This document shows positions 1 to 64,000 of a DNA stretch of 64,000 nucleotides, in pieces. The notes under the pieces are model-generated. The model was not told the DNA's origin, searched no databases, and saw nothing but the letters and a program-made list of their open reading frames with translations. Within the stretch, counting starts at the first letter, position 1. Each line of letters starts with the position of its first letter. A program made the translations under genes and the position numbers. Source of the stretch: Psychroflexus planctonicus (GTDB lineage Bacteria > Bacteroidota > Bacteroidia > Flavobacteriales > Flavobacteriaceae); assembly GCF_014640195.1 (NCBI RefSeq), contig NZ_BMGM01000001.1:372001-436000 (forward strand), in the 5' to 3' direction.

Positions 1-850
1 GTGCTAAATAAGCTTCAAAATCAGTAATGGCATAACTTTCAAAACCTATGGCATTTAACGGGACTAGCTTGGCAATTTCATGCTGAATACGCTTTTGGTT
101 TTTCAACAAACCTACTTTTCTTTTTTGAGCATGATTATTTATACCTACGCCGCTTAATTGTAATTTATCTGAATTTATCTTTACATCTAATGCAACCCAA
201 TCGGTTAAGTTACTAAACAAAAAATAGGTATGTTCTGCAAAAGCTTTATTGTATATATTTTTAAATTCATCTAAGTGTAAAAACAAGCTTGGCGAATCAC
301 CATCTACCGTTTTGAGCACATCAGTAAAAGCTTCATCTATAGGAATTTGGTTTTCGATATCTCGAATTTTATTTTCTACAATTAATTTTGAATCGCTAAC
401 CAAAATATTATTTTCAAACCAAACTGCATACAGATTTTTCTCTTTCCAAGTGAACTCGTGTATTTGTTTGCCTTCGTAATTGAAGGTTTTATGATTGGAA
501 ATTTCAGCTTTTAATCCTTGAAAATTTACATCTTCAGATGAAGCAATAAAGCTGGCAGCAATATCTTTCTTTCCTACTGCAGAAAAACAAAACACGCCAT
601 TTGCAGCCGTTTCAAACTGATTAAAAAATTCAACTTGATTTGCCACTTCTTTAAAAATAGGTAAGTCTTGATTTTCTTCAAAAAAAGAATTTTTTAATAA
701 TGTTGAAGAAGTGCTTGCCAAATCTTCACTTTGAAATATCAAGATGGAGGAAGACGGAATTAAATCGATTGGACGCCATGCTGATGGTTGCGTAGATGAA
801 GTACAAGACAGAAGTAAAAAGGTAAGAAAGAGACTGAAAACAAACTTCAT
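1..850 (-). CDS. Lipoprotein of unknown function, C-terminus beyond the window
   Basis: The frame is open from an ATG at 850 to the left edge and gives 283 residues without a stop, so the 3' end is missing. Residues 1-16 form a lipoprotein signal ending in LLLSC, with Cys16 as the predicted lipidation site. The remainder looks like a soluble beta-rich domain with no motif I recognise. It follows rnhB on the same strand after a 123-bp gap and has its own TAnnTTTG box, so it may be transcribed separately or by read-through. The presence of a protein-coding gene is clear; its function is unknown. Confidence 0.8.
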   Translation of the reverse strand, partial: MKFVFSLFLTFLLLSCTSSTQPSAWRPIDLIPSSSILIFQSEDLASTSSTLLKNSFFEENQDLPIFKEVANQVEFFNQFETAANGVFCFSAVGKKDIAASFIASSEDVNFQGLKAEISNHKTFNYEGKQIHEFTWKEKNLYAVWFENNILVSDSKLIVENKIRDIENQIPIDEAFTDVLKTVDGDSPSLFLHLDEFKNIYNKAFAEHTYFLFSNLTDWVALDVKINSDKLQLSGVGINNHAQKRKVGLLKNQKRIQHEIAKLVPLNAIGFESYAITDFEAYLA

Positions 851-854
851 AGCA

Positions 855-862
855 CAAATATA
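855..862 (-). promoter_or_regulatory. Putative -7 promoter box (TATATTTG)
   Basis: An exact match to the Bacteroidetes -7 consensus TAnnTTTG lies 4 nt before the lipoprotein ATG. Initiation here would give an almost leaderless mRNA. No clear -33 TTTG is visible, so the support is weak. Confidence 0.3.
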
Positions 863-973
863 TTATATTGCAAAGCAACAGAATTTTTTTAAAACTAATT
901 GAATAAAGTAAGGCTTTAATAAAAGAAAATTGATGGAATCCGATTCCCTTTTTATTTCTAACCGAAAAAAGCA

Positions 974-1573
974 TCAAAATGAAAAAGCCAACTGGTCGGG
1001 CAATAATTTGAAGCTTTTTCTATGGTATTTTGTAATGCCGTATTTCTGGATGGCCGCCCGATGTTCTTTAGTAGGATAACCTTTGTTTTTTATCCAATTG
1101 TACATGGGGAATTCTTCATGAATCTTTGCCATAAAAGCATCGCGTTCAGTTTTAGCTAAAACAGAAGCTGCTGCAATGCTTAAATATTTTGCATCGCCTT
1201 TTACAATACATTGATGTGGGATTTTTCCGTAATTGTGGAATTTGTTGCCATCTACCAAAATAAATTCAGGCTGGGGTTGCAATTGGCTTATGCTTTTGTG
1301 CATGGCTTTAATAGAAGCTTGAAGAATATTAATTTGGTCTATCTCTTCCATCATGATGTGTGCGATTCCATAAGCAATTGCTTCTTGTAAAATTACTTCT
1401 CTTAATTGATTGCGTTTCAACAAGTTTAATTGCTTAGAATCGTTAAGCACTTCATTAACAAAGTTTTCAGGTAAGATTACAGCAGCGGCCGTAACAGGTC
1501 CAGCTAAGCAACCACGACCAGCTTCGTCTGTACCGCATTCTAAAAAATCAGGATTTAAAAAAGCTTTCAGCAT
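974..1573 (-). CDS. rnhB: Ribonuclease HII
   Basis: RNase HII cleaves the RNA strand of RNA-DNA hybrids and removes misincorporated ribonucleotides in the cytoplasm. The 199-residue protein has the family's usual length. The catalytic DEAGRG motif is at residues 16-21 (Asp16, Glu17). The third acidic site is in LVDGN, and the [17 protein letters not shown] block carries the fourth. The ATG start sits seven codons before the conserved [10 protein letters not shown] block, as expected. It is divergent from the putative porin gene, with a 102-bp shared intergenic region. The downstream lipoprotein gene is on the same strand. Confidence 0.97.
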
Positions 1574-1647
1574 AGCTTCAAAAGTAGTAATTTTCAGTTT
1601 AGTGTTAAGAAGTGCTTCAATTGAAAAATCATTCCTTAAAATAATGC

Positions 1648-1655
1648 TACTTTTG
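1648..1655 (+). promoter_or_regulatory. Putative -7 promoter box (TACTTTTG) for the putative porin
   Basis: An exact TAnnTTTG match lies 20 nt upstream of the porin ATG. A TTG lies 24 nt further upstream, slightly longer than the usual spacing. Confidence 0.35.
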
Positions 1656-1675
1656 CGGCTATTGTTTACAAATCT

Positions 1676-3658
1676 ATGTATCGCTATTTAATTTATATTT
1701 TTTTTCTACTCTTTTTGGGCTCAATGCAGGCTCAAACTTTAAAGAAAACCAACGATGGTCGAGCTTCTGGAGAAAGGGTTAATCGAGCCGATCGAGAAGA
1801 AAGCTCCCAAAGAGTGAACAAAAAAGACGACATGCCACCTGCATCAGAATACAAGATTATTGATCGGGAAAGAGATACAACTGTGGTAGATACTTCTTTG
1901 AGTATACAAAAATACTTTAAAGCCAATTATTTACGTCAAGATAATTTTGAGTTAATTCAATTTCATAACGTAGGAATGACCTACAATAAATTGGGGTACA
2001 ATTTTCGTGATTTTTCGTTGAATCCCACTATTGGAGCTACTGCAAAACATTACAACTACACTTCTAAAGATGAGATTTATTACTACGAGACGCCTACTCC
2101 TTTAACTGAATTTTACTTTAAAACCGTTTTAGAACAAGGTCAAAATTTAAAATCGTTTTTTACCACTAATTTAAATCCTAGACTTAATTTTTCAATAGGA
2201 TATGAAGCATTGAATTCGCTAGGAGAATATGTACATGCTCGTTCTACAGCCAACAATTTTAAAACTAGTTTCAATTACCGAAATAAATCAGATCGATATT
2301 TTCTCCGTTTTCATTTTACATCTCAAGATTTAGAGCAACAAGAAAACGGTGGATTAACTTCTGAAGGTATTGAAAATTTTGAAGAAGAAGTTCCTGAGTT
2401 TGAAAACAGAGCTTCGCTAGCTGTTCAATTTCAAGATGCTTTTAGCCGTTTATGGGGAAACCGATTTTATTTAGACCAAGAATACATCTTGATTCGCGGA
2501 AACGATTCTACACAAAATAACCAAGTACGAATTGCACATGAATTTAGTGCAGAAGACAAAAATTATTCTTATGCACAAGGGGAAGCAAACGAATATTTTG
2601 GTCCTTCACTTGAAGATGAAGACATAAAAAACGAAGTAAAACACTTTGAATATATAAACGAATTTAAAGCAAATTACTACCAACGGCTTCTAGGTAAATT
2701 TGAGTTTTCTGCAAAAATTACAGATTACCGATATGAGTATAATTCTATTATTGTACAAAATGACGGAAATGTAATCCCAAACCTTTTGAATGGAAATATA
2801 TATAGCCTAGGTGGAAGTTACGCTAATAAAATAGGCAGATTATCTTATCAAGGGGAAGCAAAATACAATTTTGCTGGAGATTTTGATGGCAGCTTTTTAA
2901 ATGGGCAACTCAATTATAAATTAACAGAAAACCTAAATGTAAATGCGCATTTATCTATTAGTTCTCGAGCACCCAATTTAAACTATTTGCTTTTTCAAAG
3001 TGCTTACGAAAACTACAATTGGTTTAATGATTTTAGCAACATAAACACACAAATTTTAGGTGGAGAAATCAGCCATAAAAAATATGGTAAAATTGAAGCT
3101 TCTTTAACGCAAATAAACAATTTCACCTATTTTGGAACCGTAGGAGAAGCTGAAAATATAAACGAAGTGTTTAGAAATGTTGAAGCTTTTCAAGCTACAG
3201 ATCAAGATGTTAGGTATGCCAAATTAAAAGCTACAAACGATATGAAATTTGGTGTTTTTGGCATGCATCATACCTTGATGTATCAAAATACCTTAAATGG
3301 AGCTAAGCTTCTACCCACTCCAGAATTGGTTACACGTAATAGCTTGTATTATCAAGATCATTGGTTCAAAAAAGCCACTTTTATTCAAACTGGAGTTACC
3401 TTAAAATACTTTTCAGACTTTAACTCCAATATGTTTAACCCGATTTTAAATGAATTTGTAGTTCAAGATTTTACAAATTTGGATGGGTTTTATAATGTAG
3501 ATGTATTTTTTAATGCGAAGTTAAGAACAGCTAGACTCTTTTTTGCGCTAGAAAATGTAACCAATCTCTTTAATGGAAATACCAACTTTACCGCTCCAGG
3601 TTATGCATTAAGAGACTTCAGATTTAGATTTGGTTTGGTGTGGAATTTCTTTTTATAG
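1676..3658 (+). CDS. Putative outer-membrane porin (Porin_10-type beta barrel)
   Basis: This 660-residue protein begins with a signal peptide (residues 1-20, cleavage after MQAQ). A charged, Arg/Lys/Glu-rich linker follows to about residue 60. The rest alternates aromatic and polar residues as in beta-barrel strands and ends in an aromatic strand (VWNFFL), typical of proteins assembled by BAM. I place it with the Bacteroidetes 'putative porin' family from its overall look and position next to rnhB. The substrate is unknown. A bidirectional terminator follows, and the next gene (tatA) converges on it. Confidence 0.75.
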
Positions 3659-3737
3659 TTCACTACTTTTAATTTTAAAAATAAACTTGAGTTGTAGCAA
3701 TTGAAAAAGTTGATGTAGGATCAGTATTTCTTCAACA

Positions 3738-3767
3738 AAAAAAGCGCTTCGTTAAAAGCGCTTTTTT
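3738..3767. terminator. Bidirectional intrinsic terminator between the porin gene and tatA
   Basis: A 12-bp stem (3738-3749 with 3756-3767), GCGC-cored and flanked by A and T runs, encloses a 6-nt loop. It has T tracts when read on either strand, which suits the convergent genes on each side. Confidence 0.85.
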
Positions 3768-3789
3768 GTTTTGTATCTCAAAATTCAGT

Positions 3790-3987
3790 TTACTTAATTG
3801 TCTTTTTTGAATCTTCAGTCTCATCTCCTTCTTCCTTCGAAGCATCTTTAAATTCTTTTATTCCGCTTCCAAGACCTCGCATTAATTCAGGAATTTTTTT
3901 ACCGCCAAAAAGCAGTAAAATCAACACGACAATAATTGCAATTTGCCATGGTCCAACCATTCCCATTATTACAAATAAACTATTCAT
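3790..3987 (-). CDS. tatA: Sec-independent translocase subunit TatA/TatE
   Basis: A 65-residue protein with one N-terminal membrane helix (about residues 12-27), the hinge [21 protein letters not shown] that defines TatA/E, and a short charged tail. TatA oligomerises to let folded twin-arginine substrates cross the inner membrane. No tatC is present in the window. It is a single gene ending at a bidirectional terminator. Confidence 0.93.
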
Positions 3988-4172
3988 ATGCTTTTAATTT
4001 GGTGCAAAATTACACAATTAAAAACAAATGAAAGATACATCTAATTAAAATAGAGTTAAGCTTCAGTTGAAAAGCATTAGAAATTAAAAATAAGCTTGTT
4101 GATATTTGCTGGTACATAATAAAATTGTGGTTAAATAAATGCCTAATCTAGCAGGCTTTCAAATTAATTAAC

Positions 4173-4201
4173 TTTCATGTAAACGTTAAAATGTATATTT
4201 G
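4173..4201 (+). promoter_or_regulatory. Putative promoter (TTTC-N17-TATATTTG) for the M23 peptidase
   Basis: The -7 box TATATTTG (4194-4201) is exact, and a near-consensus TTTC lies 17 nt upstream. The peptidase ATG is 18 nt downstream of the box. Confidence 0.45.
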
Positions 4202-4218
4202 CCAGATAGTATTTTTAG

Positions 4219-5088
4219 ATGGGTAAGAAAAAAGAGAAAAAGGATAAGCTGTTACAAAAAATGCTTCATCGTTACCGTTTGGTAATTTTGAATGAAGATA
4301 CATTTGAAGAGCGCATCTCTTTTCAAGTAAACCGTTTAAATGTAATTTTAATTGGCGTTTTTTCAGCCATATTACTTATTGTCTTAACCAGCGTTTTTAT
4401 TGCCTTTACTCCGTTACGTGAATATATACCAGGCTACTCTTCTACTGCATTGAGAAAAAAAGCTACCACTTTGGCTTACCAAGTAGATTCTTTAGAAATG
4501 AAAATGAGTAAAAACGATCAGTACTTGAATTCAATACGTTCTGTACTTCGTGGTGAAGATGCCGACGATGAAAACGATACGAGTTCTACACCTGTAAAAG
4601 AAAAAATTGACCCAACTGATGTAGATTTTTCCGCTTCGCAAGCAGATGCAGAATTAAGAGAAGAAGTAGAACAAGAAGACAAATACAATTTAATGGAAGA
4701 AGCCGTTTTTAGGTCAGATTTTAGTTTATATCCGCCCGTAAACGGAATTGTAACTTCTAATTACAACGCTCCAGCCAAACATTATGCGGTAGATGTTGCC
4801 ACCCAAAAAGACGAGCCTATAAAAGCAACTGCAGACGGAACGGTTATATTTGCAGAATGGTCTGTAGAAACAGGTTATGTAATAATTGTAGAACATCAAT
4901 TTGGATTAATTTCTGTGTACAAACACAATTCGTCTTTGCTTACCAAACAAGGCGACTTGGTTAAGGCAGGACAAGTTATAGCCTTAGCAGGAGATACAGG
5001 CGAGTTGAGCTCGGGCACACATTTACATTTTGAATTATGGATTGATGGAAACCCCATAGACCCAACCGAATTTATAAGTTTTGAATAA
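4219..5088 (+). CDS. Membrane-anchored M23 family metallopeptidase
   Basis: The protein has 289 residues: a basic N-terminus, one membrane helix at about residues 40-65, a coiled-coil-like stretch to about 115, an acidic linker, and a LytM/M23 domain at about 170-285. The zinc ligands are visible as HYAVD (His188, Asp192) and HLHFELW (His268, His270). It therefore looks catalytically competent and should cut peptidoglycan cross-links from the periplasmic side. The stop codon directly abuts the GH3 gene's ATG, suggesting co-transcription. Confidence 0.92.
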   Translation: MGKKKEKKDKLLQKMLHRYRLVILNEDTFEERISFQVNRLNVILIGVFSAILLIVLTSVFIAFTPLREYIPGYSSTALRKKATTLAYQVDSLEMKMSKNDQYLNSIRSVLRGEDADDENDTSSTPVKEKIDPTDVDFSASQADAELREEVEQEDKYNLMEEAVFRSDFSLYPPVNGIVTSNYNAPAKHYAVDVATQKDEPIKATADGTVIFAEWSVETGYVIIVEHQFGLISVYKHNSSLLTKQGDLVKAGQVIALAGDTGELSSGTHLHFELWIDGNPIDPTEFISFE

Positions 5089-5089
5089 T

Positions 5090-6592
5090 ATGTCTTTAAA
5101 ACAAATAGGTGCAAAAATTTATGCAAAAATTAGTGCATACAAAACCGCTTCTTGGTCAAACAACCCGGTTAAAAGTCAAGAGCGCGTTTTTAAGGATTTA
5201 ATTGCTAAAGCCAAACATACCAAGTTTGGTAAAGAACACGATTTTGAAAAAATTTCAAATTATGAAACTTTTCAAAAACAAGTTTCCATTTCAGATTATG
5301 AAGCTTTACGACCTTATGTTGAAGAAGCAGTAGCCGGAAAAGAAGATATTTTATGGCCAGGAAAACCATTGTATTTTGCCAAAACTTCAGGTACAACCAG
5401 CGGAGCAAAATACATTCCGTTAACCAAAGATTCCATGCCAAACCATATTGATGCGGCTCGAAATGCCATTTTAAGTTACATACACGAAACTGGAAATACA
5501 GAATTTGTAGATGGTAAAATGATATTTTTGCAGGGAAGCCCAGAGCTAGACCAAAAAAACGGAATTCATTTTGGAAGACTTTCCGGAATTGTAGCACACT
5601 TTATTCCAGCCTATTTACAAGCCAACCGAATGCCAAGCTGGGAAACCAACACCATTGAAGACTGGAATACTAAAATTAAAAAAATTGTAGAAGAGACTGA
5701 AGTAGAAGACATGAGACTCATTAGCGGGATTCCTTCATGGGTACAAACCTACTTTGAAATTCTAGTTAAAAAGCACCAAAAAAGCATCAGCGAGATATTT
5801 CCAAATTTTAGTTTATTCATCTATGGAGGAGTAAATTATGAACCTTACCGTTCTAAGTTTGAAGAGTTAGTTGGCAAAAAAATAGACAGTATTGAACTCT
5901 ATCCCGCTTCTGAAGGTTTTTTTGCTTACCAAGACAAGCAAAATGTAAACGGGATGCTGCTTCTGCTCAATGCCGGAATTTTTTATGAATTCATTAAAGC
6001 AGACGAATTTTTTGAAGAACACCCAAAAGTGTATACCATTAAAGATGTTGAAACAGATGTAAATTATGTAATGATTATTTCGAACAACGCTGGACTTTGG
6101 CGTTATAATGTGGGCGACACCATAATGTTTACTTCAACAAAACCATATCGCGTAATTGTTTCTGGTAGAATAAAACACTTTACATCTGCGTTTGGAGAAC
6201 ATGTTATTGCAAAAGAAGTAGAGCAAGCCATACAGGAAGCAAGCCAAAAACACAAAGCACAAATCAGCGAATTTACCGTGGCTCCTCAGGTCAAACCAGA
6301 AAAAGGTTTACCATATCATGAATGGTTTATCGAGTTTCAAAAAGAACCTGATAATATGGAAGATTTCATCAACACTATAGACCATTCGGTTAGAAAACAA
6401 AACTCCTATTACAACGATTTAATCAGTGGAAATATTCTACGTAAGTTAGTAGTTACAAAAATTGAAAAAGATGGTTTCCAAGAATTCATGAGTGCTCGGG
6501 GCAAACTTGGAGGACAAAATAAAATACCCCGGTTATCTAACGATAGAGAAATAGCAGAACAATTATTACCTTTTACCCAAAAGGCAGATTAA
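5090..6592 (+). CDS. GH3 auxin-responsive promoter family protein (acyl-adenylating enzyme)
   Basis: A protein of about 500 residues of the ANL-related GH3 family. The ATP-binding motif FAKTSGTTSGAKYIP lies near residue 100, and the second motif ELYPASEGFFAYQ and LWRYNVGDTI follow. Plant GH3 enzymes adenylate carboxylic acids such as jasmonate or auxin and conjugate them to amino acids; the substrate of bacterial members is not established. I chose the ATG at 5090 over the TTG at 5081, which would overlap the preceding gene. It is probably in an operon with the M23 gene before it and with the genes up to hemB. Confidence 0.9.
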   Translation: MSLKQIGAKIYAKISAYKTASWSNNPVKSQERVFKDLIAKAKHTKFGKEHDFEKISNYETFQKQVSISDYEALRPYVEEAVAGKEDILWPGKPLYFAKTSGTTSGAKYIPLTKDSMPNHIDAARNAILSYIHETGNTEFVDGKMIFLQGSPELDQKNGIHFGRLSGIVAHFIPAYLQANRMPSWETNTIEDWNTKIKKIVEETEVEDMRLISGIPSWVQTYFEILVKKHQKSISEIFPNFSLFIYGGVNYEPYRSKFEELVGKKIDSIELYPASEGFFAYQDKQNVNGMLLLLNAGIFYEFIKADEFFEEHPKVYTIKDVETDVNYVMIISNNAGLWRYNVGDTIMFTSTKPYRVIVSGRIKHFTSAFGEHVIAKEVEQAIQEASQKHKAQISEFTVAPQVKPEKGLPYHEWFIEFQKEPDNMEDFINTIDHSVRKQNSYYNDLISGNILRKLVVTKIEKDGFQEFMSARGKLGGQNKIPRLSNDREIAEQLLPFTQKAD

Positions 6593-6607
6593 ATAAGAAT
6601 AATACAT

Positions 6608-8284
6608 ATGAAAAGTTTACCAGATATAACCAGAAGTAGAGCAAGAGAAAGCACCAACGCCATAGAACGCATTTACATCACTATGCGCCATTTATTTATA
6701 CGCGGTTTTTATAAACCCATGGGTATTTCTGGAGAAACCTTACGCCAGTCTTTATTAACATTAAGACCAGAAATTTATGGCAGTATTGCTGAAGAAAAAG
6801 TAGAACTAAACGGTCTGCTTTACATAATTGAAAGACTTCCTCTAGGTATTGAAGAATGTAGGTTTATAAACCTAACAAGTGATGAAGGCTATTCCGATTC
6901 TCATTTTCAAGCCATTGTTCCGCCTAAACGAAGAAGAAATTGCTACCGTATTGATGAAGAGCAAATGAATATTGAAATTACCCGTGGTCGCTCAGAAATT
7001 TATGATATTTTAACCCACCTAACTTTCATGTTTATCGAGTCTCATAAAATCATGAAACGCGTCATCATCAATGAAGCGGGACACGTAAATAGAGATTGGC
7101 AAAAGCTTGAAGAAGCCATAAAATATAGAAAAGAACTCAACCAACCACAACGAGAAATTGCCATTACTCACACAGCAAATATTTTAGGCAGAACTTTTTT
7201 AGAAGTAAACCAAGTCTATAAAAAGTTTGCTACTAAAAACAACCCAGATCAGTTTTTAAACATCATCTACAATTTAGGAAAATTGGCCATAGATGAAGAA
7301 GTAAAAAACAACAAAAGAGTAATTACCTTTAGTCCAGTGCTCAGAGAACGCTTAGGACATCACATTCATGGTGAAGTTTGGGCAGAGAACATCAAAAAAA
7401 CATTAGCAAATCATCAGCTTTTAGATCGAAAAATTCATATTATCAGTGCCAATATGCATTCGGTAATGAATACTTTGTATGCCAAAGGCGCTTTAGGGAA
7501 AGATGTTGATGAGAACAACATACTAGCCACTTTTGAAGCATTGAGTAAACCAGAAAACAATAGCATGCGTAAAAAGGTAGAACAACACGCTACCGAGCAA
7601 GGCATGATTTACATTAAAGATGAAAGCGGCACTAATATAGACGTACAAATTTTCGATTTAAAAAATTTACAAAACAAGCATTCTCAGTTTCAAGTAAAAG
7701 ATAAAGAAGATGATGTAATTATTGTAATGGATTACGCTTTTGGAGAACAAGCTTACGAAACCATGGATGAATTGCTAAAACCTATTAAACTTGATGAAGA
7801 GCGTAAATTTATGAATGTAGATTCCATTTCTATCATGGGAAAAGCCGGAATTTTACAAGGCGGAAAAGGAGACATTATGATTCCAAATGCGCACTTATTT
7901 GAAGGCACAGCCGATAATTACCCATTTAAAAATGAGCTTCGAATAGAAGAATTTGGAGGTCACGGTCTTCAGGTTTTTGATGGTGCCATGGTAACGGTTT
8001 TAGGCACATCGCTTCAAAATAAAGATATTTTAGAGTTTTTTCATAAATCTTCTTGGCGTGTTGTAGGTCTAGAAATGGAAGGTGCGCATTACCAAAAAGC
8101 CATACAAGCTTCGGCAATGCTTCGCCTTAACATTAGCAAAGATGTAAAAGTAAGATATGCATACTACGCTAGCGACAATCCTTTAGAAACAGGCAGTACA
8201 TTAGCTTCAGGTGGTTTAGGAACAACCGGAGTAAAACCAACGTACTTAATTACTGAAAGAATACTAGCTCAAATTATTAACTAA
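6608..8284 (+). CDS. Conserved uncharacterised protein with a nucleoside-phosphorylase-like C-terminal half
   Basis: This 558-residue cytoplasmic protein probably belongs to a Flavobacteriia-wide uncharacterised family (I believe DUF6909, from memory). The N-terminal half is helical and basic. The C-terminal half carries a series resembling the nucleoside phosphorylase/AMP nucleosidase/MTAN fold: MDYAFGEQAYE, then GKAGILQGGKGDIMIPNAHLF, then VVGLEMEGAHYQKA, then YYASDNPL. In MTAN the matching blocks are the SAGGL...GDIVV strand-loop, the VEMEA ribose-binding motif and the ISD catalytic aspartate. The nucleosidase assignment is my inference. It lies 15 bp after the GH3 gene and 11 bp before rfbB. 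Confidence 0.7.
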   Translation: MKSLPDITRSRARESTNAIERIYITMRHLFIRGFYKPMGISGETLRQSLLTLRPEIYGSIAEEKVELNGLLYIIERLPLGIEECRFINLTSDEGYSDSHFQAIVPPKRRRNCYRIDEEQMNIEITRGRSEIYDILTHLTFMFIESHKIMKRVIINEAGHVNRDWQKLEEAIKYRKELNQPQREIAITHTANILGRTFLEVNQVYKKFATKNNPDQFLNIIYNLGKLAIDEEVKNNKRVITFSPVLRERLGHHIHGEVWAENIKKTLANHQLLDRKIHIISANMHSVMNTLYAKGALGKDVDENNILATFEALSKPENNSMRKKVEQHATEQGMIYIKDESGTNIDVQIFDLKNLQNKHSQFQVKDKEDDVIIVMDYAFGEQAYETMDELLKPIKLDEERKFMNVDSISIMGKAGILQGGKGDIMIPNAHLFEGTADNYPFKNELRIEEFGGHGLQVFDGAMVTVLGTSLQNKDILEFFHKSSWRVVGLEMEGAHYQKAIQASAMLRLNISKDVKVRYAYYASDNPLETGSTLASGGLGTTGVKPTYLITERILAQIIN

Positions 8285-8295
8285 CATATATCATC

Positions 8296-9312
8296 ATGAA
8301 ATACGCATTAGTAACAGGTGGAGCCGGATTTATTGGCGCTAACTTTTTAAATTATAAAGTACCACAAGAAGACTTTCATTATGTAAATCTGGATAAACTA
8401 ACTTATGCTGGAAACTTAGAAAATATTGAAGTAAGCCAAGCTAAAAACTACACTTTTTTGCAAGGAGACATCTGCGATAAAAAGTTGATAGAAGATTTAT
8501 TTGAAAAATATCAATTTGAAAAAGTCTTTCATTTTGCAGCAGAATCGCATGTAGACAATTCCATAAAAAACCCTGAAGCTTTTATTGAAACCAACATTAC
8601 AGGAACTTTTAATTTGCTCCACAAAGCTTTTAGTTTATGGATGGATGGACCGTTTCAATTAAAAAAAGAATTTAAAAGTGCGCGTTTTCTTCATGTTTCA
8701 ACAGACGAAGTATATGGAACTTTAGGCGAAACAGGTTTGTTTACCGAAGAAACACCTTACGCTCCAAATAGTCCGTACAGCGCATCTAAAGCATCATCAG
8801 ATTTCTTAGTAAGAAGTTATTTTCACACTTACGGAATGCCTGTAGTTACTACTAACTGCTCTAATAATTACGGACCGCATCAACATGAAGAAAAGTTAAT
8901 TCCTACCATTATTCGGAAAGCCTTGGCAAAAGAACCAATCCCAATTTATGGCGATGGTAAAAACATCCGCGATTGGTTGTTTGTACTCGACCATTGTAAA
9001 GGAATAGATTTGGTAATGAAGGACGGAAATCTAGGCGAAACTTATAATATTGGTGGACGTAACGAACGCACCAACATTTACATAGCCGAAAAAATTTGTG
9101 AACTTTTAGATGAAAAAAACACAAGTGCAAACCAAACTTCCTATAAAGAATTAATCACTTATGTAAACGACAGACCTGGACACGATTTTAGATATGCTAT
9201 TGATGCTACCAAACTAGAAAACAATTTGGGCTGGAAAGCGGAAGAAAACTTTGAATCAGGCATCGAAAAAACCGTAGATTTTTATATTGATGTATTTCAG
9301 AAAAAACAATAA
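8296..9312 (+). CDS. rfbB: dTDP-glucose 4,6-dehydratase
   Basis: An SDR-family enzyme of 338 residues that converts dTDP-glucose to dTDP-4-keto-6-deoxyglucose for rhamnose and related surface sugars. The NAD-binding GGAGFIGAN is at residues 8-16. The active-site STDEVYG and the YSASK (Tyr-x3-Lys) motif are both intact. The typical C-terminal GPHQHEEKLIPTIIRKAL substrate segment is also present. The other rml genes are absent from the window, so it stands apart from a dedicated dTDP-rhamnose cluster. hemB begins 2 bp after its stop. Confidence 0.93.
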   Translation: MKYALVTGGAGFIGANFLNYKVPQEDFHYVNLDKLTYAGNLENIEVSQAKNYTFLQGDICDKKLIEDLFEKYQFEKVFHFAAESHVDNSIKNPEAFIETNITGTFNLLHKAFSLWMDGPFQLKKEFKSARFLHVSTDEVYGTLGETGLFTEETPYAPNSPYSASKASSDFLVRSYFHTYGMPVVTTNCSNNYGPHQHEEKLIPTIIRKALAKEPIPIYGDGKNIRDWLFVLDHCKGIDLVMKDGNLGETYNIGGRNERTNIYIAEKICELLDEKNTSANQTSYKELITYVNDRPGHDFRYAIDATKLENNLGWKAEENFESGIEKTVDFYIDVFQKKQ

Positions 9313-9314
9313 AC

Positions 9315-10301
9315 ATGTATCCTAATCAACGTTTTAGAAGACTTAGAACCAATCAAGCTATTCGCAGTTTAGTTAGAGAAACAAGCTTAAGCCCAAACGA
9401 TTTTATTGTTCCTTTGTTTGTGGTAGAAGGCAAAAACGTGAAAGAAGAAATTGCTTCTATGCCTAATTATTTCCGCTTGAGTTTAGACCATTTAACTCAG
9501 GAAGTGAAAACACTCTGGCAAATGGGGTTAAAGTCGGTTTTACTCTTTGTAAAAGTAGATGAAAAGTTGAAAGACAATGCCGGTGCAGAAGCTATTAATC
9601 CCAACGGATTAATGCAACGTGCCATAGACACCGTAAAACAAGCTGTTCCAGAAATGCTAGTCATGACAGACGTAGCCTTAGACCCTTATTCAGTTTACGG
9701 ACACGATGGAATTGTACAAAATGGTGTTATTGAAAACGATACCACCAATTTGTTTTTAGCGGAAATGGCTGTAAGCCATGCTAAAGCTGGTGCCGATGTG
9801 GTTGCACCAAGCGATATGATGGATGGCAGAATTCAAGTCATGCGTCAGCGTTTAGAAGATGAAGGTTTTTACCATACAGGAATTATGAGTTATTCTGCAA
9901 AATACGCATCTGCATTTTACGGACCATTTCGCGATGCTTTAGATTCTGCGCCAGTAGATGTAAAAGACATACCGAAAGATAAAAAAACCTACCAAATGGA
10001 TCCTGCAAACCGAAAAGAAGCCATTAAAGAAACACTTGCAGACGTTCAAGAAGGTGCAGATATTGTAATGGTTAAACCCGGTTTATGTTACTTAGATATT
10101 GTTCGAGATTTGGCCAACCAAGTACAACTTCCCATCGCCGTTTACCAAGTTAGTGGCGAATATGCCATGATTAAAGCCGCTTCAGAAAAAGGCTGGCTGG
10201 ACCATGATGCGGTAATGCTAGAGCAATTATTGGCCATAAAACGCGCAGGTGCCAGTTTAATTGCTAGTTACTTTGCAAAAGATGCTGTACAATTGCTCTA
10301 A
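9315..10301 (+). CDS. hemB: Porphobilinogen synthase (delta-aminolevulinic acid dehydratase)
   Basis: Condenses two 5-aminolevulinate molecules to porphobilinogen in haem biosynthesis. The 328-residue length is normal. Both Schiff-base lysine regions are visible: SAKYASAFYGPFRDA and MVKPGLCYLDIVRD, followed by the signature VYQVSGEYAMIKAA. The metal-site region DVALDPYSVYGHDG has Asp/Tyr rather than the Cys-rich zinc site, which points to the magnesium-type enzyme. It is tightly packed between rfbB and an ABC ATPase gene. Another haem gene candidate, hemJ, lies near 19.4 kb. Confidence 0.96.
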   Translation: MYPNQRFRRLRTNQAIRSLVRETSLSPNDFIVPLFVVEGKNVKEEIASMPNYFRLSLDHLTQEVKTLWQMGLKSVLLFVKVDEKLKDNAGAEAINPNGLMQRAIDTVKQAVPEMLVMTDVALDPYSVYGHDGIVQNGVIENDTTNLFLAEMAVSHAKAGADVVAPSDMMDGRIQVMRQRLEDEGFYHTGIMSYSAKYASAFYGPFRDALDSAPVDVKDIPKDKKTYQMDPANRKEAIKETLADVQEGADIVMVKPGLCYLDIVRDLANQVQLPIAVYQVSGEYAMIKAASEKGWLDHDAVMLEQLLAIKRAGASLIASYFAKDAVQLL

Positions 10302-10306
10302 CCACT

Positions 10307-11281
10307 ATGCTAAAAGTAAACCACTTACATTTTGCTTATACCAAAGAAAAACCAACGCTACAAAACATCAATTTTGAAGTAAAAAAAGGTGAACATGTTG
10401 CGGTTATTGGCGAAAGTGGTTGTGGGAAAAGTACTTTATTACATCTTATTTTTGGAAATTTAGACCTAGATGAAGGGGAGATTTTTTGGAACGAAAAAAA
10501 AGTACTCGGCCCTGCTTATAATTTAATTCCGGGTCTTGACGATGTAAAATTACTCACACAAGAATTCGATTTAATGCCGTTTACTAGCGTTGAAGAAAAC
10601 CTAAAAAAACACCTTTCCCGAATGAACCCTGAAGAAAATGAAGTTATTTCTCAGGATTTATTAAAAACCGTAGACTTACTAGAATTGGCTACAACTAAAG
10701 TAAAATATTTAAGCGGCGGACAAAAACAGCGCGTTGCACTAGCACAAGCTTTAGCTAAAAAACCAAACTTAGTTTTACTAGACGAACCTTTTAGCCATAT
10801 AGATCAATACAAGAAAAATCAGTTGAGAAGAGAGTTGTTTTCATATTTAAAAAAAGAAAAAATAACCTGTTTATTTGCCACCCATGATGTAAAAGACATG
10901 CTTTCCTTTTCAGATAAAACCTTGGTATTAGAAAAAGGCAAAATGCTAGATTTTAGAACCCCAGAAGAGCTTTACCTGCAACCTAAATCTTATAAAGTGG
11001 CTTCTTTATTTGAAGAAGTGAATCTTATTTCTGGAGAATTTTTAGGTGGGAATTCAGCTCAAAATTATGTGGTTTACCCGCATGAAATTGAACTAAACCT
11101 TTCAAATAAGCAGTGGGAAGCAGAAGTGAAACAATCTTATTTTATGGCAGATCGATACTTAATTTCGCTTCAATTTAAGCAGCAAATTCTTTTTGCTTAT
11201 CATCATTCAAAACTAGCTAGAGGTAAAAAGGTTTCTTTGCATTTTTCAGTAGCAAACTTAGAAGACCGCCTTATTGATTAA
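10307..11281 (+). CDS. ABC transporter ATP-binding protein (PotA/FbpC-like)
   Basis: A 324-residue ATPase subunit with Walker [10 protein letters not shown] near residue 38, signature [15 protein letters not shown], Walker B LVLLDEPFSHID and an H-loop ATHD. The last roughly 90 residues form a beta-rich, TOBE-like regulatory domain, as in polyamine or ferric-iron importer ATPases. No permease or binding protein is adjacent, so the substrate cannot be inferred. It is the last gene of the plus-strand run that starts at the M23 peptidase. Confidence 0.85.
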   Translation: MLKVNHLHFAYTKEKPTLQNINFEVKKGEHVAVIGESGCGKSTLLHLIFGNLDLDEGEIFWNEKKVLGPAYNLIPGLDDVKLLTQEFDLMPFTSVEENLKKHLSRMNPEENEVISQDLLKTVDLLELATTKVKYLSGGQKQRVALAQALAKKPNLVLLDEPFSHIDQYKKNQLRRELFSYLKKEKITCLFATHDVKDMLSFSDKTLVLEKGKMLDFRTPEELYLQPKSYKVASLFEEVNLISGEFLGGNSAQNYVVYPHEIELNLSNKQWEAEVKQSYFMADRYLISLQFKQQILFAYHHSKLARGKKVSLHFSVANLEDRLID

Positions 11282-11290
11282 TTTCAGCTT

Positions 11291-11310
11291 GCCTGTTCAG
11301 TCAGACAGGT
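11291..11310 (+). repeat. Short imperfect inverted repeat after the ABC ATPase gene
   Basis: CCTGT and ACAGG arms enclose 8 nt, inside a GCC...GGC frame. There is no T tract, so it is a poor terminator. It may be part of a small dispersed repeat. Confidence 0.3.
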
Positions 11311-11427
11311 TCGGCATCGTAAATTTGAAAATTTTATTTTAGTTACAATGTAAATATCTTCCTTAGATTAAAAATTAAAGTGAATGTTTAGCTGCACAAT
11401 CAAAAAAAATACAAAATAGAACTCAAT

Positions 11428-11856
11428 TTAATTGAAAACGCGAATAACATTTCCGTTCTCTTCTACTCTATAATTAAAGAGTCCAAATTGAAGTTCTCCA
11501 GACTCTAAGGGTTGTCCATCTACTAAGCTGTAGGCATTTGGTGGCTCGCAAGTGGTTTCAGCAGATAAACCTTGTATTTGTAAGCGAGTACAGTCTCTGG
11601 GAACTTCGTTAGGATCTGATGCATCCCATGCTACAATTCCTGGACCTGTGTTTACTATAATTATTCCATCGTTGCCAACTCCAGGGTAATAAACTGCATT
11701 TCCTGGAAAGTTTAGAGAATTATATTGAGGTAAATTGGTGTTTATTGTTACATCAATTCTCAAATTTAATAAATATGGATTCTCTCTTCGCATATCGTCA
11801 TCTTCACATCCTAAAAATAGAGTACTTATTAATAAAAGTGTCCATATTTTTTTCAT
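11428..11856 (-). CDS. Small lipoprotein, Rieske-like but lacking cluster ligands
   Basis: A 142-residue protein with a lipoprotein signal ending in LFLGC (Cys17). The body resembles flavobacterial Rieske-fold lipoproteins: a strand before AWDASDP, a Cys, a second Cys-containing loop at TCEPPNAYSLVDGQPL, then LFNYRVEENGNVIRVFN. The CxH and CxxH pairs that bind a 2Fe-2S cluster are absent. If the fold assignment is right, the cluster has been lost. The gene is divergent from greA, and the two -7 boxes are nearly abutting. The lipoprotein call is firm; the fold is an inference. Confidence 0.75.
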   Translation of the reverse strand: MKKIWTLLLISTLFLGCEDDDMRRENPYLLNLRIDVTINTNLPQYNSLNFPGNAVYYPGVGNDGIIIVNTGPGIVAWDASDPNEVPRDCTRLQIQGLSAETTCEPPNAYSLVDGQPLESGELQFGLFNYRVEENGNVIRVFN

Positions 11857-11877
11857 ATTGAATTGAATTTAAACTAA

Positions 11878-11908
11878 ATTGATAATAAAAACAAAATTAG
11901 TACATTTG
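11878..11908 (+). promoter_or_regulatory. Putative greA promoter (ATTG-N19-TACATTTG)
   Basis: The -7 box TACATTTG (11901-11908) is exact, and ATTG, one base from the -33 consensus TTTG, is 19 nt upstream. The expected start, near 11914, is at the foot of the leader hairpin. On the minus strand TAATTTTG (11892-11899) offers a -7 box for the divergent lipoprotein gene. Confidence 0.55.
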
Positions 11909-11914
11909 TACTTG

Positions 11915-11945
11915 GAATCCTGCCAGAGCGGGATTCTTTATTTTT
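11915..11945 (+). promoter_or_regulatory. Terminator-like hairpin in the greA leader
   Basis: GAATCC pairs with GGATTC, extended by one U-G and one G-C pair to 8 bp, with a 6-nt loop. TTTATTTTT follows. It begins at the predicted transcription start and ends 22 nt before greA's start codon, so it could attenuate greA or protect the 5' end. Confidence 0.5.
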
Positions 11946-11966
11946 ATATGTTTAAACGAAGGAGTT

Positions 11967-12440
11967 ATGAGTAAAGTATCTTATTATACTGAAGAAGGAC
12001 TGAAAAAATTGAGAGCTGAGCTAGATCAGCTACGCGATGTAGAGCGTCCAAAAGCTTCACAAGCCATTGCTGAAGCAAGAGACAAAGGAGATTTGAGTGA
12101 GAATGCAGAATACGATGCAGCTAAAGAAGCGCAAGGAATGTTGGAAATGCGCATTTCAAAACTAGAAGAAGTGGTTGCCAATGCAAGAGTGATAGATGAG
12201 TCGCAATTAGATACTTCAAAAGTATTGATTCACTCAAACGTGAAATTGAAGAATACAGCCAACCAACAAACGGTTACATACAAATTAGTAGCTCAAAGTG
12301 AAGCAGACTTAAAAACAGGAAAAATTTCTGTTGATTCTCCTATTGGAAAAGGGCTTTTAGGCAAAAAAGCTGGCGAAACTGCTGAAATTACTGTTCCTAA
12401 CGGAAAAATTACTTTTGAAATTATAGAAGTTAGTCGATAA
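11967..12440 (+). CDS. greA: Transcription elongation factor GreA
   Basis: GreA inserts a coiled coil through the RNA polymerase secondary channel and stimulates cleavage of backtracked RNA. The 157-residue protein is full length: an N-terminal coiled coil with the acidic tip GDLSENAEYDAAKE at about residues 41-54, then an FKBP-like C-terminal domain ending VPNGKITFEIIEVSR. A strong Shine-Dalgarno-like AAGGAG at 11959-11964 fixes the ATG, which is unusual here because nearly all other genes in the window lack one. A terminator follows. Confidence 0.97.
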   Translation: MSKVSYYTEEGLKKLRAELDQLRDVERPKASQAIAEARDKGDLSENAEYDAAKEAQGMLEMRISKLEEVVANARVIDESQLDTSKVLIHSNVKLKNTANQQTVTYKLVAQSEADLKTGKISVDSPIGKGLLGKKAGETAEITVPNGKITFEIIEVSR

Positions 12441-12463
12441 TTCTAACTTTTTTACAATAAAAG

Positions 12464-12490
12464 CTTGGTGAGAAATTACCAAGTTTTTTT
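12464..12490 (+). terminator. Intrinsic terminator after greA
   Basis: CTTGGT and ACCAAG arms with an 8-nt loop are followed by seven T residues. The T tract overlaps the 3' end of the convergent exosortase-associated gene. Confidence 0.8.
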
Positions 12491-12929
12491 ATGCTTTGTC
12501 TTTTTGTACTTTGTGCTGATAATAAAAAGCGGGTAACAAAATTATCACAAACAAAGGCTGTATTAAAAAGCGCCGCACATAAAATAAAGTGCTGTATAAT
12601 TCTGGTGTAAGTTGGTGAATTAAAATTATTTTTGTGAGCATTAACACTATAAAAGCTACCCCATAAAAAACCAACGAAAACTTTAATACAGATTTTTTAG
12701 GAAAGGCAATCCAAATAGCAAAAAGACTGATTATTGTATTTAGAAAATATCGAAAAGCAGTATTGATGTATAAGTTTAATTCGTCAATATTTGGTGGCGT
12801 TTTTTGCAGATAATTCCCTTTGTAAAAATCGATAAAAGGATCTGTAAAAAGTTCTGTTTGAAACATTCTTACAAGTGCCAATAAAACAAAAGAAAAGAAA
12901 ATTAAGCCTATTTTTAATGCTTTATTCAT
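12489..12929 (-). CDS. Exosortase F system-associated membrane protein
   Basis: A 146-residue inner-membrane protein with about four predicted helices. Its position directly downstream of xrtF, overlapping it by 8 bp, matches the dedicated partner found beside exosortase F in Flavobacteriia. The biochemical role of this partner is not established; it probably assists XrtF. No sorting substrate with an obvious exosortase C-terminal tripartite signal was noticed in the window. Confidence 0.82.
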   Translation of the reverse strand: MNKALKIGLIFFSFVLLALVRMFQTELFTDPFIDFYKGNYLQKTPPNIDELNLYINTAFRYFLNTIISLFAIWIAFPKKSVLKFSLVFYGVAFIVLMLTKIILIHQLTPELYSTLFYVRRFLIQPLFVIILLPAFYYQHKVQKDKA

Positions 12930-13479
12930 CTTTTAAAGTTTTTGGTTTTTGGTAGCGATTTACCCAAATAATCCACAAAAGAAATACTACACCATAGATA
13001 AATAATGGAAACAAGATTTCATGCAATAAATCGGTATATTGAGGATAATGATAAATGCCTATGGTAATTAATGCAATCCGTAAAACATTTAAAGTGTAAA
13101 TTAAAACGGAACCTCCAAAAATAAACAAAAGTGTTTTTTTCCATCCGGAGAAAAATGCTAAGATAAAAGACAGAAATAAAATAATAACACTTACTGCATT
13201 ACAACCTTCGATTACTTGAACAACAAACTGGTCTTTGATGCCAATTCGCACCGATGCATTTTTTTCATAAGCCATGCTAAACGTTTCGTAGCCCAATGCT
13301 TGCAAAACACTTTCGGTTTGCACTGCAACTAAATGCGTTATGTAATCTGGAAAATAAGTTTCTGAACTTCCTAAATGAAGATACAATTTATATCCTGCTG
13401 CAAGAATTAGGTAGCTTCCAAAAAAAATAAGAAGAAACTTTACAACCGCTTTATTTTTTTGAATGAATGTAAAATTCAA
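12922..13479 (-). CDS. xrtF: Exosortase family protein XrtF
   Basis: A polytopic membrane transpeptidase-like protein of 185 residues. The exosortase catalytic triad can be read as Cys93 in VIEGCNAVSV, Arg134 in NVLRIALI and His153 in LLHEILFP, in the usual order and spacing. Exosortases are thought to process and sort C-terminally tagged secreted proteins, comparable to sortases. Translational overlap with the next gene indicates a two-gene operon. It is divergent from the GAF protein gene. Confidence 0.9.
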   Translation of the reverse strand: MNFTFIQKNKAVVKFLLIFFGSYLILAAGYKLYLHLGSSETYFPDYITHLVAVQTESVLQALGYETFSMAYEKNASVRIGIKDQFVVQVIEGCNAVSVIILFLSFILAFFSGWKKTLLFIFGGSVLIYTLNVLRIALITIGIYHYPQYTDLLHEILFPLFIYGVVFLLWIIWVNRYQKPKTLKDE

Positions 13480-13542
13480 TTGTTTAAATTTAAAATAGGT
13501 TTAACAAAAATAGGCATTTAAAAAAAGTACTTGGATTGAAAT

Positions 13543-14043
13543 ATGAATACTTTTGCAAAAAAAATGAAATTGGAAAATTTGAAACCGATAATAGATGAGA
13601 TTTGTGCTACTACAGACAACTTTGACACGTTGCTTTTCAGGATTTGTGAAGTATTAAAAAGTGAAGTGAAGCATTACGATTGGGTTGGCTTCTATTTTAA
13701 AAATGGAAACAAAAGAGAACTGAAATTAAAAGCATTTGCGGGTTTACCCACAGACCATGAAATTATTCCATTTGGGAAAGGAATTTGCGGTCAGGTTGCA
13801 GAAAGCAATCAAAATTTTGTAGTTGATGATGTAAATGCGCAAGACAATTACATTTCGTGTAACATTAATGTGAAATCTGAAATAGTAATTCCTTTGTTTT
13901 ATGAGAAGGAAAACATTGGCCAAATAGACATAGACTCGAACACGCTGAATGCATTTACAGAAGAAGATGAAGATATACTAACTTACGTTAATTATAAAGT
14001 AGCTACTAAGATAAAAGAATTGGGTGTTTTTCCAATCTTTTAG
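13543..14043 (+). CDS. GAF-domain protein resembling free methionine-(R)-sulfoxide reductase
   Basis: A single GAF domain of 166 residues. It aligns by eye with the YebR/fRMsr family: YDWVGFYF, FGKGICGQVAE, DVNAQDNYISCN, SEIVIPLF and IGQIDIDS. Two of the three fRMsr active-site cysteines are present (GICG and ISCN); the first, in the strand before GKG, is missing. It may still reduce free Met-R-SO, or be a redox-sensing GAF protein. A second ATG at 13564 is a possible true start, because a TACTTTTG box (13548-13555) overlaps the first codons. Confidence 0.78.
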   Translation: MNTFAKKMKLENLKPIIDEICATTDNFDTLLFRICEVLKSEVKHYDWVGFYFKNGNKRELKLKAFAGLPTDHEIIPFGKGICGQVAESNQNFVVDDVNAQDNYISCNINVKSEIVIPLFYEKENIGQIDIDSNTLNAFTEEDEDILTYVNYKVATKIKELGVFPIF

Positions 14044-14210
14044 CCTGGTTTTGGTTATTCTCAGTTTGTCAAAACTGTTTTAAATAGTAAGATACGAGCC
14101 TTTTTTATGACGTAATATCAGGATATTGCGGAGTAAAAAAGTAAAGTAGATTGCTGTTTAAAACTGAATATTATATTTCGTTCAATAAGAACATCCATTT
14201 ACTGCGTTAA

Positions 14211-14246
14211 TTTTTATCGTGATAGCTATTGCTATCGATCAAAAAA
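14211..14246. terminator. Bidirectional terminator-like hairpin between convergent genes
   Basis: An imperfect stem with a GATAGC-TATT-GCTATC core is extended by ATC/GAT and T5/A6 flanks. It lies between the GAF gene and the CapD-like gene, which converge. Confidence 0.65.
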
Positions 14247-14308
14247 TTACCTTGTAACTAAATACACTTATTGATTTTGACTTTGTAAATATAATCGAAG
14301 TCAGGTTA

Positions 14309-16222
14309 TTAGCCCACTACTTTAGAAGTTACACTTATAGATGCAGGTTTATACTCGGGAACAATTGCCTTTAAAATTTTGATAGCTTTTTGGGTTTGAC
14401 ATGCTTTAATGCCTTCGGTTAGGTCTTCAATTAATTGATAATTTTCTGTATCAAATTCAAAAGAAGATTTTGCAATAAGTATTTTTTGGTGATGTGTAGG
14501 TTGTGTATTTTCTTTATCTGCTAACAATTCTTCATAGAGTTTTTCGCCTGGGCGTAAACCGCTAAAAACAATATCAATATCTTCATTTGGAACATAGCCA
14601 GATAAACGAATCATTTGTTTAGCTAAGTCAACAATTTTTATAGGTTTACCCATATCAAACACAAATATTTCTCCACCTTTTCCCATAGCACCAGCTTCTA
14701 AAACCAATTGACAGGCTTCGTCTATGGTCATAAAAAAGCGAGTAATTTCAGGATGTGTAACAGTAACAGGTCCACCGCTTTCAATTTGTCTTTTAAAATG
14801 AGGAATCACAGAGCCGTTAGAACCCAGTACGTTTCCAAAACGAGTGGTTATAAAAGCCGTAGTATTTAAACGGTTTCTACTTGCAGATTGCACGTATATT
14901 TCTGCGCTGCGTTTAGAGGCACCCATAATGTTTGTTGGATTTACGGCTTTATCTGTAGAAACAAACACAAAGCGTTTTACTTTATGCTTTTGAGATAAAT
15001 CAACTAAATTTTTTGTCCCTAGATAATTCACCATTAAAGCTTCAATTGGATTGGCTTCCATCATGGGTACGTGTTTGTAGGCAGCTCCATGAAATACAAC
15101 TTCAGGAGCATAATTTTCAAACACATATTGCAGGCGATGAACATTGGTTACATCTGCAATAACTTTTTCGTAATTAATTTCAGGATGTTCTTTGTCTAAA
15201 AACACACTCATGTGATGCAGAGGAGTTTCTGCCTGATCTAGCAAAATAATTTTCTTTGGTTCAAAAGGAATTAATTGCCTTACAATATCGCTACCTATAG
15301 AACCTCCTGCTCCTGTTACTAAAACAACTCTAGATTCATATAAACTTCTCAGCTTTCCTTTGCTTAGTTTAATAGGGCTTCGTTGCAATAAGTCTTCTAA
15401 ATTCACTTTCTTTATTCCAGAGGAAATAGATTTATCATCCCAATTTTGCAACTCAGGAAGCTTGTAAACTTTCAGATTCAATTCTAATAGTTGGTTGATT
15501 AACTTAGAATTTGTGTTGGTTAATTTTTGGAGTTTTTCTGCAGAAACAATAACACAAGAACCCTTTTTAACATTATACGAAAGCTGCTCTAAACTGTAAA
15601 TAGGCAAAGTGAAGATTTTAGTTTTCTTGGGTTTGTTATTTTCTGAAATGAAACCTACAATTTCAAACTTTTTTTGTGTGTCCGAAATAATACTTTCGGC
15701 AATAGCCACATCGGTAAGTTCTGTTCCTAAAATATACGCATTGGAAGTACTTTTTGAAGATTGAATAAGCTGATAAGCTCTTTTTACTACAATTCTAAAA
15801 AAATATAAAGATGAAAATGCGATAAAACCATATATAATTACACCAGCATCTACAATTAATTTAACACCATTAAATTGAAAAAGTATTTGGTTTATAATTA
15901 ACGCTGTAACAACAGTAAACAATGTAGTTTGAAGCTGCCTAAAAGCATCTTTAAAACCGGTATACCTTACAATTCCAGCGTAAGAATTGAATACAAAAAA
16001 GTAAACCAACTGTATACCAAAAAGGATAAATAGTTCTTTTGAAAAATCGAAAAAATGAACTAGAGAATCTATTGAAGGCTGTACCGTGTCTATTAAAAAA
16101 AAAGTAAGTTGTAATGCTAGAAAAACAATAAAAGCATCAATAAGTAATATTACTGATCTGGGTACATAATTTTGGGATAATTTCCTAAATACCCGCAGCA
16201 CGAAAAGCTTAATCTTTCTCAA
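14309..16222 (-). CDS. Membrane-bound nucleotide-sugar 4,6-dehydratase (CapD/WbpM/PglF type)
   Basis: The 637-residue protein has four N-terminal membrane helices (about residues 20-150), a first Rossmann-like linker domain, and an extended SDR domain from about residue 310 with GAGGSIGSDI. The catalytic STDKAVNPTNIMGASKR block has Met-x3-Lys in place of Tyr-x3-Lys, typical of the membrane-bound dehydratases acting on UDP-HexNAc. It likely feeds capsule, O-antigen or glycan synthesis. The only start I can find for the first helix is a TTG, with no in-frame ATG nearby, so the start is uncertain. It appears to be a single-gene unit. Confidence 0.88.
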   Translation of the reverse strand: MRKIKLFVLRVFRKLSQNYVPRSVILLIDAFIVFLALQLTFFLIDTVQPSIDSLVHFFDFSKELFILFGIQLVYFFVFNSYAGIVRYTGFKDAFRQLQTTLFTVVTALIINQILFQFNGVKLIVDAGVIIYGFIAFSSLYFFRIVVKRAYQLIQSSKSTSNAYILGTELTDVAIAESIISDTQKKFEIVGFISENNKPKKTKIFTLPIYSLEQLSYNVKKGSCVIVSAEKLQKLTNTNSKLINQLLELNLKVYKLPELQNWDDKSISSGIKKVNLEDLLQRSPIKLSKGKLRSLYESRVVLVTGAGGSIGSDIVRQLIPFEPKKIILLDQAETPLHHMSVFLDKEHPEINYEKVIADVTNVHRLQYVFENYAPEVVFHGAAYKHVPMMEANPIEALMVNYLGTKNLVDLSQKHKVKRFVFVSTDKAVNPTNIMGASKRSAEIYVQSASRNRLNTTAFITTRFGNVLGSNGSVIPHFKRQIESGGPVTVTHPEITRFFMTIDEACQLVLEAGAMGKGGEIFVFDMGKPIKIVDLAKQMIRLSGYVPNEDIDIVFSGLRPGEKLYEELLADKENTQPTHHQKILIAKSSFEFDTENYQLIEDLTEGIKACQTQKAIKILKAIVPEYKPASISVTSKVVG

Positions 16223-16418
16223 AATATGTTCAGTTAGTTAATAACACTATTTAAATCTTGCTGTGGGATTTTGATGTAAAAGTGTGAAATATTTTTTAAA
16301 CTACAAAAAATATATTAATTTTAACTAACATGTAATGAATAATTTACAATTACGTAACAAAATGAATTTATTAGTTATTTATTAATAGTTTAAGTTCTAC
16401 ATAAACAACACCGATAAA

Positions 16419-17102
16419 ATGATTTTAGACTTTGTAGACCTACTTTTTCCTAAAATATGTGCTAGTTGTGATCAAGCGCTTCAAAAAAATGAAATCTGTT
16501 TTTGCACCAATTGCAGAATTGATTTACCAACCACACAAGACTATTCAATAAAAGAAAACGAAACTAAAAAAGTATTTTACGGAAGAATTCCGCTTGAAAA
16601 TGCTTCAGCATTGCTATATTATGAAAAAGGAGGAATTGTTCAAAATTTACTTCATGATTTAAAATACCGTGGCAACCAAAAAGTAGGCGAGGTTTTGGGG
16701 AATTGGCATGCAGAATTATTAGTCGAAAACGGTTGGAAAAATCAATTTGATTGGGTTATTCCAGTTCCAATTCATAAAAAGAGATTAAGCGAACGCGGCT
16801 ACAATCAAGTTGATTTATACGCAGATGCTTTTGCAAAACACATCAATGCTAGATGCGTTAAAGATTTATTACTGAGAAGCCATAAAAGCAGAACACAGGT
16901 TTTTAAAAATAGAATAGCACGAAGTAAAGTTACCAAAAGTGATTTTTACCTGACAGATAATTACGAAGACGTAAGTCAAAAAAAAATATTATTAGTAGAC
17001 GATATTATTACTACAGGTGCAACCATGGAAGCTTGTTGTTCTGAGCTTCTTAAACTTCCTAATGTAAAAATTAGTATTGCAAGCATGGCTTTAGTTAAGT
17101 AG
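16419..17102 (+). CDS. comF: ComF family phosphoribosyltransferase-like protein
   Basis: A 227-residue protein with an N-terminal four-cysteine zinc finger (FPKICASCDQ...CFCTNC) and a C-terminal phosphoribosyltransferase-like fold with the PRPP loop KKILLVDDIITTGATMEACC. ComF family members are associated with DNA uptake during natural transformation; the molecular role is still thin. The 196 bp upstream hold no other gene and no convincing promoter. It converges on the crotonase gene. Confidence 0.9.
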   Translation: MILDFVDLLFPKICASCDQALQKNEICFCTNCRIDLPTTQDYSIKENETKKVFYGRIPLENASALLYYEKGGIVQNLLHDLKYRGNQKVGEVLGNWHAELLVENGWKNQFDWVIPVPIHKKRLSERGYNQVDLYADAFAKHINARCVKDLLLRSHKSRTQVFKNRIARSKVTKSDFYLTDNYEDVSQKKILLVDDIITTGATMEACCSELLKLPNVKISIASMALVK

Positions 17103-17142
17103 CCAAAACCCCAATACTAATTTTTAATGTATATGAATTAGC

Positions 17143-17919
17143 TTACTTAAAATCTGGTTTTTGCTTGTTTAAAAATGCCGTTGTTCCTTCTTTAAAATCG
17201 GAAGTCCCAAATGCTTTTCCAAAAGCATCTATTTCAGATTCAAAACCGTTTACTCCGTCTACATAAGCATCGTTTACTGCTTTTATAGCAGATTCAATAG
17301 CTTGTAATGAATTATTTAGAATTTTTTGAACAATACCATTTACTTTCCCTTCGAGTTCTTCTAACTCACAAACATGGTTAACCAATCCGTAATTTATAGC
17401 TTCTTCGGCAGAAATCATTTTAGCTGTCATAATCATTTCCATCGCTCTTCCTTTGCCAACCAATTGTGGTAAACGTTGAGTTCCGCCATAACCAGGAATC
17501 ACACCTAAGGACGTTTCTGGCAAACCTAATTTTGCGTTGGTACTAGCTACTCTAAAGTGGGCTGCCATAGCCAATTCTAAACCTCCGCCTAAGGCAAATC
17601 CATTTACAGCTGCAATAACTGGTTTTGGAAAATTGGCGATGAAATCAAAAACCAATTCTTGACCTTTTGCGGCTAAATCTTTTCCTTCTCCTACACTATA
17701 ATTAGCAAATTCTGCAATATCTGCTCCCGCAACAAAAGCTTTCTCTCCTGCACCAGTTATAACTACAACTTTTACATCTTCATTAATTTTACACGCTTGT
17801 AAAGCATTGTGAATTTCTTCTAAAGTTGCTCTATTTAATGCATTGAGTTTTTTAGGTCTGTTTATTACTAACTTGGCTACTTTTTCTTCTACTTGTAAAA
17901 TGATGTTCTCAAAATTCAT
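17143..17919 (-). CDS. Enoyl-CoA hydratase/isomerase (crotonase) family protein
   Basis: A 258-residue crotonase. The oxyanion-hole motifs are GAGEKAFVAGADIAEF near residue 60 and NGFALGGGLELAMAAHFRVAS near residue 105. Both catalytic glutamates of hydratases appear to be present, one in GGLELAMA and one in LGLPETSLGVIPGYGGTQRL. It probably hydrates short-chain enoyl-CoA (3-hydroxybutyryl-CoA dehydratase-like), but the substrate cannot be fixed from sequence. It lies 4 bp after the histidine kinase gene and is likely co-transcribed with it. Confidence 0.9.
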   Translation of the reverse strand: MNFENIILQVEEKVAKLVINRPKKLNALNRATLEEIHNALQACKINEDVKVVVITGAGEKAFVAGADIAEFANYSVGEGKDLAAKGQELVFDFIANFPKPVIAAVNGFALGGGLELAMAAHFRVASTNAKLGLPETSLGVIPGYGGTQRLPQLVGKGRAMEMIMTAKMISAEEAINYGLVNHVCELEELEGKVNGIVQKILNNSLQAIESAIKAVNDAYVDGVNGFESEIDAFGKAFGTSDFKEGTTAFLNKQKPDFK

Positions 17920-17923
17920 TGTT

Positions 17924-19369
17924 CTATTTTTTTGGGATTTGAATTGTAAATGTGGTTCCTTTATTTGGTTTTGAATGAAGACTTATGCTTCCTTTATAAT
18001 TTTCAACTATGTTTTTTACCATTCCTAAACCCAAACCCATTCCGCTGGTTTTGGTGGTAAATTTTGGTTCAAATATTTTCTCTTGGTTTTCTTCTTGTAT
18101 TCCAATTCCGTTGTCTGAAATACTTAAGAAAACAAAATCTTGATCCTGACTTAGTTGTACAACAATCTTTGGTTCATCTTTTTCTGATGTAGCTTGTATT
18201 GCATTTTTCAACAAGTTGGTAACTACGCGGATTAACTGGGTTTTGTCAAAATTAATGTAAATTTTCTCTTTTGGAATTGAAACCCGAATGTTTTCTTCAC
18301 TAAAAATACCCGTTGCCAGTTTAATGGTTTCAGAAACATCTATTAATTTATTTTGTTGTGCTGGCATACTAGCAAAACTAGAAAATGCGGAAGCTATTGA
18401 ACTTAGTAAATCTATTTGTTGGATAATTTTTTGGGTAAACTCCTGCAATTTAGAAACCGCTTCGGCATCTGCGGGATCAAACCTTCGTTGAAAGTCTTGA
18501 ACACTTAAACGCATTGGTGTTAGCGGATTTTTAATTTCGTGTGCTACTTGTCTAGCCATTTGTCTCCAAGCTTGTTCGCGTTCAGATTTTGCTAATTTTA
18601 CGGCGCTTTCTTCTAACTCATCTATTACTTTATTGTAAGCATTGATGATGGGTTTCAATTCAACGCTTAATTTTTCAGTGCCAATTTTTTCGTTTCGCTG
18701 ATTAAATTTGGTTTGGGTAATTCGCTGACCAACCAATTTAAGCGATTTTGTAATGTAATTAGAAAGTAAGTAAGCAATTGCAATGGCAGCTAAAAACATC
18801 AATAAATACACTTGTAGTAAAAGTTTAAAAAACTCTTTTAAATTGGCATCTAAAAAGCCATCATCTTCAATATAAGGTATATTTAAAATTCCAATGGGCT
18901 TAAAATAAGCATCTGTAATATAGGTGTAAAGTGATTGATGCCGTTGTCCATCTACTTTAAAGTCTACTACTACTCTACGGTCTGATGACTCTTCTAAATC
19001 TGATAAAATTTCTGGTTTAATTTGAAGCTTTAATGTATCTTGTTGAAAGTTTGATGCATAAGAAGATTTTATCAAGTTGCCTTTTAAATCGTAAATATCA
19101 ATTTCTTCATTATGTATTTCTTGAATTTCGTATATGCGTTCCTTAAAAATCAGATTTAAACTTTCGGTATCTACAGGATAATAGGTTTTCCTAAAAATAA
19201 ATTGAATGTTCGACTTTATGGCTTTTTCTTTACGTTCTAATTTATCAATATGCAATGCTTTTGCTTCTTCGCTATACTGATAAATAGTAACTCCTGCTAT
19301 TAAAATAGAAGCTGCTAATACCAAAAAAAGCATGGATAAAAAAATTCGTATACGTAAAGAAGTTTTCAT
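17924..19369 (-). CDS. NtrY-like sensor histidine kinase
   Basis: A 481-residue membrane kinase. It has helix 1 at about residues 8-30, a periplasmic sensor region to about 185, helix 2 at about 185-205, a HAMP-like linker, and a DHp domain with the H-box RQVAHEIKNPLTPMRLS (His277). The ATPase domain carries SDNGIGI and SGMGLGLGMVKNIVE. The AWRQMARQVAHEIKNPLTP context is characteristic of the NtrY/PAS-less NtrB group. No response regulator is adjacent, so it is an orphan kinase. It sits between hemJ and the crotonase gene in a same-strand block. Confidence 0.9.
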   Translation of the reverse strand: MKTSLRIRIFLSMLFLVLAASILIAGVTIYQYSEEAKALHIDKLERKEKAIKSNIQFIFRKTYYPVDTESLNLIFKERIYEIQEIHNEEIDIYDLKGNLIKSSYASNFQQDTLKLQIKPEILSDLEESSDRRVVVDFKVDGQRHQSLYTYITDAYFKPIGILNIPYIEDDGFLDANLKEFFKLLLQVYLLMFLAAIAIAYLLSNYITKSLKLVGQRITQTKFNQRNEKIGTEKLSVELKPIINAYNKVIDELEESAVKLAKSEREQAWRQMARQVAHEIKNPLTPMRLSVQDFQRRFDPADAEAVSKLQEFTQKIIQQIDLLSSIASAFSSFASMPAQQNKLIDVSETIKLATGIFSEENIRVSIPKEKIYINFDKTQLIRVVTNLLKNAIQATSEKDEPKIVVQLSQDQDFVFLSISDNGIGIQEENQEKIFEPKFTTKTSGMGLGLGMVKNIVENYKGSISLHSKPNKGTTFTIQIPKK

Positions 19370-19378
19370 CTACACAGT

Positions 19379-19924
19379 TTATTGTTCCCCTTTTTTGGTT
19401 CTGTAATTTTTGTACAACTTAATACCTAGCATTAGTAATAAAGCTAAACCAATTAATCCGCCTAAACCAAAAAGCCAATTAGTAGTAGTTTTGGTGATAA
19501 CCAAAAACACTACTGCAAACAGAATTATAGTCGCGCCTTCATTCCATAAACGCATTTGGTTAGATGTCCATTTTATAATGTCTTGCTGAAATTGTTTAAA
19601 AATAAAATGGGTCTTGATATGGTATGCAAACAACAACACAACAAAAGTAAGTTTAATATGCATCCAAGGACTTTGCAACCAACCTGGTTGTAAAATAAGT
19701 AACCAAACTGCAAATAAAGTAGCTAAAACCGCAGACGGCCAAGTTATAATATTCCATAACCTTCTACTCATCAATTTAAACTGCTTGGTTAAAACATCAG
19801 CTTCATTTTGTGGTCTTTGTGTAGCTTCAATATGGTAAATAAATAATCTTGGCAAGTAAAACAAGCCGGCAAACCAAGTAATTACAAAAATTAAGTGAAG
19901 TGATTTTATATATAGGTATTCCAT
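19379..19924 (-). CDS. hemJ: HemJ-type protoporphyrinogen IX oxidase (CopD/UPF0093 family)
   Basis: A 181-residue inner-membrane protein with about four or five helices. The N-terminal SLHLIFVITWFAGLFYLPRLFIYH contains the histidine and WFAGLFYLPRL signature of HemJ, which oxidises protoporphyrinogen IX late in haem synthesis. A plain CopD-like assignment is possible, but the LPRLFIYH motif favours HemJ. It lies 9 bp before the kinase gene, with a 45-bp gap after the PH-like gene. Confidence 0.82.
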   Translation of the reverse strand: MEYLYIKSLHLIFVITWFAGLFYLPRLFIYHIEATQRPQNEADVLTKQFKLMSRRLWNIITWPSAVLATLFAVWLLILQPGWLQSPWMHIKLTFVVLLFAYHIKTHFIFKQFQQDIIKWTSNQMRLWNEGATIILFAVVFLVITKTTTNWLFGLGGLIGLALLLMLGIKLYKNYRTKKGEQ

Positions 19925-19969
19925 AAATTCATTAAAAAGCAGATTGTTTCAAAGATACAGAATAGCAAT

Positions 19970-20455
19970 TTAATCTGCTTCATTTACATTATGCTTCTTT
20001 AGTTTATGTTGAATTACTTTTTGTAATTCGTCTGCTTTTTGACTTCCGATGAAGAAAGGTTTGCTGTCTTGTATTTTAATGAAAACACCTTCACTGCCAT
20101 ACATTCGGTATAAAGTCCCGAATTTTTTGTGATAAATTCTTCGATTGTCTGGAAAGTTTAAACTGACTTTTTCAGTTGAAGCAATTTCACTCATAGGAAT
20201 TGTAAAACTTCCAACAAAAGGGTGATTAACCTTCAATTCTGTTGAATCTACTTTGGTTTTCATTCCTAATTTTCGAAATAAAATATATAGCAATAAAGTG
20301 ACAATACATATAACTATAAAAGTTTCAAACATGCTTTTATCTATCGCCAAACCAATTACAATACCGGATAGATGAACAAAAAAAGCAATTCTAAAAATCC
20401 ATTTTACAGATTTTTGCTGGGTTAAAACTTGGAGTTCAGAGAAGTTGGTCTGCAT
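19970..20455 (-). CDS. Two-helix membrane protein with a bacterial PH-like domain
   Basis: A 161-residue protein with two adjacent membrane helices (about residues 20-60) followed by a beta-rich cytoplasmic part. That part includes TELKVNHPFVGSFTIPMSEI and RIYHKKFGTLYRMYGSEGVFIKI, resembling bacterial PH/DUF304-like domains. Its function is unknown. The start codon is 3 bp after rodA's stop, so it is the last gene of the elongation operon, which suggests an envelope role. The fold call is tentative. Confidence 0.65.
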   Translation of the reverse strand: MQTNFSELQVLTQQKSVKWIFRIAFFVHLSGIVIGLAIDKSMFETFIVICIVTLLLYILFRKLGMKTKVDSTELKVNHPFVGSFTIPMSEIASTEKVSLNFPDNRRIYHKKFGTLYRMYGSEGVFIKIQDSKPFFIGSQKADELQKVIQHKLKKHNVNEAD

Positions 20456-20458
20456 TGT

Positions 20459-21700
20459 TTAATCCATTCGTTTTGCATCAAACTTTAAAAATATAAAAAT
20501 AAGAATAAGCATTCCCCATAAACCTGAACCACCGTAACTAAAAAAGGGAAGCGGTATTCCAACCGTTGGAAAAACGCCTAATACCATTCCTATATTTACA
20601 AAAAAGTGGAAGAACAATATGCCAACAACACTATAACCATAAATTCTACTAAAATTAGATTTTTGGCGTTCTGCTAAAAACCAAAGTCTAAGCATTAAAC
20701 TACAGAACAATAAAATTACGATGCTGCTTCCTAAAAAGCCCCATTCTTCTCCGACGGCACTAAAAATATAATCGGTATGTTGTTCTGGCACATAGCGTCC
20801 TGTGGTTTGCGTTCCTTGTAGCCATCCTTTTCCAGAAAACCCACCACTGCCAATTGCCACTTTACTATGATAAGTGTTGTACTCAGCTCCAGACGGGTCA
20901 GACTTCATTCCCAAGATTATTTCAAACCGATCTTTGTGATGTGGTTGTAAAAGTTTATCAAACATCAAGTTGGCAGAAAATGAAAAACCAATACACAAAG
21001 CTGCTATTGCAATAAAAAGAAAATAGTTGGGTTTTTGTTTTCGCTTGATGTAAAGTAATAAAAATAGAATTGCTAAAATAATTCCACTAACGTAAACAGC
21101 GCCAAATTTAATTGATGTTAAAAAAATAGTAACTGCTAGTGTTCCTACAATTAAATAAAAACTTGGTAAGCCTTCTCTATACAAAGGAAAAATAAATGCA
21201 AGGTAAATTAATGCACTACCTGCATCAGGTTGTAACATAATTAATGCCATGGGCAAAAGCATTAATAACAATACTTGAAATTGGTTTTTAAAATTTTTTA
21301 AGCTGACATTTATTCCTGTTAGGTATTTAGCAATGGCCAAGGCGGCAGCAACTTTTACAAATTCTGCAGGTTGAATACTAAAGCTACCAAAAGAGTACCA
21401 AGCTGTTTGGCCTGCTATTGTTTTTCCAAAAAAAGGCAAACCCAATAAAGCCAATAAAGCTACAATATAGATAATGCTTGCAAAACCTTGATAAAATTTA
21501 GCTTCTACTGATAAAACAAGCACTACTAAGAAAACACCTAAGCCTATCCATAGTAATTGTTTACCATACAATTTTGAAATGTCAAAAATGTTAGCATTTA
21601 CTTCTGCTAAGGTAGTAGAATAGATTGTTGCCCAACCCATAGCAACCAACAGCAAGACAATTAAAACACTCAGCCAATCAAGTTTTATAAAAGTTTTCAA
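20459..21700 (-). CDS. rodA: Peptidoglycan glycosyltransferase RodA (SEDS family)
   Basis: A polytopic SEDS glycosyltransferase of 413 residues that polymerises lipid II in the elongasome with PBP2. The C-terminal family block is intact: GEEWGFLGSSIVILLF, MVLGVFPTVGIPLPFFSYGGSGLW and a short tail. It lies 1 bp after the PBP2 gene in the mre operon. Confidence 0.96.
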   Translation of the reverse strand: MKTFIKLDWLSVLIVLLLVAMGWATIYSTTLAEVNANIFDISKLYGKQLLWIGLGVFLVVLVLSVEAKFYQGFASIIYIVALLALLGLPFFGKTIAGQTAWYSFGSFSIQPAEFVKVAAALAIAKYLTGINVSLKNFKNQFQVLLLMLLPMALIMLQPDAGSALIYLAFIFPLYREGLPSFYLIVGTLAVTIFLTSIKFGAVYVSGIILAILFLLLYIKRKQKPNYFLFIAIAALCIGFSFSANLMFDKLLQPHHKDRFEIILGMKSDPSGAEYNTYHSKVAIGSGGFSGKGWLQGTQTTGRYVPEQHTDYIFSAVGEEWGFLGSSIVILLFCSLMLRLWFLAERQKSNFSRIYGYSVVGILFFHFFVNIGMVLGVFPTVGIPLPFFSYGGSGLWGMLILIFIFLKFDAKRMD

Positions 21701-21701
21701 T

Positions 21702-23564
21702 TTATTGGTTTATTTTAAAGGGTTCTCCGCTGTATGGTTTTGCATATTCTTCTTCTAAGCTATTAGACAAAATCCATTGTTCTAAATCAGTTCTAGTGAT
21801 GTTTCCTTTAAGGTATTTTTCCACCATTAAACTGGCTATTCTTCCAGCATATCTAGCGCCATAACCGCCATTTTCAACAAAAACAGCTATGGCAATTTCA
21901 GGATTTTCTTTAGGAGCAAAAGCAACAAAAATAGAATGGTCTGTTAACTGCATGCGTTCTCCATCTATTCTAATAAAATTCTCAGCTGTTCCCGTTTTAC
22001 CACAAATTTCAATTCCTTCTACATTTAAAAATCGAGCTGTTCCATATTTATAAACATCATGCATTCCTTCTATAATAGGCTCAAAATATTTTTCATTGAT
22101 GGTCGTTTTGTTCTTTACCGTATAGACCGAATCTTTTATAGGATTGCCATTCATTTCTTTTAAAATATGCGGACGGTAGAACCAGCCTCGATTAGCTACA
22201 GCAGAAATTGCATTGGCTAATTGAATAGGCGTAGTTTCAACTTCTCCTTGACCTATGGCATTAGATAATGTTGCGGTAGCATACCATTTATTAGTTGGGT
22301 ATGCACGATTGTAATAAGTAGAGTCTGGAATTCTTCCTCTTCTTCCAACAGGCAAATCATAACCTAAAAAACCGCCTAGACCAAAACTTTTCATGTGTTT
22401 ACTCCAAGTTTCAATACCCAACTGTGGGGTTTCGTATTTTTCTATTGTTCTTCTATAAACCTGGGCAAAATAAGAATTGCAAGAATACGCAATACCAGAT
22501 ATCATTTCAACAGGACTTGAGTGAGCATGACAGCCCATTCTAGCGCTTCGACCATAAGAATAACCTCCATAGCAAGAAAATTTTTCGTTTAACCCAACAA
22601 CTTCTTCTTGCAGCGCTGCTAAACCTGTAAACACTTTAAATGGTGAACCTGGCGGGTACATGGCTTGCAAACCTCGATCGTATAATGGTTTTGAAATACT
22701 ATCGTACCACATTCGCGTATAATTTCTAGAACGCTTTCTACCTACCAACTCATCTGGATCGTAATTGGGTGCCGTAACCAGTGATAAAATCTCGCCAGAA
22801 CTAGGTTGTATTGCAACAATACCACCACGCTTGTTTTTCATCAATTTTTCGCCATAAGCCTGTAAATCAATGTCTATGGTTAAAGTTAAATCTTTTCCTT
22901 TTTCTGAAATAGTATCAAATGAACCGTTTTCATAACTACCAATGTTTCGATTAAAATTATCTCGTTGATAATACTTCACCCCTCGAATACCACGAAGTAA
23001 TTCTTCATATTGACTTTCTACACCTTGCCTGCCAATTAAATCTCCAGATTGGTAATAGGGTTTTTGGTCTAAATCCCGTTGATTTACTTCTGCAATATAA
23101 CCCAAGAAATTGGCGCCGTGTTCGGTTTGATAATCTCTCAACTGTCGTTTTTGAATATAAAATCCATCGTATTTATGAAGCTGTTCTTGCAGGTAAGCAT
23201 ATTCCTTCTTGGTAAGCTGTGGTGTAATAATTGAAGGCAACCTAGGCGAATAAACCCAGGCACGCTCAAGTTGTTGCTTCAAACGTTCTGGTGTAATGTT
23301 TAGGACTTTTGCAAATGCTAAAGTATCAAAAGCTTGCACATCTAATGGCACAGCCATTACATCATAGGCTGGTTGGTTAGCTACAAGTAGTTTTCCCTTT
23401 CTATCAAATACATAACCGCGTTGTGGATAATCATACACTTTTTTAGTTGAAAAGTCTATAGCGGCTTCTTTGTACGAATCGTCTACTAATTGTAAATAAG
23501 CTAATCTTCCAATGAAAATAAATGCAACAAGACTTATTAATATAATTGGGAGTGCTTTTCTCAT
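21702..23564 (-). CDS. mrdA: Penicillin-binding protein 2 (elongasome transpeptidase)
   Basis: A class B PBP of 620 residues. It has one N-terminal membrane helix, a dimerisation/pedestal region with the RGYVFDRKGKLL motif, then the transpeptidase domain. The active-site Ser307 is in YPPGSPFKVFTG, SCN forms the second motif, and GKTGTAEN the third. It cross-links peptidoglycan during elongation and partners RodA, encoded directly downstream. The gene overlaps mreD by 4 bp. Confidence 0.96.
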   Translation of the reverse strand: MRKALPIILISLVAFIFIGRLAYLQLVDDSYKEAAIDFSTKKVYDYPQRGYVFDRKGKLLVANQPAYDVMAVPLDVQAFDTLAFAKVLNITPERLKQQLERAWVYSPRLPSIITPQLTKKEYAYLQEQLHKYDGFYIQKRQLRDYQTEHGANFLGYIAEVNQRDLDQKPYYQSGDLIGRQGVESQYEELLRGIRGVKYYQRDNFNRNIGSYENGSFDTISEKGKDLTLTIDIDLQAYGEKLMKNKRGGIVAIQPSSGEILSLVTAPNYDPDELVGRKRSRNYTRMWYDSISKPLYDRGLQAMYPPGSPFKVFTGLAALQEEVVGLNEKFSCYGGYSYGRSARMGCHAHSSPVEMISGIAYSCNSYFAQVYRRTIEKYETPQLGIETWSKHMKSFGLGGFLGYDLPVGRRGRIPDSTYYNRAYPTNKWYATATLSNAIGQGEVETTPIQLANAISAVANRGWFYRPHILKEMNGNPIKDSVYTVKNKTTINEKYFEPIIEGMHDVYKYGTARFLNVEGIEICGKTGTAENFIRIDGERMQLTDHSIFVAFAPKENPEIAIAVFVENGGYGARYAGRIASLMVEKYLKGNITRTDLEQWILSNSLEEEYAKPYSGEPFKINQ

Positions 23565-24061
23565 TTTTCTTTTCGAATTAATTGAATAATCAACAACATT
23601 AAGAATAATGAAAACAATCCAGAATACAAAGTGTTTTTTAGCACTAGCATAGCATGCTGAAAAGAAAAAGCTTCTAAGGAAAACATGACTAAGTGATGCG
23701 CAAAAATCATAATTGCCAAATAGTTGAAGCGCTGTTTAAAGCCTTCATTATAAAATTTTAAAGTTTGGTAATCGTAATTTATTCCAAAAGAAAAGCGTAA
23801 AACTAAAGGCCTGATATACGCAATCACTAAACAACTTGCGGCGTGAATTCCACCTGTATTTTCAAAAAAATCTAAGCTTAAACCCATTGTAAAAGCTAAA
23901 AACAATGCCTGAATTTGATTCAGATTTAAAGGCAATAAAATAATGAAAAGCGGATAAATGTAAGGGTTTACAAAACCGTACAGCTTAATATTGTTCAAAA
24001 TTAAAACTTGCAAAAGCAATAAAATAACAAAGCGTAAAATATGTAAACCGTAATTACTCAT
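23561..24061 (-). CDS. mreD: Rod shape-determining protein MreD
   Basis: A 166-residue protein with about five membrane helices, placed between mreC and the PBP2 gene as in most rod operons. MreD links MreC and the synthases in the inner membrane. Sequence conservation of MreD is low, so position is the main argument. It overlaps both neighbours (8 bp with mreC, 4 bp with the PBP2 gene), consistent with translational coupling. Confidence 0.9.
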   Translation of the reverse strand: MSNYGLHILRFVILLLLQVLILNNIKLYGFVNPYIYPLFIILLPLNLNQIQALFLAFTMGLSLDFFENTGGIHAASCLVIAYIRPLVLRFSFGINYDYQTLKFYNEGFKQRFNYLAIMIFAHHLVMFSLEAFSFQHAMLVLKNTLYSGLFSLFLMLLIIQLIRKEK

Positions 24062-24881
24062 CTGCTTGTTTGTTTTCTAAAAGAAAGCTTGCTTCTTCGC
24101 GACGGTTAAATTGAATTGCATATAGGTTTTTTAAACTTGTCATGTCATTAAACAGCTTTATGCTTATATCGTAATAACCTTGATTTTCGTTTAATTGAAA
24201 GTCTGAAATCTCACCTATTGGAAGGTTTTCTGGAAATATTAAAGAATTACCACCCGTAACTACACTATCGCCTACTTTGATTACCGCAGACCTAGGAACA
24301 TCGACTAATTCTACAAAATTGGGTTGTTTAGCATTCCAAGTTAACGAACCAAAGTGATTGGATTTTTTCAATTTTGCATTTATTGAAATATTAGAATTTA
24401 ATATTGAAATCACACGCGCATAATTAGCTGTGGTTTCTTCAACAATACCAACTATTCCTTGACTAGAAATTATACCCATATTTTCATACATACCATCTTT
24501 CTCTCCTTTGTTCAGCAACAGATAATTGTCGGTTTTTAGATATGAATTTGAAATCAGTTTTACTGGAAAACTAATAAAAGTAGAGTCTTTCAATATTAAA
24601 GAGTCTTGATCAAAAATGGCATTCTCTTCTAAGTTGAGTAATTTATTTCTAAGTCTGGTATTTTCTAATGTAAGTTTTTCATTTTCAGAATATAAACCAA
24701 TATAATCTGTTATTCCTGATTTAAATTCAAAAATAGAAGCACTGATAAAATTAGTAGAAGAAACCCATTTTGAAGTATGGTAAGAATGTGCTTCTACAGT
24801 TAAAAATAGGGCAACAAACATGAGTAGCAAAAACGTCAACCCGGTTTTAAACCTTACAATAAAGTTGAAAATTTGTTGCAT
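24054..24881 (-). CDS. mreC: Rod shape-determining protein MreC
   Basis: A 275-residue bitopic protein: a membrane helix at about residues 12-30, a coiled coil at about 60-95 (ENEKLTLENTRLRNKLLNLE), and a double beta-barrel periplasmic domain containing GIVGIVEETTANYARVISILN and GDSVVTGGNSLIFPENLPIG. It is the periplasmic organiser of the elongasome. It starts 16 bp after mreB. Confidence 0.95.
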   Translation of the reverse strand: MQQIFNFIVRFKTGLTFLLLMFVALFLTVEAHSYHTSKWVSSTNFISASIFEFKSGITDYIGLYSENEKLTLENTRLRNKLLNLEENAIFDQDSLILKDSTFISFPVKLISNSYLKTDNYLLLNKGEKDGMYENMGIISSQGIVGIVEETTANYARVISILNSNISINAKLKKSNHFGSLTWNAKQPNFVELVDVPRSAVIKVGDSVVTGGNSLIFPENLPIGEISDFQLNENQGYYDISIKLFNDMTSLKNLYAIQFNRREEASFLLENKQADE

Positions 24882-24897
24882 ACATTAAAAAGTTACT

Positions 24898-25926
24898 TTA
24901 TTTAATGAGCACAGTTTTGTATCGCTCAAGATCTTTTAAGGTAATTCCTGTACCACGAACAATAGCACGTAAAGGATCTTCTGCAATATAAACAGGTAAA
25001 TCTGTTTTTTGAGAAAGACGTTTATCTAAACCGCGTAACATCGAGCCACCACCTGCTAAGTAAATTCCTGTATTATAAATATCCGCAGCTAATTCTGGCG
25101 GAGTTTGCGAAAGGGTTTCCATAACCGCATCTTCAATACGTAAAATAGATTTATCTAAAGCTTTGGCAATTTCACGAGAAGAAATTTCTACTTGCTTTGG
25201 TTTCCCTGTTAGTAAGTCTCTCCCTTGCACATTCATATCGTCTGGAATGGTTTCTAACTCTTCAGTTGCTGCTCCCAGTTGAATTTTAATCTTCTCTGCT
25301 GTACGTTCTCCAACAAATAAATTATGCTGTGTACGCATGTAATAAATAATATCGTTGGTAAATACATCACCCGCAATTTTAACCGACTTATCACACACAA
25401 TTCCACCTAAAGCAATAACGGCAATTTCGGTAGTACCACCACCAATATCTACAATCATGTTTCCTTTGGGTTGCATAATATCTACACCAATACCAATAGC
25501 CGCAGCCATAGGTTCGTGTATTAAATATACTTCTTTACCATTTACGCGTTCAGCCGAATCTTTAACAGCACGCATTTCTACTTCAGTAATACCACTTGGT
25601 ATACAAATTACCATACGCAAGGAAGGCGTAAACATGCGTTTTTTTAGCGCTGGAATTTCACGAATAAACATACTAATCATTTGTTCACTCGCTTCAAAAT
25701 CGGCAATTACTCCATCTTTTAACGGCCTTATGGTTTTAATGTTTTCATGGGTTTTTCCTTGCATCATCGCAGCTTCTTTTCCAGCCGCAATAATTTTTCC
25801 GGAGATACGATCTTTTGCTACAATAGACGGACTATCCACCACAACTTTGTCGTTATGAATAATCAAGGTATTTGCTGTACCTAAGTCAATAGCAATTTCT
25901 TCAGTTAAAAAATCAAAAAATCCCAT
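24898..25926 (-). CDS. mreB: Rod shape-determining protein MreB (actin homologue)
   Basis: A full-length bacterial actin of 342 residues. It has the phosphate-1 motif IDLGTANTLI at about residues 13-22, the phosphate-2 motif MIVDIGGGTTEIAVI and the adenosine motif TGIYLAGGGSMLRGLD. It polymerises along the inner membrane and positions elongation synthases. It is followed in the same direction by mreC, mreD, mrdA and rodA. purH lies 54 bp upstream. Confidence 0.98.
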   Translation of the reverse strand: MGFFDFLTEEIAIDLGTANTLIIHNDKVVVDSPSIVAKDRISGKIIAAGKEAAMMQGKTHENIKTIRPLKDGVIADFEASEQMISMFIREIPALKKRMFTPSLRMVICIPSGITEVEMRAVKDSAERVNGKEVYLIHEPMAAAIGIGVDIMQPKGNMIVDIGGGTTEIAVIALGGIVCDKSVKIAGDVFTNDIIYYMRTQHNLFVGERTAEKIKIQLGAATEELETIPDDMNVQGRDLLTGKPKQVEISSREIAKALDKSILRIEDAVMETLSQTPPELAADIYNTGIYLAGGGSMLRGLDKRLSQKTDLPVYIAEDPLRAIVRGTGITLKDLERYKTVLIK

Positions 25927-25980
25927 AATGTAAAGGTGGTAAAAAGGGTATTATTTCTATCAATTGATAAAAATAGTAAA

Positions 25981-27522
25981 TTAATGTTTAAAATGTCTTG
26001 TTCCTGTCATTAACATAGCCATATTTTTTTGGTCGCAAAAATCAATACTCAATTGATCTTTAATCGATCCGCCTGGCTGAATCACACTCATAATTCCCGC
26101 ATCATGCGCAATTTCTACACAGTCTGGAAATGGAAAAAAAGCATCGCTTGCCATAACGGCTTCATGTAAATCGAAACCAAAAGCTTTTGCTTTAGCAATG
26201 GCTTGATTTAATGCATCTACACGCGAAGTTTGTCCAGTTCCACTGGCTAGCAACTGATTGTTTTTAGCCAACACAATGGTATTGGATTTGGTATGCTTAC
26301 AGATTTTTGAAGCAAACAGTAAATCATTAACTTCGCTATCTGAAGCTTCTCTTTTAGTGGCCGTATTCAACATTTCTTTATCGTCTGTAATGGCATCTCT
26401 TCCTTGTACTAAAACACCGTTTAAGCACGTACGCACAATTTTATCTGAAGGTGTAAAATTCTTCAACACGAGTAAGATTCTGTTTTTCTTTCCTTTTAGG
26501 ATTTCAATGGCTTCATCAGAAAAACTTGGAGCAATCACTACTTCACAAAATAATTTATGAATTTCTTCAGCAGTAGCCGCATCAATTTCGGTATTGGCAA
26601 TTAAAATTCCACCAAAAGCTGAAACTGGATCGCCCGCTAAAGCATCGTTGTAAGCTTGTAGAATGTTGTCTCGCTGGGCTAAGCCACATGCATTGTTGTG
26701 CTTTAAAATAGCAAATGTGGGCGCATCACCTTTAAATTCATGCATCAATTGTACTGCCGCATCAACATCTAACAAATTGTTGTAAGAAAGTTCTTTGCCG
26801 TGTAATTGATCAAAAACCTCATCAAATTTACCAAAGAAACTTCCTTGTTGATGTGGGTTTTCGCCATAGCGAAGTGTTTTTCCTTCTTCAAAACTCATTT
26901 TGAAAACATTTTCATCTTCAGTTGAAGTAGTGTCGCAGAAGTAATTAAAAATCGCCGTATCGTAATGCGAAGAAACTTGAAATGCTTTTTTGGCAAACTC
27001 CTTACGTTGCTCTAGACTTGTTGAAGCCGACTGACTTTCAATTAATTTCAATAACTCGGGATACTCGTTTCTTGATGAAACACACAGTACATCTTTAAAA
27101 TTTTTGGCTGCTGCTCGAATCAAAGAAATGCCACCGATATCAATTTTTTCAATAATATCTTGCTCGCCTGCTCCTGAAGCTACGGTATCTTCAAAAGGAT
27201 ATAAATCTACAATCACTAAATCAATTTGCGGAATGTCAAACTCACCTAACTCTTTTTGGTCTGAATCATTTTCTTGTCGGTTTAAAATACCACCGAAAAC
27301 TTTAGGATGCAAGGTTTTTACCCTTCCACCTAAAATGGATGGATAGGAAGTAATTTCTTCTACAGGAGTAACTTTTACACCTTGTTCTTCTATGAATTTT
27401 TGGGTGCCACCTGTAGAAAACAATTGAACTCCTTCTTTGGCTAAAGCCTTTACAATAGGCGCTAAACCATCTTTGTGAAAAACCGAAATTAAAGCCGATT
27501 TTATTGTATGTTGTGAATGCAT
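25981..27522 (-). CDS. purH: Bifunctional AICAR formyltransferase/IMP cyclohydrolase
   Basis: Catalyses the last two steps of IMP synthesis. The 513-residue protein has an N-terminal MGS-like IMP cyclohydrolase domain (STGGTQKFIEEQGV, YPSILGGRVKTLHPKV) and a C-terminal transformylase domain with the catalytic KHNNACG motif and SDAFFPFPD. It is normal length and complete. Its position just upstream of mreB on the same strand is a common Bacteroidetes arrangement. Confidence 0.98.
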   Translation of the reverse strand: MHSQHTIKSALISVFHKDGLAPIVKALAKEGVQLFSTGGTQKFIEEQGVKVTPVEEITSYPSILGGRVKTLHPKVFGGILNRQENDSDQKELGEFDIPQIDLVIVDLYPFEDTVASGAGEQDIIEKIDIGGISLIRAAAKNFKDVLCVSSRNEYPELLKLIESQSASTSLEQRKEFAKKAFQVSSHYDTAIFNYFCDTTSTEDENVFKMSFEEGKTLRYGENPHQQGSFFGKFDEVFDQLHGKELSYNNLLDVDAAVQLMHEFKGDAPTFAILKHNNACGLAQRDNILQAYNDALAGDPVSAFGGILIANTEIDAATAEEIHKLFCEVVIAPSFSDEAIEILKGKKNRILLVLKNFTPSDKIVRTCLNGVLVQGRDAITDDKEMLNTATKREASDSEVNDLLFASKICKHTKSNTIVLAKNNQLLASGTGQTSRVDALNQAIAKAKAFGFDLHEAVMASDAFFPFPDCVEIAHDAGIMSVIQPGGSIKDQLSIDFCDQKNMAMLMTGTRHFKH

Positions 27523-27835
27523 TTGTAGGAAATTTTTTGCTTGTGCGAAAGTAGTTTTTTTTGAAGCAAAATGAAAAGCTTTTTTTATGAAAACTTTTAA
27601 TAAAATAGACTGATTTTCATCATGCTAGAGAGAAATAATAATTTAATTGATCTTCGTTCCTAAAACAATAACACAATTGAGCTAAAATTGATGCTTTAAA
27701 CGTCAAAAAATTACATATTATGTAGTTTTTTCTTTTTCAAATTAATGGTTTTAAACTTTCCAAAAGTTTAAGTTTGAAATTCACTTTATTTCTATCTTTA
27801 CCAAAATAAATTGTTTTACATTTTAGTCCTACCCT
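27523..27835. other. Intergenic region between divergent purH and the sigma-54 regulator
   Basis: 313 bp, very AT-rich, with no ORF of note. A TACATTTT sequence (27817-27824) is one base off the -7 consensus, 11 nt before the regulator's GTG. I see no hairpin terminator and no repeats. Confidence 0.5.
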
Positions 27836-29182
27836 GTGAACAAGAAAAACACCCACATTCTTATTGTCGATGACGAGCCGGAATTGCGAAATCTTTTGGC
27901 GAGAATTCTGGAACTTGAAGACTACAGCACATTTACGGCGAAAGACGGTAAACAAGCCTTAAAGCTTCTTGCACAACAAAGCATTCACGTGGTCATTACC
28001 GATGTGCAAATGCCAGAAATGAACGGCATAAAACTCATCGAAAAAATCAAAACCCAATCGCCAGAAACCGAAGTGATTTGTTTGACGGCTTACGGAAAAA
28101 TTTCAGACGGGGTAAAAGCCATAAAAAACGGTGCATACGATTACCTTGAAAAAGACAATTACCGAACCAAAATTATTCCCATCATCGCCAAAGCCGCTGA
28201 AAAAGCCAGTCTTCAATTTGAAGTGCAAAAACTTCGGAAAAAACTCAACAATCAAAAAGGTTTTGAACAAATCATTGGGAAATCACCAGCCATCCAAAAA
28301 GCCATCGATGTAGCCAAAAAAGTGGCTCCTACTGATGCCATGGTGTTACTCACAGGCCAAACCGGAACAGGTAAGGAAATTTTTGCCAATGCCATACATC
28401 ATGCAAGTCCGCGGGCTAGTGAAAACATGGTGGTCATCAACTGTGCTGCCTTGGGTAAAGACATTTTAGAAAGTGAATTGTTTGGTCATAAACAAGGTGC
28501 GTTTACTGGGGCAACCAAAGACAAAATAGGTTTATTTGAAGAAGCCCACAAAGGCACCATTTTTCTAGATGAAATTGGAGAAATGGAATTGGATTTACAA
28601 GCCAAAATCTTACGCGTTTTAGAAGATGGCAGTTTTATCAAATTGGGCGATACCAAACAACATAAAGTTGATGTGCGTATTTTGTCTGCCACCAACCGAA
28701 ACCTTCAAAAAGAAGTAGAAAACGGAAATTTCCGGGAAGATCTTTTCTACAGGCTTTCTATGTTTCAGATAGAATTGCCTTCTTTAAACGAGCGTCCCGA
28801 AGATATCATTCATCTGGCTCAGTATTTTTTAAAAGCGTCAAGCTTAAAAACCAATAAAAACATTGAAAGCCTAAGCGAGACCTACCAAAAAGCACTACAA
28901 GACCACAACTGGCGGGGAAATATTCGTGAGCTTAAAAATTTGATTGAACGTTCGGTCATTTTAGAAGACACCGACACTTTAACTCTGGAAACGCTGCCGT
29001 TCAATTTTCAAAATGAAGCTAATGAAGATTCAGGCTTGCCCTTGTCGCTAAAAGATATCGAAAAAAAACACATTCAAAAAATCCTGACACACACCAACCA
29101 GAATAAAACCCAATCGGCTAAAATTTTAGACATCGGTCTCACCACGTTATACGCCAAAATCAAAGAATACGGTTTAAATTGA
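27836..29182 (+). CDS. Sigma-54-dependent response regulator of the kdp locus (NtrC family)
   Basis: A 448-residue regulator: receiver domain with Asp56 in [16 protein letters not shown]+ domain with Walker [10 protein letters not shown], the sigma-54-contacting GAFTGA loop in [15 protein letters not shown], Walker [12 protein letters not shown], and a C-terminal Fis-type HTH. The start codon is GTG. It immediately precedes kdpF-kdpA-kdpB-kdpC and two sensor genes, so it most likely replaces the OmpR-type KdpE. A sigma-54-like promoter and two 21-bp-spaced direct repeats follow it. Confidence 0.95.
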
Positions 29183-29221
29183 GATGAGTGTATAGACTGT
29201 TCAATAGACTCTACGATTTTT

Positions 29222-29248
29222 ACTCTGCGCCCTCTGCGCCTCTGCGGT
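29222..29248 (+). repeat. Dispersed CTCTGCG-type repeat, copy 1
   Basis: Three CTCTGCG-like units in tandem (CTCTGCGCCCTCTGCG and on to CTCTGCGGT). A related sequence occurs in inverse orientation near 42214. It looks like the short intergenic repeat that is common in Flavobacteriia genomes. Confidence 0.5.
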
Positions 29249-29295
29249 AAAAAAACCTCACAACTAAATCAAGTCTAAAGAGAACGTTTCCACAT

Positions 29296-29347
29296 AAAAA
29301 ACCCTTCCATTTCCGAAAACCACCCTTCCATTTCCGAAGGGTTTTTT
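29296..29347 (+). terminator. Terminator whose loop carries phased 16-bp direct repeats
   Basis: A 12-bp stem (A6-CCCTTC with GAAGGG-T6) encloses a 28-nt loop. CCCTTCCATTTCCGAA occurs twice, at 29302-29317 and 29323-29338, 21 bp apart (two helical turns). It can end the regulator transcript. The phased repeats could also be the activator's upstream binding sites about 100 bp before the sigma-54-like promoter. Confidence 0.6.
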
Positions 29348-29437
29348 GTAGTCTATATTTCTACTAATTTCCCTTTACAAGTTATATCTAATTAGTATTC
29401 AATTAGTTAAAAACTAATATCAAAACATGTCATGCCG

Positions 29438-29453
29438 TGGCATCGGCTTTGGA
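29438..29453 (+). promoter_or_regulatory. Candidate sigma-54 promoter of the kdp operon
   Basis: TGGCAT-N5-TTGGA matches the -24/-12 consensus TGGCAC-N5-TTGCA at 9 of 11 positions, with correct spacing; the -12 C is G here. It lies 31 nt before the first ORF. No TAnnTTTG box occurs between the terminator and that ORF. The adjacent activator gene raises the plausibility. Confidence 0.45.
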
Positions 29454-29483
29454 ATAAACCCTGTGAACATTAAATATACAACT

Positions 29484-29576
29484 ATGACTATTTTACTATC
29501 CATCGGGATGCTGCTATTGGGCTTGGCAGTTTTTGGTTTGCTCAGTCGATCTATCAAATGGTTCGATAAACTCTAA
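29484..29576 (+). CDS. 30-residue membrane microprotein upstream of kdpF
   Basis: A short frame with an ATG start, 5 bp before kdpF. It encodes one hydrophobic helix (residues 3-20, LLSIGMLLLGLAVFGLL) and a basic amphipathic tail ending KWFDKL. It is too short for standard gene finders. Its position as first cistron of the potassium ATPase operon and its KdpF-like size suggest a second small KDP-associated peptide. There is no homology evidence available here, so function is unknown. Confidence 0.5.
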   Translation: MTILLSIGMLLLGLAVFGLLSRSIKWFDKL

Positions 29577-29581
29577 ATCTT

Positions 29582-29659
29582 ATGATTGTCTTATTAATTA
29601 TAGCAATTGTAGTTTTTGCTTACCTCGTTTACGCCATTACTAAACCTGAAAAATTTTAA
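29582..29659 (+). CDS. kdpF: Potassium-transporting ATPase small subunit KdpF
   Basis: A 25-residue single-helix peptide ending YLVYAITKPEKF, which closely matches the KdpF C-terminal pattern (YLLYALLRPERF type). KdpF stabilises the KdpABC complex in the membrane. The stop is 3 bp before kdpA's ATG. Confidence 0.85.
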   Translation: MIVLLIIAIVVFAYLVYAITKPEKF

Positions 29660-29662
29660 ACA

Positions 29663-31357
29663 ATGAACACAGAAATCTTAGGAATTATCCTGATTTTCCT
29701 TTTAAGTGCCTTGCTCGCTTGGCCTTTAGGAAAATACATGGTAAAAGTTTTTAAGGGTGATAAAGTCTGGACAGATTTTATGAATCCTTTTGAAAAGTTA
29801 GTTTTTAAACTTACCGGCATCAATCCCAACAAAGAAATGGATTGGAAACAAAACCTGAAGGCTATGTTGGGTCTGAATGCGGTATTTTTTACAGTAGCCA
29901 TTGCATTTTTAATGTTGCAAGGCTATCATCCGTTTTGGAATCCGAATGATTTTAGCAATTGGGACCCTACTTTAGCATTTAACACTGCGGTGAGTTTTAC
30001 CACCAACACCAATTTACAACATTATAGTGGTGAAACCGGTGCGAGTTATTTTACGCAATTATTGGTTTTTTGCTGGTTACAATTTGTAAGTGCTGCCACA
30101 GGAATTGCGGTTTGTGCATTATTATTCAAAGGTTTACTTAATAAGGAGTCTTCCAATTTGGGTAACTTTTTCAATTTGTTTTTAAAAACCTGCACACGTA
30201 TTTTACTACCACTAGCTATCATATTGTCGTTGGCTTTAACATTCAATGGCACCGTGAGCAACTTTGATGGCTTACAAGAAGTAACCACCTTAGAAGGCGA
30301 TACACAAATGGTAGCCGGCGGACCTGCTGCACCGATGGTTTCTATCAAACAGTTGGGAACTAACGGTGGAGGTTTCTTTGGTCCTAACTCCACTCACCCA
30401 TTTGAAAATCCAAATTATTTCACCAATATTTTAGAAAACATTGCCATTTTGTTGATACCCATGGCTTTGGTATTTGCTTTTGGATTTTACATCAAACGAA
30501 GAAGAATTGCGATGCTGTTTTTTGGTGTGATGAGTTTGCTGTTTGTCAGTTTTGTGGCGATTTCAGCTTATCAGGAAATTCAAGGCAATCCGGCAATTCA
30601 TCAACTCGGCATTGCTGATGCCCAACCCAATTTAGAGGGAAAAGAAGTACGATTTGGCCCTGCGGCTTCATCGATGTGGGGTGTATCTACTACTTCCACT
30701 TCCAATGGGTCGGTTAACTCAATGCACGATAGCCATACAGCAATTTCAGGAGGTATATTCCTGTTGGATATGTTTATCAATGCCATTTACGGCGGAGTTG
30801 GCGTTGGCTTTATCAACTTCTTTGTGTTCGTCATTATCGCAGTGTTTATCGCCGGACAAATGATTGGTCGAACCCCTGATTTCTTAGGGAAGAAAATCGA
30901 AGCTAAAGAAATAAAAATAGCAGCCTTGGTAGCCATTCTGCATCCGTTTTTGATTCTGGTTTGCACAGGTTTGGCAAGCTATATAGTGGTTAACAACAGC
31001 GAAATAGGTTGGTTGAATAACCCGTCTTTTCATGGCTTTTCTGAGATGTTATATGAAAATTCATCGGCTGCCGCCAACAACGGTTCCGGTTTTGAAGGAC
31101 TTGGAGATAACACTCCATTTTGGAACATTATGAACGGACTTACCATGTTATTGGGAAGATTTCTTCCTATCATCGGTCCGTTGGCTATTGTAGGTTCATT
31201 GGCTGTAAAAAAACAAGTTCCTGTGACGGTAGGTTCATTAAAATTAGACAGTGCGGCTTTTGGTGCTGTGTTAATTTCAGTGATTTTAATCATTGCCGCT
31301 TTAGCCTTTTTCCCAGCCTTGGCCTTAGGCCCGTTAGCTGAATATTTCACCTTATAA
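29663..31357 (+). CDS. kdpA: Potassium-transporting ATPase subunit A (K+ channel-like subunit)
   Basis: The 564-residue polytopic subunit binds and conducts K+ in the high-affinity KdpFABC pump. Selectivity-filter loops of the four-fold pseudo-repeat are visible, for example TTNTNLQHYSGE, GTNGGGFFGPNSTHPFENP and the SSAAANNGSGFEGLGDNTPFWN loop. Length and motifs are normal. It is in an operon with kdpF, kdpB and kdpC. Confidence 0.98.
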   Translation: MNTEILGIILIFLLSALLAWPLGKYMVKVFKGDKVWTDFMNPFEKLVFKLTGINPNKEMDWKQNLKAMLGLNAVFFTVAIAFLMLQGYHPFWNPNDFSNWDPTLAFNTAVSFTTNTNLQHYSGETGASYFTQLLVFCWLQFVSAATGIAVCALLFKGLLNKESSNLGNFFNLFLKTCTRILLPLAIILSLALTFNGTVSNFDGLQEVTTLEGDTQMVAGGPAAPMVSIKQLGTNGGGFFGPNSTHPFENPNYFTNILENIAILLIPMALVFAFGFYIKRRRIAMLFFGVMSLLFVSFVAISAYQEIQGNPAIHQLGIADAQPNLEGKEVRFGPAASSMWGVSTTSTSNGSVNSMHDSHTAISGGIFLLDMFINAIYGGVGVGFINFFVFVIIAVFIAGQMIGRTPDFLGKKIEAKEIKIAALVAILHPFLILVCTGLASYIVVNNSEIGWLNNPSFHGFSEMLYENSSAAANNGSGFEGLGDNTPFWNIMNGLTMLLGRFLPIIGPLAIVGSLAVKKQVPVTVGSLKLDSAAFGAVLISVILIIAALAFFPALALGPLAEYFTL

Positions 31358-31366
31358 TTTAAAACA

Positions 31367-33433
31367 ATGGATACAAATAATAAAAAATTATTTTCGGGAG
31401 CTCTACTATCAGTGGCTTTAAAAGAGTCTGTTATTAAGCTCAACCCAAAAGTAATGATCAAGAACCCGGTCATGTTTTCCGTAGAAATTGGTTCGGTTAT
31501 CATGCTTGTAGTGACTATTCTTTCCGCATTTATGAAAAATGACTCTTTGGGAGACTTTGGTTACAATGTGGTCATTAGCTTTATACTAATTCTGACCGTT
31601 ATTTTTGCCAATTTTGCTGAAGCTATTGCAGAAGCCAGAGGTAAAGCACAAGCCGATACCTTGCGAAAAACGAGAAAAGATACCATCGCCAAAAAACTAC
31701 AGGACATCAAAAATCCGATAGACAACAGTCGTTTTACTGAAATTTCGTCTTCAGAATTGAAAAAAGGTGACCTTTACGTTTGTGAACCCGGCGACATTAT
31801 CCCTGCCGACGGTAAAATTGTGGAAGGTCTTGCTTCCATAGATGAAGCCGCCATAACTGGTGAAAGTGCTCCCGTTATTCGAGAAGCTGAAACCGATAAA
31901 GACTCGGTGATTGGTGGTACAAAAGTGCTTTCAGATAAAATTGTAGTCGAAGTTACCGCAAATCCAGGAAGCAGTTTCTTAGATAAAATGATCGGTCTAG
32001 TAGAAGGGGCAAATCGCCAAAAAACACCCAACGAGGTCGCACTAACGATTTTGCTTTCAAGTTTTACCTTGATTTTTTTAATCGTAACCGTTACACTTCA
32101 ACCTTTTGCCAGTTTAGCGAACACCCCCATCAGCATTGCAGCTTTAATTTCGTTGTTTGTGTGTTTAATACCTACCACCATCGGCGGATTGCTTTCTGCC
32201 ATTGGTATTGCTGGTATGGATAGAGCCTTACGCGCCAATATTATTGCCAAATCAGGTAAAGCAGTAGAAACTGCCGGAGACATAGACACCTTATTGCTCG
32301 ACAAAACCGGCACCATTACCATCGGTAACCGTGAGGCCACTGCTTTTGTCGCACTTGATAATGATGATAAAGAAGAATTTATTAAATATTGTTTAATCAG
32401 TTCTTTGTCCGACAAAACTCCCGAAGGAAAAAGCATTGTGAAATTGGCAAAAGAGAAAAGCAATGCAACTATAGATAAAGACCACAGTAGCTTAAAAGAT
32501 GCAGAATTCATCAGTTTTTCTGCGGAAAACCGAATGAGTGGTGTTGATTTAGCCGATGGAAAACAAATTAGAAAAGGCGCTTGGGATGCCATTAAAAAAT
32601 GGGGTAGCCAATCTTCTGAAAGCGATAAAAATTTCCTTGAAGAAAAAGTCAATGACATTTCAAACAACGGCGGAACACCCTTAGCCCTTGCCATTGATCA
32701 TAAGATTCTTGGGGTGATTCAGCTTGAAGACATCATAAAACCGGGCATAAGTGAACGATTTGCAAGATTGAGAAAAATGGGTGTAAAAACCGTCATGGTC
32801 ACGGGAGACAATCCATTAACTGCAAAATTTATTGCCAAACAAGCTGGAGTAGATGATTTTATAGCTGAAGCCAAACCGGAAGATAAAATGCAGTATATCA
32901 AAGACGAACAACAACTTGGTAAACTTGTAGCCATGATGGGAGACGGTACCAATGATGCGCCCGGACTTGCCCAAGCCGACGTAGGTGTGGCCATGAACAG
33001 CGGTACACAAGCGGCTAAAGAGGCGGCCAACATGGTAGATCTCGACAGCGACCCCACCAAGCTGATTGAAGTAGTGGAAATTGGAAAACAATTGCTCATT
33101 ACCCGAGGAAATGTAACGACTTTTTCAATTGCCAACGATGTGGCCAAGTATTTTGCCATCGTACCGGCTTTGTTTGTCGTGGCTATTCCAGGTATGGAAG
33201 CCTTAAACATTATGAATTTAGGCTCTCCGGAAAGCGCTATTTTAAGTGCGGTAATTTTTAATGCCATCATCATTCCATTCTTAATTCCGTTGGCTTTAAA
33301 AGGTGTAAAATACCGTCCTGTTGGAGCTTCCACTTTACTCACCAGAAACTTGTTGTTGTATGGTTTAGGCGGAATTATCGTTCCATTTATTGGTATAAAA
33401 GCCATCGATTTGTTAGTGAATCTATTTATTTAA
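31367..33433 (+). CDS. kdpB: Potassium-transporting ATPase subunit B (P-type ATPase)
   Basis: The catalytic P-type subunit, 688 residues. The actuator motif is ITGESAPV, the phosphorylation site is [13 protein letters not shown], the hinge has [10 protein letters not shown], and the Mg site is [21 protein letters not shown]. It is a group IA pump energising KdpA. The start is an ATG 9 bp after kdpA. All catalytic blocks are intact. Confidence 0.98.
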
Positions 33434-33444
33434 AAAAATTGAAA

Positions 33445-34041
33445 ATGAAAAATTTAAAATCATATATCATCATAACCCTTATCACCATGCTCGTTTTTGG
33501 AGCCTTGTATCCATTGGCGATGACAGGTTTAGGAGGGTTGATTTCGCCGGAAGGCGCAGAAGGAAAACCTATTTTTAAAGGAGAAACTTTGATAGGTTAT
33601 GAAAATGTAGGCCAAGCGTTTTACAGTGACAAGTATTTTTGGAGTCGCCCGTCTGCTGTAGATTACGATGCATCTTCAACAGGAGGAAGCAACTATGGCA
33701 ACCAAAGTCCGGATTTGCTTGAAGAAGTGCAACAACGAACAGAAAAATTGCTGCAGAACAATCCAGGTTTAGAAAAATCTGAAATCCCTGTGGAATTGAT
33801 TACTGCTTCCGGTTCAGGTCTGGATCCGCACATCAGCAAAACCGCGGCCATGATTCAAATCAATAGAATTTCTGAAGTGAGAGGAATTGCCAAAGAAGAC
33901 CTTACAAATCTCGTCAATAAACACAATGAAGATGCATTATTGGGTATTTTTGGCCCAAAAGACATTGTAAATGTGTTAAAACTCAACATCGCCTTAGACG
34001 AAATGAGCACTGAAGTTACCGTAGAAAATGAATTGAAATAA
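33445..34041 (+). CDS. kdpC: Potassium-transporting ATPase subunit C
   Basis: A subunit of about 198 residues with one N-terminal membrane helix (about residues 6-28) and a periplasmic domain containing FWSRPSAVDYDASSTGGSNYGNQSPDL and DPHISKTAAMIQINRI, typical of KdpC. It stabilises the complex and promotes ATP use. I chose the ATG at 33445 over a TTG two codons upstream. Confidence 0.97.
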   Translation: MKNLKSYIIITLITMLVFGALYPLAMTGLGGLISPEGAEGKPIFKGETLIGYENVGQAFYSDKYFWSRPSAVDYDASSTGGSNYGNQSPDLLEEVQQRTEKLLQNNPGLEKSEIPVELITASGSGLDPHISKTAAMIQINRISEVRGIAKEDLTNLVNKHNEDALLGIFGPKDIVNVLKLNIALDEMSTEVTVENELK

Positions 34042-34052
34042 AATTGTCAAAA

Positions 34053-35162
34053 ATGAAAAAAATACTAATTTCAATAGGATTGTGCATCCTTGGATATTTT
34101 ACAGCCACTGCACAAGAAGAAGAATCAACTCATAGCATTAAAATATCTTCTTATGCAGATGGCTATTTCGCCGGCTACAGCAACGATTTAAGCCAAACAG
34201 AATTACAACCTTTCATCACCGTAGGAGCAAGAGATAATAGTTTTGGGGTGAATGTTGCACAATTTGGCATAAGCTACGAACACGAAAAAGTAAGAAGTAA
34301 CATCACCCTGCATTATGGCGATATTGCTGAAGCCACTTGGAGCAGTGAGTTCAATATGATTCAAGAAGCCAATGTGGGTATTCTTCTTGCCGATGGGCTT
34401 TGGCTCGATGCAGGATTTTTTAGAACCCATATTGGTACAGAAAGCTTTTTACCTAAAAACAATATGTTGAGTAGCACGGCTTTCAAAACCTTTAATGAAC
34501 CCTTTTACCAGGCTGGTGCAAGGTTGAGTTATGACCAACTCGATGACTGGTATTTTGAAGTTTGGGCCTTAAACGGTTACAACAGTTTTGTAGATAATAA
34601 CGATGCCAAATCTTTTGGTGCTTTAGTGAGTTACAAATTTTCTGAAAATACTTCGCTAACCTACACCAATTTGTACGGCCGAGAAAGTGAAGACGATGTT
34701 TCTCCAAATCAAAACAGGTTGTATCAAAACATTTACTTAAACCACAATTGGGATGATAAAATATTTCTAACCGTAGGTTTTGATTACGGTTTGCAAAGCA
34801 ATAGCGATTTAAACAACCCATCGGATACGGCATCTATGTATGCAGGGGTCTTTACTGCCCGCTATCAATTTACACCGATTTGGAGTGTTACAGGAAGAGC
34901 CGAAATTTTTAGAGATGAAAATGGTTTTATAAGCGGCACAACAATGAATACTGCTGGCGATGTAACAGGCTTCGATTTAACCGGTTATACTTTGGGTGCC
35001 GAATATCGCCCCGCAAGTAGCACCTATCTACGAGCAGAAGTAAGACATACCTCAACCCAAGATGATTTAGAAATTTTCATAAATGACGGAGACCCCACCA
35101 ACAATAGGTTTGAAGTTTTATTCACTTTAGGTCTGGAAATAGATAAGGTTTTTAAATTTTAA
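34053..35162 (+). CDS. Outer-membrane porin of the kdp operon (OmpL/BBP2-like)
   Basis: A protein of about 369 residues with a signal peptide ending TATAQ, then a beta-barrel pattern (SSYADGYFAGYSN, VGARDNSFGVNVAQFGISYE) and a C-terminal strand ending in phenylalanine. It resembles the putative beta-barrel porin-2 family. Its location right after kdpC suggests it lets K+ across the outer membrane, which is an inference from context. The ATG at 34053 starts the signal peptide; an upstream TTG was not used. Confidence 0.8.
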   Translation: MKKILISIGLCILGYFTATAQEEESTHSIKISSYADGYFAGYSNDLSQTELQPFITVGARDNSFGVNVAQFGISYEHEKVRSNITLHYGDIAEATWSSEFNMIQEANVGILLADGLWLDAGFFRTHIGTESFLPKNNMLSSTAFKTFNEPFYQAGARLSYDQLDDWYFEVWALNGYNSFVDNNDAKSFGALVSYKFSENTSLTYTNLYGRESEDDVSPNQNRLYQNIYLNHNWDDKIFLTVGFDYGLQSNSDLNNPSDTASMYAGVFTARYQFTPIWSVTGRAEIFRDENGFISGTTMNTAGDVTGFDLTGYTLGAEYRPASSTYLRAEVRHTSTQDDLEIFINDGDPTNNRFEVLFTLGLEIDKVFKF

Positions 35163-35212
35163 TCAATATTCACCTCTTCTAAAATAAGAAGGGGTGATAA
35201 ATAGTCTTGACA

Positions 35213-35572
35213 ATGGAAAATAGAGCAAAAAAAGCAGCTAATGATTTGATAGATGCGCTCATAGCTGGAAATGTAGAAAAAATTGAAAATTTACTTTGCG
35301 ATGATTGTAAAATTCATTTGCCTTTCGCAACTGAATATGGTATTCATTTGGAAAGTAAGTTAGAAGCTTTAGAGTATTTAAAAACAAATTTTGGTCAACC
35401 TACTTGCGAAGAAATTATAGATAGAAAATCTGTAGCCAGCGATGAAACACACGCAGTTGTAAACTTCAAAGGGAAGTTGAATAAAATTAAATACGAGGAT
35501 AAAGTTTATGAATATTGCGTATTCTGTGAAGTAGATCAAGGAAAAATTAAAGAACTTTACGCTATTATTTAA
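35213..35572 (+). CDS. NTF2/SnoaL-like small protein
   Basis: A 119-residue protein with the cone-shaped alpha+beta (NTF2-like) pattern: an N-terminal helix AANDLIDALIAGNVEKIENLLCDDCKI, then alternating strands including AVVNFKGKLN and YCVFCEVDQGKIKELYAII. Members may be enzymes or ligand-binding modules. It lies between the porin and KdpD-type sensor genes in the kdp operon, so a signalling or accessory role is possible. The ATG at 35213 is preferred over a TTG at 35207. Confidence 0.75.
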   Translation: MENRAKKAANDLIDALIAGNVEKIENLLCDDCKIHLPFATEYGIHLESKLEALEYLKTNFGQPTCEEIIDRKSVASDETHAVVNFKGKLNKIKYEDKVYEYCVFCEVDQGKIKELYAII

Positions 35573-35580
35573 GAAGTATT

Positions 35581-36687
35581 ATGAGTGATCTTTCCAATAG
35601 TTTTTATGACCAAATAAGCCGCCGTAACCAAGGGCGGCTTAAAATATATATCGGTATGATTGCTGGTGTGGGTAAAAGCTATAGAATGTTGCAGGAAGCT
35701 CACGATTTATTGAAAAAAGGCGTAGATATTCGAATTGGTGAAATTGTAACCCACGGCAGAAAAGAAACAGAAGCACTTGTAGATGGCATACCTATAATTC
35801 CTAAAAAAGAAATCTTTTATAAATCCAAAAAATTAACTGAACTCAATCTTGAAGACATTCTAGATATAAAACCAAGTGTAGTCATTGTAGATGAACTGGC
35901 ACATAGCAATATTCCCGGGAGTCAGCATGAAAAACGATGGCAGGATGTCTTAAAAATCATTGAAGCTGGCATCAATGTTATTACGGCATTTAATGTACAA
36001 CATTTGGAAAGTTTACATGATCAGGTGCATAACGTGACTGGAATTGAAGTTCATGAAACCATTCCCGATCATTTTTTAGAATATGCCGATGAAGTGGTCA
36101 ATATCGATTTGCCTTCTCAGGATTTAATTCAACGTTTAAAAGACGGAAAAATTTACAGTCCAGAACGGGCAGAGTATGCTTTAGAACATTTTTTTCAACC
36201 AGAGAAAATCTTGCATTTACGAGATTTGGCATTACGAAAAGTGGCCGAGAAAGTAGAGCACAAAATTTCCAATACCAATCCCAATACGCCATTTGAAAAG
36301 TTTTTGGCGTGCATCAGCACCAATCATAAAGGAGCGAAAAAAATATTGCGAAAGGTATCTAGAATGAGCGCACATTACCAAGCCAAATGGGTGGTGCTGT
36401 ATGTGCAAACTTCAAAAGAGAGTACGCATAAAGTTAATCTGGCCAGTCAACGTAAACTGCTCCTTAACCTGAAATGGGCTGCCGAACAAGGTGCAAAAAC
36501 CATGAAAAAAGAGAGTGATGATGTAGCTGAAGCCATTTACGAAGCCATTAAAGAAGAAAAAATAACCACCGTAATTATTGGTAAACCCCAAAGCACTATA
36601 TTAGATAATCTTTTAGGAAAAAATTATTTTAAAAACCTGCTCAACAAATTGGAAGATCAAGAAATTGACATTGTAATTGTTGCTTAA
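35581..36687 (+). CDS. Stand-alone KdpD sensor (KdpD domain plus USP domain, no kinase)
   Basis: The 368-residue protein corresponds to the N-terminal cytoplasmic part of KdpD. Residues about 15-230 are the KdpD domain, with the Walker-type loop GMIAGVGKS (25-33) and VVIVDELAHSNIPGSQHEKRWQDV. From about 240 there is a universal stress protein-like domain (ACISTNHKGAKKILRKVSRM). The four-helix membrane part and the histidine kinase of classical KdpD are absent. The kinase is encoded 12 bp downstream as a separate protein, so sensing and phosphotransfer are split between two polypeptides. Confidence 0.93.
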   Translation: MSDLSNSFYDQISRRNQGRLKIYIGMIAGVGKSYRMLQEAHDLLKKGVDIRIGEIVTHGRKETEALVDGIPIIPKKEIFYKSKKLTELNLEDILDIKPSVVIVDELAHSNIPGSQHEKRWQDVLKIIEAGINVITAFNVQHLESLHDQVHNVTGIEVHETIPDHFLEYADEVVNIDLPSQDLIQRLKDGKIYSPERAEYALEHFFQPEKILHLRDLALRKVAEKVEHKISNTNPNTPFEKFLACISTNHKGAKKILRKVSRMSAHYQAKWVVLYVQTSKESTHKVNLASQRKLLLNLKWAAEQGAKTMKKESDDVAEAIYEAIKEEKITTVIIGKPQSTILDNLLGKNYFKNLLNKLEDQEIDIVIVA

Positions 36688-36699
36688 TCCCTTTTCAAA

Positions 36700-38466
36700 A
36701 TGACTATAAAAAAGAAACTTATTTTACTTCTGTCGGTCCTGTTTTTGGTGATTATTTCCAGTATTGGTTTAAGTGGCTATTACGTTAATCGATTGGTGCA
36801 AAACAGCGAAGAAATTGTAAAAGACAACTACCGTACCTTACTCTATATAGAACAAATGCAGGAAGACTTAGACGAAATTATTTTTAATATCAACAATAAG
36901 AACAAAACTTTAGAAGCGCTTCAAGACTATGAAAGCGTCCTAAAAAAACAGGAAGCCAACATCACTGAAAATGGAGAAGCCACATTAACTGAACAACTGA
37001 GAGTTGGCTACACAAAAATCAAAGCACACTTAGAAGAAAGCAATGCCGATGCCAATTTGATTTTTAAAGACATTTACAGCACTAAAAAATATTTAAATAA
37101 AATTTTTAACCTCAACCAAATTGCCGTTAAAGATCGAAACGAACGCGCTAAAAAAGCTGCAGACGATGCTGTTTTATATTCTTCACTTTTTGCGCTTACT
37201 GCCATATTGGTGACTTTGTTTTATATTTTCAAAATACCTGAATACTTGGTGAAACCCATCAAAGGCATCAGTAAACAATTTCAGGAAATTTCGGAACGCA
37301 ATTACAATGTGTCTTTAGATGAAAGCAGAAACGACGAGTTTAAGGAAATGGCACTATCTTTCAATAAAATGACAAAACGCCTTCAAAAATTTGAGCAAAG
37401 CAACCTCGCCCAATTGATGATAGAACGCAATCGTTTAAATGCTGTGGTCGAGCAATTTGACATTCCAATACTTGGGTTTTCAGAAAAAAATCAAATCTTA
37501 TTTGCCAACGATAGAATGCTGGAGGTGCTTCAGGTAAAAAAGGAAAACATCATCGGAAAAAACATCAACGAAATCGTCTCTAACAACGACTTGTTGAATT
37601 TACTGCTCAATCAAGAGAACTCCAACAACGAACGGCAACTGCTGCGCATCATTGTAGAAAACAAAGAACGTTTGTTTTCTAAACGCATCATGACCACCGA
37701 TACTGAAATTTCTAACAGTGACAGCCTTGCCCACGATTCCATTATCATCCTGGATGATGTTACCGATTTTATCCAAAAAGATGTGCGAAAAACCCAATTT
37801 ATGGCAACCCTAAGCCATGAGCTAAAAACGCCTGTGGCCGCAATTGAAATGAGCACCGATTTACTCACCAGTATAAAAGTAGGAAAACTCAATGATGAAC
37901 AAAAAGAATATGTGGACAAAATAAATGACCAAACCCGACATATTCGACGCATGATTAACGAAGTACTGGATTTGTCTAAAATAGAATCCGGTATCATCGA
38001 TTTTGAATTGGAAAATACCGAAGTTAACCTTCTAATTGAAGAAGCCTTACAAACCGTTCAGCCTTTTTTGAAGAATAAAAACATCCGCATTTCAACTGAA
38101 ATACAAGAACAACTTCCCATCGTAAAAGTAGATAATCATAAAGTCCTATGGACCATCAACAATTTCCTGACCAACGCCATTCGATATACGCCAGATAAAG
38201 GAAAGATTGACCTTTCTGCAAGTTTAAAAGACGGTGAAATTCACATTGAAGTGACTGACCATGGCCAGGGCATCGATAAAGAAAATCAAAAACGAATTTT
38301 TGAAAAATACGTGCGATTGAACAAAAATGAAAAAGGTGGAACCGGATTAGGTCTTGCTATTTCCAAAGAATTTATTGAAGCCATGGATGGCAAAATCGGT
38401 GTGCATTCAGAAATTGGAAAAGGCTCTACGTTTTGGATAAAATTGAAAACCAATATTACAAGTTAA
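36700..38466 (+). CDS. Sensor histidine kinase of the kdp locus
   Basis: A 588-residue membrane kinase. It has helix 1 at about residues 7-30, a periplasmic helical sensor region, helix 2 at about 155-180, HAMP to about 235, a PAS-like region at about 245-345, and the H-box LSHELKTPVAAIEMS (His373). The ATPase domain has VTDHGQGIDKENQKRIFEKY and GGTGLGLAISKEFIE. It probably works with the kinase-less KdpD protein and the sigma-54 regulator at the other end of the locus; the pairing is inferred from gene context. Confidence 0.93.
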   Translation: MTIKKKLILLLSVLFLVIISSIGLSGYYVNRLVQNSEEIVKDNYRTLLYIEQMQEDLDEIIFNINNKNKTLEALQDYESVLKKQEANITENGEATLTEQLRVGYTKIKAHLEESNADANLIFKDIYSTKKYLNKIFNLNQIAVKDRNERAKKAADDAVLYSSLFALTAILVTLFYIFKIPEYLVKPIKGISKQFQEISERNYNVSLDESRNDEFKEMALSFNKMTKRLQKFEQSNLAQLMIERNRLNAVVEQFDIPILGFSEKNQILFANDRMLEVLQVKKENIIGKNINEIVSNNDLLNLLLNQENSNNERQLLRIIVENKERLFSKRIMTTDTEISNSDSLAHDSIIILDDVTDFIQKDVRKTQFMATLSHELKTPVAAIEMSTDLLTSIKVGKLNDEQKEYVDKINDQTRHIRRMINEVLDLSKIESGIIDFELENTEVNLLIEEALQTVQPFLKNKNIRISTEIQEQLPIVKVDNHKVLWTINNFLTNAIRYTPDKGKIDLSASLKDGEIHIEVTDHGQGIDKENQKRIFEKYVRLNKNEKGGTGLGLAISKEFIEAMDGKIGVHSEIGKGSTFWIKLKTNITS

Positions 38467-38533
38467 ACCTTTGCTTTAGGGGAAATATTTAATTTAAATT
38501 TTGTTTCTTTCGCACATGTATCTTTGTAGAGTC

Positions 38534-40210
38534 TCACCTCGCATCCAACAACATCTTGGTATAATCGTGCTGTGGTTGTGCATAAACCGCATCCGCTTCA
38601 CCGCGTTCTACAATTTCACCATCTTTCATGACCAGTAATTGATCGGCCATGTATTTTACAACGGCCAAATCATGCGAAATGAACAAATAGGTAAAACCGA
38701 AATCGTCTTTTAATTCATTGAGTAAGTTCAGCACTTGGGCTTGTACGGAAATGTCTAAAGCTGAAACCGATTCATCACAAACTATAATTTTGGGTTGAAC
38801 GGCTATTGTTCTGGCAATTCCAATGCGTTGACGTTGACCGCCACTAAATTCATGCGGATAGCGATTAAAATGAAATTCTTCTAAACCTACGCGTTGCAAC
38901 AAAGCCATGGCTTTTTCTTTTCGTTCTTGCTTAGAATGGTATAATTGATGCACTTTCATGGGTTCCATAATGGCTTCACCAACTGGAATTCTTGGATTTA
39001 AGGAGGAAAAAGGATCTTGGAAAATCAGTTGAATTTCCCTTCTTAATTTTCGCAATGCTTCGCCTTTAAGTTGTGTGATGTCTTTTCCTTTGTAAAAAAC
39101 TTGTCCCGCATTGGGTTGGTCTAATCGCAGAATCAAATTTCCTAAAGTAGATTTTCCACAACCTGATTCTCCTACCAAGCCTAAAGTTTCGCCTTCATAA
39201 ATGCGTAAATTCACATTGTTTACTGCACGAAATTCCGTTTTTTTACTCCACCAATTGGCTTGGTCTGTAAAGCTTTTTACTAGGCTTTTCACTTCTAATA
39301 AAGGCGATTTAGCATAAATTTCATCGTGCCTTTTTTTGCGTTCTGAAGCCATTTCAGGTTGAGATGAAACTCGGTTTTGCAAGAAATCACTGACCGTAGG
39401 CAAAGGAAAAACACGTTCTTTTACCGAAGGTCGAGAAGCGATTAAGGCTTTGGTATACAACTCTTTTGGATTTTCAAAAATTTCTTTGGCTGTGTTTTGT
39501 TCTACGATTTTACCTTGGTACATCACCAAAACCCGATTACATAATTTGGCTACCACTTCTAAATCATGTGAAATAAACAAGACACTCATTTGCGTTTCTT
39601 GTTGAAGCGTTTTCAATAAATTCAATATTTCTTTTTGAACGCTCACATCTAAAGCGGTAGTGGGCTCGTCTGCAATTAATAGCATTGGTTTGCAGGCAAT
39701 GGCCATGGCAATCATTACCCGTTGTTTTTGTCCGCCGCTAATTTGGTGTGGATAAGATGAGAAGATGGATGATGGTCGAGGCAACTTTACTTTTTCAAAT
39801 AAGCGAATTACTTCGTCTTTAGCTTCTTGCTTTGTTATTTTTTTATGCTGTTGAAGCACTTCTACCACTTGTTTTCCACATTTCATGGAAGGATTTAACG
39901 AACTCATGGGTTCTTGAAAAATCATACTGATTTCGTTACCGCGAAGTTGTTCCCAAGCTTTTTTGTTGTTCTGTAAAATGTTTTTTTGTTGAAAAGAAAT
40001 CTTTCCTTCAACCGAAGCATTATCGCTTAGTAATCCTAATATGGCTAAAGATGAAACCGATTTCCCTGAACCCGATTCGCCTACAATTCCTACGATTTCA
40101 TTTGGCCAAACTTCATAAGAAATGCCTTTCACTACTGTTGTGAAATTCCCTTCATTTGGAAAACTAACTTCTAACTTATCAACCTTCAATAAAGCTTCAC
40201 TTTCAGGCAT
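38534..40210 (-). CDS. Peptide-type ABC transporter double ATPase (DppD-DppF fusion)
   Basis: Two nucleotide-binding domains in one 558-residue chain. The first has [22 protein letters not shown] and [12 protein letters not shown]; the second has [24 protein letters not shown] and [12 protein letters not shown]. Both have the C-terminal peptide-transporter linker (oligo_HPY-like). It should energise a peptide or glutathione-type importer, though no permease or binding protein is adjacent. It converges with the kdp operon and lies 12 bp after the exonuclease gene on the same strand. Confidence 0.93.
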
Positions 40211-40222
40211 AAATTTGCTGGT

Positions 40223-40936
40223 TTAGGTAGTGGTAATTTCGTGTTCTTCTAATAATTCTTCTTGCCTTAATCTTAGAAAAACTTGTGCAATGGCAATTAC
40301 ATCTTTTTCGCAATAAATAATAATGCGGTCAATATTGTTTTCTTCATAAAACACTTTGGCAACTTGGCTGCCATCAATATCGTCTTTGGGTGATGGAATT
40401 TGTAAAATTTCTGTAAGCAATTTTAAGGAAGTATAATGTTTATAATCGCCAAACTTCCATAATTCTAAGGTATCTAAATGCGGAACTTCCCAAGGTTTTT
40501 TTCCAAACAGATTCAGTTTTTCAGGCAAGGCAATTCCGTGAATGAGCATGCGTCTAGCAATGTAAGGAAAATCGAATTCCTTGCCATTATGTGCACAAAG
40601 CAAATGCTGTGGTTTGAAAAAATAGTCTTCCAAGAGATGCTTGAAATCGACTAAAATTTCATTTTCTTCACCATAAAAACTTTTTAGTCTGAAGTTGCGT
40701 TCGCTTCCCATTGGATTAAAAAAGCCAACTGAAATACAGACGATTTTTCCAAATTCGGCCCAAATTCCTGCACGTTCGTAAAATTCTTCTGGTGTGGTTT
40801 CTTCTTTGCGTTGGTAAGCGGTTTTATCTGCGAATAATTTTTGCTTTGTTGCTGAAAGATTTTCAAATTTTTCTTGTTCTGGAACAGTTTCAATGTCCAA
40901 AAATAAAATGTTTTCTAGATGAATTTTATGTAGCAT
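40223..40936 (-). CDS. DEDDy-type 3'-5' exonuclease (PolB-like exonuclease domain)
   Basis: A 237-residue protein with Exo I LFLDIETVPE, Exo II LCAHNGKEFDFPYIARRML and Exo III YCEKDVIAIAQ (Tyr-x3-Asp), so all DEDDy residues are present. It resembles stand-alone exonucleases related to family B DNA polymerases. The substrate, DNA or RNA, is unknown. It sits 12 bp after the serine hydrolase gene in a three-gene same-strand run. Confidence 0.88.
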   Translation of the reverse strand: MLHKIHLENILFLDIETVPEQEKFENLSATKQKLFADKTAYQRKEETTPEEFYERAGIWAEFGKIVCISVGFFNPMGSERNFRLKSFYGEENEILVDFKHLLEDYFFKPQHLLCAHNGKEFDFPYIARRMLIHGIALPEKLNLFGKKPWEVPHLDTLELWKFGDYKHYTSLKLLTEILQIPSPKDDIDGSQVAKVFYEENNIDRIIIYCEKDVIAIAQVFLRLRQEELLEEHEITTT

Positions 40937-40948
40937 AATTATAGGTTT

Positions 40949-42106
40949 TTATGAAGCATTCCGCATCATTTCATAGGCTCCGTTTAAGTATTCGTAAAAA
41001 TCAGCTGGAAAAACCGCTGCACTTGTTTTTGATTCTCTTTCGTGACCCAAGCGAACAATTAAAATATTTTTTTCAGGATCTGCAATTACATATTGACCTA
41101 AAATGCCTTGCATGACAAAAAAGTTTCTATCGCCAATTTCTTCTAACCAAAAGCCATAACCGTAATTGGTATAGCTATCAAAGCGTGGTTGAGTGCATTT
41201 TTGAACAAAATCTTCATTTAAAATTTGTTGACCATTCCATTGCCCGTTGTTCAACATCATTAAGCCGATTCTGGCAAAATCTCTGGCGTTGGAAGAAATA
41301 CAACAGTAGGTTTTTTCCATTCCGCTTTCTTCACTATCCAATTGCCAAAAAGCGCGGTTTTCCATTCCCATGGGTTTCCAAAAATTTTCACTTAAAAACA
41401 CCGATAGGTTTTTGTCAATGGCTTTTTCTATTACCATTCCAAGTAATTGGGTATTGCCACTTAAGTAACTAAAAGAATGTCCTGGTTTTTCGTCTACCGA
41501 TAAACCTAAAATTAAGTCACGGATATTTTCATCGTAATAGGCTTGCGCAGTGATGGAAAAAGGCGAATAATAATTTTCGTCCCAATTTAAGCCAGAAGCC
41601 ATAGAAGCTAAATCGCCTACGGTAAGTTCATCGGCATATTCGCCTTGTAAATCAGGGAAAAAATCGGTTACTTTTTGGTCTAAACTTTTAATAAAACCAT
41701 CTTCAATGGCTTTGCCTAACAACAAAGTAGTGATGCTTTTGGCCATGGAAAAGGAATTGGTATGCGATTCTGGTCCGTAGCCATCGGCATAATCTTCATG
41801 CCACAATTTTCCATCTTTAAAAATTAAAAAAGCAACTGTTCCATATTTATGATGCGCTTCGCCAAGTTTTTGTGGAATGTAAGCGGTGTTGTAATCTTCA
41901 TGTTTTTCTAAAGGTATTGCTCGGTCATTTTCGATGCTTCGGTTATCGAAATAGGTATAGTCGTCTATAAAAGCGGTGTCGTGTCCTGTCATGTACACCA
42001 CGCGAACTCCTTTAAAAATATAATCGTAACCTGTAATGTATAAGCCTAAAACAGCAACTAATACTAAACCTATGATCCACTTCAGGACTTTAGCAATGAA
42101 TTTCAT
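40949..42106 (-). CDS. Serine hydrolase, class C beta-lactamase-like
   Basis: A 385-residue protein with an N-terminal hydrophobic anchor or signal (about residues 8-25). Its penicillin-binding fold carries the SxxK nucleophile motif in NSFSMAKSITTLLLG and a YLSGN segment near the second motif. The third motif is VRLGHE in place of KTG/HxG. It is related to class C beta-lactamases, esterases and D-aminopeptidases; the substrate is unknown. The 152-bp upstream gap has a dispersed repeat. Confidence 0.88.
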   Translation of the reverse strand: MKFIAKVLKWIIGLVLVAVLGLYITGYDYIFKGVRVVYMTGHDTAFIDDYTYFDNRSIENDRAIPLEKHEDYNTAYIPQKLGEAHHKYGTVAFLIFKDGKLWHEDYADGYGPESHTNSFSMAKSITTLLLGKAIEDGFIKSLDQKVTDFFPDLQGEYADELTVGDLASMASGLNWDENYYSPFSITAQAYYDENIRDLILGLSVDEKPGHSFSYLSGNTQLLGMVIEKAIDKNLSVFLSENFWKPMGMENRAFWQLDSEESGMEKTYCCISSNARDFARIGLMMLNNGQWNGQQILNEDFVQKCTQPRFDSYTNYGYGFWLEEIGDRNFFVMQGILGQYVIADPEKNILIVRLGHERESKTSAAVFPADFYEYLNGAYEMMRNAS

Positions 42107-42213
42107 TCCAATTGATTTTGAGTAAAAATAAACATTTACTTGGATTTTATTAACCAGATAAAGTTCAGATTTTTTATTGATTAGGTTTTTACTTTAGTAA
42201 AGGCTCTTTTCTT

Positions 42214-42243
42214 ACCGCTGAGTCGCGGAGATCGCAGAGAGAT
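42214..42243 (-). repeat. Dispersed CTCTGCG-type repeat, copy 2
   Basis: Read on the minus strand it gives CTCTCTGCG...CGCGACTCAGCGGT, related to the element at 29222-29248. Both copies are intergenic. No mobile-element gene is associated. Confidence 0.45.
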
Positions 42244-42258
42244 TTAATTATGTATAAT

Positions 42259-42933
42259 TTAGTCTTGATACTCCAACTTCAAAATACCGATGTCTTTAAT
42301 AAGCTTATCGATTTCATCTGAATCAGTTCCATCGTAAAAACCACGGATGCGTTTTTCTTTATCTACTAACACAAAATTTTCGGTATGCACTAAATCGTAT
42401 GGACCGCCATCACCATCGGTTTTGGAAGCTAGATAGTGTTTTCTAGCTAAATCGTATATGTGTTTTTTATCGCCTGTAACCATGTGCCATTTTCCGTCTA
42501 CAAGTCCCATTTTATCGGCATGTTTTCGCAATTGTGGCACATCGTCAATTTCAGGTGTAACCGTGTGTGAAAGCAGCATGATTTCTTCATCTTTAATAAA
42601 ATGGTCTTGAACAATCCGCATGTTTTCGGTCATCGGTATACAAATGGTCATACAAGTGGTAAAAAAGAAATCGGCTACATAAATTTTGTCTTCAAAATTT
42701 TTGGGTGTTATGCTTTCTCCGTTTTGGTTGGTAAGCTTAAAATCTCCTATTTTGTGAAACTTCCTAACGTATTGAACGCTGGTATCTGCTAATTCTTTAT
42801 TGACCATATCAGGCTGATAAACCGGTAATTTAGGATCTACCTTTAAAGCTTGATAAATCAAACTGATAATGATAGCTGAAAGAACCAGCATAAAGATGGC
42901 AAAGTATTTATATTTTGAAAAGAATTGTAGCAT
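42259..42933 (-). CDS. SCO1/SenC family copper chaperone
   Basis: A 224-residue protein with an N-terminal membrane anchor (about residues 8-28) and a thioredoxin-like domain. The copper-binding CxxxC is in FFTTCMTICIPMTE, and the distal His is in DLVHTENFVLVD. SCO proteins deliver copper to the CuA site of cytochrome c oxidase or act as thiol reductants. A TATTTTTG box on the minus strand at 42960-42967 lies 27 nt upstream. No oxidase genes are nearby. Confidence 0.92.
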   Translation of the reverse strand: MLQFFSKYKYFAIFMLVLSAIIISLIYQALKVDPKLPVYQPDMVNKELADTSVQYVRKFHKIGDFKLTNQNGESITPKNFEDKIYVADFFFTTCMTICIPMTENMRIVQDHFIKDEEIMLLSHTVTPEIDDVPQLRKHADKMGLVDGKWHMVTGDKKHIYDLARKHYLASKTDGDGGPYDLVHTENFVLVDKEKRIRGFYDGTDSDEIDKLIKDIGILKLEYQD

Positions 42934-43082
42934 GATTTATAATCGAACTTATATACTTACAAAAATACAAAACAAGCATAAGATAAAGGCTTGTTTTATG
43001 ATGTGTAGTTATAAAATTAGTGAAAGTTTAAGCTTTTGCAGAAGCTGTCTGATAAGGATGCAAAAGACTTCAAAAAATCATC

Positions 43083-44165
43083 TTACTCACTTATAATTTT
43101 ATGTTGATGCTTAATGGATTCTTCATGAATAGCTTTTAAGAATTTCAAGATAAAGTCTTCGCTTAAATCTTGTTCTTTACCCCGATTTATCATGCTGTCT
43201 AAGATGTTGTTCCAGCGTTTAGATTGTAAAATAGCAACGTTGTTCTTCTTTTTTAGCAAACCTATTTCTTCGGCAATAGCCATTCGTTTTCCTAAGGCGT
43301 CCATCAATTGTTGGTCAATTACGTCTATTTTGGCACGTAGATTTAGTAAAGATTCTTGGTAATCTGATGACTTAGTTGTTTCTTTTCTAATTTTTAAATC
43401 AATCGTCATTTTATCTAAAACAGCTGGAGTTATTTGCTGCTTAGCATCGCTCCAAGCATTGTCTGGATCGTAATGGGTTTCTACCATAATACCATCAAAA
43501 TTTAGATCTAAACCGGTTTGGCAGATATCAAAAATCAAATCTCTTCTTCCTGCAATATGCGATGGGTCTAAGATTAAAGGTAAATCTGGAAATTCATTTT
43601 GCAAATCGATAGCAATTTGCCATTCGGGATTGTTTCGGTATTTGGTTTTTTCGTAGGTAGAAAATCCACGGTGAATAACACCCAAATTTTTGATATTGGC
43701 ATCGTGTAAACGCTCAACCGCTCCTAACCATAAAGGCAAATCTGGATTCACCGGATTCTTTACCAATACAATTTTATCGGTTCCTTGTAAAGCATCTGCA
43801 ATTTCTTGAACAATAAATGGACTTACCGTACTTCTAGCACCAATCCAAAGTACATCTACATCGGCTTTAAGTGCTAAATCTACGTGGTTTTTGTTGGCTA
43901 CTTCAGTGGCGATTTTTAGTCCGGTTTCTTCCTTGGCACGTTGCAGCCATTTTAAACCAATAGCGCCAACACCTTCAAAATTACCTGGTCGAGTTCTGGG
44001 TTTCCAAATGCCAGCTCGCATAATGCTGGTGTCGGTGTCTTTTAATTGATGCGCTATTTTTACCACTTGGTCTTCGGTTTCTGCACTACAGGGTCCAGCG
44101 ATAACCAAAGGATGATTCAATCCTAAATTATTGAACCAGTTTTTCATTTCTTTTCTATTTTCCAT
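43083..44165 (-). CDS. Bifunctional DAHP synthase/chorismate mutase type II
   Basis: A 360-residue fusion. Residues 1-260 form a type I-beta DAHP synthase (VIAGPCSAETEDQ, MRAGIWKPRTRPGNFEG, ILDPSHIAGRRD). Residues about 270-360 are an AroQ-type chorismate mutase (LRAKIDVIDQQLMDALGKRMAIAEEIG). The enzyme catalyses the first committed shikimate step and converts chorismate to prephenate, with the mutase domain acting as a feedback regulator. It is the last gene of the Phe/Tyr operon, 3 bp after tyrA. Confidence 0.96.
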   Translation of the reverse strand: MENRKEMKNWFNNLGLNHPLVIAGPCSAETEDQVVKIAHQLKDTDTSIMRAGIWKPRTRPGNFEGVGAIGLKWLQRAKEETGLKIATEVANKNHVDLALKADVDVLWIGARSTVSPFIVQEIADALQGTDKIVLVKNPVNPDLPLWLGAVERLHDANIKNLGVIHRGFSTYEKTKYRNNPEWQIAIDLQNEFPDLPLILDPSHIAGRRDLIFDICQTGLDLNFDGIMVETHYDPDNAWSDAKQQITPAVLDKMTIDLKIRKETTKSSDYQESLLNLRAKIDVIDQQLMDALGKRMAIAEEIGLLKKKNNVAILQSKRWNNILDSMINRGKEQDLSEDFILKFLKAIHEESIKHQHKIISE

Positions 44166-44168
44166 CTT

Positions 44169-45014
44169 TTATTTTTTTGCTAATATTTCTTTGATGCGGC
44201 TAGTAGAATCCAATAATTGTTCAAGTTCAGAAAATTTGTTGGCTTCCAAAAGTTTTTCAAATTCTTTTAAATGTTGTTGATACTCTTTTAAGCTGGTTAA
44301 GACTTCTGTTTTGTTTTGTTTGAAAATCGCCGTCCATGTTTTTGGATTCGATTTAGCCAGACGAACCGTAGAAGCAAATCCACTACCGGCTAAATTGAAG
44401 ATTTCTCGTTCGTTTTTTTCTAAATCCAACACGGTTTTCCCTAACATAAAAGAACTTACATGCGATAAATGCGAAACATAAGCCAAGTGTTTGTCGTGTT
44501 CTTTTGGCGACATAAAATGAAGCTGCATTTGCATTTCTTGTAAAATATGATAGGCTTTCTTTTTAAGATTTTCGTCTGTTTTTTCAGCTTCACAAACAAT
44601 CATCATGGCCTTGGTAAACAAATTGGGAAAAGCCGCTTTAGGACCAGAAAACTCTGTACCTGCAATGGGATGCAAAGCCAAAAATTGATTCCGCTTAGGA
44701 TGATTGGCCACTGCCGTACAAATATCGTTTTTAGTTGAACCCATATCCATTACCAAAGTATTTTTCTGTACTTGATTTAAAATCTTAGGCAACAATTCAC
44801 TAGCTGCATCAACAGGAATACTCAATACAACTACATCGTAATTTTGCAACTGATTGATATTTCCTTTGTGGTGAATTATTTTTCGGGCTAAAGCAGCTTC
44901 AACGTGAGCTTGATTTTGATCGATTCCCCAAATTGCTGCATCTGGAAAATGCTCTTGTATAGCCAAAGCAAACGAGCCGCCAATTAAGCCTAAACCAATA
45001 CTTGCTACTTTCAT
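44169..45014 (-). CDS. tyrA: Prephenate dehydrogenase
   Basis: A 281-residue NAD-dependent enzyme converting prephenate to 4-hydroxyphenylpyruvate for tyrosine. The Rossmann motif IGLGLIGGSFALAI is at residues 6-19. The LHPIAGTEFSGPKAA block contains the catalytic His, and the C-terminal helical dimerisation domain includes SHLSHVSSFML and FNLAGSGFASTVRLA. No ACT domain is fused, so feedback control probably acts elsewhere. It overlaps the aminotransferase gene by 4 bp. Confidence 0.95.
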   Translation of the reverse strand: MKVASIGLGLIGGSFALAIQEHFPDAAIWGIDQNQAHVEAALARKIIHHKGNINQLQNYDVVVLSIPVDAASELLPKILNQVQKNTLVMDMGSTKNDICTAVANHPKRNQFLALHPIAGTEFSGPKAAFPNLFTKAMMIVCEAEKTDENLKKKAYHILQEMQMQLHFMSPKEHDKHLAYVSHLSHVSSFMLGKTVLDLEKNEREIFNLAGSGFASTVRLAKSNPKTWTAIFKQNKTEVLTSLKEYQQHLKEFEKLLEANKFSELEQLLDSTSRIKEILAKK

Positions 45015-46177
45015 AAAACTTTCTTTTTCAATTTTTGAACACGTTCTAAACTCGTTTTTAAATCATCTATTACTACACAAAGTGAAAAACGCAAATAGGC
45101 TTCTCCTTGGCTTCCAAAAATATGTCCTGGCGTAACAAATAGATTGGCTTCATACAAAAGTTGATCGGCTAAATCTGCTGCTTTTTTCGCTTCTTTTTGT
45201 TTCGCCCAAACAAACAAACCAGTGCTGTTTTTATCGTAATCTAAATTTAATTGGTCTGCAATTTTCCAAACCCATTCTCGGCGTTTCCGATACACTGTAT
45301 TTAATTCTTCAAACCATGTTCTATCTAACTTTAAAACCTTTGAAGCCGTTTGTTGAATGGGAAAAAACATGCCGCTATCCATATTGCTTTTCACTTTTAG
45401 AACAGCACTAATAAAATCGGATTTTCCGGCTAAAAAACCCACCCTAAATCCAGCTAAATTGAAGCTTTTGCTCATTGAATTCAACTCCAAAGCTATTTTT
45501 TTAGCATTGGTTAATTGAAATATTGAGAATGGATTTTCAGTTAAAATCATGCTATACGGATTGTCGTTTACCAACAAAATATCATGCTGAATAGCAAAGT
45601 TGATAATTTCTTGTAATTGCGACCGATCAGCATCTGCGCCCGTTGGCATATTTGGATAATTGACCCACATCATCTTTACCTTAGATAAATCCTTTTTTTG
45701 TAATTCCGCTAAATCGGGATGCCAATTTTTATCACCAGACAATGCATAGTAATTGGGAACACAATTTAATAATTTAGTAACTGCGGCGTAAGTAGGATAA
45801 CCTGGATTGGGAATTAAAACTTCGTCGCCTTCATTTAAAAATGCCATAGAAGTAAGCATAATTCCTTCTTTTGAACCCATTAACGGTAAAATTTCATCTT
45901 CTGCATCAAGTTGAACAGCGTAGTGAATTTTATAAAAATTCGACATGGCATTTCGCAACTCATCAATACCTCGATAAGCCTGATATTGAAATGCTTGCGT
46001 TTCTTGCAATGCCGTTTCAAAATTTTGAAAAACTGCTTTGGGTGGCGATAAATCAGGACTGCCAATTCCCAAATTAATGATGGGTTTTCCAGCTTCTTTT
46101 AAGGCTTTTACTTCCTTCAGTTTTTTACTGAAGTAGTATTCTTCTGTTTGTGCTAAGCGCTTAGAAAATTGAATCAT
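45011..46177 (-). CDS. Class I/II aminotransferase of aromatic amino-acid synthesis
   Basis: A PLP enzyme of 388 residues, fold type I. It has INLGIGSPDLSPP near the N-terminus, NPGYPTYAAV, the Asn/Tyr PLP ring contacts VNDNPYSMI, and the Schiff-base lysine in LNSMSKSFNLAGFRVGFLAG. Lying between pheA and tyrA with 4-bp overlaps on both sides, it most likely transaminates phenylpyruvate and 4-hydroxyphenylpyruvate, or prephenate. The specificity is inferred from context. Confidence 0.92.
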   Translation of the reverse strand: MIQFSKRLAQTEEYYFSKKLKEVKALKEAGKPIINLGIGSPDLSPPKAVFQNFETALQETQAFQYQAYRGIDELRNAMSNFYKIHYAVQLDAEDEILPLMGSKEGIMLTSMAFLNEGDEVLIPNPGYPTYAAVTKLLNCVPNYYALSGDKNWHPDLAELQKKDLSKVKMMWVNYPNMPTGADADRSQLQEIINFAIQHDILLVNDNPYSMILTENPFSIFQLTNAKKIALELNSMSKSFNLAGFRVGFLAGKSDFISAVLKVKSNMDSGMFFPIQQTASKVLKLDRTWFEELNTVYRKRREWVWKIADQLNLDYDKNSTGLFVWAKQKEAKKAADLADQLLYEANLFVTPGHIFGSQGEAYLRFSLCVVIDDLKTSLERVQKLKKKVL

Positions 46178-47007
46178 GTTCTTCCACTTTTATATAAACC
46201 GAGTGTTTGTATTACTTCTGTTGAAGCATTGAGTACTCGAATTAATTTTTTATAATCACGTATGTGTTTGAATCGTACATCTACAATAAATGCATAATTC
46301 CATTGTTTATGGGCAATAGGTATACTTTGAATTTTAGTGAGATTCATACCTAACTCACTCATTGTGGTTAATAGGTTTGCTAAGTTTCCTTGTTCATGTT
46401 TCAATTCAAAATGCAAGGTGGCTTTGTTAGCATCTTGGTTTTCAGTTTGGGTTGGTTTTTTCAATAAAACAAAACGGGTTTCGTTGGTGTTAGTATCTTG
46501 AACATTAGGCTGAATTACTTCTAAGCCAAACAATTCAGCTGTGCCGTTTGGTACCAAAGCAGCGAGATTTTTTTGCTGATTTTTTGCAATTAGTTTAGCA
46601 GGTAAAGCAGTGTCTACATCTTCAATTAATTTAATGTGTGGATGTTTACTGAAAAAATTTCCACATTGATGCAATGCCATTTGATGCGATTTTACTTGGG
46701 TAATATCATTCAAACTTTGGTTTGGCAATGCCACTAAGTTGTGACTAATATTCAAATAAAATTCTTGTGTAATTTGCAGATTCGCATCAATTAGTAAACG
46801 GTAATTGGGTAAAATACTGCCAGCAATCGAATTTTCAATAGCCATTAAAGAAGCCTCAACTTGGTTATTCACCAGAGCATATACAACTTCTCTAAAAGTA
46901 GCGCAAGCTTTAATTTGAGTTTCAGCTTCAAAATAATCACGAATCACTTTATGGTGATTAGATCCTTCTATTCCTTGTATAGCAATTTTTAGATTCTGCA
47001 TGGGCAT
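46174..47007 (-). CDS. pheA: Prephenate dehydratase
   Basis: A 277-residue enzyme converting prephenate to phenylpyruvate. The periplasmic-binding-like catalytic domain has IAIQGIEGSNHHKV, MAIENSIAGSI (the ENS motif) and NETRFVLLKK with the catalytic TRF. A C-terminal ACT domain follows with ELKHEQGNLANLLTTMSELGMNLTKIQSIPI, probably for Phe feedback. It is the first gene of the operon; the intrinsic terminator ends at its start codon. A second in-frame ATG lies two codons later (47001). Confidence 0.95.
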   Translation of the reverse strand: MPMQNLKIAIQGIEGSNHHKVIRDYFEAETQIKACATFREVVYALVNNQVEASLMAIENSIAGSILPNYRLLIDANLQITQEFYLNISHNLVALPNQSLNDITQVKSHQMALHQCGNFFSKHPHIKLIEDVDTALPAKLIAKNQQKNLAALVPNGTAELFGLEVIQPNVQDTNTNETRFVLLKKPTQTENQDANKATLHFELKHEQGNLANLLTTMSELGMNLTKIQSIPIAHKQWNYAFIVDVRFKHIRDYKKLIRVLNASTEVIQTLGLYKSGRT

Positions 47008-47033
47008 AAAAAAAGCCCCAAAAATGGGGCTTT
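47008..47033 (-). terminator. Attenuator terminator immediately before pheA
   Basis: On the minus strand GCCCCA-UUUU-UGGGGC, extended by AAA/UUU, is followed by seven U residues that run directly into the pheA ATG. Terminating here would switch off the whole Phe/Tyr operon. The CCCC arm can alternatively pair with a GGGGG run at 47065-47069 inside the leader peptide gene. Confidence 0.85.
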
Positions 47034-47056
47034 CATAAATTTATGTTCGTATTTAT

Positions 47057-47125
47057 TTAGAACACCCCCGTTTCGCTTAAAAAAGCAAAATAAAAGTAGT
47101 TCCAAAAATAAACTTTATTCAACAT
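47057..47125 (-). CDS. Aromatic-rich leader peptide of the Phe/Tyr operon (pheL-like)
   Basis: A 22-residue frame with an ATG start and TAA stop. Residues 5-15 read VYFWNYFYFAF; in total it has three Tyr, five Phe and one Trp codon. An 8-bp hairpin with a UUUU loop (47071-47090) lies within the codons after the aromatic run. GGGGG (47065-47069) near the stop can form an antiterminator with the CCCC arm of the downstream terminator. This is the classical layout of ribosome-mediated attenuation, sensing charged tRNA-Phe and tRNA-Tyr. The gene is too short for usual annotation. Confidence 0.82.
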   Translation of the reverse strand: MLNKVYFWNYFYFAFLSETGVF

Positions 47126-47181
47126 GGTTGTTTAATATGCTGCTAATGTAATAGAAAGATTTTAATGGCGAAATTTTTTAT

Positions 47182-47217
47182 AAAAAAAAAGCCCCAAAAT
47201 CTTTCGATTTTAGGACT
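47182..47217 (-). terminator. Strong intrinsic terminator upstream of the pheA leader peptide
   Basis: A perfect 12-bp stem (two U-G pairs) with a GAAA tetraloop is followed by nine U residues, read on the minus strand. It lies 164 nt after rimM's stop and about 55 nt beyond a good promoter, so it ends either the rpsP-rimM transcript or a short separate RNA. Confidence 0.85.
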
Positions 47218-47277
47218 TTTCATCCACAACATTGATTAGTTAATCCAAGTAATTATGAAAAACACCCTTTATTAGTC

Positions 47278-47311
47278 CAAAAATAGGAATAATTAAAGTT
47301 CGGTATTCAAA
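47278..47311 (-). promoter_or_regulatory. Putative promoter (TTTG-N22-TATTTTTG) after rimM
   Basis: Both boxes match the Bacteroidetes consensus exactly on the minus strand, with 22-nt spacing. Transcription would start near 47271 and meet the terminator at 47217-47182 before the pheA leader. A weaker candidate, TTTC-N19-TACATTAG, lies between that terminator and the leader peptide. Confidence 0.5.
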
Positions 47312-47380
47312 CAATTTATGAAATGCCTTAAATACTATTTGAAATGTAGTATTTGGTTTATAAATGTACTTTTTAGGGTT

Positions 47381-47911
47381 TTATTCCAAGTACATTTCAA
47401 TTAAGCCTTCTGGAGTCTGAAAGTAAAAGCTTTGGTTAGATTTATCTATTTTTTGAATTAACGAATCGTTTACAGGAATTAAAATTTCCTTTCCATTTTT
47501 GTGTTCAATTTCAAATAAAGCTTGCGGTGTAGTATCGTTTACTCCTGTAATTTTACCAATTTCACCAAACTTTTCATCAAAAGCGGTAAAACCGATTATT
47601 TCGTGATAATAAAATTGGTCTTCTGCTAATTGGGGTAATTGTTTTAAAGGAAGGAAAACAGAAAGCCCAACAAGTTCGTCGGCATCTTCTTCGCTATTTA
47701 CGTCTTCTAGTTGTACGCGGAGTAAGCTTGATTTATGAAGGCTGGATTCTTCAATAAAAAACGGAATCAATTTTCGGTTTAATTCCACCAAAATTGATTC
47801 CGTTGTAAGGTAAGATTCGGGTTCGTCTGTATCTAATTTAATTAGCAACTCGCCCTTAAAGCTGTATTTACTAACGATTTTCCCGAGATAAAAACATTCA
47901 TCTTTGGTCAT
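47381..47911 (-). CDS. rimM: 16S rRNA processing protein RimM
   Basis: A 176-residue ribosome assembly factor that binds uS19 and helps mature the 30S head. It has an N-terminal RimM beta-barrel (YLGKIVSKYSFKGELLIKLDTDEP) and a C-terminal PRC-type barrel (YYHEIIGFTAFDEKFGEIGKITGV, EILIPVNDSLIQKID). It lies 12 bp after rpsP, the common pairing. Confidence 0.96.
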   Translation of the reverse strand: MTKDECFYLGKIVSKYSFKGELLIKLDTDEPESYLTTESILVELNRKLIPFFIEESSLHKSSLLRVQLEDVNSEEDADELVGLSVFLPLKQLPQLAEDQFYYHEIIGFTAFDEKFGEIGKITGVNDTTPQALFEIEHKNGKEILIPVNDSLIQKIDKSNQSFYFQTPEGLIEMYLE

Positions 47912-47923
47912 CGTATTGCGTAA

Positions 47924-48499
47924 TTAAGCCTTTTTTTCTTCGCTGTTTTCTTCAGCAGTTGGTTCTTCTGCTTTTTCAGCTTCTTCTGCTTCCGCTTTAG
48001 CTTTAGCTTCGTCTTCAGCAGCTTTTGCGGCTGCAGCAGCTTCTTCTTCAACAGCTTTTGCTTCCGCTTCACGCTTAGCGTTTTTCTCTTTTTCTACTTC
48101 TAAAGCTTTTTGTTTAGCATCTGCAGCAGATTGGCTAACTTCTTGACTTTTAGCAAAAACTTTGTCTTCTTTTTCCTTCAACCAAGCTTCCATTTTTTCA
48201 TGGGCTTGCTCTTCGGTAAGTGCGCCTTTATCTACACCTGCTAACAAGTGTTTTTTAAGCATCGCACCTTTGTAAGAGAGAATTCTACGAGCAGTGTCTG
48301 TTGGTTGAGCTCCATTACGAAGCCATTTTACAGATGCATCTACGTTTAATTCTACAGTTGCAGGATTGGTAGTTGGATTGTAAATTCCTAATTTTTCTAA
48401 AAATTTACCGTCTCTTTTTGCACGCGCATCGGCTGCTACTACCCAGAAAAAAGGTTTTCCTTTTTTTCCGTGTCTTTGTAATCTTATTTTTACTGGCAT
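47924..48499 (-). CDS. rpsP: 30S ribosomal protein bS16 with a long acidic/alanine-rich tail
   Basis: The conserved bS16 core (VKIRLQRHGKKGKPFFWVVAADARAKRDGKFLEKLGIYNP) occupies about the first 85 residues. The remaining roughly 100 residues form a low-complexity Ala/Glu/Lys helix-rich extension that is typical of Bacteroidetes S16 and absent in Proteobacteria. A TATCTTTG box on the minus strand at 48556-48563 is the probable promoter. It is co-transcribed with rimM. Confidence 0.97.
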   Translation of the reverse strand: MPVKIRLQRHGKKGKPFFWVVAADARAKRDGKFLEKLGIYNPTTNPATVELNVDASVKWLRNGAQPTDTARRILSYKGAMLKKHLLAGVDKGALTEEQAHEKMEAWLKEKEDKVFAKSQEVSQSAADAKQKALEVEKEKNAKREAEAKAVEEEAAAAAKAAEDEAKAKAEAEEAEKAEEPTAEENSEEKKA

Positions 48500-48555
48500 A
48501 AAAATTAAATTTTGGAGTTCTCGACCCCGGTTATTAATGTTGTTAAAATCGAGCG

Positions 48556-48563
48556 CAAAGATA
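48556..48563 (-). promoter_or_regulatory. Putative -7 box (TATCTTTG) for rpsP-rimM
   Basis: An exact TAnnTTTG match lies 56 nt upstream of the rpsP ATG. The -33 element is poor (TTAG at 23 nt). Confidence 0.4.
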
Positions 48564-48590
48564 CACTTATTATTTTAGGTTTGAGACTAA

Positions 48591-48618
48591 TTGAATTGAA
48601 TTTTTTATTTTACATTTG
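48591..48618 (+). promoter_or_regulatory. Putative promoter (TTG-N17-TACATTTG) for the DUF6252-like lipoprotein
   Basis: An exact -7 box (48611-48618) lies 23 nt before the ATG, with a partial -33 TTG 17 nt upstream. Confidence 0.4.
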
Positions 48619-48641
48619 CTAATTAATATATTGAAAATACT

Positions 48642-49445
48642 ATGCGAAAAATATTCTTTTTAGCCCTTATTTCTATAGCATTTACAGCTTGTGAAGATGT
48701 TGTTGAACCAAGCTCTATTATACAAGGTGAAGTTGATCAAAGCTTATTTAGATCTAATGCTGAAGCTGCTTTTAACAATGAAGGAGAACTTATTATACAA
48801 GGCTCTAATATAGATGTAGTTACACTTAGAGTGAACTCTAATACAGTTGGAATGTATGAAATTTCACCAAATTCTGGAAACGCTGCAACTTATGTAAGGG
48901 ATGGAAGTTCTTATATTACCAATGGACCTAACACGGGTGGAATGATAGAAATTGAAGAAATTAACGAGCAATTTGTTACAGGCAATTTTTTCTTTGAAGC
49001 AAGACGTAATGGAGTTGGAGAAAAACTTAACTTTTCTAAAGGAGTGTTTTATCAAGTTCCATTTAATAATGCTGAAGACCCAGAAGATATTGATGATGAA
49101 GAAGAAGATTTGATGAATGCCAATGTGAATGGCGCTAATTTTAATTCGTTTTCGACTAATTCAGAAGTTTCAGGTGACATTTTTTCAATTATAACCGTCA
49201 ACTTAAATGGAGAAAGTATTATTTTATTTTTTCCTTTTCCTGTAGATACAGGTAACTATGAAATTGGCACAGACGAAGGCTTTAGCGCAAATTATTCTTA
49301 CGGAGAAACTTCTGAAACAGCACAGTCTGGAAATATTGAAATTACTAACTTCAATGAAGATAATGGAACGGTTGAAGGAACTTTTTCTTTTACTACAGAA
49401 GAAGGCACGAGTGTAACCGACGGAGAATTCATCATTAACTTTTAA
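48642..49445 (+). CDS. Lipoprotein with two DUF6252-like domains
   Basis: A 267-residue lipoprotein; the signal ends AFTAC (Cys16). Two similar beta-rich halves follow. The first (about residues 30-140) contains GGMIEIEEINEQFVTGNFFFEA, and the second (about 155-267) contains NANVNGANFNSFS, GNYEIG and SGNIEITNFNEDNGTVEGTFSF. Both match the DUF6252 pattern as I remember it, and the repeat suggests an internal duplication. An acidic stretch (EDPEDIDDEEED) joins the halves. Function is unknown; the pirin gene follows after 5 bp. Confidence 0.78.
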   Translation: MRKIFFLALISIAFTACEDVVEPSSIIQGEVDQSLFRSNAEAAFNNEGELIIQGSNIDVVTLRVNSNTVGMYEISPNSGNAATYVRDGSSYITNGPNTGGMIEIEEINEQFVTGNFFFEARRNGVGEKLNFSKGVFYQVPFNNAEDPEDIDDEEEDLMNANVNGANFNSFSTNSEVSGDIFSIITVNLNGESIILFFPFPVDTGNYEIGTDEGFSANYSYGETSETAQSGNIEITNFNEDNGTVEGTFSFTTEEGTSVTDGEFIINF

Positions 49446-49450
49446 TATAT

Positions 49451-50473
49451 ATGGCTAAAGTACTCAAGATAAGAGAACTTGGGTTTTATTGGGAAACTTT
49501 AGATCCATTTTTATTTTGTGCTTATCATCAAGACAATTTCCCCAAAGGAAATGAAAATTTAGGTCCAGACGCTGAGTTTTTAAAAGGAAGGATAACCGGA
49601 AACGATTTTACCAAAAAAGACGAATTTAGGATGTATCATGGTCAAAAAGTACCTGGTTTTCCTGGGCATCCACATGCTGGTTTTGAAACGGTTACTTTAG
49701 TAGAAAAAGGTTTCGCAGATCACTCTGATTCACTTGGCGCCAAAGGAAGATTTGGCAACGGAGACGTACAATGGATGACAGCTGGAAAAGGCATTTTGCA
49801 TTCGGAAATGTTTCCACTTGTGCATCAAGACCAACCCAATCCGTTAGTACTTTTTCAATTGTGGTTAAATTTACCTTCGCGTTCAAAAAAAGTAGAACCA
49901 CATTTTAAAATGTTTTGGAATGAAGACATTCCCGTTGAGCACATCCAAGACGAAAATGCTAATAAAATACAAATTAAATTAATAGCAGGTAAGCTCTGTA
50001 AAAACAAAGCCCTTGCTCCTACACCAGATTCTTTTGCTGCAAAAGCTGAAAATCATTTGCAAATTTGGCGAATTAGCATGGAAGCCAATGCCAAATGGAA
50101 ACTTCCAGCATCGAGTGCTAGCACCAATAAAATGTTGTTTTTTTATAGTGGAAGCGAAATTGAAGTAGATGGATTTAGTATTGAAGCTGGACATTCGCTT
50201 ACCTTAAATCCTGCCGAAGAAGTAGAAATTAACAACGGAAACGAAGCTGCAGAATTCTTGTTTTTAGAAGGCATGCCTATCAACGAACCCGTTGTACAGC
50301 AAGGTCCGTTTGTAGCCAATTCCAGAAACGAAATGATGGAAGTAATCAACACCTATCAACAAACTCAATTTGGCGGCTGGCCGTTTGATGAGTACGAAAA
50401 AGTGCATGCCAAAGATGCGGGTCGTTTTGCGCAACACGCTGATGGAAAAATGGAATATCCACCAGCTAAATAA
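49451..50473 (+). CDS. Pirin family protein
   Basis: A bicupin protein of 340 residues. The N-terminal cupin has the metal-binding HPHAGFETVTLV and AGKGILHSEM motifs, so the iron site looks intact. The C-terminal cupin is present, and the tail extends about 50 residues beyond usual pirins. Pirins act as redox-sensitive regulators or quercetin dioxygenases; which applies here is unknown. The gene lies 5 bp after the lipoprotein gene. Confidence 0.92.
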   Translation: MAKVLKIRELGFYWETLDPFLFCAYHQDNFPKGNENLGPDAEFLKGRITGNDFTKKDEFRMYHGQKVPGFPGHPHAGFETVTLVEKGFADHSDSLGAKGRFGNGDVQWMTAGKGILHSEMFPLVHQDQPNPLVLFQLWLNLPSRSKKVEPHFKMFWNEDIPVEHIQDENANKIQIKLIAGKLCKNKALAPTPDSFAAKAENHLQIWRISMEANAKWKLPASSASTNKMLFFYSGSEIEVDGFSIEAGHSLTLNPAEEVEINNGNEAAEFLFLEGMPINEPVVQQGPFVANSRNEMMEVINTYQQTQFGGWPFDEYEKVHAKDAGRFAQHADGKMEYPPAK

Positions 50474-50566
50474 TTTTTCCCTATCCCAATTTACATTAAA
50501 ATTTTCCAAATAAGTCTCCTCTTTTTTTGGAGAATTCGTTAGCTTGTCAAACTATCAAATTAGTTC

Positions 50567-52429
50567 ATGAAAAAAGTTTTTTTACTCTTTATCAGCATAT
50601 ATCTTTTAAGTTATTTTCAAAGTTTTTCTCAAATTAGTTTTTGTCCTGGAAGTACTGGTGAAGCCATATTCGAAGAAGATTTTGGTCAAGGGCTAACCAA
50701 CGGACCACCGCTTGATGCAAGTGTAACAACCTATACGTATGTTAATCAGGCTCCAGAAGATGGACAGTATACCATTTCATCTAATTTAATGCAGTTAGGA
50801 AGCTTTCATAATACTCCTGACCATACTGGAAATACCAATGGTAAAGCCTTAATTGTGAATGCTTCTTTTGATGCTGGCTTGTTTTTTCAAATTCCCATAA
50901 ATGGTTTGTGCGAAAACAATCCATATGAGTTTTCTGCTTATTTAATTAACCTGTACAACTCTTCCAATCAAGTCTGTCCGAATGGTGGTATTCCGGTAAA
51001 TGTAAGATTTCAAATTTGGGATGAAACCGACACAAATTTACTTGCAGAAGGAAGCACTGGAGCTATTCCAGGCACTACAACTCCTATTTGGGAGCAATAT
51101 GCCGTAAATTTTGAAACGCTACCTGGGCAAACTTCTGTGATTTTAAAAATGCTGAACAATGGTGATGGCGGCTGCGGAAACGACTTAGCCATAGACGACA
51201 TTGTTTTTAGGTCATGCGGGGATTTAACTGAAATTTTTGACGATGAAAATGAAAATAGTTTCGATTTCTGTGAAAATGAAAATATTGATAATTTAAGTCT
51301 AACTGCTGAACCTGATTTCTCTGTTTACGATACGCATTTTTACCAATGGCAACAAAGTAGCGATAATATCAATTGGGACGATATTCCTGGAGAAACTTCA
51401 GAAACTATCGAATTAAATGATGTAAACGGAACTCAATTTTACAGGGTTTTGGTAGCTGAAGACCTAATAAATGTAAGCAATAGTTTGTGCAACAGTATTT
51501 CTGGTGTTTTTGAAGTTAATGAACGTGAATTTATAGCTGCAGTAAGTTTGGGCGATGTTGAAGTTTGTGAAGGTGAAGATACTTCGCTAGAAATACAAAA
51601 TAATCCTGAAATTACAATTGAATGGTACGATTCGCCTTCTGGCGGCAATTTACTCCTAGAAGACAGTTTTACTTTTGCTCCAGAATCTTCAGGAACGTAT
51701 TATGCTGAAAGCACAACAATTAATGGAGACTGTGTAAATCCAAACCGAACTCCGGTTAGTCTAGAAATTAGTTCCATTCCAGAAAACCAGCCAGAAAGTT
51801 TCAACATTTGTCCAGGAGATGAACTCAACTTAGATGCAACTTTAGAAGGAGCAACTTATCAATGGTCTACGGGAGAAACCACAGCAGAAATAAGTGTTAG
51901 CGAGTCGGGAGTTTACAGTGTACAACGTACAATTGCTGGTTGCTCTGCGACAAAAGAGTTTGAAGTTATTGTAAATGAAGCGGCTGTTGTTCAAAACATT
52001 AGAACTGTAAACAACGATATTGTAATTGATTTGGAAAATGAAGGCGATTTTTTATTTTCAGTAAACGGGCAAATTTTTCAAAGCTCTCCTATTTTTGAAG
52101 ATGTACCCGGTGGTGAGTACGACATAATTATAGATAACAACAATTGTGGAGCACAGGTTATTTCATTTATACATCTTGTAATTCCAAAGTATTTTACGCC
52201 AAACGAAGATGGTTTTAATGATGTTTTTAGAATTCCAGCGGACCGATCTTTTAATGAATTCGAAATTTATATTTTCGACCGTTTTGGCAAACTAATGATT
52301 GCAGGCAAACGAGCTCCTTTTGCTTGGGATGGCAACTACAACGGAAAAGCTTTACCTTCTCAAGACTATTGGTACAAGTTGATTATTGATGGCCAAACCA
52401 TTACGGGTCATGTTACTTTAAAGCGTTAA
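50567..52429 (+). CDS. Secreted surface protein with type B gliding/T9SS C-terminal sorting domain
   Basis: A 620-residue secreted protein with a signal peptide ending FQSFSQ, then a jelly-roll-like domain (about residues 25-220, ending LAIDDIVFRSCGD). Ig-like/adhesin segments follow, with repeated GDVEVCEGEDTSLEI and FNICPGDELNLDATLEGATYQWSTGE patterns. The CHU_C-type domain PKYFTPNEDGFNDVFRIP...WDGNYNGKALPSQDYWYKL covers the last 85 residues. The protein should leave the cell by the type IX system and act at the surface, perhaps in adhesion. Confidence 0.92.
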   Translation: MKKVFLLFISIYLLSYFQSFSQISFCPGSTGEAIFEEDFGQGLTNGPPLDASVTTYTYVNQAPEDGQYTISSNLMQLGSFHNTPDHTGNTNGKALIVNASFDAGLFFQIPINGLCENNPYEFSAYLINLYNSSNQVCPNGGIPVNVRFQIWDETDTNLLAEGSTGAIPGTTTPIWEQYAVNFETLPGQTSVILKMLNNGDGGCGNDLAIDDIVFRSCGDLTEIFDDENENSFDFCENENIDNLSLTAEPDFSVYDTHFYQWQQSSDNINWDDIPGETSETIELNDVNGTQFYRVLVAEDLINVSNSLCNSISGVFEVNEREFIAAVSLGDVEVCEGEDTSLEIQNNPEITIEWYDSPSGGNLLLEDSFTFAPESSGTYYAESTTINGDCVNPNRTPVSLEISSIPENQPESFNICPGDELNLDATLEGATYQWSTGETTAEISVSESGVYSVQRTIAGCSATKEFEVIVNEAAVVQNIRTVNNDIVIDLENEGDFLFSVNGQIFQSSPIFEDVPGGEYDIIIDNNNCGAQVISFIHLVIPKYFTPNEDGFNDVFRIPADRSFNEFEIYIFDRFGKLMIAGKRAPFAWDGNYNGKALPSQDYWYKLIIDGQTITGHVTLKR

Positions 52430-52523
52430 ATATTTTTCTGATAGCTCGGATTTGAAATCCGAGTAAACAAAACTTGGAAAATCTGATAATTCGGGAAGTT
52501 TTAGGTTTGCAGGTAAATTTATT
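52430..52523. repeat. Intergenic region with first copy of the CTCGGATTTGAAATCCGAG palindrome
   Basis: The palindrome is at 52445-52463 (9-bp arms, 1-nt centre), within about 38 bp (52437-52474) that recur at 52649 and, in shorter form, at 53623. There is no gene. Confidence 0.7.
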
Positions 52524-52683
52524 CGATTTCAAATTAATGTGATAAATACATCACTCAAATTTTGTTCAATTGTTATAATTAATGACATCATTTAGTTCTT
52601 AATTTTATGTCACTAATGCACGAATAACCCGAGGAAACACAATTATAATCTGATAGCTCGGATTTGAAATCCGAGTAAACAAA
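52524..52683 (+). repeat. 160-bp direct repeat flanking the toxin-antitoxin module, left copy
   Basis: Matches 53498-53657 over all 160 positions without gaps. I count four mismatches. It ends with the CTCGGATTTGAAATCCGAG palindrome (52657-52675). The two copies enclose the promoter, toxin and antitoxin genes. Confidence 0.92.
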
Positions 52684-52733
52684 ACTTGAAAAACCGAGTT
52701 GTGTGTAATGCAAAAATCCGTTTTCAGATTAAA

Positions 52734-52765
52734 TTTGTTTACTGAAAAGGAAACATCTATCTTTG
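52734..52765 (+). promoter_or_regulatory. Consensus promoter of the toxin-antitoxin operon
   Basis: TTTG-N20-TATCTTTG is a perfect match to the Bacteroidetes promoter, with the toxin ATG 19 nt downstream. It is probably autoregulated by the HTH antitoxin. Confidence 0.7.
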
Positions 52766-52783
52766 TAGCAAACTTATATCTGA

Positions 52784-53131
52784 ATGGCAGGAAAATTCAA
52801 AGTTGAGTTTTTAAAAGAAGTTTTTGAATTTCTAGATGGAATTGACATTAAAGCTCGGAATAAAATCCTTTTTAATATTGATAAAGCGAAAGTTAAAAAT
52901 GACAATACTCTTTTTAAAAAACTGACTTCGGATATTTGGGAATTTCGGACTTTGTTCAACAAAAAGCAATATCGACTTTTTGCATTTTGGGACAAGACCG
53001 ACAATAAAGTGACTATAGTAATCGCTACTCACGGAATTGTCAAAAAAACGCAGAAAACACCAAAAAAAGAAATTGACAAAGCGACCGAATTAATGAACAA
53101 GTATTTTGAATCTAAAAATAAAAAACGATGA
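52784..53131 (+). CDS. RelE/HigB-type toxin (Gp49-like family)
   Basis: A 115-residue basic protein with the RelE-superfamily pattern: an N-terminal helix (FLKEVFEFLDGIDIKARNKILFNID), then strands DIWEFRTLFNKKQYRLFAFWDK and KVTIVIATHGIVKKTQKTP. The WEFRT...YRLFAFWD segment and the HGIVKKTQKTP motif are typical of the HigB/Gp49 group, ribosome-dependent mRNA interferases. The gene overlaps the antitoxin gene by 4 bp. The toxin-first order is the HigBA arrangement. Confidence 0.9.
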   Translation: MAGKFKVEFLKEVFEFLDGIDIKARNKILFNIDKAKVKNDNTLFKKLTSDIWEFRTLFNKKQYRLFAFWDKTDNKVTIVIATHGIVKKTQKTPKKEIDKATELMNKYFESKNKKR

Positions 53132-53442
53132 AAACATATTCATTTGACGAAGTAAAGGACAAATACATCGGAAAAAAAGGAACAGCAGAAAGGGATGCTT
53201 ATGAAAATGAATTGCGACTTGACTTAATTGGTGAAGCAATCAAACAAGCTCGAAAAGAGAGAAAATTGACACAAACCCAGCTCGGAGAATTAATCGGTGT
53301 AAAAAAAGCGCAAATTTCTAAAATCGAAAATAACTTGACCGATGCACGATTTGAGACAATTTTAAAAGTTTTTAGAGCATTGAATGCAAAAATCAACTTT
53401 AACGTGGAACTTCTGAATCAAAACATGAATGTAGCAAACTGA
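53128..53442 (+). CDS. HigA-type antitoxin with XRE helix-turn-helix
   Basis: A 104-residue protein. The N-terminal 30 residues resemble a toxin-binding arm (YSFDEVKDKYIGKKG). The rest is an XRE HTH (IGEAIKQARKERKLTQTQLGELIGVKKAQISKIENN) with a C-terminal helix. It should neutralise the upstream toxin and repress the shared promoter at 52734. It is encoded in the same operon with a 4-bp overlap. Confidence 0.92.
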   Translation: MKTYSFDEVKDKYIGKKGTAERDAYENELRLDLIGEAIKQARKERKLTQTQLGELIGVKKAQISKIENNLTDARFETILKVFRALNAKINFNVELLNQNMNVAN

Positions 53443-53497
53443 AAAAAGCACTATACACAAAACAGTCTTTGTGATAGTTAGCTTTGTAATGCTCATA

Positions 53498-53657
53498 CGA
53501 TTTCAAATTAATGTGATAAATACATCATTCAAATTATGTTCAATTGTTATAATTAATGACATCATTTAGTTCTTAATTTTATGTCACTAATGCACGAATA
53601 ACCCGAGTAAACACAATTATAATCTGATCGCTCGGATTTGAAATCCGAGTAAACAAA
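53498..53657 (+). repeat. 160-bp direct repeat flanking the toxin-antitoxin module, right copy
   Basis: The partner of 52524-52683, in the same orientation and of the same length. It contains the third palindrome at 53631-53649. Only 55 bp separate it from the antitoxin stop. Confidence 0.92.
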
Positions 53658-53703
53658 GGCTAAAAGCTTAATTCAAAAATTTCCAAATGTATTTTCTTTA
53701 ATC

Positions 53704-54069
53704 CTAAATTTTATTGGGCTTTTTAAGGGTAAATTCATTCTCAATATTACCTGTATTTAAGGTTGTTTTGGGTTCAAACATCAAGACTTTAGCTTCACCT
53801 ACACCAATGGGTTTATGTGGAGTTCCTTTGGGAATAATAAGCATTTCGCCTGCATTGAGCCTTAAGGTTTTATGCTCAAGTTCTATTTTAATTTGGCCTT
53901 CGATAACTAAAAATAGTTCATCTTCCTGTTCGTGTTGGTGCATGATAAATTCATCTTTGAATTTGGCTATTTTAACCTGTTGGCCGTTGAGTTCACCGAT
54001 AATTTTAGGACTCCAGAATTCTGAAAATGAATTGAATTTTTCTTTGAGATTAATGGGTTGTATGTCCAT
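53704..54069 (-). CDS. Small cupin-domain protein
   Basis: A single-domain cupin of 121 residues. Motif 1 is MHQHEQEDELFLVIEGQIKIEL, with the His-x-His and Glu metal ligands, and motif 2 is GEMLIIPKGTPHKP. It may be a metal-dependent enzyme or a sugar- or phenolic-binding protein; no specificity can be read from sequence. It is a single gene between the right repeat and the divergent Gre-like gene. Confidence 0.88.
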   Translation of the reverse strand: MDIQPINLKEKFNSFSEFWSPKIIGELNGQQVKIAKFKDEFIMHQHEQEDELFLVIEGQIKIELEHKTLRLNAGEMLIIPKGTPHKPIGVGEAKVLMFEPKTTLNTGNIENEFTLKKPNKI

Positions 54070-54189
54070 GGTATTGCTGTGTCTATTTAGAAGCTGATCG
54101 AGTAATCAAATTTAGTTTAATGGCTGGAATTGTTCAAAAATTGTTATATTCATTTTTAAGCAGCTTCATTTTAAATAGTAAAGAACGAT

Positions 54190-54687
54190 ATGAGCAGAGG
54201 ATTTGTAAAAGAAAGCGACCAAGAAGAACCGATTGTAGTTCCACCAAGAGCAGCATTGCCCGACAATACGACTAATTATGTAACACCTTATGGAAAGGAA
54301 ATGTTGGAAAAAGAAAAAACCAATTTAGAAAAACAACGCGCAGAGCTTGACATTAAAGACGAAACCGAACGAAGACGAGCCCTTTCTATGGTTGATGGGA
54401 AATTAAATCTACTTATGGAGCGATTAAAAACAGCTCAAGTGATTGAACCTAAAAACCAAAATCAAAATGAAGTTCGATTTGGAGCTAAGGTTAAATTCAA
54501 AATGAATGGGAACATACAAGAATTTCAAATTGTGGGTGTAGATGAAGCTGATGTAAAAGAAAAGAAAATCGCTTTTATTTCTCCCTTAGCCAAAGCCTTA
54601 ACCTCAAAAAAAGAAGGCGATCAATTTGAATTTAAACTAGGTGAAGAAACGCGACCTATAGAAATTTTAGAAATATGTTATGTGTAG
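54190..54687 (+). CDS. GreA/GreB-like factor with a shortened coiled coil
   Basis: The C-terminal half of this 165-residue protein (VRFGAKVKFKMNGNIQEFQIVGVDEADVKEKKIAFISPLAKAL) clearly matches the Gre FKBP-like domain. The N-terminal part has a leader (MSRGFVKESDQEE...LP) and a coiled coil about 20 residues shorter than in the greA product. The acidic tip GDLSENAEY, needed for RNA cleavage, is missing. It may bind RNA polymerase without stimulating cleavage, as Gfh1- or Rnk-like proteins do; that role is inference. Confidence 0.82.
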   Translation: MSRGFVKESDQEEPIVVPPRAALPDNTTNYVTPYGKEMLEKEKTNLEKQRAELDIKDETERRRALSMVDGKLNLLMERLKTAQVIEPKNQNQNEVRFGAKVKFKMNGNIQEFQIVGVDEADVKEKKIAFISPLAKALTSKKEGDQFEFKLGEETRPIEILEICYV

Positions 54688-54777
54688 GATTTAAACCTTG
54701 AGTGATTTCAAGAATTTAAACATAGAAATTGTGGTGTTAAGGAAGTTTGTTTTAATAAGAAAAATTTGTTTGATGGA

Positions 54778-55257
54778 CTATTCAAATTGCTCATTATTTT
54801 GAAAGCCCTCTACCCATTCTGCAAAATCTACAAACTCAGGTTCATCTCTCTTGTATATTAAATGTTCTGCAGTTTCTAATTCCCAACTTGATCTCTCGGT
54901 TTTCTTTATTGGGAAAATGTCTTTTCTCAAAAACTTGTTCAAAAGATAAGTATTGGAATGATGTGTTTCAATTAACTTCTCTTCTGCTTCCTTGAGTTTA
55001 TTTGTTTTAAAAAGGATTAATGTCCATTGAAAAAGAAAAATTGGAAAGGTGAAATCGTCTGGGAAAGTTCGATTAAACCATCTTAAATAACGCAAGCCGC
55101 CTTTGTAATCCTGTAACTTAATAAATAGTTCTGGTGGCGAATACCTGAGACCACGGCCATCATGATGAAACCCGCCCCAGCGTTTTTTATCAGCTGCAAG
55201 TTCTTTTCTAATTCTTGCAATTTTTGTCCGTATTCGTTCTTCTTGCTTTGGCGTCAT
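54778..55257 (-). CDS. Conserved hypothetical protein, TPR-like
   Basis: A 159-residue protein, mostly helical and rich in aromatic and charged residues. The middle (GGLRYLRWFNRTFPDDFTFPIFLFQWTLILFKTNKLKEAEEKLIETHHSNTYLLNKFL) looks like one or two TPR-like helical hairpins. No catalytic motif or signal peptide is visible. It lies 20 bp after the start of the hybrid kinase's downstream gap, on the same strand as the signalling operon, and could be its last gene. Function is unknown. Confidence 0.7.
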   Translation of the reverse strand: MTPKQEERIRTKIARIRKELAADKKRWGGFHHDGRGLRYSPPELFIKLQDYKGGLRYLRWFNRTFPDDFTFPIFLFQWTLILFKTNKLKEAEEKLIETHHSNTYLLNKFLRKDIFPIKKTERSSWELETAEHLIYKRDEPEFVDFAEWVEGFQNNEQFE

Positions 55258-55277
55258 GGTAAATTAATTTTTAAAAA

Positions 55278-58154
55278 TTAAATCTGATGTTTTAGTTTAT
55301 TTTTTAAGTCAACTAAAGATTTTTTAATTTCTATAATTTTATTTTCTAAATCTTCAAAAGTATCTAAAACTTCAATTTCTTTTATTCTTCCCAATAAATC
55401 GTTTAACATAAGGTCTGATATACTGGGTTTTATCTTGTGCAATGCATGTTTAGCCTTTTCTGCATCTTTAGTGGAATAAGCTTGACTTAAATTAAGAATT
55501 GCTTCATTAATTAGTTGTTTAAAAGTGTTAATTAAATCTTGAAAAAAGGCTTCATCTCCAGCTGCAATCTCTTTAATATAGGCAAGATTATAATCAATGT
55601 TGATCCTACTACTTTCATGATTAGACTTTTCAATAGATTGGTTTTTAAGCATGTTTGTACATGTAGCCAGTAGTTTTTGTTCAGTAAAAGGCTTTGTAAT
55701 CACTTTATTTATACCTTTATTTATATAAGAATCTAAGTCGGTTTTAAACACATTTGCAGTTACCGCAACAATAGGAACTTTTAAGTCTAGTTTGGTTCTA
55801 ATTATTTCTGTTGCTGTAATGCCATCCATTTTAGGCATTTGAATGTCCATTAAAATTAAATCGTAATCATTCTTCCTGATTTTAAGTTCTTCAATAGCTT
55901 CTAGACCATTGTTAGCTAAACTTATTTTTGCATTTTTTCTTTCTAAGATACGTTTTACAATTAAAGCATTCATTTGATTGTCTTCAACAACAAGTATATT
56001 TTTATTTTCGAGTAATTTAAGGTCTATTTCTTGATCTTTTAAGCTGTTTTGTTTTTTAGAAATCTGGAGCTGTAAGATAAGGTTTATTTTAGTTCCTATA
56101 TTTTTTTGAGATTCAATTTGAATGTTTCCGTTTAAAAGGTCGATTATGTTTTTAGATATAGGCATACCTAAGCCTGTGCCTGTATTTACAGTATTATTTT
56201 TTTCTGTTGAAAATTCTGAAAAAATATCTTTAAGGAAACTTTTTTCCATGCCAATACCATTGTCTTGAATAGAAAAGCTAACTTCTACATAGTTTGGTTG
56301 TTGTTTTAAACCTGCTACACTGAAGCTAACCGTTCCATTTGATGTAAATTTTAATGCATTGTTTAAAAAGTTTACCAACACTTGCTTTATCTTGGTAGGA
56401 TCAGAATGAACGACTAGGTCTAATTTATCATCAAAATTGAAATTGTATTTGTTATTGTTTTTCTTTGCTAAAAATCCTAAAATAGAGAAGATGTTTTTAC
56501 ACAATTCTTTCAGGTTAAAATCAGTTTGTTCTAAATTTACTTTCCCCGCTTTAATTTTGGCTAAATCTAAAACATTGTTAACTAAACTTAGCAGATAAGA
56601 AGATGCGTTGATGGTTTGTTTGAGAAAAGCCTTTTGTAATTTTGGTTCATTTTCATAATTTATAAGTTCATTTAAATTTCCATTAATTACATTTAGTGGT
56701 GTTCTCATCTCGTGACTGATGTTAGCCAAAAATTTTTCTTTTTCATTGGCAGCAACTTCAGCATTTTTTTTGGCTCTAATAAGCTGTTTTTCTAATTTTT
56801 TCTGCTTAGTATTATCAATAAATGCACCAATTACACCTACTTTTTCTCCATGAATATTGCTTTTGGCACCTAAGCTAATTAATATGCTTTTGTTAAGTTT
56901 ATTTTTTGTTAAGGCATCAATCTCTAAATTTAAATTTTGATTGGCTTGAAGTTTTTGTAGCGCATTGGTTATGTAATCTTGATTATCTTTAGGTATAAAG
57001 TGTTGTATGGCGTTTTTCCCTTTTATTTCTTCTATAGTGTAACCAAATAATTTGGTGTGAGCTTCATTGATGAATTCAACATCAAAATGATTATCCACTT
57101 CAATTAAACCTACTTCAACACTCTCGAGTAGGGATTGGTATTTTTGTTCTTGGTAGGTTAGTTTTTCTTGAGCTTCTTTTCTGAGTTGGATATTTACTAA
57201 CAGTTCTGCAAAGAGATGAAGTAGGTTTTTTTCTTTATCGGTATAAATTCTCACCTTCTTAACAGAGTCAAAACCTACAAAACCCATTAAGTTAGATTTA
57301 TATACTAACGGTAGTGTTATTAAGCTTTTAATATCTTGTGATGATAATATGTTTTTTAAGGAGTATTCTCCTCCATCAGGGAGTTTAGAAACATCTTCTA
57401 CTATAAATTCTTTACCTAATTTATGTTTATCTATCCAATCAGGAATTTCAGAAGTGGGAATGTCCTGCAAATTCTCTATTTCAGGTGAAATTCCATCTGA
57501 GCACCATTCGTAAGTGTTAGATGTTGTGATTAGATCTTTATCGTATTCAAATATATAAGATCGGTCTGCATTAACAAAGCTTCCAATTTCGGCTAAAGAG
57601 TTATTTATATTACTTTCAATGTCTTTTAAATCTATATTTACATAAGTAGAAGCCATTTTGATAAGTAAATTTTGAATTTCTATTTCCTTATCAATTTGCT
57701 TTTGAATTTTGTTTTTTTGTTCTACCATTTTTGCATTTTGAAGTGCGTTTGCATAAAATTGAAAAACAGGAATTAAGTTTTTACAAAAGCTAGAAGGCAT
57801 GGGTTGATTTTTAACCAATACAAAATAACCAAAATCGGATAATTCAAAAATATTATAATGCAGTTTGTCCATTTTTGAGTTACAAAAATGAAGCTTTTTA
57901 AAGTTATGTTTTAGACTCGCTTTTTGTATTGTATTTTGTATTTTTTCTACATTAATAAAATCAGTAAAAGCATTTGGAAATACAGCTTCTATAGAAATTT
58001 TATTTGCATTTTGATCTAATACAAAGGCTGATATACAATTTAATTTTTTTACATAGAAGGCTAAGGTTTCTTTTAGTAAAGCGTGTTTACTAGTAGCTTT
58101 TATGGCAAATGTGAGCTCGAGAATTATCTCTTTTTCATGAATTTGATTTAGCAT
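55278..58154 (-). CDS. Hybrid sensor histidine kinase with receiver and HPt domains
   Basis: A soluble 958-residue protein without membrane helices. An N-terminal region of unclear fold is followed by a GAF domain (about residues 165-320), a PAS domain (about 335-460), a DHp with ISHEMRTPLNVINGN (His481), and an ATPase domain (SIQDNGIGM, TGTGLGMPISKNII). Next come a receiver with LMDIQMPKMDG (Asp770) and a C-terminal HPt with LHKIKPS (His906). This is a complete His-Asp-His relay in one chain, which can pass phosphate to the response regulator encoded two genes upstream. It overlaps the FIST gene by 7 bp. Confidence 0.94.
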   Translation of the reverse strand: MLNQIHEKEIILELTFAIKATSKHALLKETLAFYVKKLNCISAFVLDQNANKISIEAVFPNAFTDFINVEKIQNTIQKASLKHNFKKLHFCNSKMDKLHYNIFELSDFGYFVLVKNQPMPSSFCKNLIPVFQFYANALQNAKMVEQKNKIQKQIDKEIEIQNLLIKMASTYVNIDLKDIESNINNSLAEIGSFVNADRSYIFEYDKDLITTSNTYEWCSDGISPEIENLQDIPTSEIPDWIDKHKLGKEFIVEDVSKLPDGGEYSLKNILSSQDIKSLITLPLVYKSNLMGFVGFDSVKKVRIYTDKEKNLLHLFAELLVNIQLRKEAQEKLTYQEQKYQSLLESVEVGLIEVDNHFDVEFINEAHTKLFGYTIEEIKGKNAIQHFIPKDNQDYITNALQKLQANQNLNLEIDALTKNKLNKSILISLGAKSNIHGEKVGVIGAFIDNTKQKKLEKQLIRAKKNAEVAANEKEKFLANISHEMRTPLNVINGNLNELINYENEPKLQKAFLKQTINASSYLLSLVNNVLDLAKIKAGKVNLEQTDFNLKELCKNIFSILGFLAKKNNNKYNFNFDDKLDLVVHSDPTKIKQVLVNFLNNALKFTSNGTVSFSVAGLKQQPNYVEVSFSIQDNGIGMEKSFLKDIFSEFSTEKNNTVNTGTGLGMPISKNIIDLLNGNIQIESQKNIGTKINLILQLQISKKQNSLKDQEIDLKLLENKNILVVEDNQMNALIVKRILERKNAKISLANNGLEAIEELKIRKNDYDLILMDIQMPKMDGITATEIIRTKLDLKVPIVAVTANVFKTDLDSYINKGINKVITKPFTEQKLLATCTNMLKNQSIEKSNHESSRINIDYNLAYIKEIAAGDEAFFQDLINTFKQLINEAILNLSQAYSTKDAEKAKHALHKIKPSISDLMLNDLLGRIKEIEVLDTFEDLENKIIEIKKSLVDLKNKLKHQI

Positions 58155-59224
58155 TTTGCTGTTGTAACAATTTTATTATACATCTCTAAATAAGAATTGC
58201 CATTATTAACAATTTCACCTATTGAAAATGCCCCCACTAAATTGGTTTTGGCAATACTACTTAACTCTATGTTTATTTTGTTTTGATGGAATAATTTTCT
58301 GGATATACAGTTAAAAGAAAGTACATGTTGACTGGTATTAACCGCTATTTTCTCGGCTGCTTTTATTAAATATTCAGAATTGCCAAACATTATTTTAATA
58401 AATTCGCCTTCTTCTATTTTATCTACAACTAAAATACCGCCTCTACTAGTTACCGCATAAGGATCTCTAATAATAAGTTCGCTATCCAGCCTCAGCATTC
58501 CAAATGGAAACTGCTTAGAAATTTCAACAAAATTATTTTTATTGACATCTAATCCAGATTCTTTATATACAATTTTTTTATAAAACTCAAAAGCGGGTTC
58601 CCAATCAATTGATATTATTTCATTTCCTTCATACTCAGTTACTTTATAAATCTTTTTTGAGGATTTCCAGCCGTGTGCATAATTTATTTCTAGTCTGGAT
58701 TTCAATGCTAAAATTAAACCCGCATTAGCTGTATAACCTTTATTGCTTATTATTTCAATATCGCTTTTTTCTCTAATAGATCCACACCCAGCGCCAAAAT
58801 AATTAACTGTATTTCCGTAATTGTTATACAAATTTCTTAAAAATATGGTCTTATCCGTTCCAAATGCGCTTAATAAAGTAAAAATTGTTTGTGTTTTAGT
58901 GTTTTTTAGACTTGTTTTAAAACTATTTATTTCTTGGTCTAATTCTTTGCTTTCTAAATTTAGGTGTAATATAGTTGCTGCTATAATATCTGGCATTCCT
59001 AATAGTATAAATCCATTTTCATAAGGTTTGGAATCATAGATTAAACTTGGAAAAACACCACCATAAATTTCAATTTGGTAAGTATTGATTAACTCTAGAT
59101 ATTGATTTACAAAATTGTTTTTAGTTTGGTCCGAAACGAACACCAAGGCTTTTTTAATTTTGTTATTTTTAAGCTTGTCTAAAGCAGCTAAAAGCTGAGA
59201 TTTATCTTGTATTAAAAAATGCAT
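58148..59224 (-). CDS. FIST sensor-domain protein
   Basis: A 358-residue protein with the FIST N domain (KALVFVSDQTKNNFVNQYLELIN...IYGGVFPSLIYD, FILLGMPDI) and FIST C domain (RDPYAVTSRGGILVVDKIEEGEFIKIMFG, ending LVGAFSIGEIVNNGNSYLEMYNKIV). FIST proteins are predicted small-ligand sensors, possibly for amino acids, that usually accompany kinases. Here it stands alone between a sigma-54 regulator (1 bp gap) and a hybrid kinase (overlap), so it presumably feeds that kinase. Confidence 0.9.
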   Translation of the reverse strand: MHFLIQDKSQLLAALDKLKNNKIKKALVFVSDQTKNNFVNQYLELINTYQIEIYGGVFPSLIYDSKPYENGFILLGMPDIIAATILHLNLESKELDQEINSFKTSLKNTKTQTIFTLLSAFGTDKTIFLRNLYNNYGNTVNYFGAGCGSIREKSDIEIISNKGYTANAGLILALKSRLEINYAHGWKSSKKIYKVTEYEGNEIISIDWEPAFEFYKKIVYKESGLDVNKNNFVEISKQFPFGMLRLDSELIIRDPYAVTSRGGILVVDKIEEGEFIKIMFGNSEYLIKAAEKIAVNTSQHVLSFNCISRKLFHQNKINIELSSIAKTNLVGAFSIGEIVNNGNSYLEMYNKIVTTAKC

Positions 59225-59225
59225 A

Positions 59226-60569
59226 CTACTTTAATTTAATTCTATTTTGTTTGGCCAAATGGTATATTGTTGAAACGCCAATATCTAATAGTTTTGCTAC
59301 TTTTTTCACATTAAAATGATACTTCTCTAGATAATATTGTACAATTTCATTAGTATGTTCGTTTAAGGTTTTTTCTTCTGCAATAGTGGTTTTTATTTTA
59401 TTGTGGATCCTTATGTCGTCTTTTTCAATAGTATAATTTTCGCACAAGACAAAGGCTAATTCTACCGTAGATTTAAGTTCCCTAATATTGCCTGGGAAGG
59501 AATATGATTCTAATTTTTTAATGGCACCTGAAGTAATGTTGGGTGTTTTTTTATTGTTTTGCTTAGCGAAATTATCAATAAAATGCTGAGTAAGTATTTT
59601 AATATCAGATTTGCGCTCTCTGAGCGGCGGTAGATGAATTGGAAAACCATAAATTCTATAAAATAAATCTTCTCTAAAAGTTCCGTTTTCAATTTCAGTT
59701 CTTAAATCTTTATGAGTAGCCGTAATTAGCTTAAAGTCTACAGGTATTAATTTGCTTCCTCCAATTCTTCTAATCTTTCTTTCTTCTAGGGCCCTTAGTA
59801 ATTTAGATTGCAATTCAAAATTTAATTCAGCAATTTCATCTAAAAAAAGGATTCCTTTATGGGCTTTTTCAAATAAACCTTCTTTAGATTTTGTAGCGCC
59901 TGTAAATGATCCTTTTTCATAACCAAATAGTTCACTTTCTATAAGGTTTGAAGGAATAGCCGAAACATTGATAGAAATAAACTCGCCAGTAATTTGCTTG
60001 GCATTTTTATAAATACTGTGCGCAACCATTTCTTTCCCAGTTCCAGTTTCGCCAGTAATATGAATATTAATATTAGTTGTAGCGGCTTTTTTAATATTCT
60101 CTTTTAATATTTTAATATCTATATTTTCTCCAATAATATTGGTGTTTTCTACATTTTGCTTTTTTACTTGAGATTTTAAAGTTTTTATTTCATCTTTAAG
60201 TTGCCTTTTTTCTTTTATATTTTCAAGAGACTTCCAGATCGCATTTTTTAAATCTTCTGTTTTTACAATATAGTCTTTTACGCCAATTTTTAGTAAGTCT
60301 ACAACAGTGGGTATATTTTCTTGTCCGCTAACAACTAAAATATCTTGGTTGGGGTTTTGCTTTAAAATTTCATTTATCAGTTGTTTTCCATTCATTTTAG
60401 GCATTAAAAAATCTACACAGATTAAATCTGGTTGTTGTTGGAGATTGTTTAAAAGTTGATAAGGGTCATCAAATAAAACAACATCATGATCGGGATTCAT
60501 GTTTAAGATGTGACGGATTTTTTTCGAAGACCATGGATCATCATCTATAACGAAAATTGTATAAGCCAT
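59226..60569 (-). CDS. Sigma-54-dependent response regulator of the FIST/hybrid-kinase operon
   Basis: An NtrC-family regulator of 447 residues: receiver with Asp53 (LICVDFLMPKMNG), AAA+ domain with TGETGTGKEM, ELFGYEKGSFTGATK (GSFTGA, a conservative variant of GAFTGA), GILFLDEIAEL, and a C-terminal Fis-type HTH (VKKVAKLLDIGVSTIYHLAKQ). It heads the three-gene operon. Its promoter region contains two TAnnTTTG boxes (60589-60596 and 60603-60610, minus strand) and a palindrome at 60616. Confidence 0.95.
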   Translation of the reverse strand: MAYTIFVIDDDPWSSKKIRHILNMNPDHDVVLFDDPYQLLNNLQQQPDLICVDFLMPKMNGKQLINEILKQNPNQDILVVSGQENIPTVVDLLKIGVKDYIVKTEDLKNAIWKSLENIKEKRQLKDEIKTLKSQVKKQNVENTNIIGENIDIKILKENIKKAATTNINIHITGETGTGKEMVAHSIYKNAKQITGEFISINVSAIPSNLIESELFGYEKGSFTGATKSKEGLFEKAHKGILFLDEIAELNFELQSKLLRALEERKIRRIGGSKLIPVDFKLITATHKDLRTEIENGTFREDLFYRIYGFPIHLPPLRERKSDIKILTQHFIDNFAKQNNKKTPNITSGAIKKLESYSFPGNIRELKSTVELAFVLCENYTIEKDDIRIHNKIKTTIAEEKTLNEHTNEIVQYYLEKYHFNVKKVAKLLDIGVSTIYHLAKQNRIKLK

Positions 60570-60872
60570 TTTGTGTGTTTTATTAAAACAAAATTAGAAG
60601 CACAAATCTAATTAAATTCTAAAAAATAGAATGTGTTTATAAAATTTAGATTTTTTCTTTTTTTCATACCTGGGTAAGCTTATGATTTCGAAGCATTTGT
60701 AATTAAGGAATTAAAATTGCTCTTTTCATTTTTTAAATAAATTTCATTTTATAATAAAAAAAAACTATTTAGTAAATCTATAAAATTAAATTATTGACAA
60801 AGCAAATACAAGCTTTAAAATCACAACTCAAAGGTTTATAATAGTATATCCAGCTTGATAAAAATAATGTAG
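60570..60872. promoter_or_regulatory. Divergent regulatory region of the signalling cluster
   Basis: 303 bp, extremely AT-rich. It holds minus-strand boxes TAATTTTG (60589-60596) and TAGATTTG (60603-60610) and the palindrome ATTCTA-N5-TAGAAT (60616-60632). On the plus strand AGGAAT-N5-TTGCT (60706-60721) has the GG-N10-GC spacing of a weak sigma-54 promoter pointing at the pseudo-receiver gene. No ORF is evident. Confidence 0.4.
60616..60632. promoter_or_regulatory. Palindrome ATTCTA-N5-TAGAAT, copy 1
   Basis: Perfect 6-bp arms with a 5-bp A-rich spacer. The surrounding 20 bp match copy 2 (61366-61382) at about 18 positions. It is a candidate binding site for the regulator encoded next to it. 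Confidence 0.5.
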
Positions 60873-61307
60873 ATGAGATATAAGCCTCTAAAGAATGAAT
60901 ATAAAATTTGGTTGGTAAGTGACGATGATTTTTTTGTTAAGTCGCATAAAAAAATACTTCCAAAAACCTTGGGAGTTGAAGTGCAAGCCTTTGTAAGCTA
61001 TGCATTGGCAAAACAAGCATTAACTTTAAATACAATAGACTTAAATAAAACAGCATTAATAGTGCTAAACCTAAGTACAATAAGTATAGAAGACCAACAT
61101 AGCATGTGTTTAAGATTACAAGAAATTAATAAAAAATTTAATCACATCATGCAGTATGCAGTAATCATTGACAGAAAGCTCAATCAAAATATTATAGAAA
61201 ATTATTTATCTAATTTTAAAAAGGTACATTTTATAAATAAGCCTTTACACAAAATGGCATTAATGCCCATACTTAGAAAAGTAATGCCTATTGAATATTA
61301 TATATAA
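60873..61307 (+). CDS. Pseudo-receiver protein (response-regulator-like, no phospho-Asp)
   Basis: A 144-residue protein with the outline of a CheY-like domain: IWLVSDDDFF supplies the acidic pocket (Asp17-19), and HFINKPL supplies the conserved Lys123-Pro124. The strand that should end in the phospho-acceptor reads LIVLNLSTIS, with Asn66 in place of Asp. It is probably phosphorylation-independent. There is no output domain. It is divergent from the sigma-54 regulator operon and may bind the kinase or regulator there. Confidence 0.72.
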   Translation: MRYKPLKNEYKIWLVSDDDFFVKSHKKILPKTLGVEVQAFVSYALAKQALTLNTIDLNKTALIVLNLSTISIEDQHSMCLRLQEINKKFNHIMQYAVIIDRKLNQNIIENYLSNFKKVHFINKPLHKMALMPILRKVMPIEYYI

Positions 61308-61365
61308 AATGCAATAACATCAATTTAAGAAATTGATTAATTTTTTAATCTACATCTTGGAGAAA

Positions 61366-61382
61366 ATTCTAAAATATAGAAT
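61366..61382. promoter_or_regulatory. Palindrome ATTCTA-N5-TAGAAT, copy 2
   Basis: Same arms and spacer length as copy 1. It lies 100 bp upstream of the 41-residue microprotein, with a TTGAAA-N5-TTGCA sequence (61437-61452; good -12, poor -24) between them. Confidence 0.5.
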
Positions 61383-61482
61383 TAATTAAATGTATAAGTG
61401 TCTGTTTACCATTTAATTATGCTAAGGAATGGATTTTGAAACAATTTTGCACAGTCTTTATTAATTTATATAAATTATATTT

Positions 61483-61608
61483 ATGATTTACTTTCTACTA
61501 TCATTTTTTGTTTTGGCTTTTGGAAGGCTTATATATATAGATTATAAAAATATAAAGAAAATAAACGAATGGAAAGAAATAAAAAAAAGTAAAACAATAA
61601 AACAATAA
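61483..61608 (+). CDS. 41-residue single-helix membrane microprotein
   Basis: A short frame with an ATG start. Residues 2-19 are hydrophobic (IYFLLSFFVLAFGRLIYI), and the remainder is strongly basic (Lys-rich, NIKKINEWKEIKKSK). A strong intrinsic terminator follows 37 nt after the stop, and a palindrome shared with the sigma-54 operon lies upstream, so it sits in a defined transcription unit. It could be a small membrane peptide or merely lie in an sRNA. It has not been recognised from any family. Confidence 0.5.
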   Translation: MIYFLLSFFVLAFGRLIYIDYKNIKKINEWKEIKKSKTIKQ

Positions 61609-61645
61609 TTATAAGCGTACCCCTATTTATCTTTTTAGCTTTTTA
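61609..61645. other. Short spacer between microprotein and terminator
   Basis: An AT-rich spacer without a recognisable element. Confidence 0.4.
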
Positions 61646-61681
61646 ATTCCAGGCTTATTATTTAATAAGTCTGGAATTTTT
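61646..61681 (+). terminator. Strong intrinsic terminator after the microprotein
   Basis: A 14-bp stem (one G-U pair; ATTCCAGGCTTATT with AATAAGTCTGGAAT) with an ATTT tetraloop and a trailing T tract. Confidence 0.88.
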
Positions 61682-62159
61682 AATATACATAATAAGTGCT
61701 GCTAAAACCAGCTTTTATTGTTTTGAAAATAAAAAACACGAGTTATCCAAAATAGTATTGAATTTTATAAAAGATAAAATATTGAAACTCTTAAAGAAAG
61801 TTGGAAAAATAAACTGTTTTTACGTAGATAAAACAACATCTTAAAGCAAAGTTCTACTGTAGTCAAAATTCACATGAAGTAAAATTCAAATTTATTGTGC
61901 AATTATCGCTTACTATTTATTGGTTATTAGTGGAAGTTAACTTAAATCTTAAAGAAAACTTGCACAATATTTCAAATTTTAAGCATCAATATATTTGATA
62001 AAACCCCTGTAAAAGATATGGTTATAAATAATTTCTATAAAACATTGATACTTGAGTAGGTGTATTGTAGAATTTAAACTACTTTTAATCGCTCGCTAGT
62101 GAAATAAGATATTGAATATTATATACTAATCAAGTACAGCTGAATTAACTTCAAACTAT
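61682..62159. other. 478-bp AT-rich intergenic region before the TPR-HTH gene
   Basis: No ORF over about 15 codons in a convincing context. A TATATTTG box lies at 61990-61997, with a TTTC 16 nt upstream. Transcription from there would give a leader of about 155 nt. No clear hairpin, repeat or tRNA was seen. Confidence 0.4.
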
Positions 62160-63986
62160 ATGTTTTCAATTCCATTTTATAAAAATTCTCCAAATTTTTA
62201 TTTTTTAATTCTGTGTATGTGTTCTGGCACTATATTAGGCCAGCAAAATTTATTAAAACAGAAACAAGAAGAAGCCTTTCAACTCATATTCACCAATCAA
62301 GATAAGGCTATTGTAATCATTGATTCTCTCATTGAAGCCAACAAAAACAATCTTGACTTTAAACAAGGCAAAAACTTTTCAAATAAAGGGGTTTATTACG
62401 CGGTAAAGAACCAATTGGATTCTGCTGCTGTTTATTTTAATAAGGCTATTGAGTTAACACCTAAGGATCATCAATTCTACCCGAAATTATTAAATAATCT
62501 AAGCATTGTCCACAAGAAAAAAGGAGAATATATAAAAGCAATTGAAACACTTGATGCAGCTTTGCAAATTGCAAATTCGCGAGATAATAAAGATGCAAAA
62601 TCCAAAATATACAGTGAATTATCGTCTGTTTACAGAAGTTTAGAAAAATACAATCTAGCCGTAAAATATAGCTTACAAGCAATTGAAATCATAAATACTA
62701 AATATACAGTTGATGCTTACGCACTAAATAATGAAAAACAAAAGTTAGCCAATCTATATAGAGCACTTGATAATAATGTTTTTGCTATTCAGCTTTATGA
62801 AGAAATCTTACCTTATTTTGAAAATGCCATTTATACAGATTCCAGAATTTCTACTTACATAAACTACGCAGCAAGCTTAATTAATGTAAGTGAATTTGAT
62901 AAGGCGAAAGTACTTTTAACAAAAGCAAAAAATGAATTAGTAAATTTTAAGAATAAAGAACTATTTGCTTTTTATAAGTTAACCTATGCCTTGTATTACA
63001 AAAAAACGGGAGAGCTTAGCAAAGCTGAAAGCTGTTTCGAAATAGCCTTATCGAATTTTGAGAATCACCTAGACAATTATCCCAAAACATTAAATGAATA
63101 TTTAAGTTTTCTACAAGCACAAAATAAATTTGACAAGTTAATAGATTTTGTAAATAGTGATAAAAAGATAGACAATATGCAGGTGGGGTTTCAAGACCTA
63201 GTTGATTACCATGGAGTACTTGGCTTGGCTTTCGAAAAAACAGGTGATTATCAAACATCATTGTACCATTACAAAAACAAAATTCGCTATTCAGATAGTT
63301 TAAGCCAACAAAATAATTTTGCAATTGCTAAAGATTTACAAGCCAAGTACCAGAATAAGATCTTAAGTCAGAAAAATAACTTATTACAGCAAGAAAATAT
63401 AATCCAAGGCAAAACTAATCTTATTGTTTTAATAACTAGCATCTCTTTAATAATCATTTTCTCAATATTGCTTATCCGCTATAAAAATAGAGTAAAAGCC
63501 GCCAAAAAGCACCAAGAATTGTCTGATCAAAAAATAAAAGCCGAAGAAAAACTTATTGAAATTAAGGATGCTTTGCTCAAAGAACAAAAAAAAGAATTAT
63601 TATCTCGTTCGTTTGAAATTAATAAACTGAATAAAGACATTCAGTTTATTAAAAAAAATATGGGTGCTGAAAATGAGATGGTTAAACAAAGGCTAAATGA
63701 TGTTGACCAATTTATATCACCAAAACATGAAATTGATAAATTACGTTACGAATTTGAAAGAGTTTACCCTAATTTTTATCAAGACATTAAAAAGATGTAC
63801 CCCAAATTAAATAAAAATGATGCCCTATTTTTATCGTTTGTAAAACTGAAGTTTACCTATAAAGAAATTGCCAACATACTAAATATTACACATAAAAGCG
63901 CAATTACTAAAAAGTATAGAATTGCTAAAAAGATGAACCTTGATAACAATGAAGATTTTTACGAATTTGTAGAAAAAAAATTGTAA
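62160..63986 (+). CDS. Membrane-anchored TPR protein with C-terminal HTH
   Basis: A 608-residue protein with an N-terminal signal (ending LGQQN, about residue 29). A periplasmic TPR array of roughly eight to ten repeats follows, at about 35-400 (for example KGVYYAVKNQLDSAAVYFNKAIEL). Then come one membrane helix (about 422-442), a coiled coil (about 445-520), and a C-terminal LuxR-like HTH (KNDALFLSFVKLKFTYKEIANILNITHKSAITKKYRIAKKM). This is the Bacteroidetes one-component design, in which a periplasmic TPR sensor controls a cytoplasmic DNA-binding domain. Targets are unknown. Confidence 0.88.
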   Translation: MFSIPFYKNSPNFYFLILCMCSGTILGQQNLLKQKQEEAFQLIFTNQDKAIVIIDSLIEANKNNLDFKQGKNFSNKGVYYAVKNQLDSAAVYFNKAIELTPKDHQFYPKLLNNLSIVHKKKGEYIKAIETLDAALQIANSRDNKDAKSKIYSELSSVYRSLEKYNLAVKYSLQAIEIINTKYTVDAYALNNEKQKLANLYRALDNNVFAIQLYEEILPYFENAIYTDSRISTYINYAASLINVSEFDKAKVLLTKAKNELVNFKNKELFAFYKLTYALYYKKTGELSKAESCFEIALSNFENHLDNYPKTLNEYLSFLQAQNKFDKLIDFVNSDKKIDNMQVGFQDLVDYHGVLGLAFEKTGDYQTSLYHYKNKIRYSDSLSQQNNFAIAKDLQAKYQNKILSQKNNLLQQENIIQGKTNLIVLITSISLIIIFSILLIRYKNRVKAAKKHQELSDQKIKAEEKLIEIKDALLKEQKKELLSRSFEINKLNKDIQFIKKNMGAENEMVKQRLNDVDQFISPKHEIDKLRYEFERVYPNFYQDIKKMYPKLNKNDALFLSFVKLKFTYKEIANILNITHKSAITKKYRIAKKMNLDNNEDFYEFVEKKL

Positions 63987-64000
63987 GTCTTGGCTATTAA

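Follow-up and report, generated by a model that had tools for sequence, protein, structure and literature searches.

The pheA operon of Psychroflexus planctonicus is very likely preceded by a ribosome-mediated transcription attenuator that responds to charged tRNA-Phe and tRNA-Tyr. The analysed window is a stretch of 64,000 nucleotides, whose minus strand carries, in this order, rpsP, rimM, a rimM terminator (47186–47221), the leader, pheA encoding prephenate dehydratase as the first gene of the operon (46174–47007), a gene for a pyridoxal-phosphate aminotransferase (45011–46177), tyrA encoding prephenate dehydrogenase (44169–45014) and a gene for a DAHP synthase fused to chorismate mutase (aroG/aroQ, 43083–44165). 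The sequence features of this class of attenuators were found: a leader ORF with codons for the product amino acids, a terminator between this ORF and the first gene, exclusive pairings (1:2 and 3:4 versus 2:3) that are conserved with compensation, and a stop codon placed for the masking of region 2. A complete attenuator of the Phe/Tyr operon had been proposed by a first-pass annotation of the window, and the proposal is supported by conservation, alternative pairings, co-variation and ribosome geometry, from which we infer leader translation, the tRNAs sensed and the switching.

Leader region upstream of pheA

The first-pass annotation had postulated an aromatic-rich leader ORF before pheA on the minus strand, and such an ORF was found at 47057–47125 (MLNKVYFWNYFYFAFLSETGVF, minus strand, 22 codons). 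It is unannotated, visible directly in the sequence and conserved in relatives. A −7 promoter box of the Bacteroidota sigma-A type TAnnTTTG (TACATTAG, 47143–47150, minus strand) precedes it, and transcription is predicted to start about 13 nt upstream of the leader ATG. A weak, possible −33 element (TTTC, 47170–47173, minus strand) can be seen in the sequence 19 nt before the −7 box.

Region 1 (GGAACUACUUUUA, codons 8–12, 47092–47104, minus strand) pairs with region 2 in the predicted fold. Region 2 comprises GGGGGUGUUC and two further bases (47058–47069, minus strand) and would lie under a ribosome at the stop codon. Both pairings of region 2 are backed by the comparison of cognate and swapped partners described below. 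The GGGGG run (47065–47069, minus strand) and a hairpin of 8 bp with a 4-nt loop (UUUUGCUU/AAGCGAAA, 47071–47090, minus strand) are located exactly where they had been placed before. The pause hairpin thus exists as described, but its extent had been missed, as the 8 bp cap a longer 1:2 helix. Because this helix extends to codons 8–12, which pair with GGGGGUGUUC, the 1:2 and 2:3 pairings are mutually exclusive.

Region 3 (AUUUAUGAAAGCCCC, 47026–47040, minus strand) is the antiterminator partner of region 2 and, in part, the 5′ arm of the terminator. The intrinsic terminator 3:4 (47008–47034, minus strand), recognised by sequence, fold and co-variation, has a 10-bp stem at 47011–47034 with the arms GAAAGCCCCA/UGGGGCUUUU, followed by a U run that reaches 47008 and, as had been claimed, abuts the first pheA ATG at 47007. 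Two candidate start codons of pheA are present, at 47007 and 47001 (minus strand), the former directly adjoining the U run.

In the proposed mechanism RNA polymerase would start just 5′ of the leader ORF. Under a shortage of Phe or Tyr the ribosome would stall at UUU, UAU or UAC codons and cover region 1. Region 2 (GGGGGUGUUC) would then pair with region 3 (GAAAGCCCC) ahead of the synthesis of region 4, and transcription would proceed into pheA. When Phe and Tyr are plentiful, the ribosome would arrive at the stop codon and cover region 2, and the 3:4 terminator would form. When the window RNA was folded in stages, 2:3 formed (−11.3 kcal/mol) if a stalled ribosome occupied region 1 and region 4 had yet to be transcribed; in the other cases 3:4 formed. 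Because 3:4 beats 2:3 in the window sequence as soon as region 4 exists, the choice between them must be made kinetically, which is also how the classical systems work. Among 73 non-redundant leaders, a ribosome at the stop codon masks at least half of region 2 in all but one (72/73). The last aromatic codon lies 8–12 nt before region 2 in 37 of these loci; a ribosome stalled exactly at that codon might reach into region 2, unlike one stalled further upstream.

Two further elements were considered in the vicinity. The already known S16-Flavobacteria ribosomal protein leader of Rfam is located upstream of rpsP (48504–48538, minus strand). An upstream aromatic ORF (MKSPKIERFWGFFF...) was examined as a candidate second attenuator and rejected, since it overlaps the rimM terminator.

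Amino acids probably sensed and the trp and his leaders

Phe and Tyr codons occur in each of the 73 leaders, with means of 5.5 and 3.5, respectively. A Trp codon is present in 41 of them (mean 0.6), mostly upstream of the Phe/Tyr core, and the window leader contains one. The first-pass annotation had suggested that the aromatic family is sensed as a whole, i.e. that the leader responds to Phe, Tyr and Trp together by the same mechanism. The Trp codon in the window and in more than half of the leaders as well as the DAHP synthase in the operon would fit such a response. Nevertheless it is unlikely, as 32 of the 73 leaders have no Trp codon, those that occur lie mostly upstream of the core, and the same genome possesses a separate trp attenuator. 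Indeed, trpE is preceded by the Trp leader MKITHNNNWWWNKLRLKS (WWW) and a terminator (locus L137, 1330–1440, G000:C6), and most relatives examined show the same arrangement. Given this separate attenuator and the leaders lacking Trp, the pheA leader is best read as Phe/Tyr-responsive.

The hisG gene of the same genome is likewise preceded by a His leader, MKYKTHTHHHFLTTLSGDE (HTHHH), with a terminator (locus L136, 1350–1472, G000:C2), as it is in most of the examined relatives that have hisG. The ATG is located 5 nt past the −7 box in the Trp leader, whose RNA is probably nearly leaderless, and 7 nt past the box in the His leader. A Flavo-1 RNA lies near both hisG (L136, 250–332) and trpE (L137, 2942–3022) of this genome. 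A search for a branched-chain amino acid leader in this genome (G000, 99.97% complete) gave no ilvD match and only weak leuA matches, all below the cut-off; the strain is a probable branched-chain amino acid auxotroph.

Conservation of the leader peptide and its RNA

Taken by itself, the window leader has a folding energy of −38 kcal/mol, which corresponds to z = −5.1 relative to dinucleotide shuffles, and none of 200 shuffles was as good. The ORF could be regarded as an accident of T-richness, the RNA then serving only as a constitutive terminator or as an attenuator that is bound by a protein and works without leader translation. Among 3000 dinucleotide shuffles of the T-rich 350 nt, 22 (about 0.7%) contained an ORF that starts with ATG and has 8 or more aromatics within 12 codons; because the region is T-rich, the aromatic ORF alone is weak evidence. 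While the single sequence is suggestive of an attenuator, the comparison with relatives decides the matter.

For this comparison 110 pheA loci were used, 30 from whole genomes and 80 from GTDB contigs, with a few genomes occurring in both sets. A leader was scored when pheA was preceded by a short ORF that starts with ATG and in which 12 codons include at least 7 for Phe, Tyr or Trp. Such an ORF was detected at 105 loci and is followed by an intrinsic terminator in each. The five exceptions comprise a locus that is cut by the contig end with the leader still visible, two Kordia loci (one with a displaced terminator behind inserted sequence, the other with nothing recognisable), one locus with upstream repeats and one in which pheA stands immediately behind another gene. 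When the sampling was widened to 40 Bacteroidota loci whose PheA is similar, the ORF was found at 36, once with a GTG start, and the terminator at nearly all; in three of the four loci without the ORF another gene immediately precedes pheA. Several of these leaders belong to genomes with a G+C content of 0.57–0.59, and therefore the ORF is no T-rich artefact.

Sixteen more loci from other Bacteroidia families yielded about 10 with a leader (weak in L265 and L269) and 6 without, and none of 20 loci with divergent PheA has one. The leader was lost or never present at some loci, namely in a family f81 and in the divergent family f2. Upstream of pheA in L270 (family f89) promoter box and terminator are kept and the leader ORF is absent, which is possibly a decayed attenuator. 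The proposal had been made to depend on conservation of ORF and stems in close relatives; both are kept in close and distant relatives, with co-variation. As the switch is common to the sampled Bacteroidota relatives, it appears to be real and ancient.

Selection acts on the peptide as well as on the RNA. In the 73 non-redundant leaders F, Y and W make up 74% of the core residues, whereas the base composition of these cores would predict 36%. Within one family of 17 leaders, changes concentrate at third codon positions (0.27 per site), with 0.08 at first and 0.13 at second positions.

A MAFFT alignment with a fixed 2:3 register suffered from 1-nt shifts (best register 73% paired); since it was too crude, an alignment-free test of cognate versus swapped partners was used. 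Cognate partners reached −12.5 kcal/mol for 2:3, compared to −8.9 ± 0.29 kcal/mol after swapping, and −16.8 compared to −11.7 ± 0.36 kcal/mol for 1:2; the corresponding z values of −12.7 and about −14 are upper estimates because shuffling breaks relatedness. The cognate advantage of both pairings holds with 41 representatives. The matched 2:3 pairs vary by locus, e.g. GGGGUGUUC/GAAAGCCCC, GAAACGAGG/CCUCGUUUU, GGGACUG/AGUCCC, GAGACUUUG/AAAGUCUC, GGAUUGU/ACAAUCC and GCCGGGACUCUU/AAGGGUCCCGG. Double changes were observed in all 7 consensus pairs of the 3:4 helix. RNAalifold on the full alignment returned 3:4 only, which is expected because 1:2 and 2:3 compete.

These data make a chance ORF highly improbable: the ORF is retained at nearly all of the 110 loci and in G+C-rich genomes, variation is biased towards the third codon position, 1:2 and 2:3 co-vary, and the stop codon is positioned over region 2. 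Even less probable is a functional small membrane protein whose gene is merely separated from pheA by the terminator. The hydrophobicity of the peptides and their conserved style would agree with it, but their sequence varies freely provided that aromatics and pairings stay, and the His- and Trp-rich leaders of the same genome match their own operons.

Leader 5′ ends, tandem attenuators and known systems

For 112 of the 143 pheA leader ATGs a TAnnTT[TA]G box lies no more than 45 nt upstream, whereas chance would give 7.7%. The predicted 5′ UTRs of the pheA leaders have a median length of 14 nt, with 36 not exceeding 10 nt. In Psychroflexus the box mostly lies 4–5 nt from the ATG of trp leaders and 6–7 nt from that of his leaders, giving predicted 5′ UTRs of 0–1 nt and 2–3 nt, respectively. 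For F. psychrophilum a median 5′ UTR of 24 nt with 5.5% leaderless transcripts has been described, and in B. thetaiotaomicron 3.7% of the 5′ UTRs are shorter than 10 nt. According to PMC9723704 the −7 box of F. psychrophilum is located at −12 to −5.

At 8 loci pheA is preceded by a series of two Phe/Tyr attenuators, both equipped with a leader, an antiterminator partner and a terminator of their own. These are four loci of Chitinophaga (L068, L079, L086, L100), one of Hymenobacter (L102), those of two genomes from a single related family (L145, L149) and a further one (L162). In 7 of the 8 the cognate region 3 is the preferred partner of each region 2; L145 was scored on the wrong first hairpin. 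The mgtCBR leader of Salmonella (PMC3641672) likewise has tandem leader ORFs, but these sense two different signals, whereas the Chitinophaga/Hymenobacter type consists of two Phe/Tyr attenuators. There is about an even chance that the His, Trp and Phe/Tyr attenuators of Bacteroidota share leader ORFs without a Shine-Dalgarno (SD) site, not more than about 15 nt from the RNA 5′ end, that fast ribosome loading at this end keeps translation coupled to transcription, and that the tandems act as a serial double gate.

Attenuators of this kind need a ribosome close behind RNA polymerase. Their conservation through many Bacteroidota families, together with the His and Trp versions, is sequence-level evidence for transcription-translation coupling in a phylum whose translation initiation does not depend on Shine-Dalgarno sites. 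The leaders also offer ready natural reporters for testing such coupling. Furthermore, an unannotated peptide and an RNA family with no Rfam entry at threshold are added to many genomes.

Attenuators of Bacteroidetes are reportedly mentioned by Vitreschak et al. 2004, and a search of the open-access literature for Bacteroidota attenuators revealed no further relevant paper. The best Rfam match of the window region is RF01859 (Phe_leader) with 32.6 bits (E = 0.0004 to 0.001), which is below the gathering threshold of 55 bits, a value reached by none of 12 sampled loci. The trait of RF01859, a Phe-rich leader upstream of pheA, is present in the window. With enterobacterial pheL/pheA (RF01859) the element shares the aromatic-codon leader ORF, the 1:2/2:3/3:4 alternatives and a terminator just before pheA. 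In contrast to the enterobacterial system, leaders of the window type carry Tyr as invariably as Phe, the element precedes the whole pheA-aminotransferase-tyrA-aroG/aroQ operon, which it would control, and the leader ORF has no recognisable Shine-Dalgarno site, its start codon being near the predicted RNA 5′ end. As in trpL and hisL leaders, the position of the ribosome would choose between antiterminator and terminator.

In the leaderless attenuators of Actinobacteria the leader ORF is translated at or near the RNA 5′ end and has no Shine-Dalgarno site. They belong to another phylum, and the near-leaderless start predicted here derives from promoter spacing only.

Also close to the present element is that upstream of pheA in F. 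psychrophilum, which concerns the same gene in the same bacterial family. Guerin et al. 2021 (PMC9723704) reported structured 5′ elements without Rfam matches upstream of pheA and hisG of this species and their conservation in further genera of the Flavobacteriaceae, along with strong indications of leader-peptide attenuation ahead of amino-acid operons. The passage on the pheA element does not describe the leader peptide sequence, alternative pairings, spread beyond the family or tandems. Over earlier work, our sequence comparison adds the spread across the phylum, the tandem double attenuators and the very short predicted leader 5′ ends without an SD site. Less expected are the tandem arrangement and the near-leaderless starts, while the mechanism itself would be that of the E. 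coli textbook attenuators.
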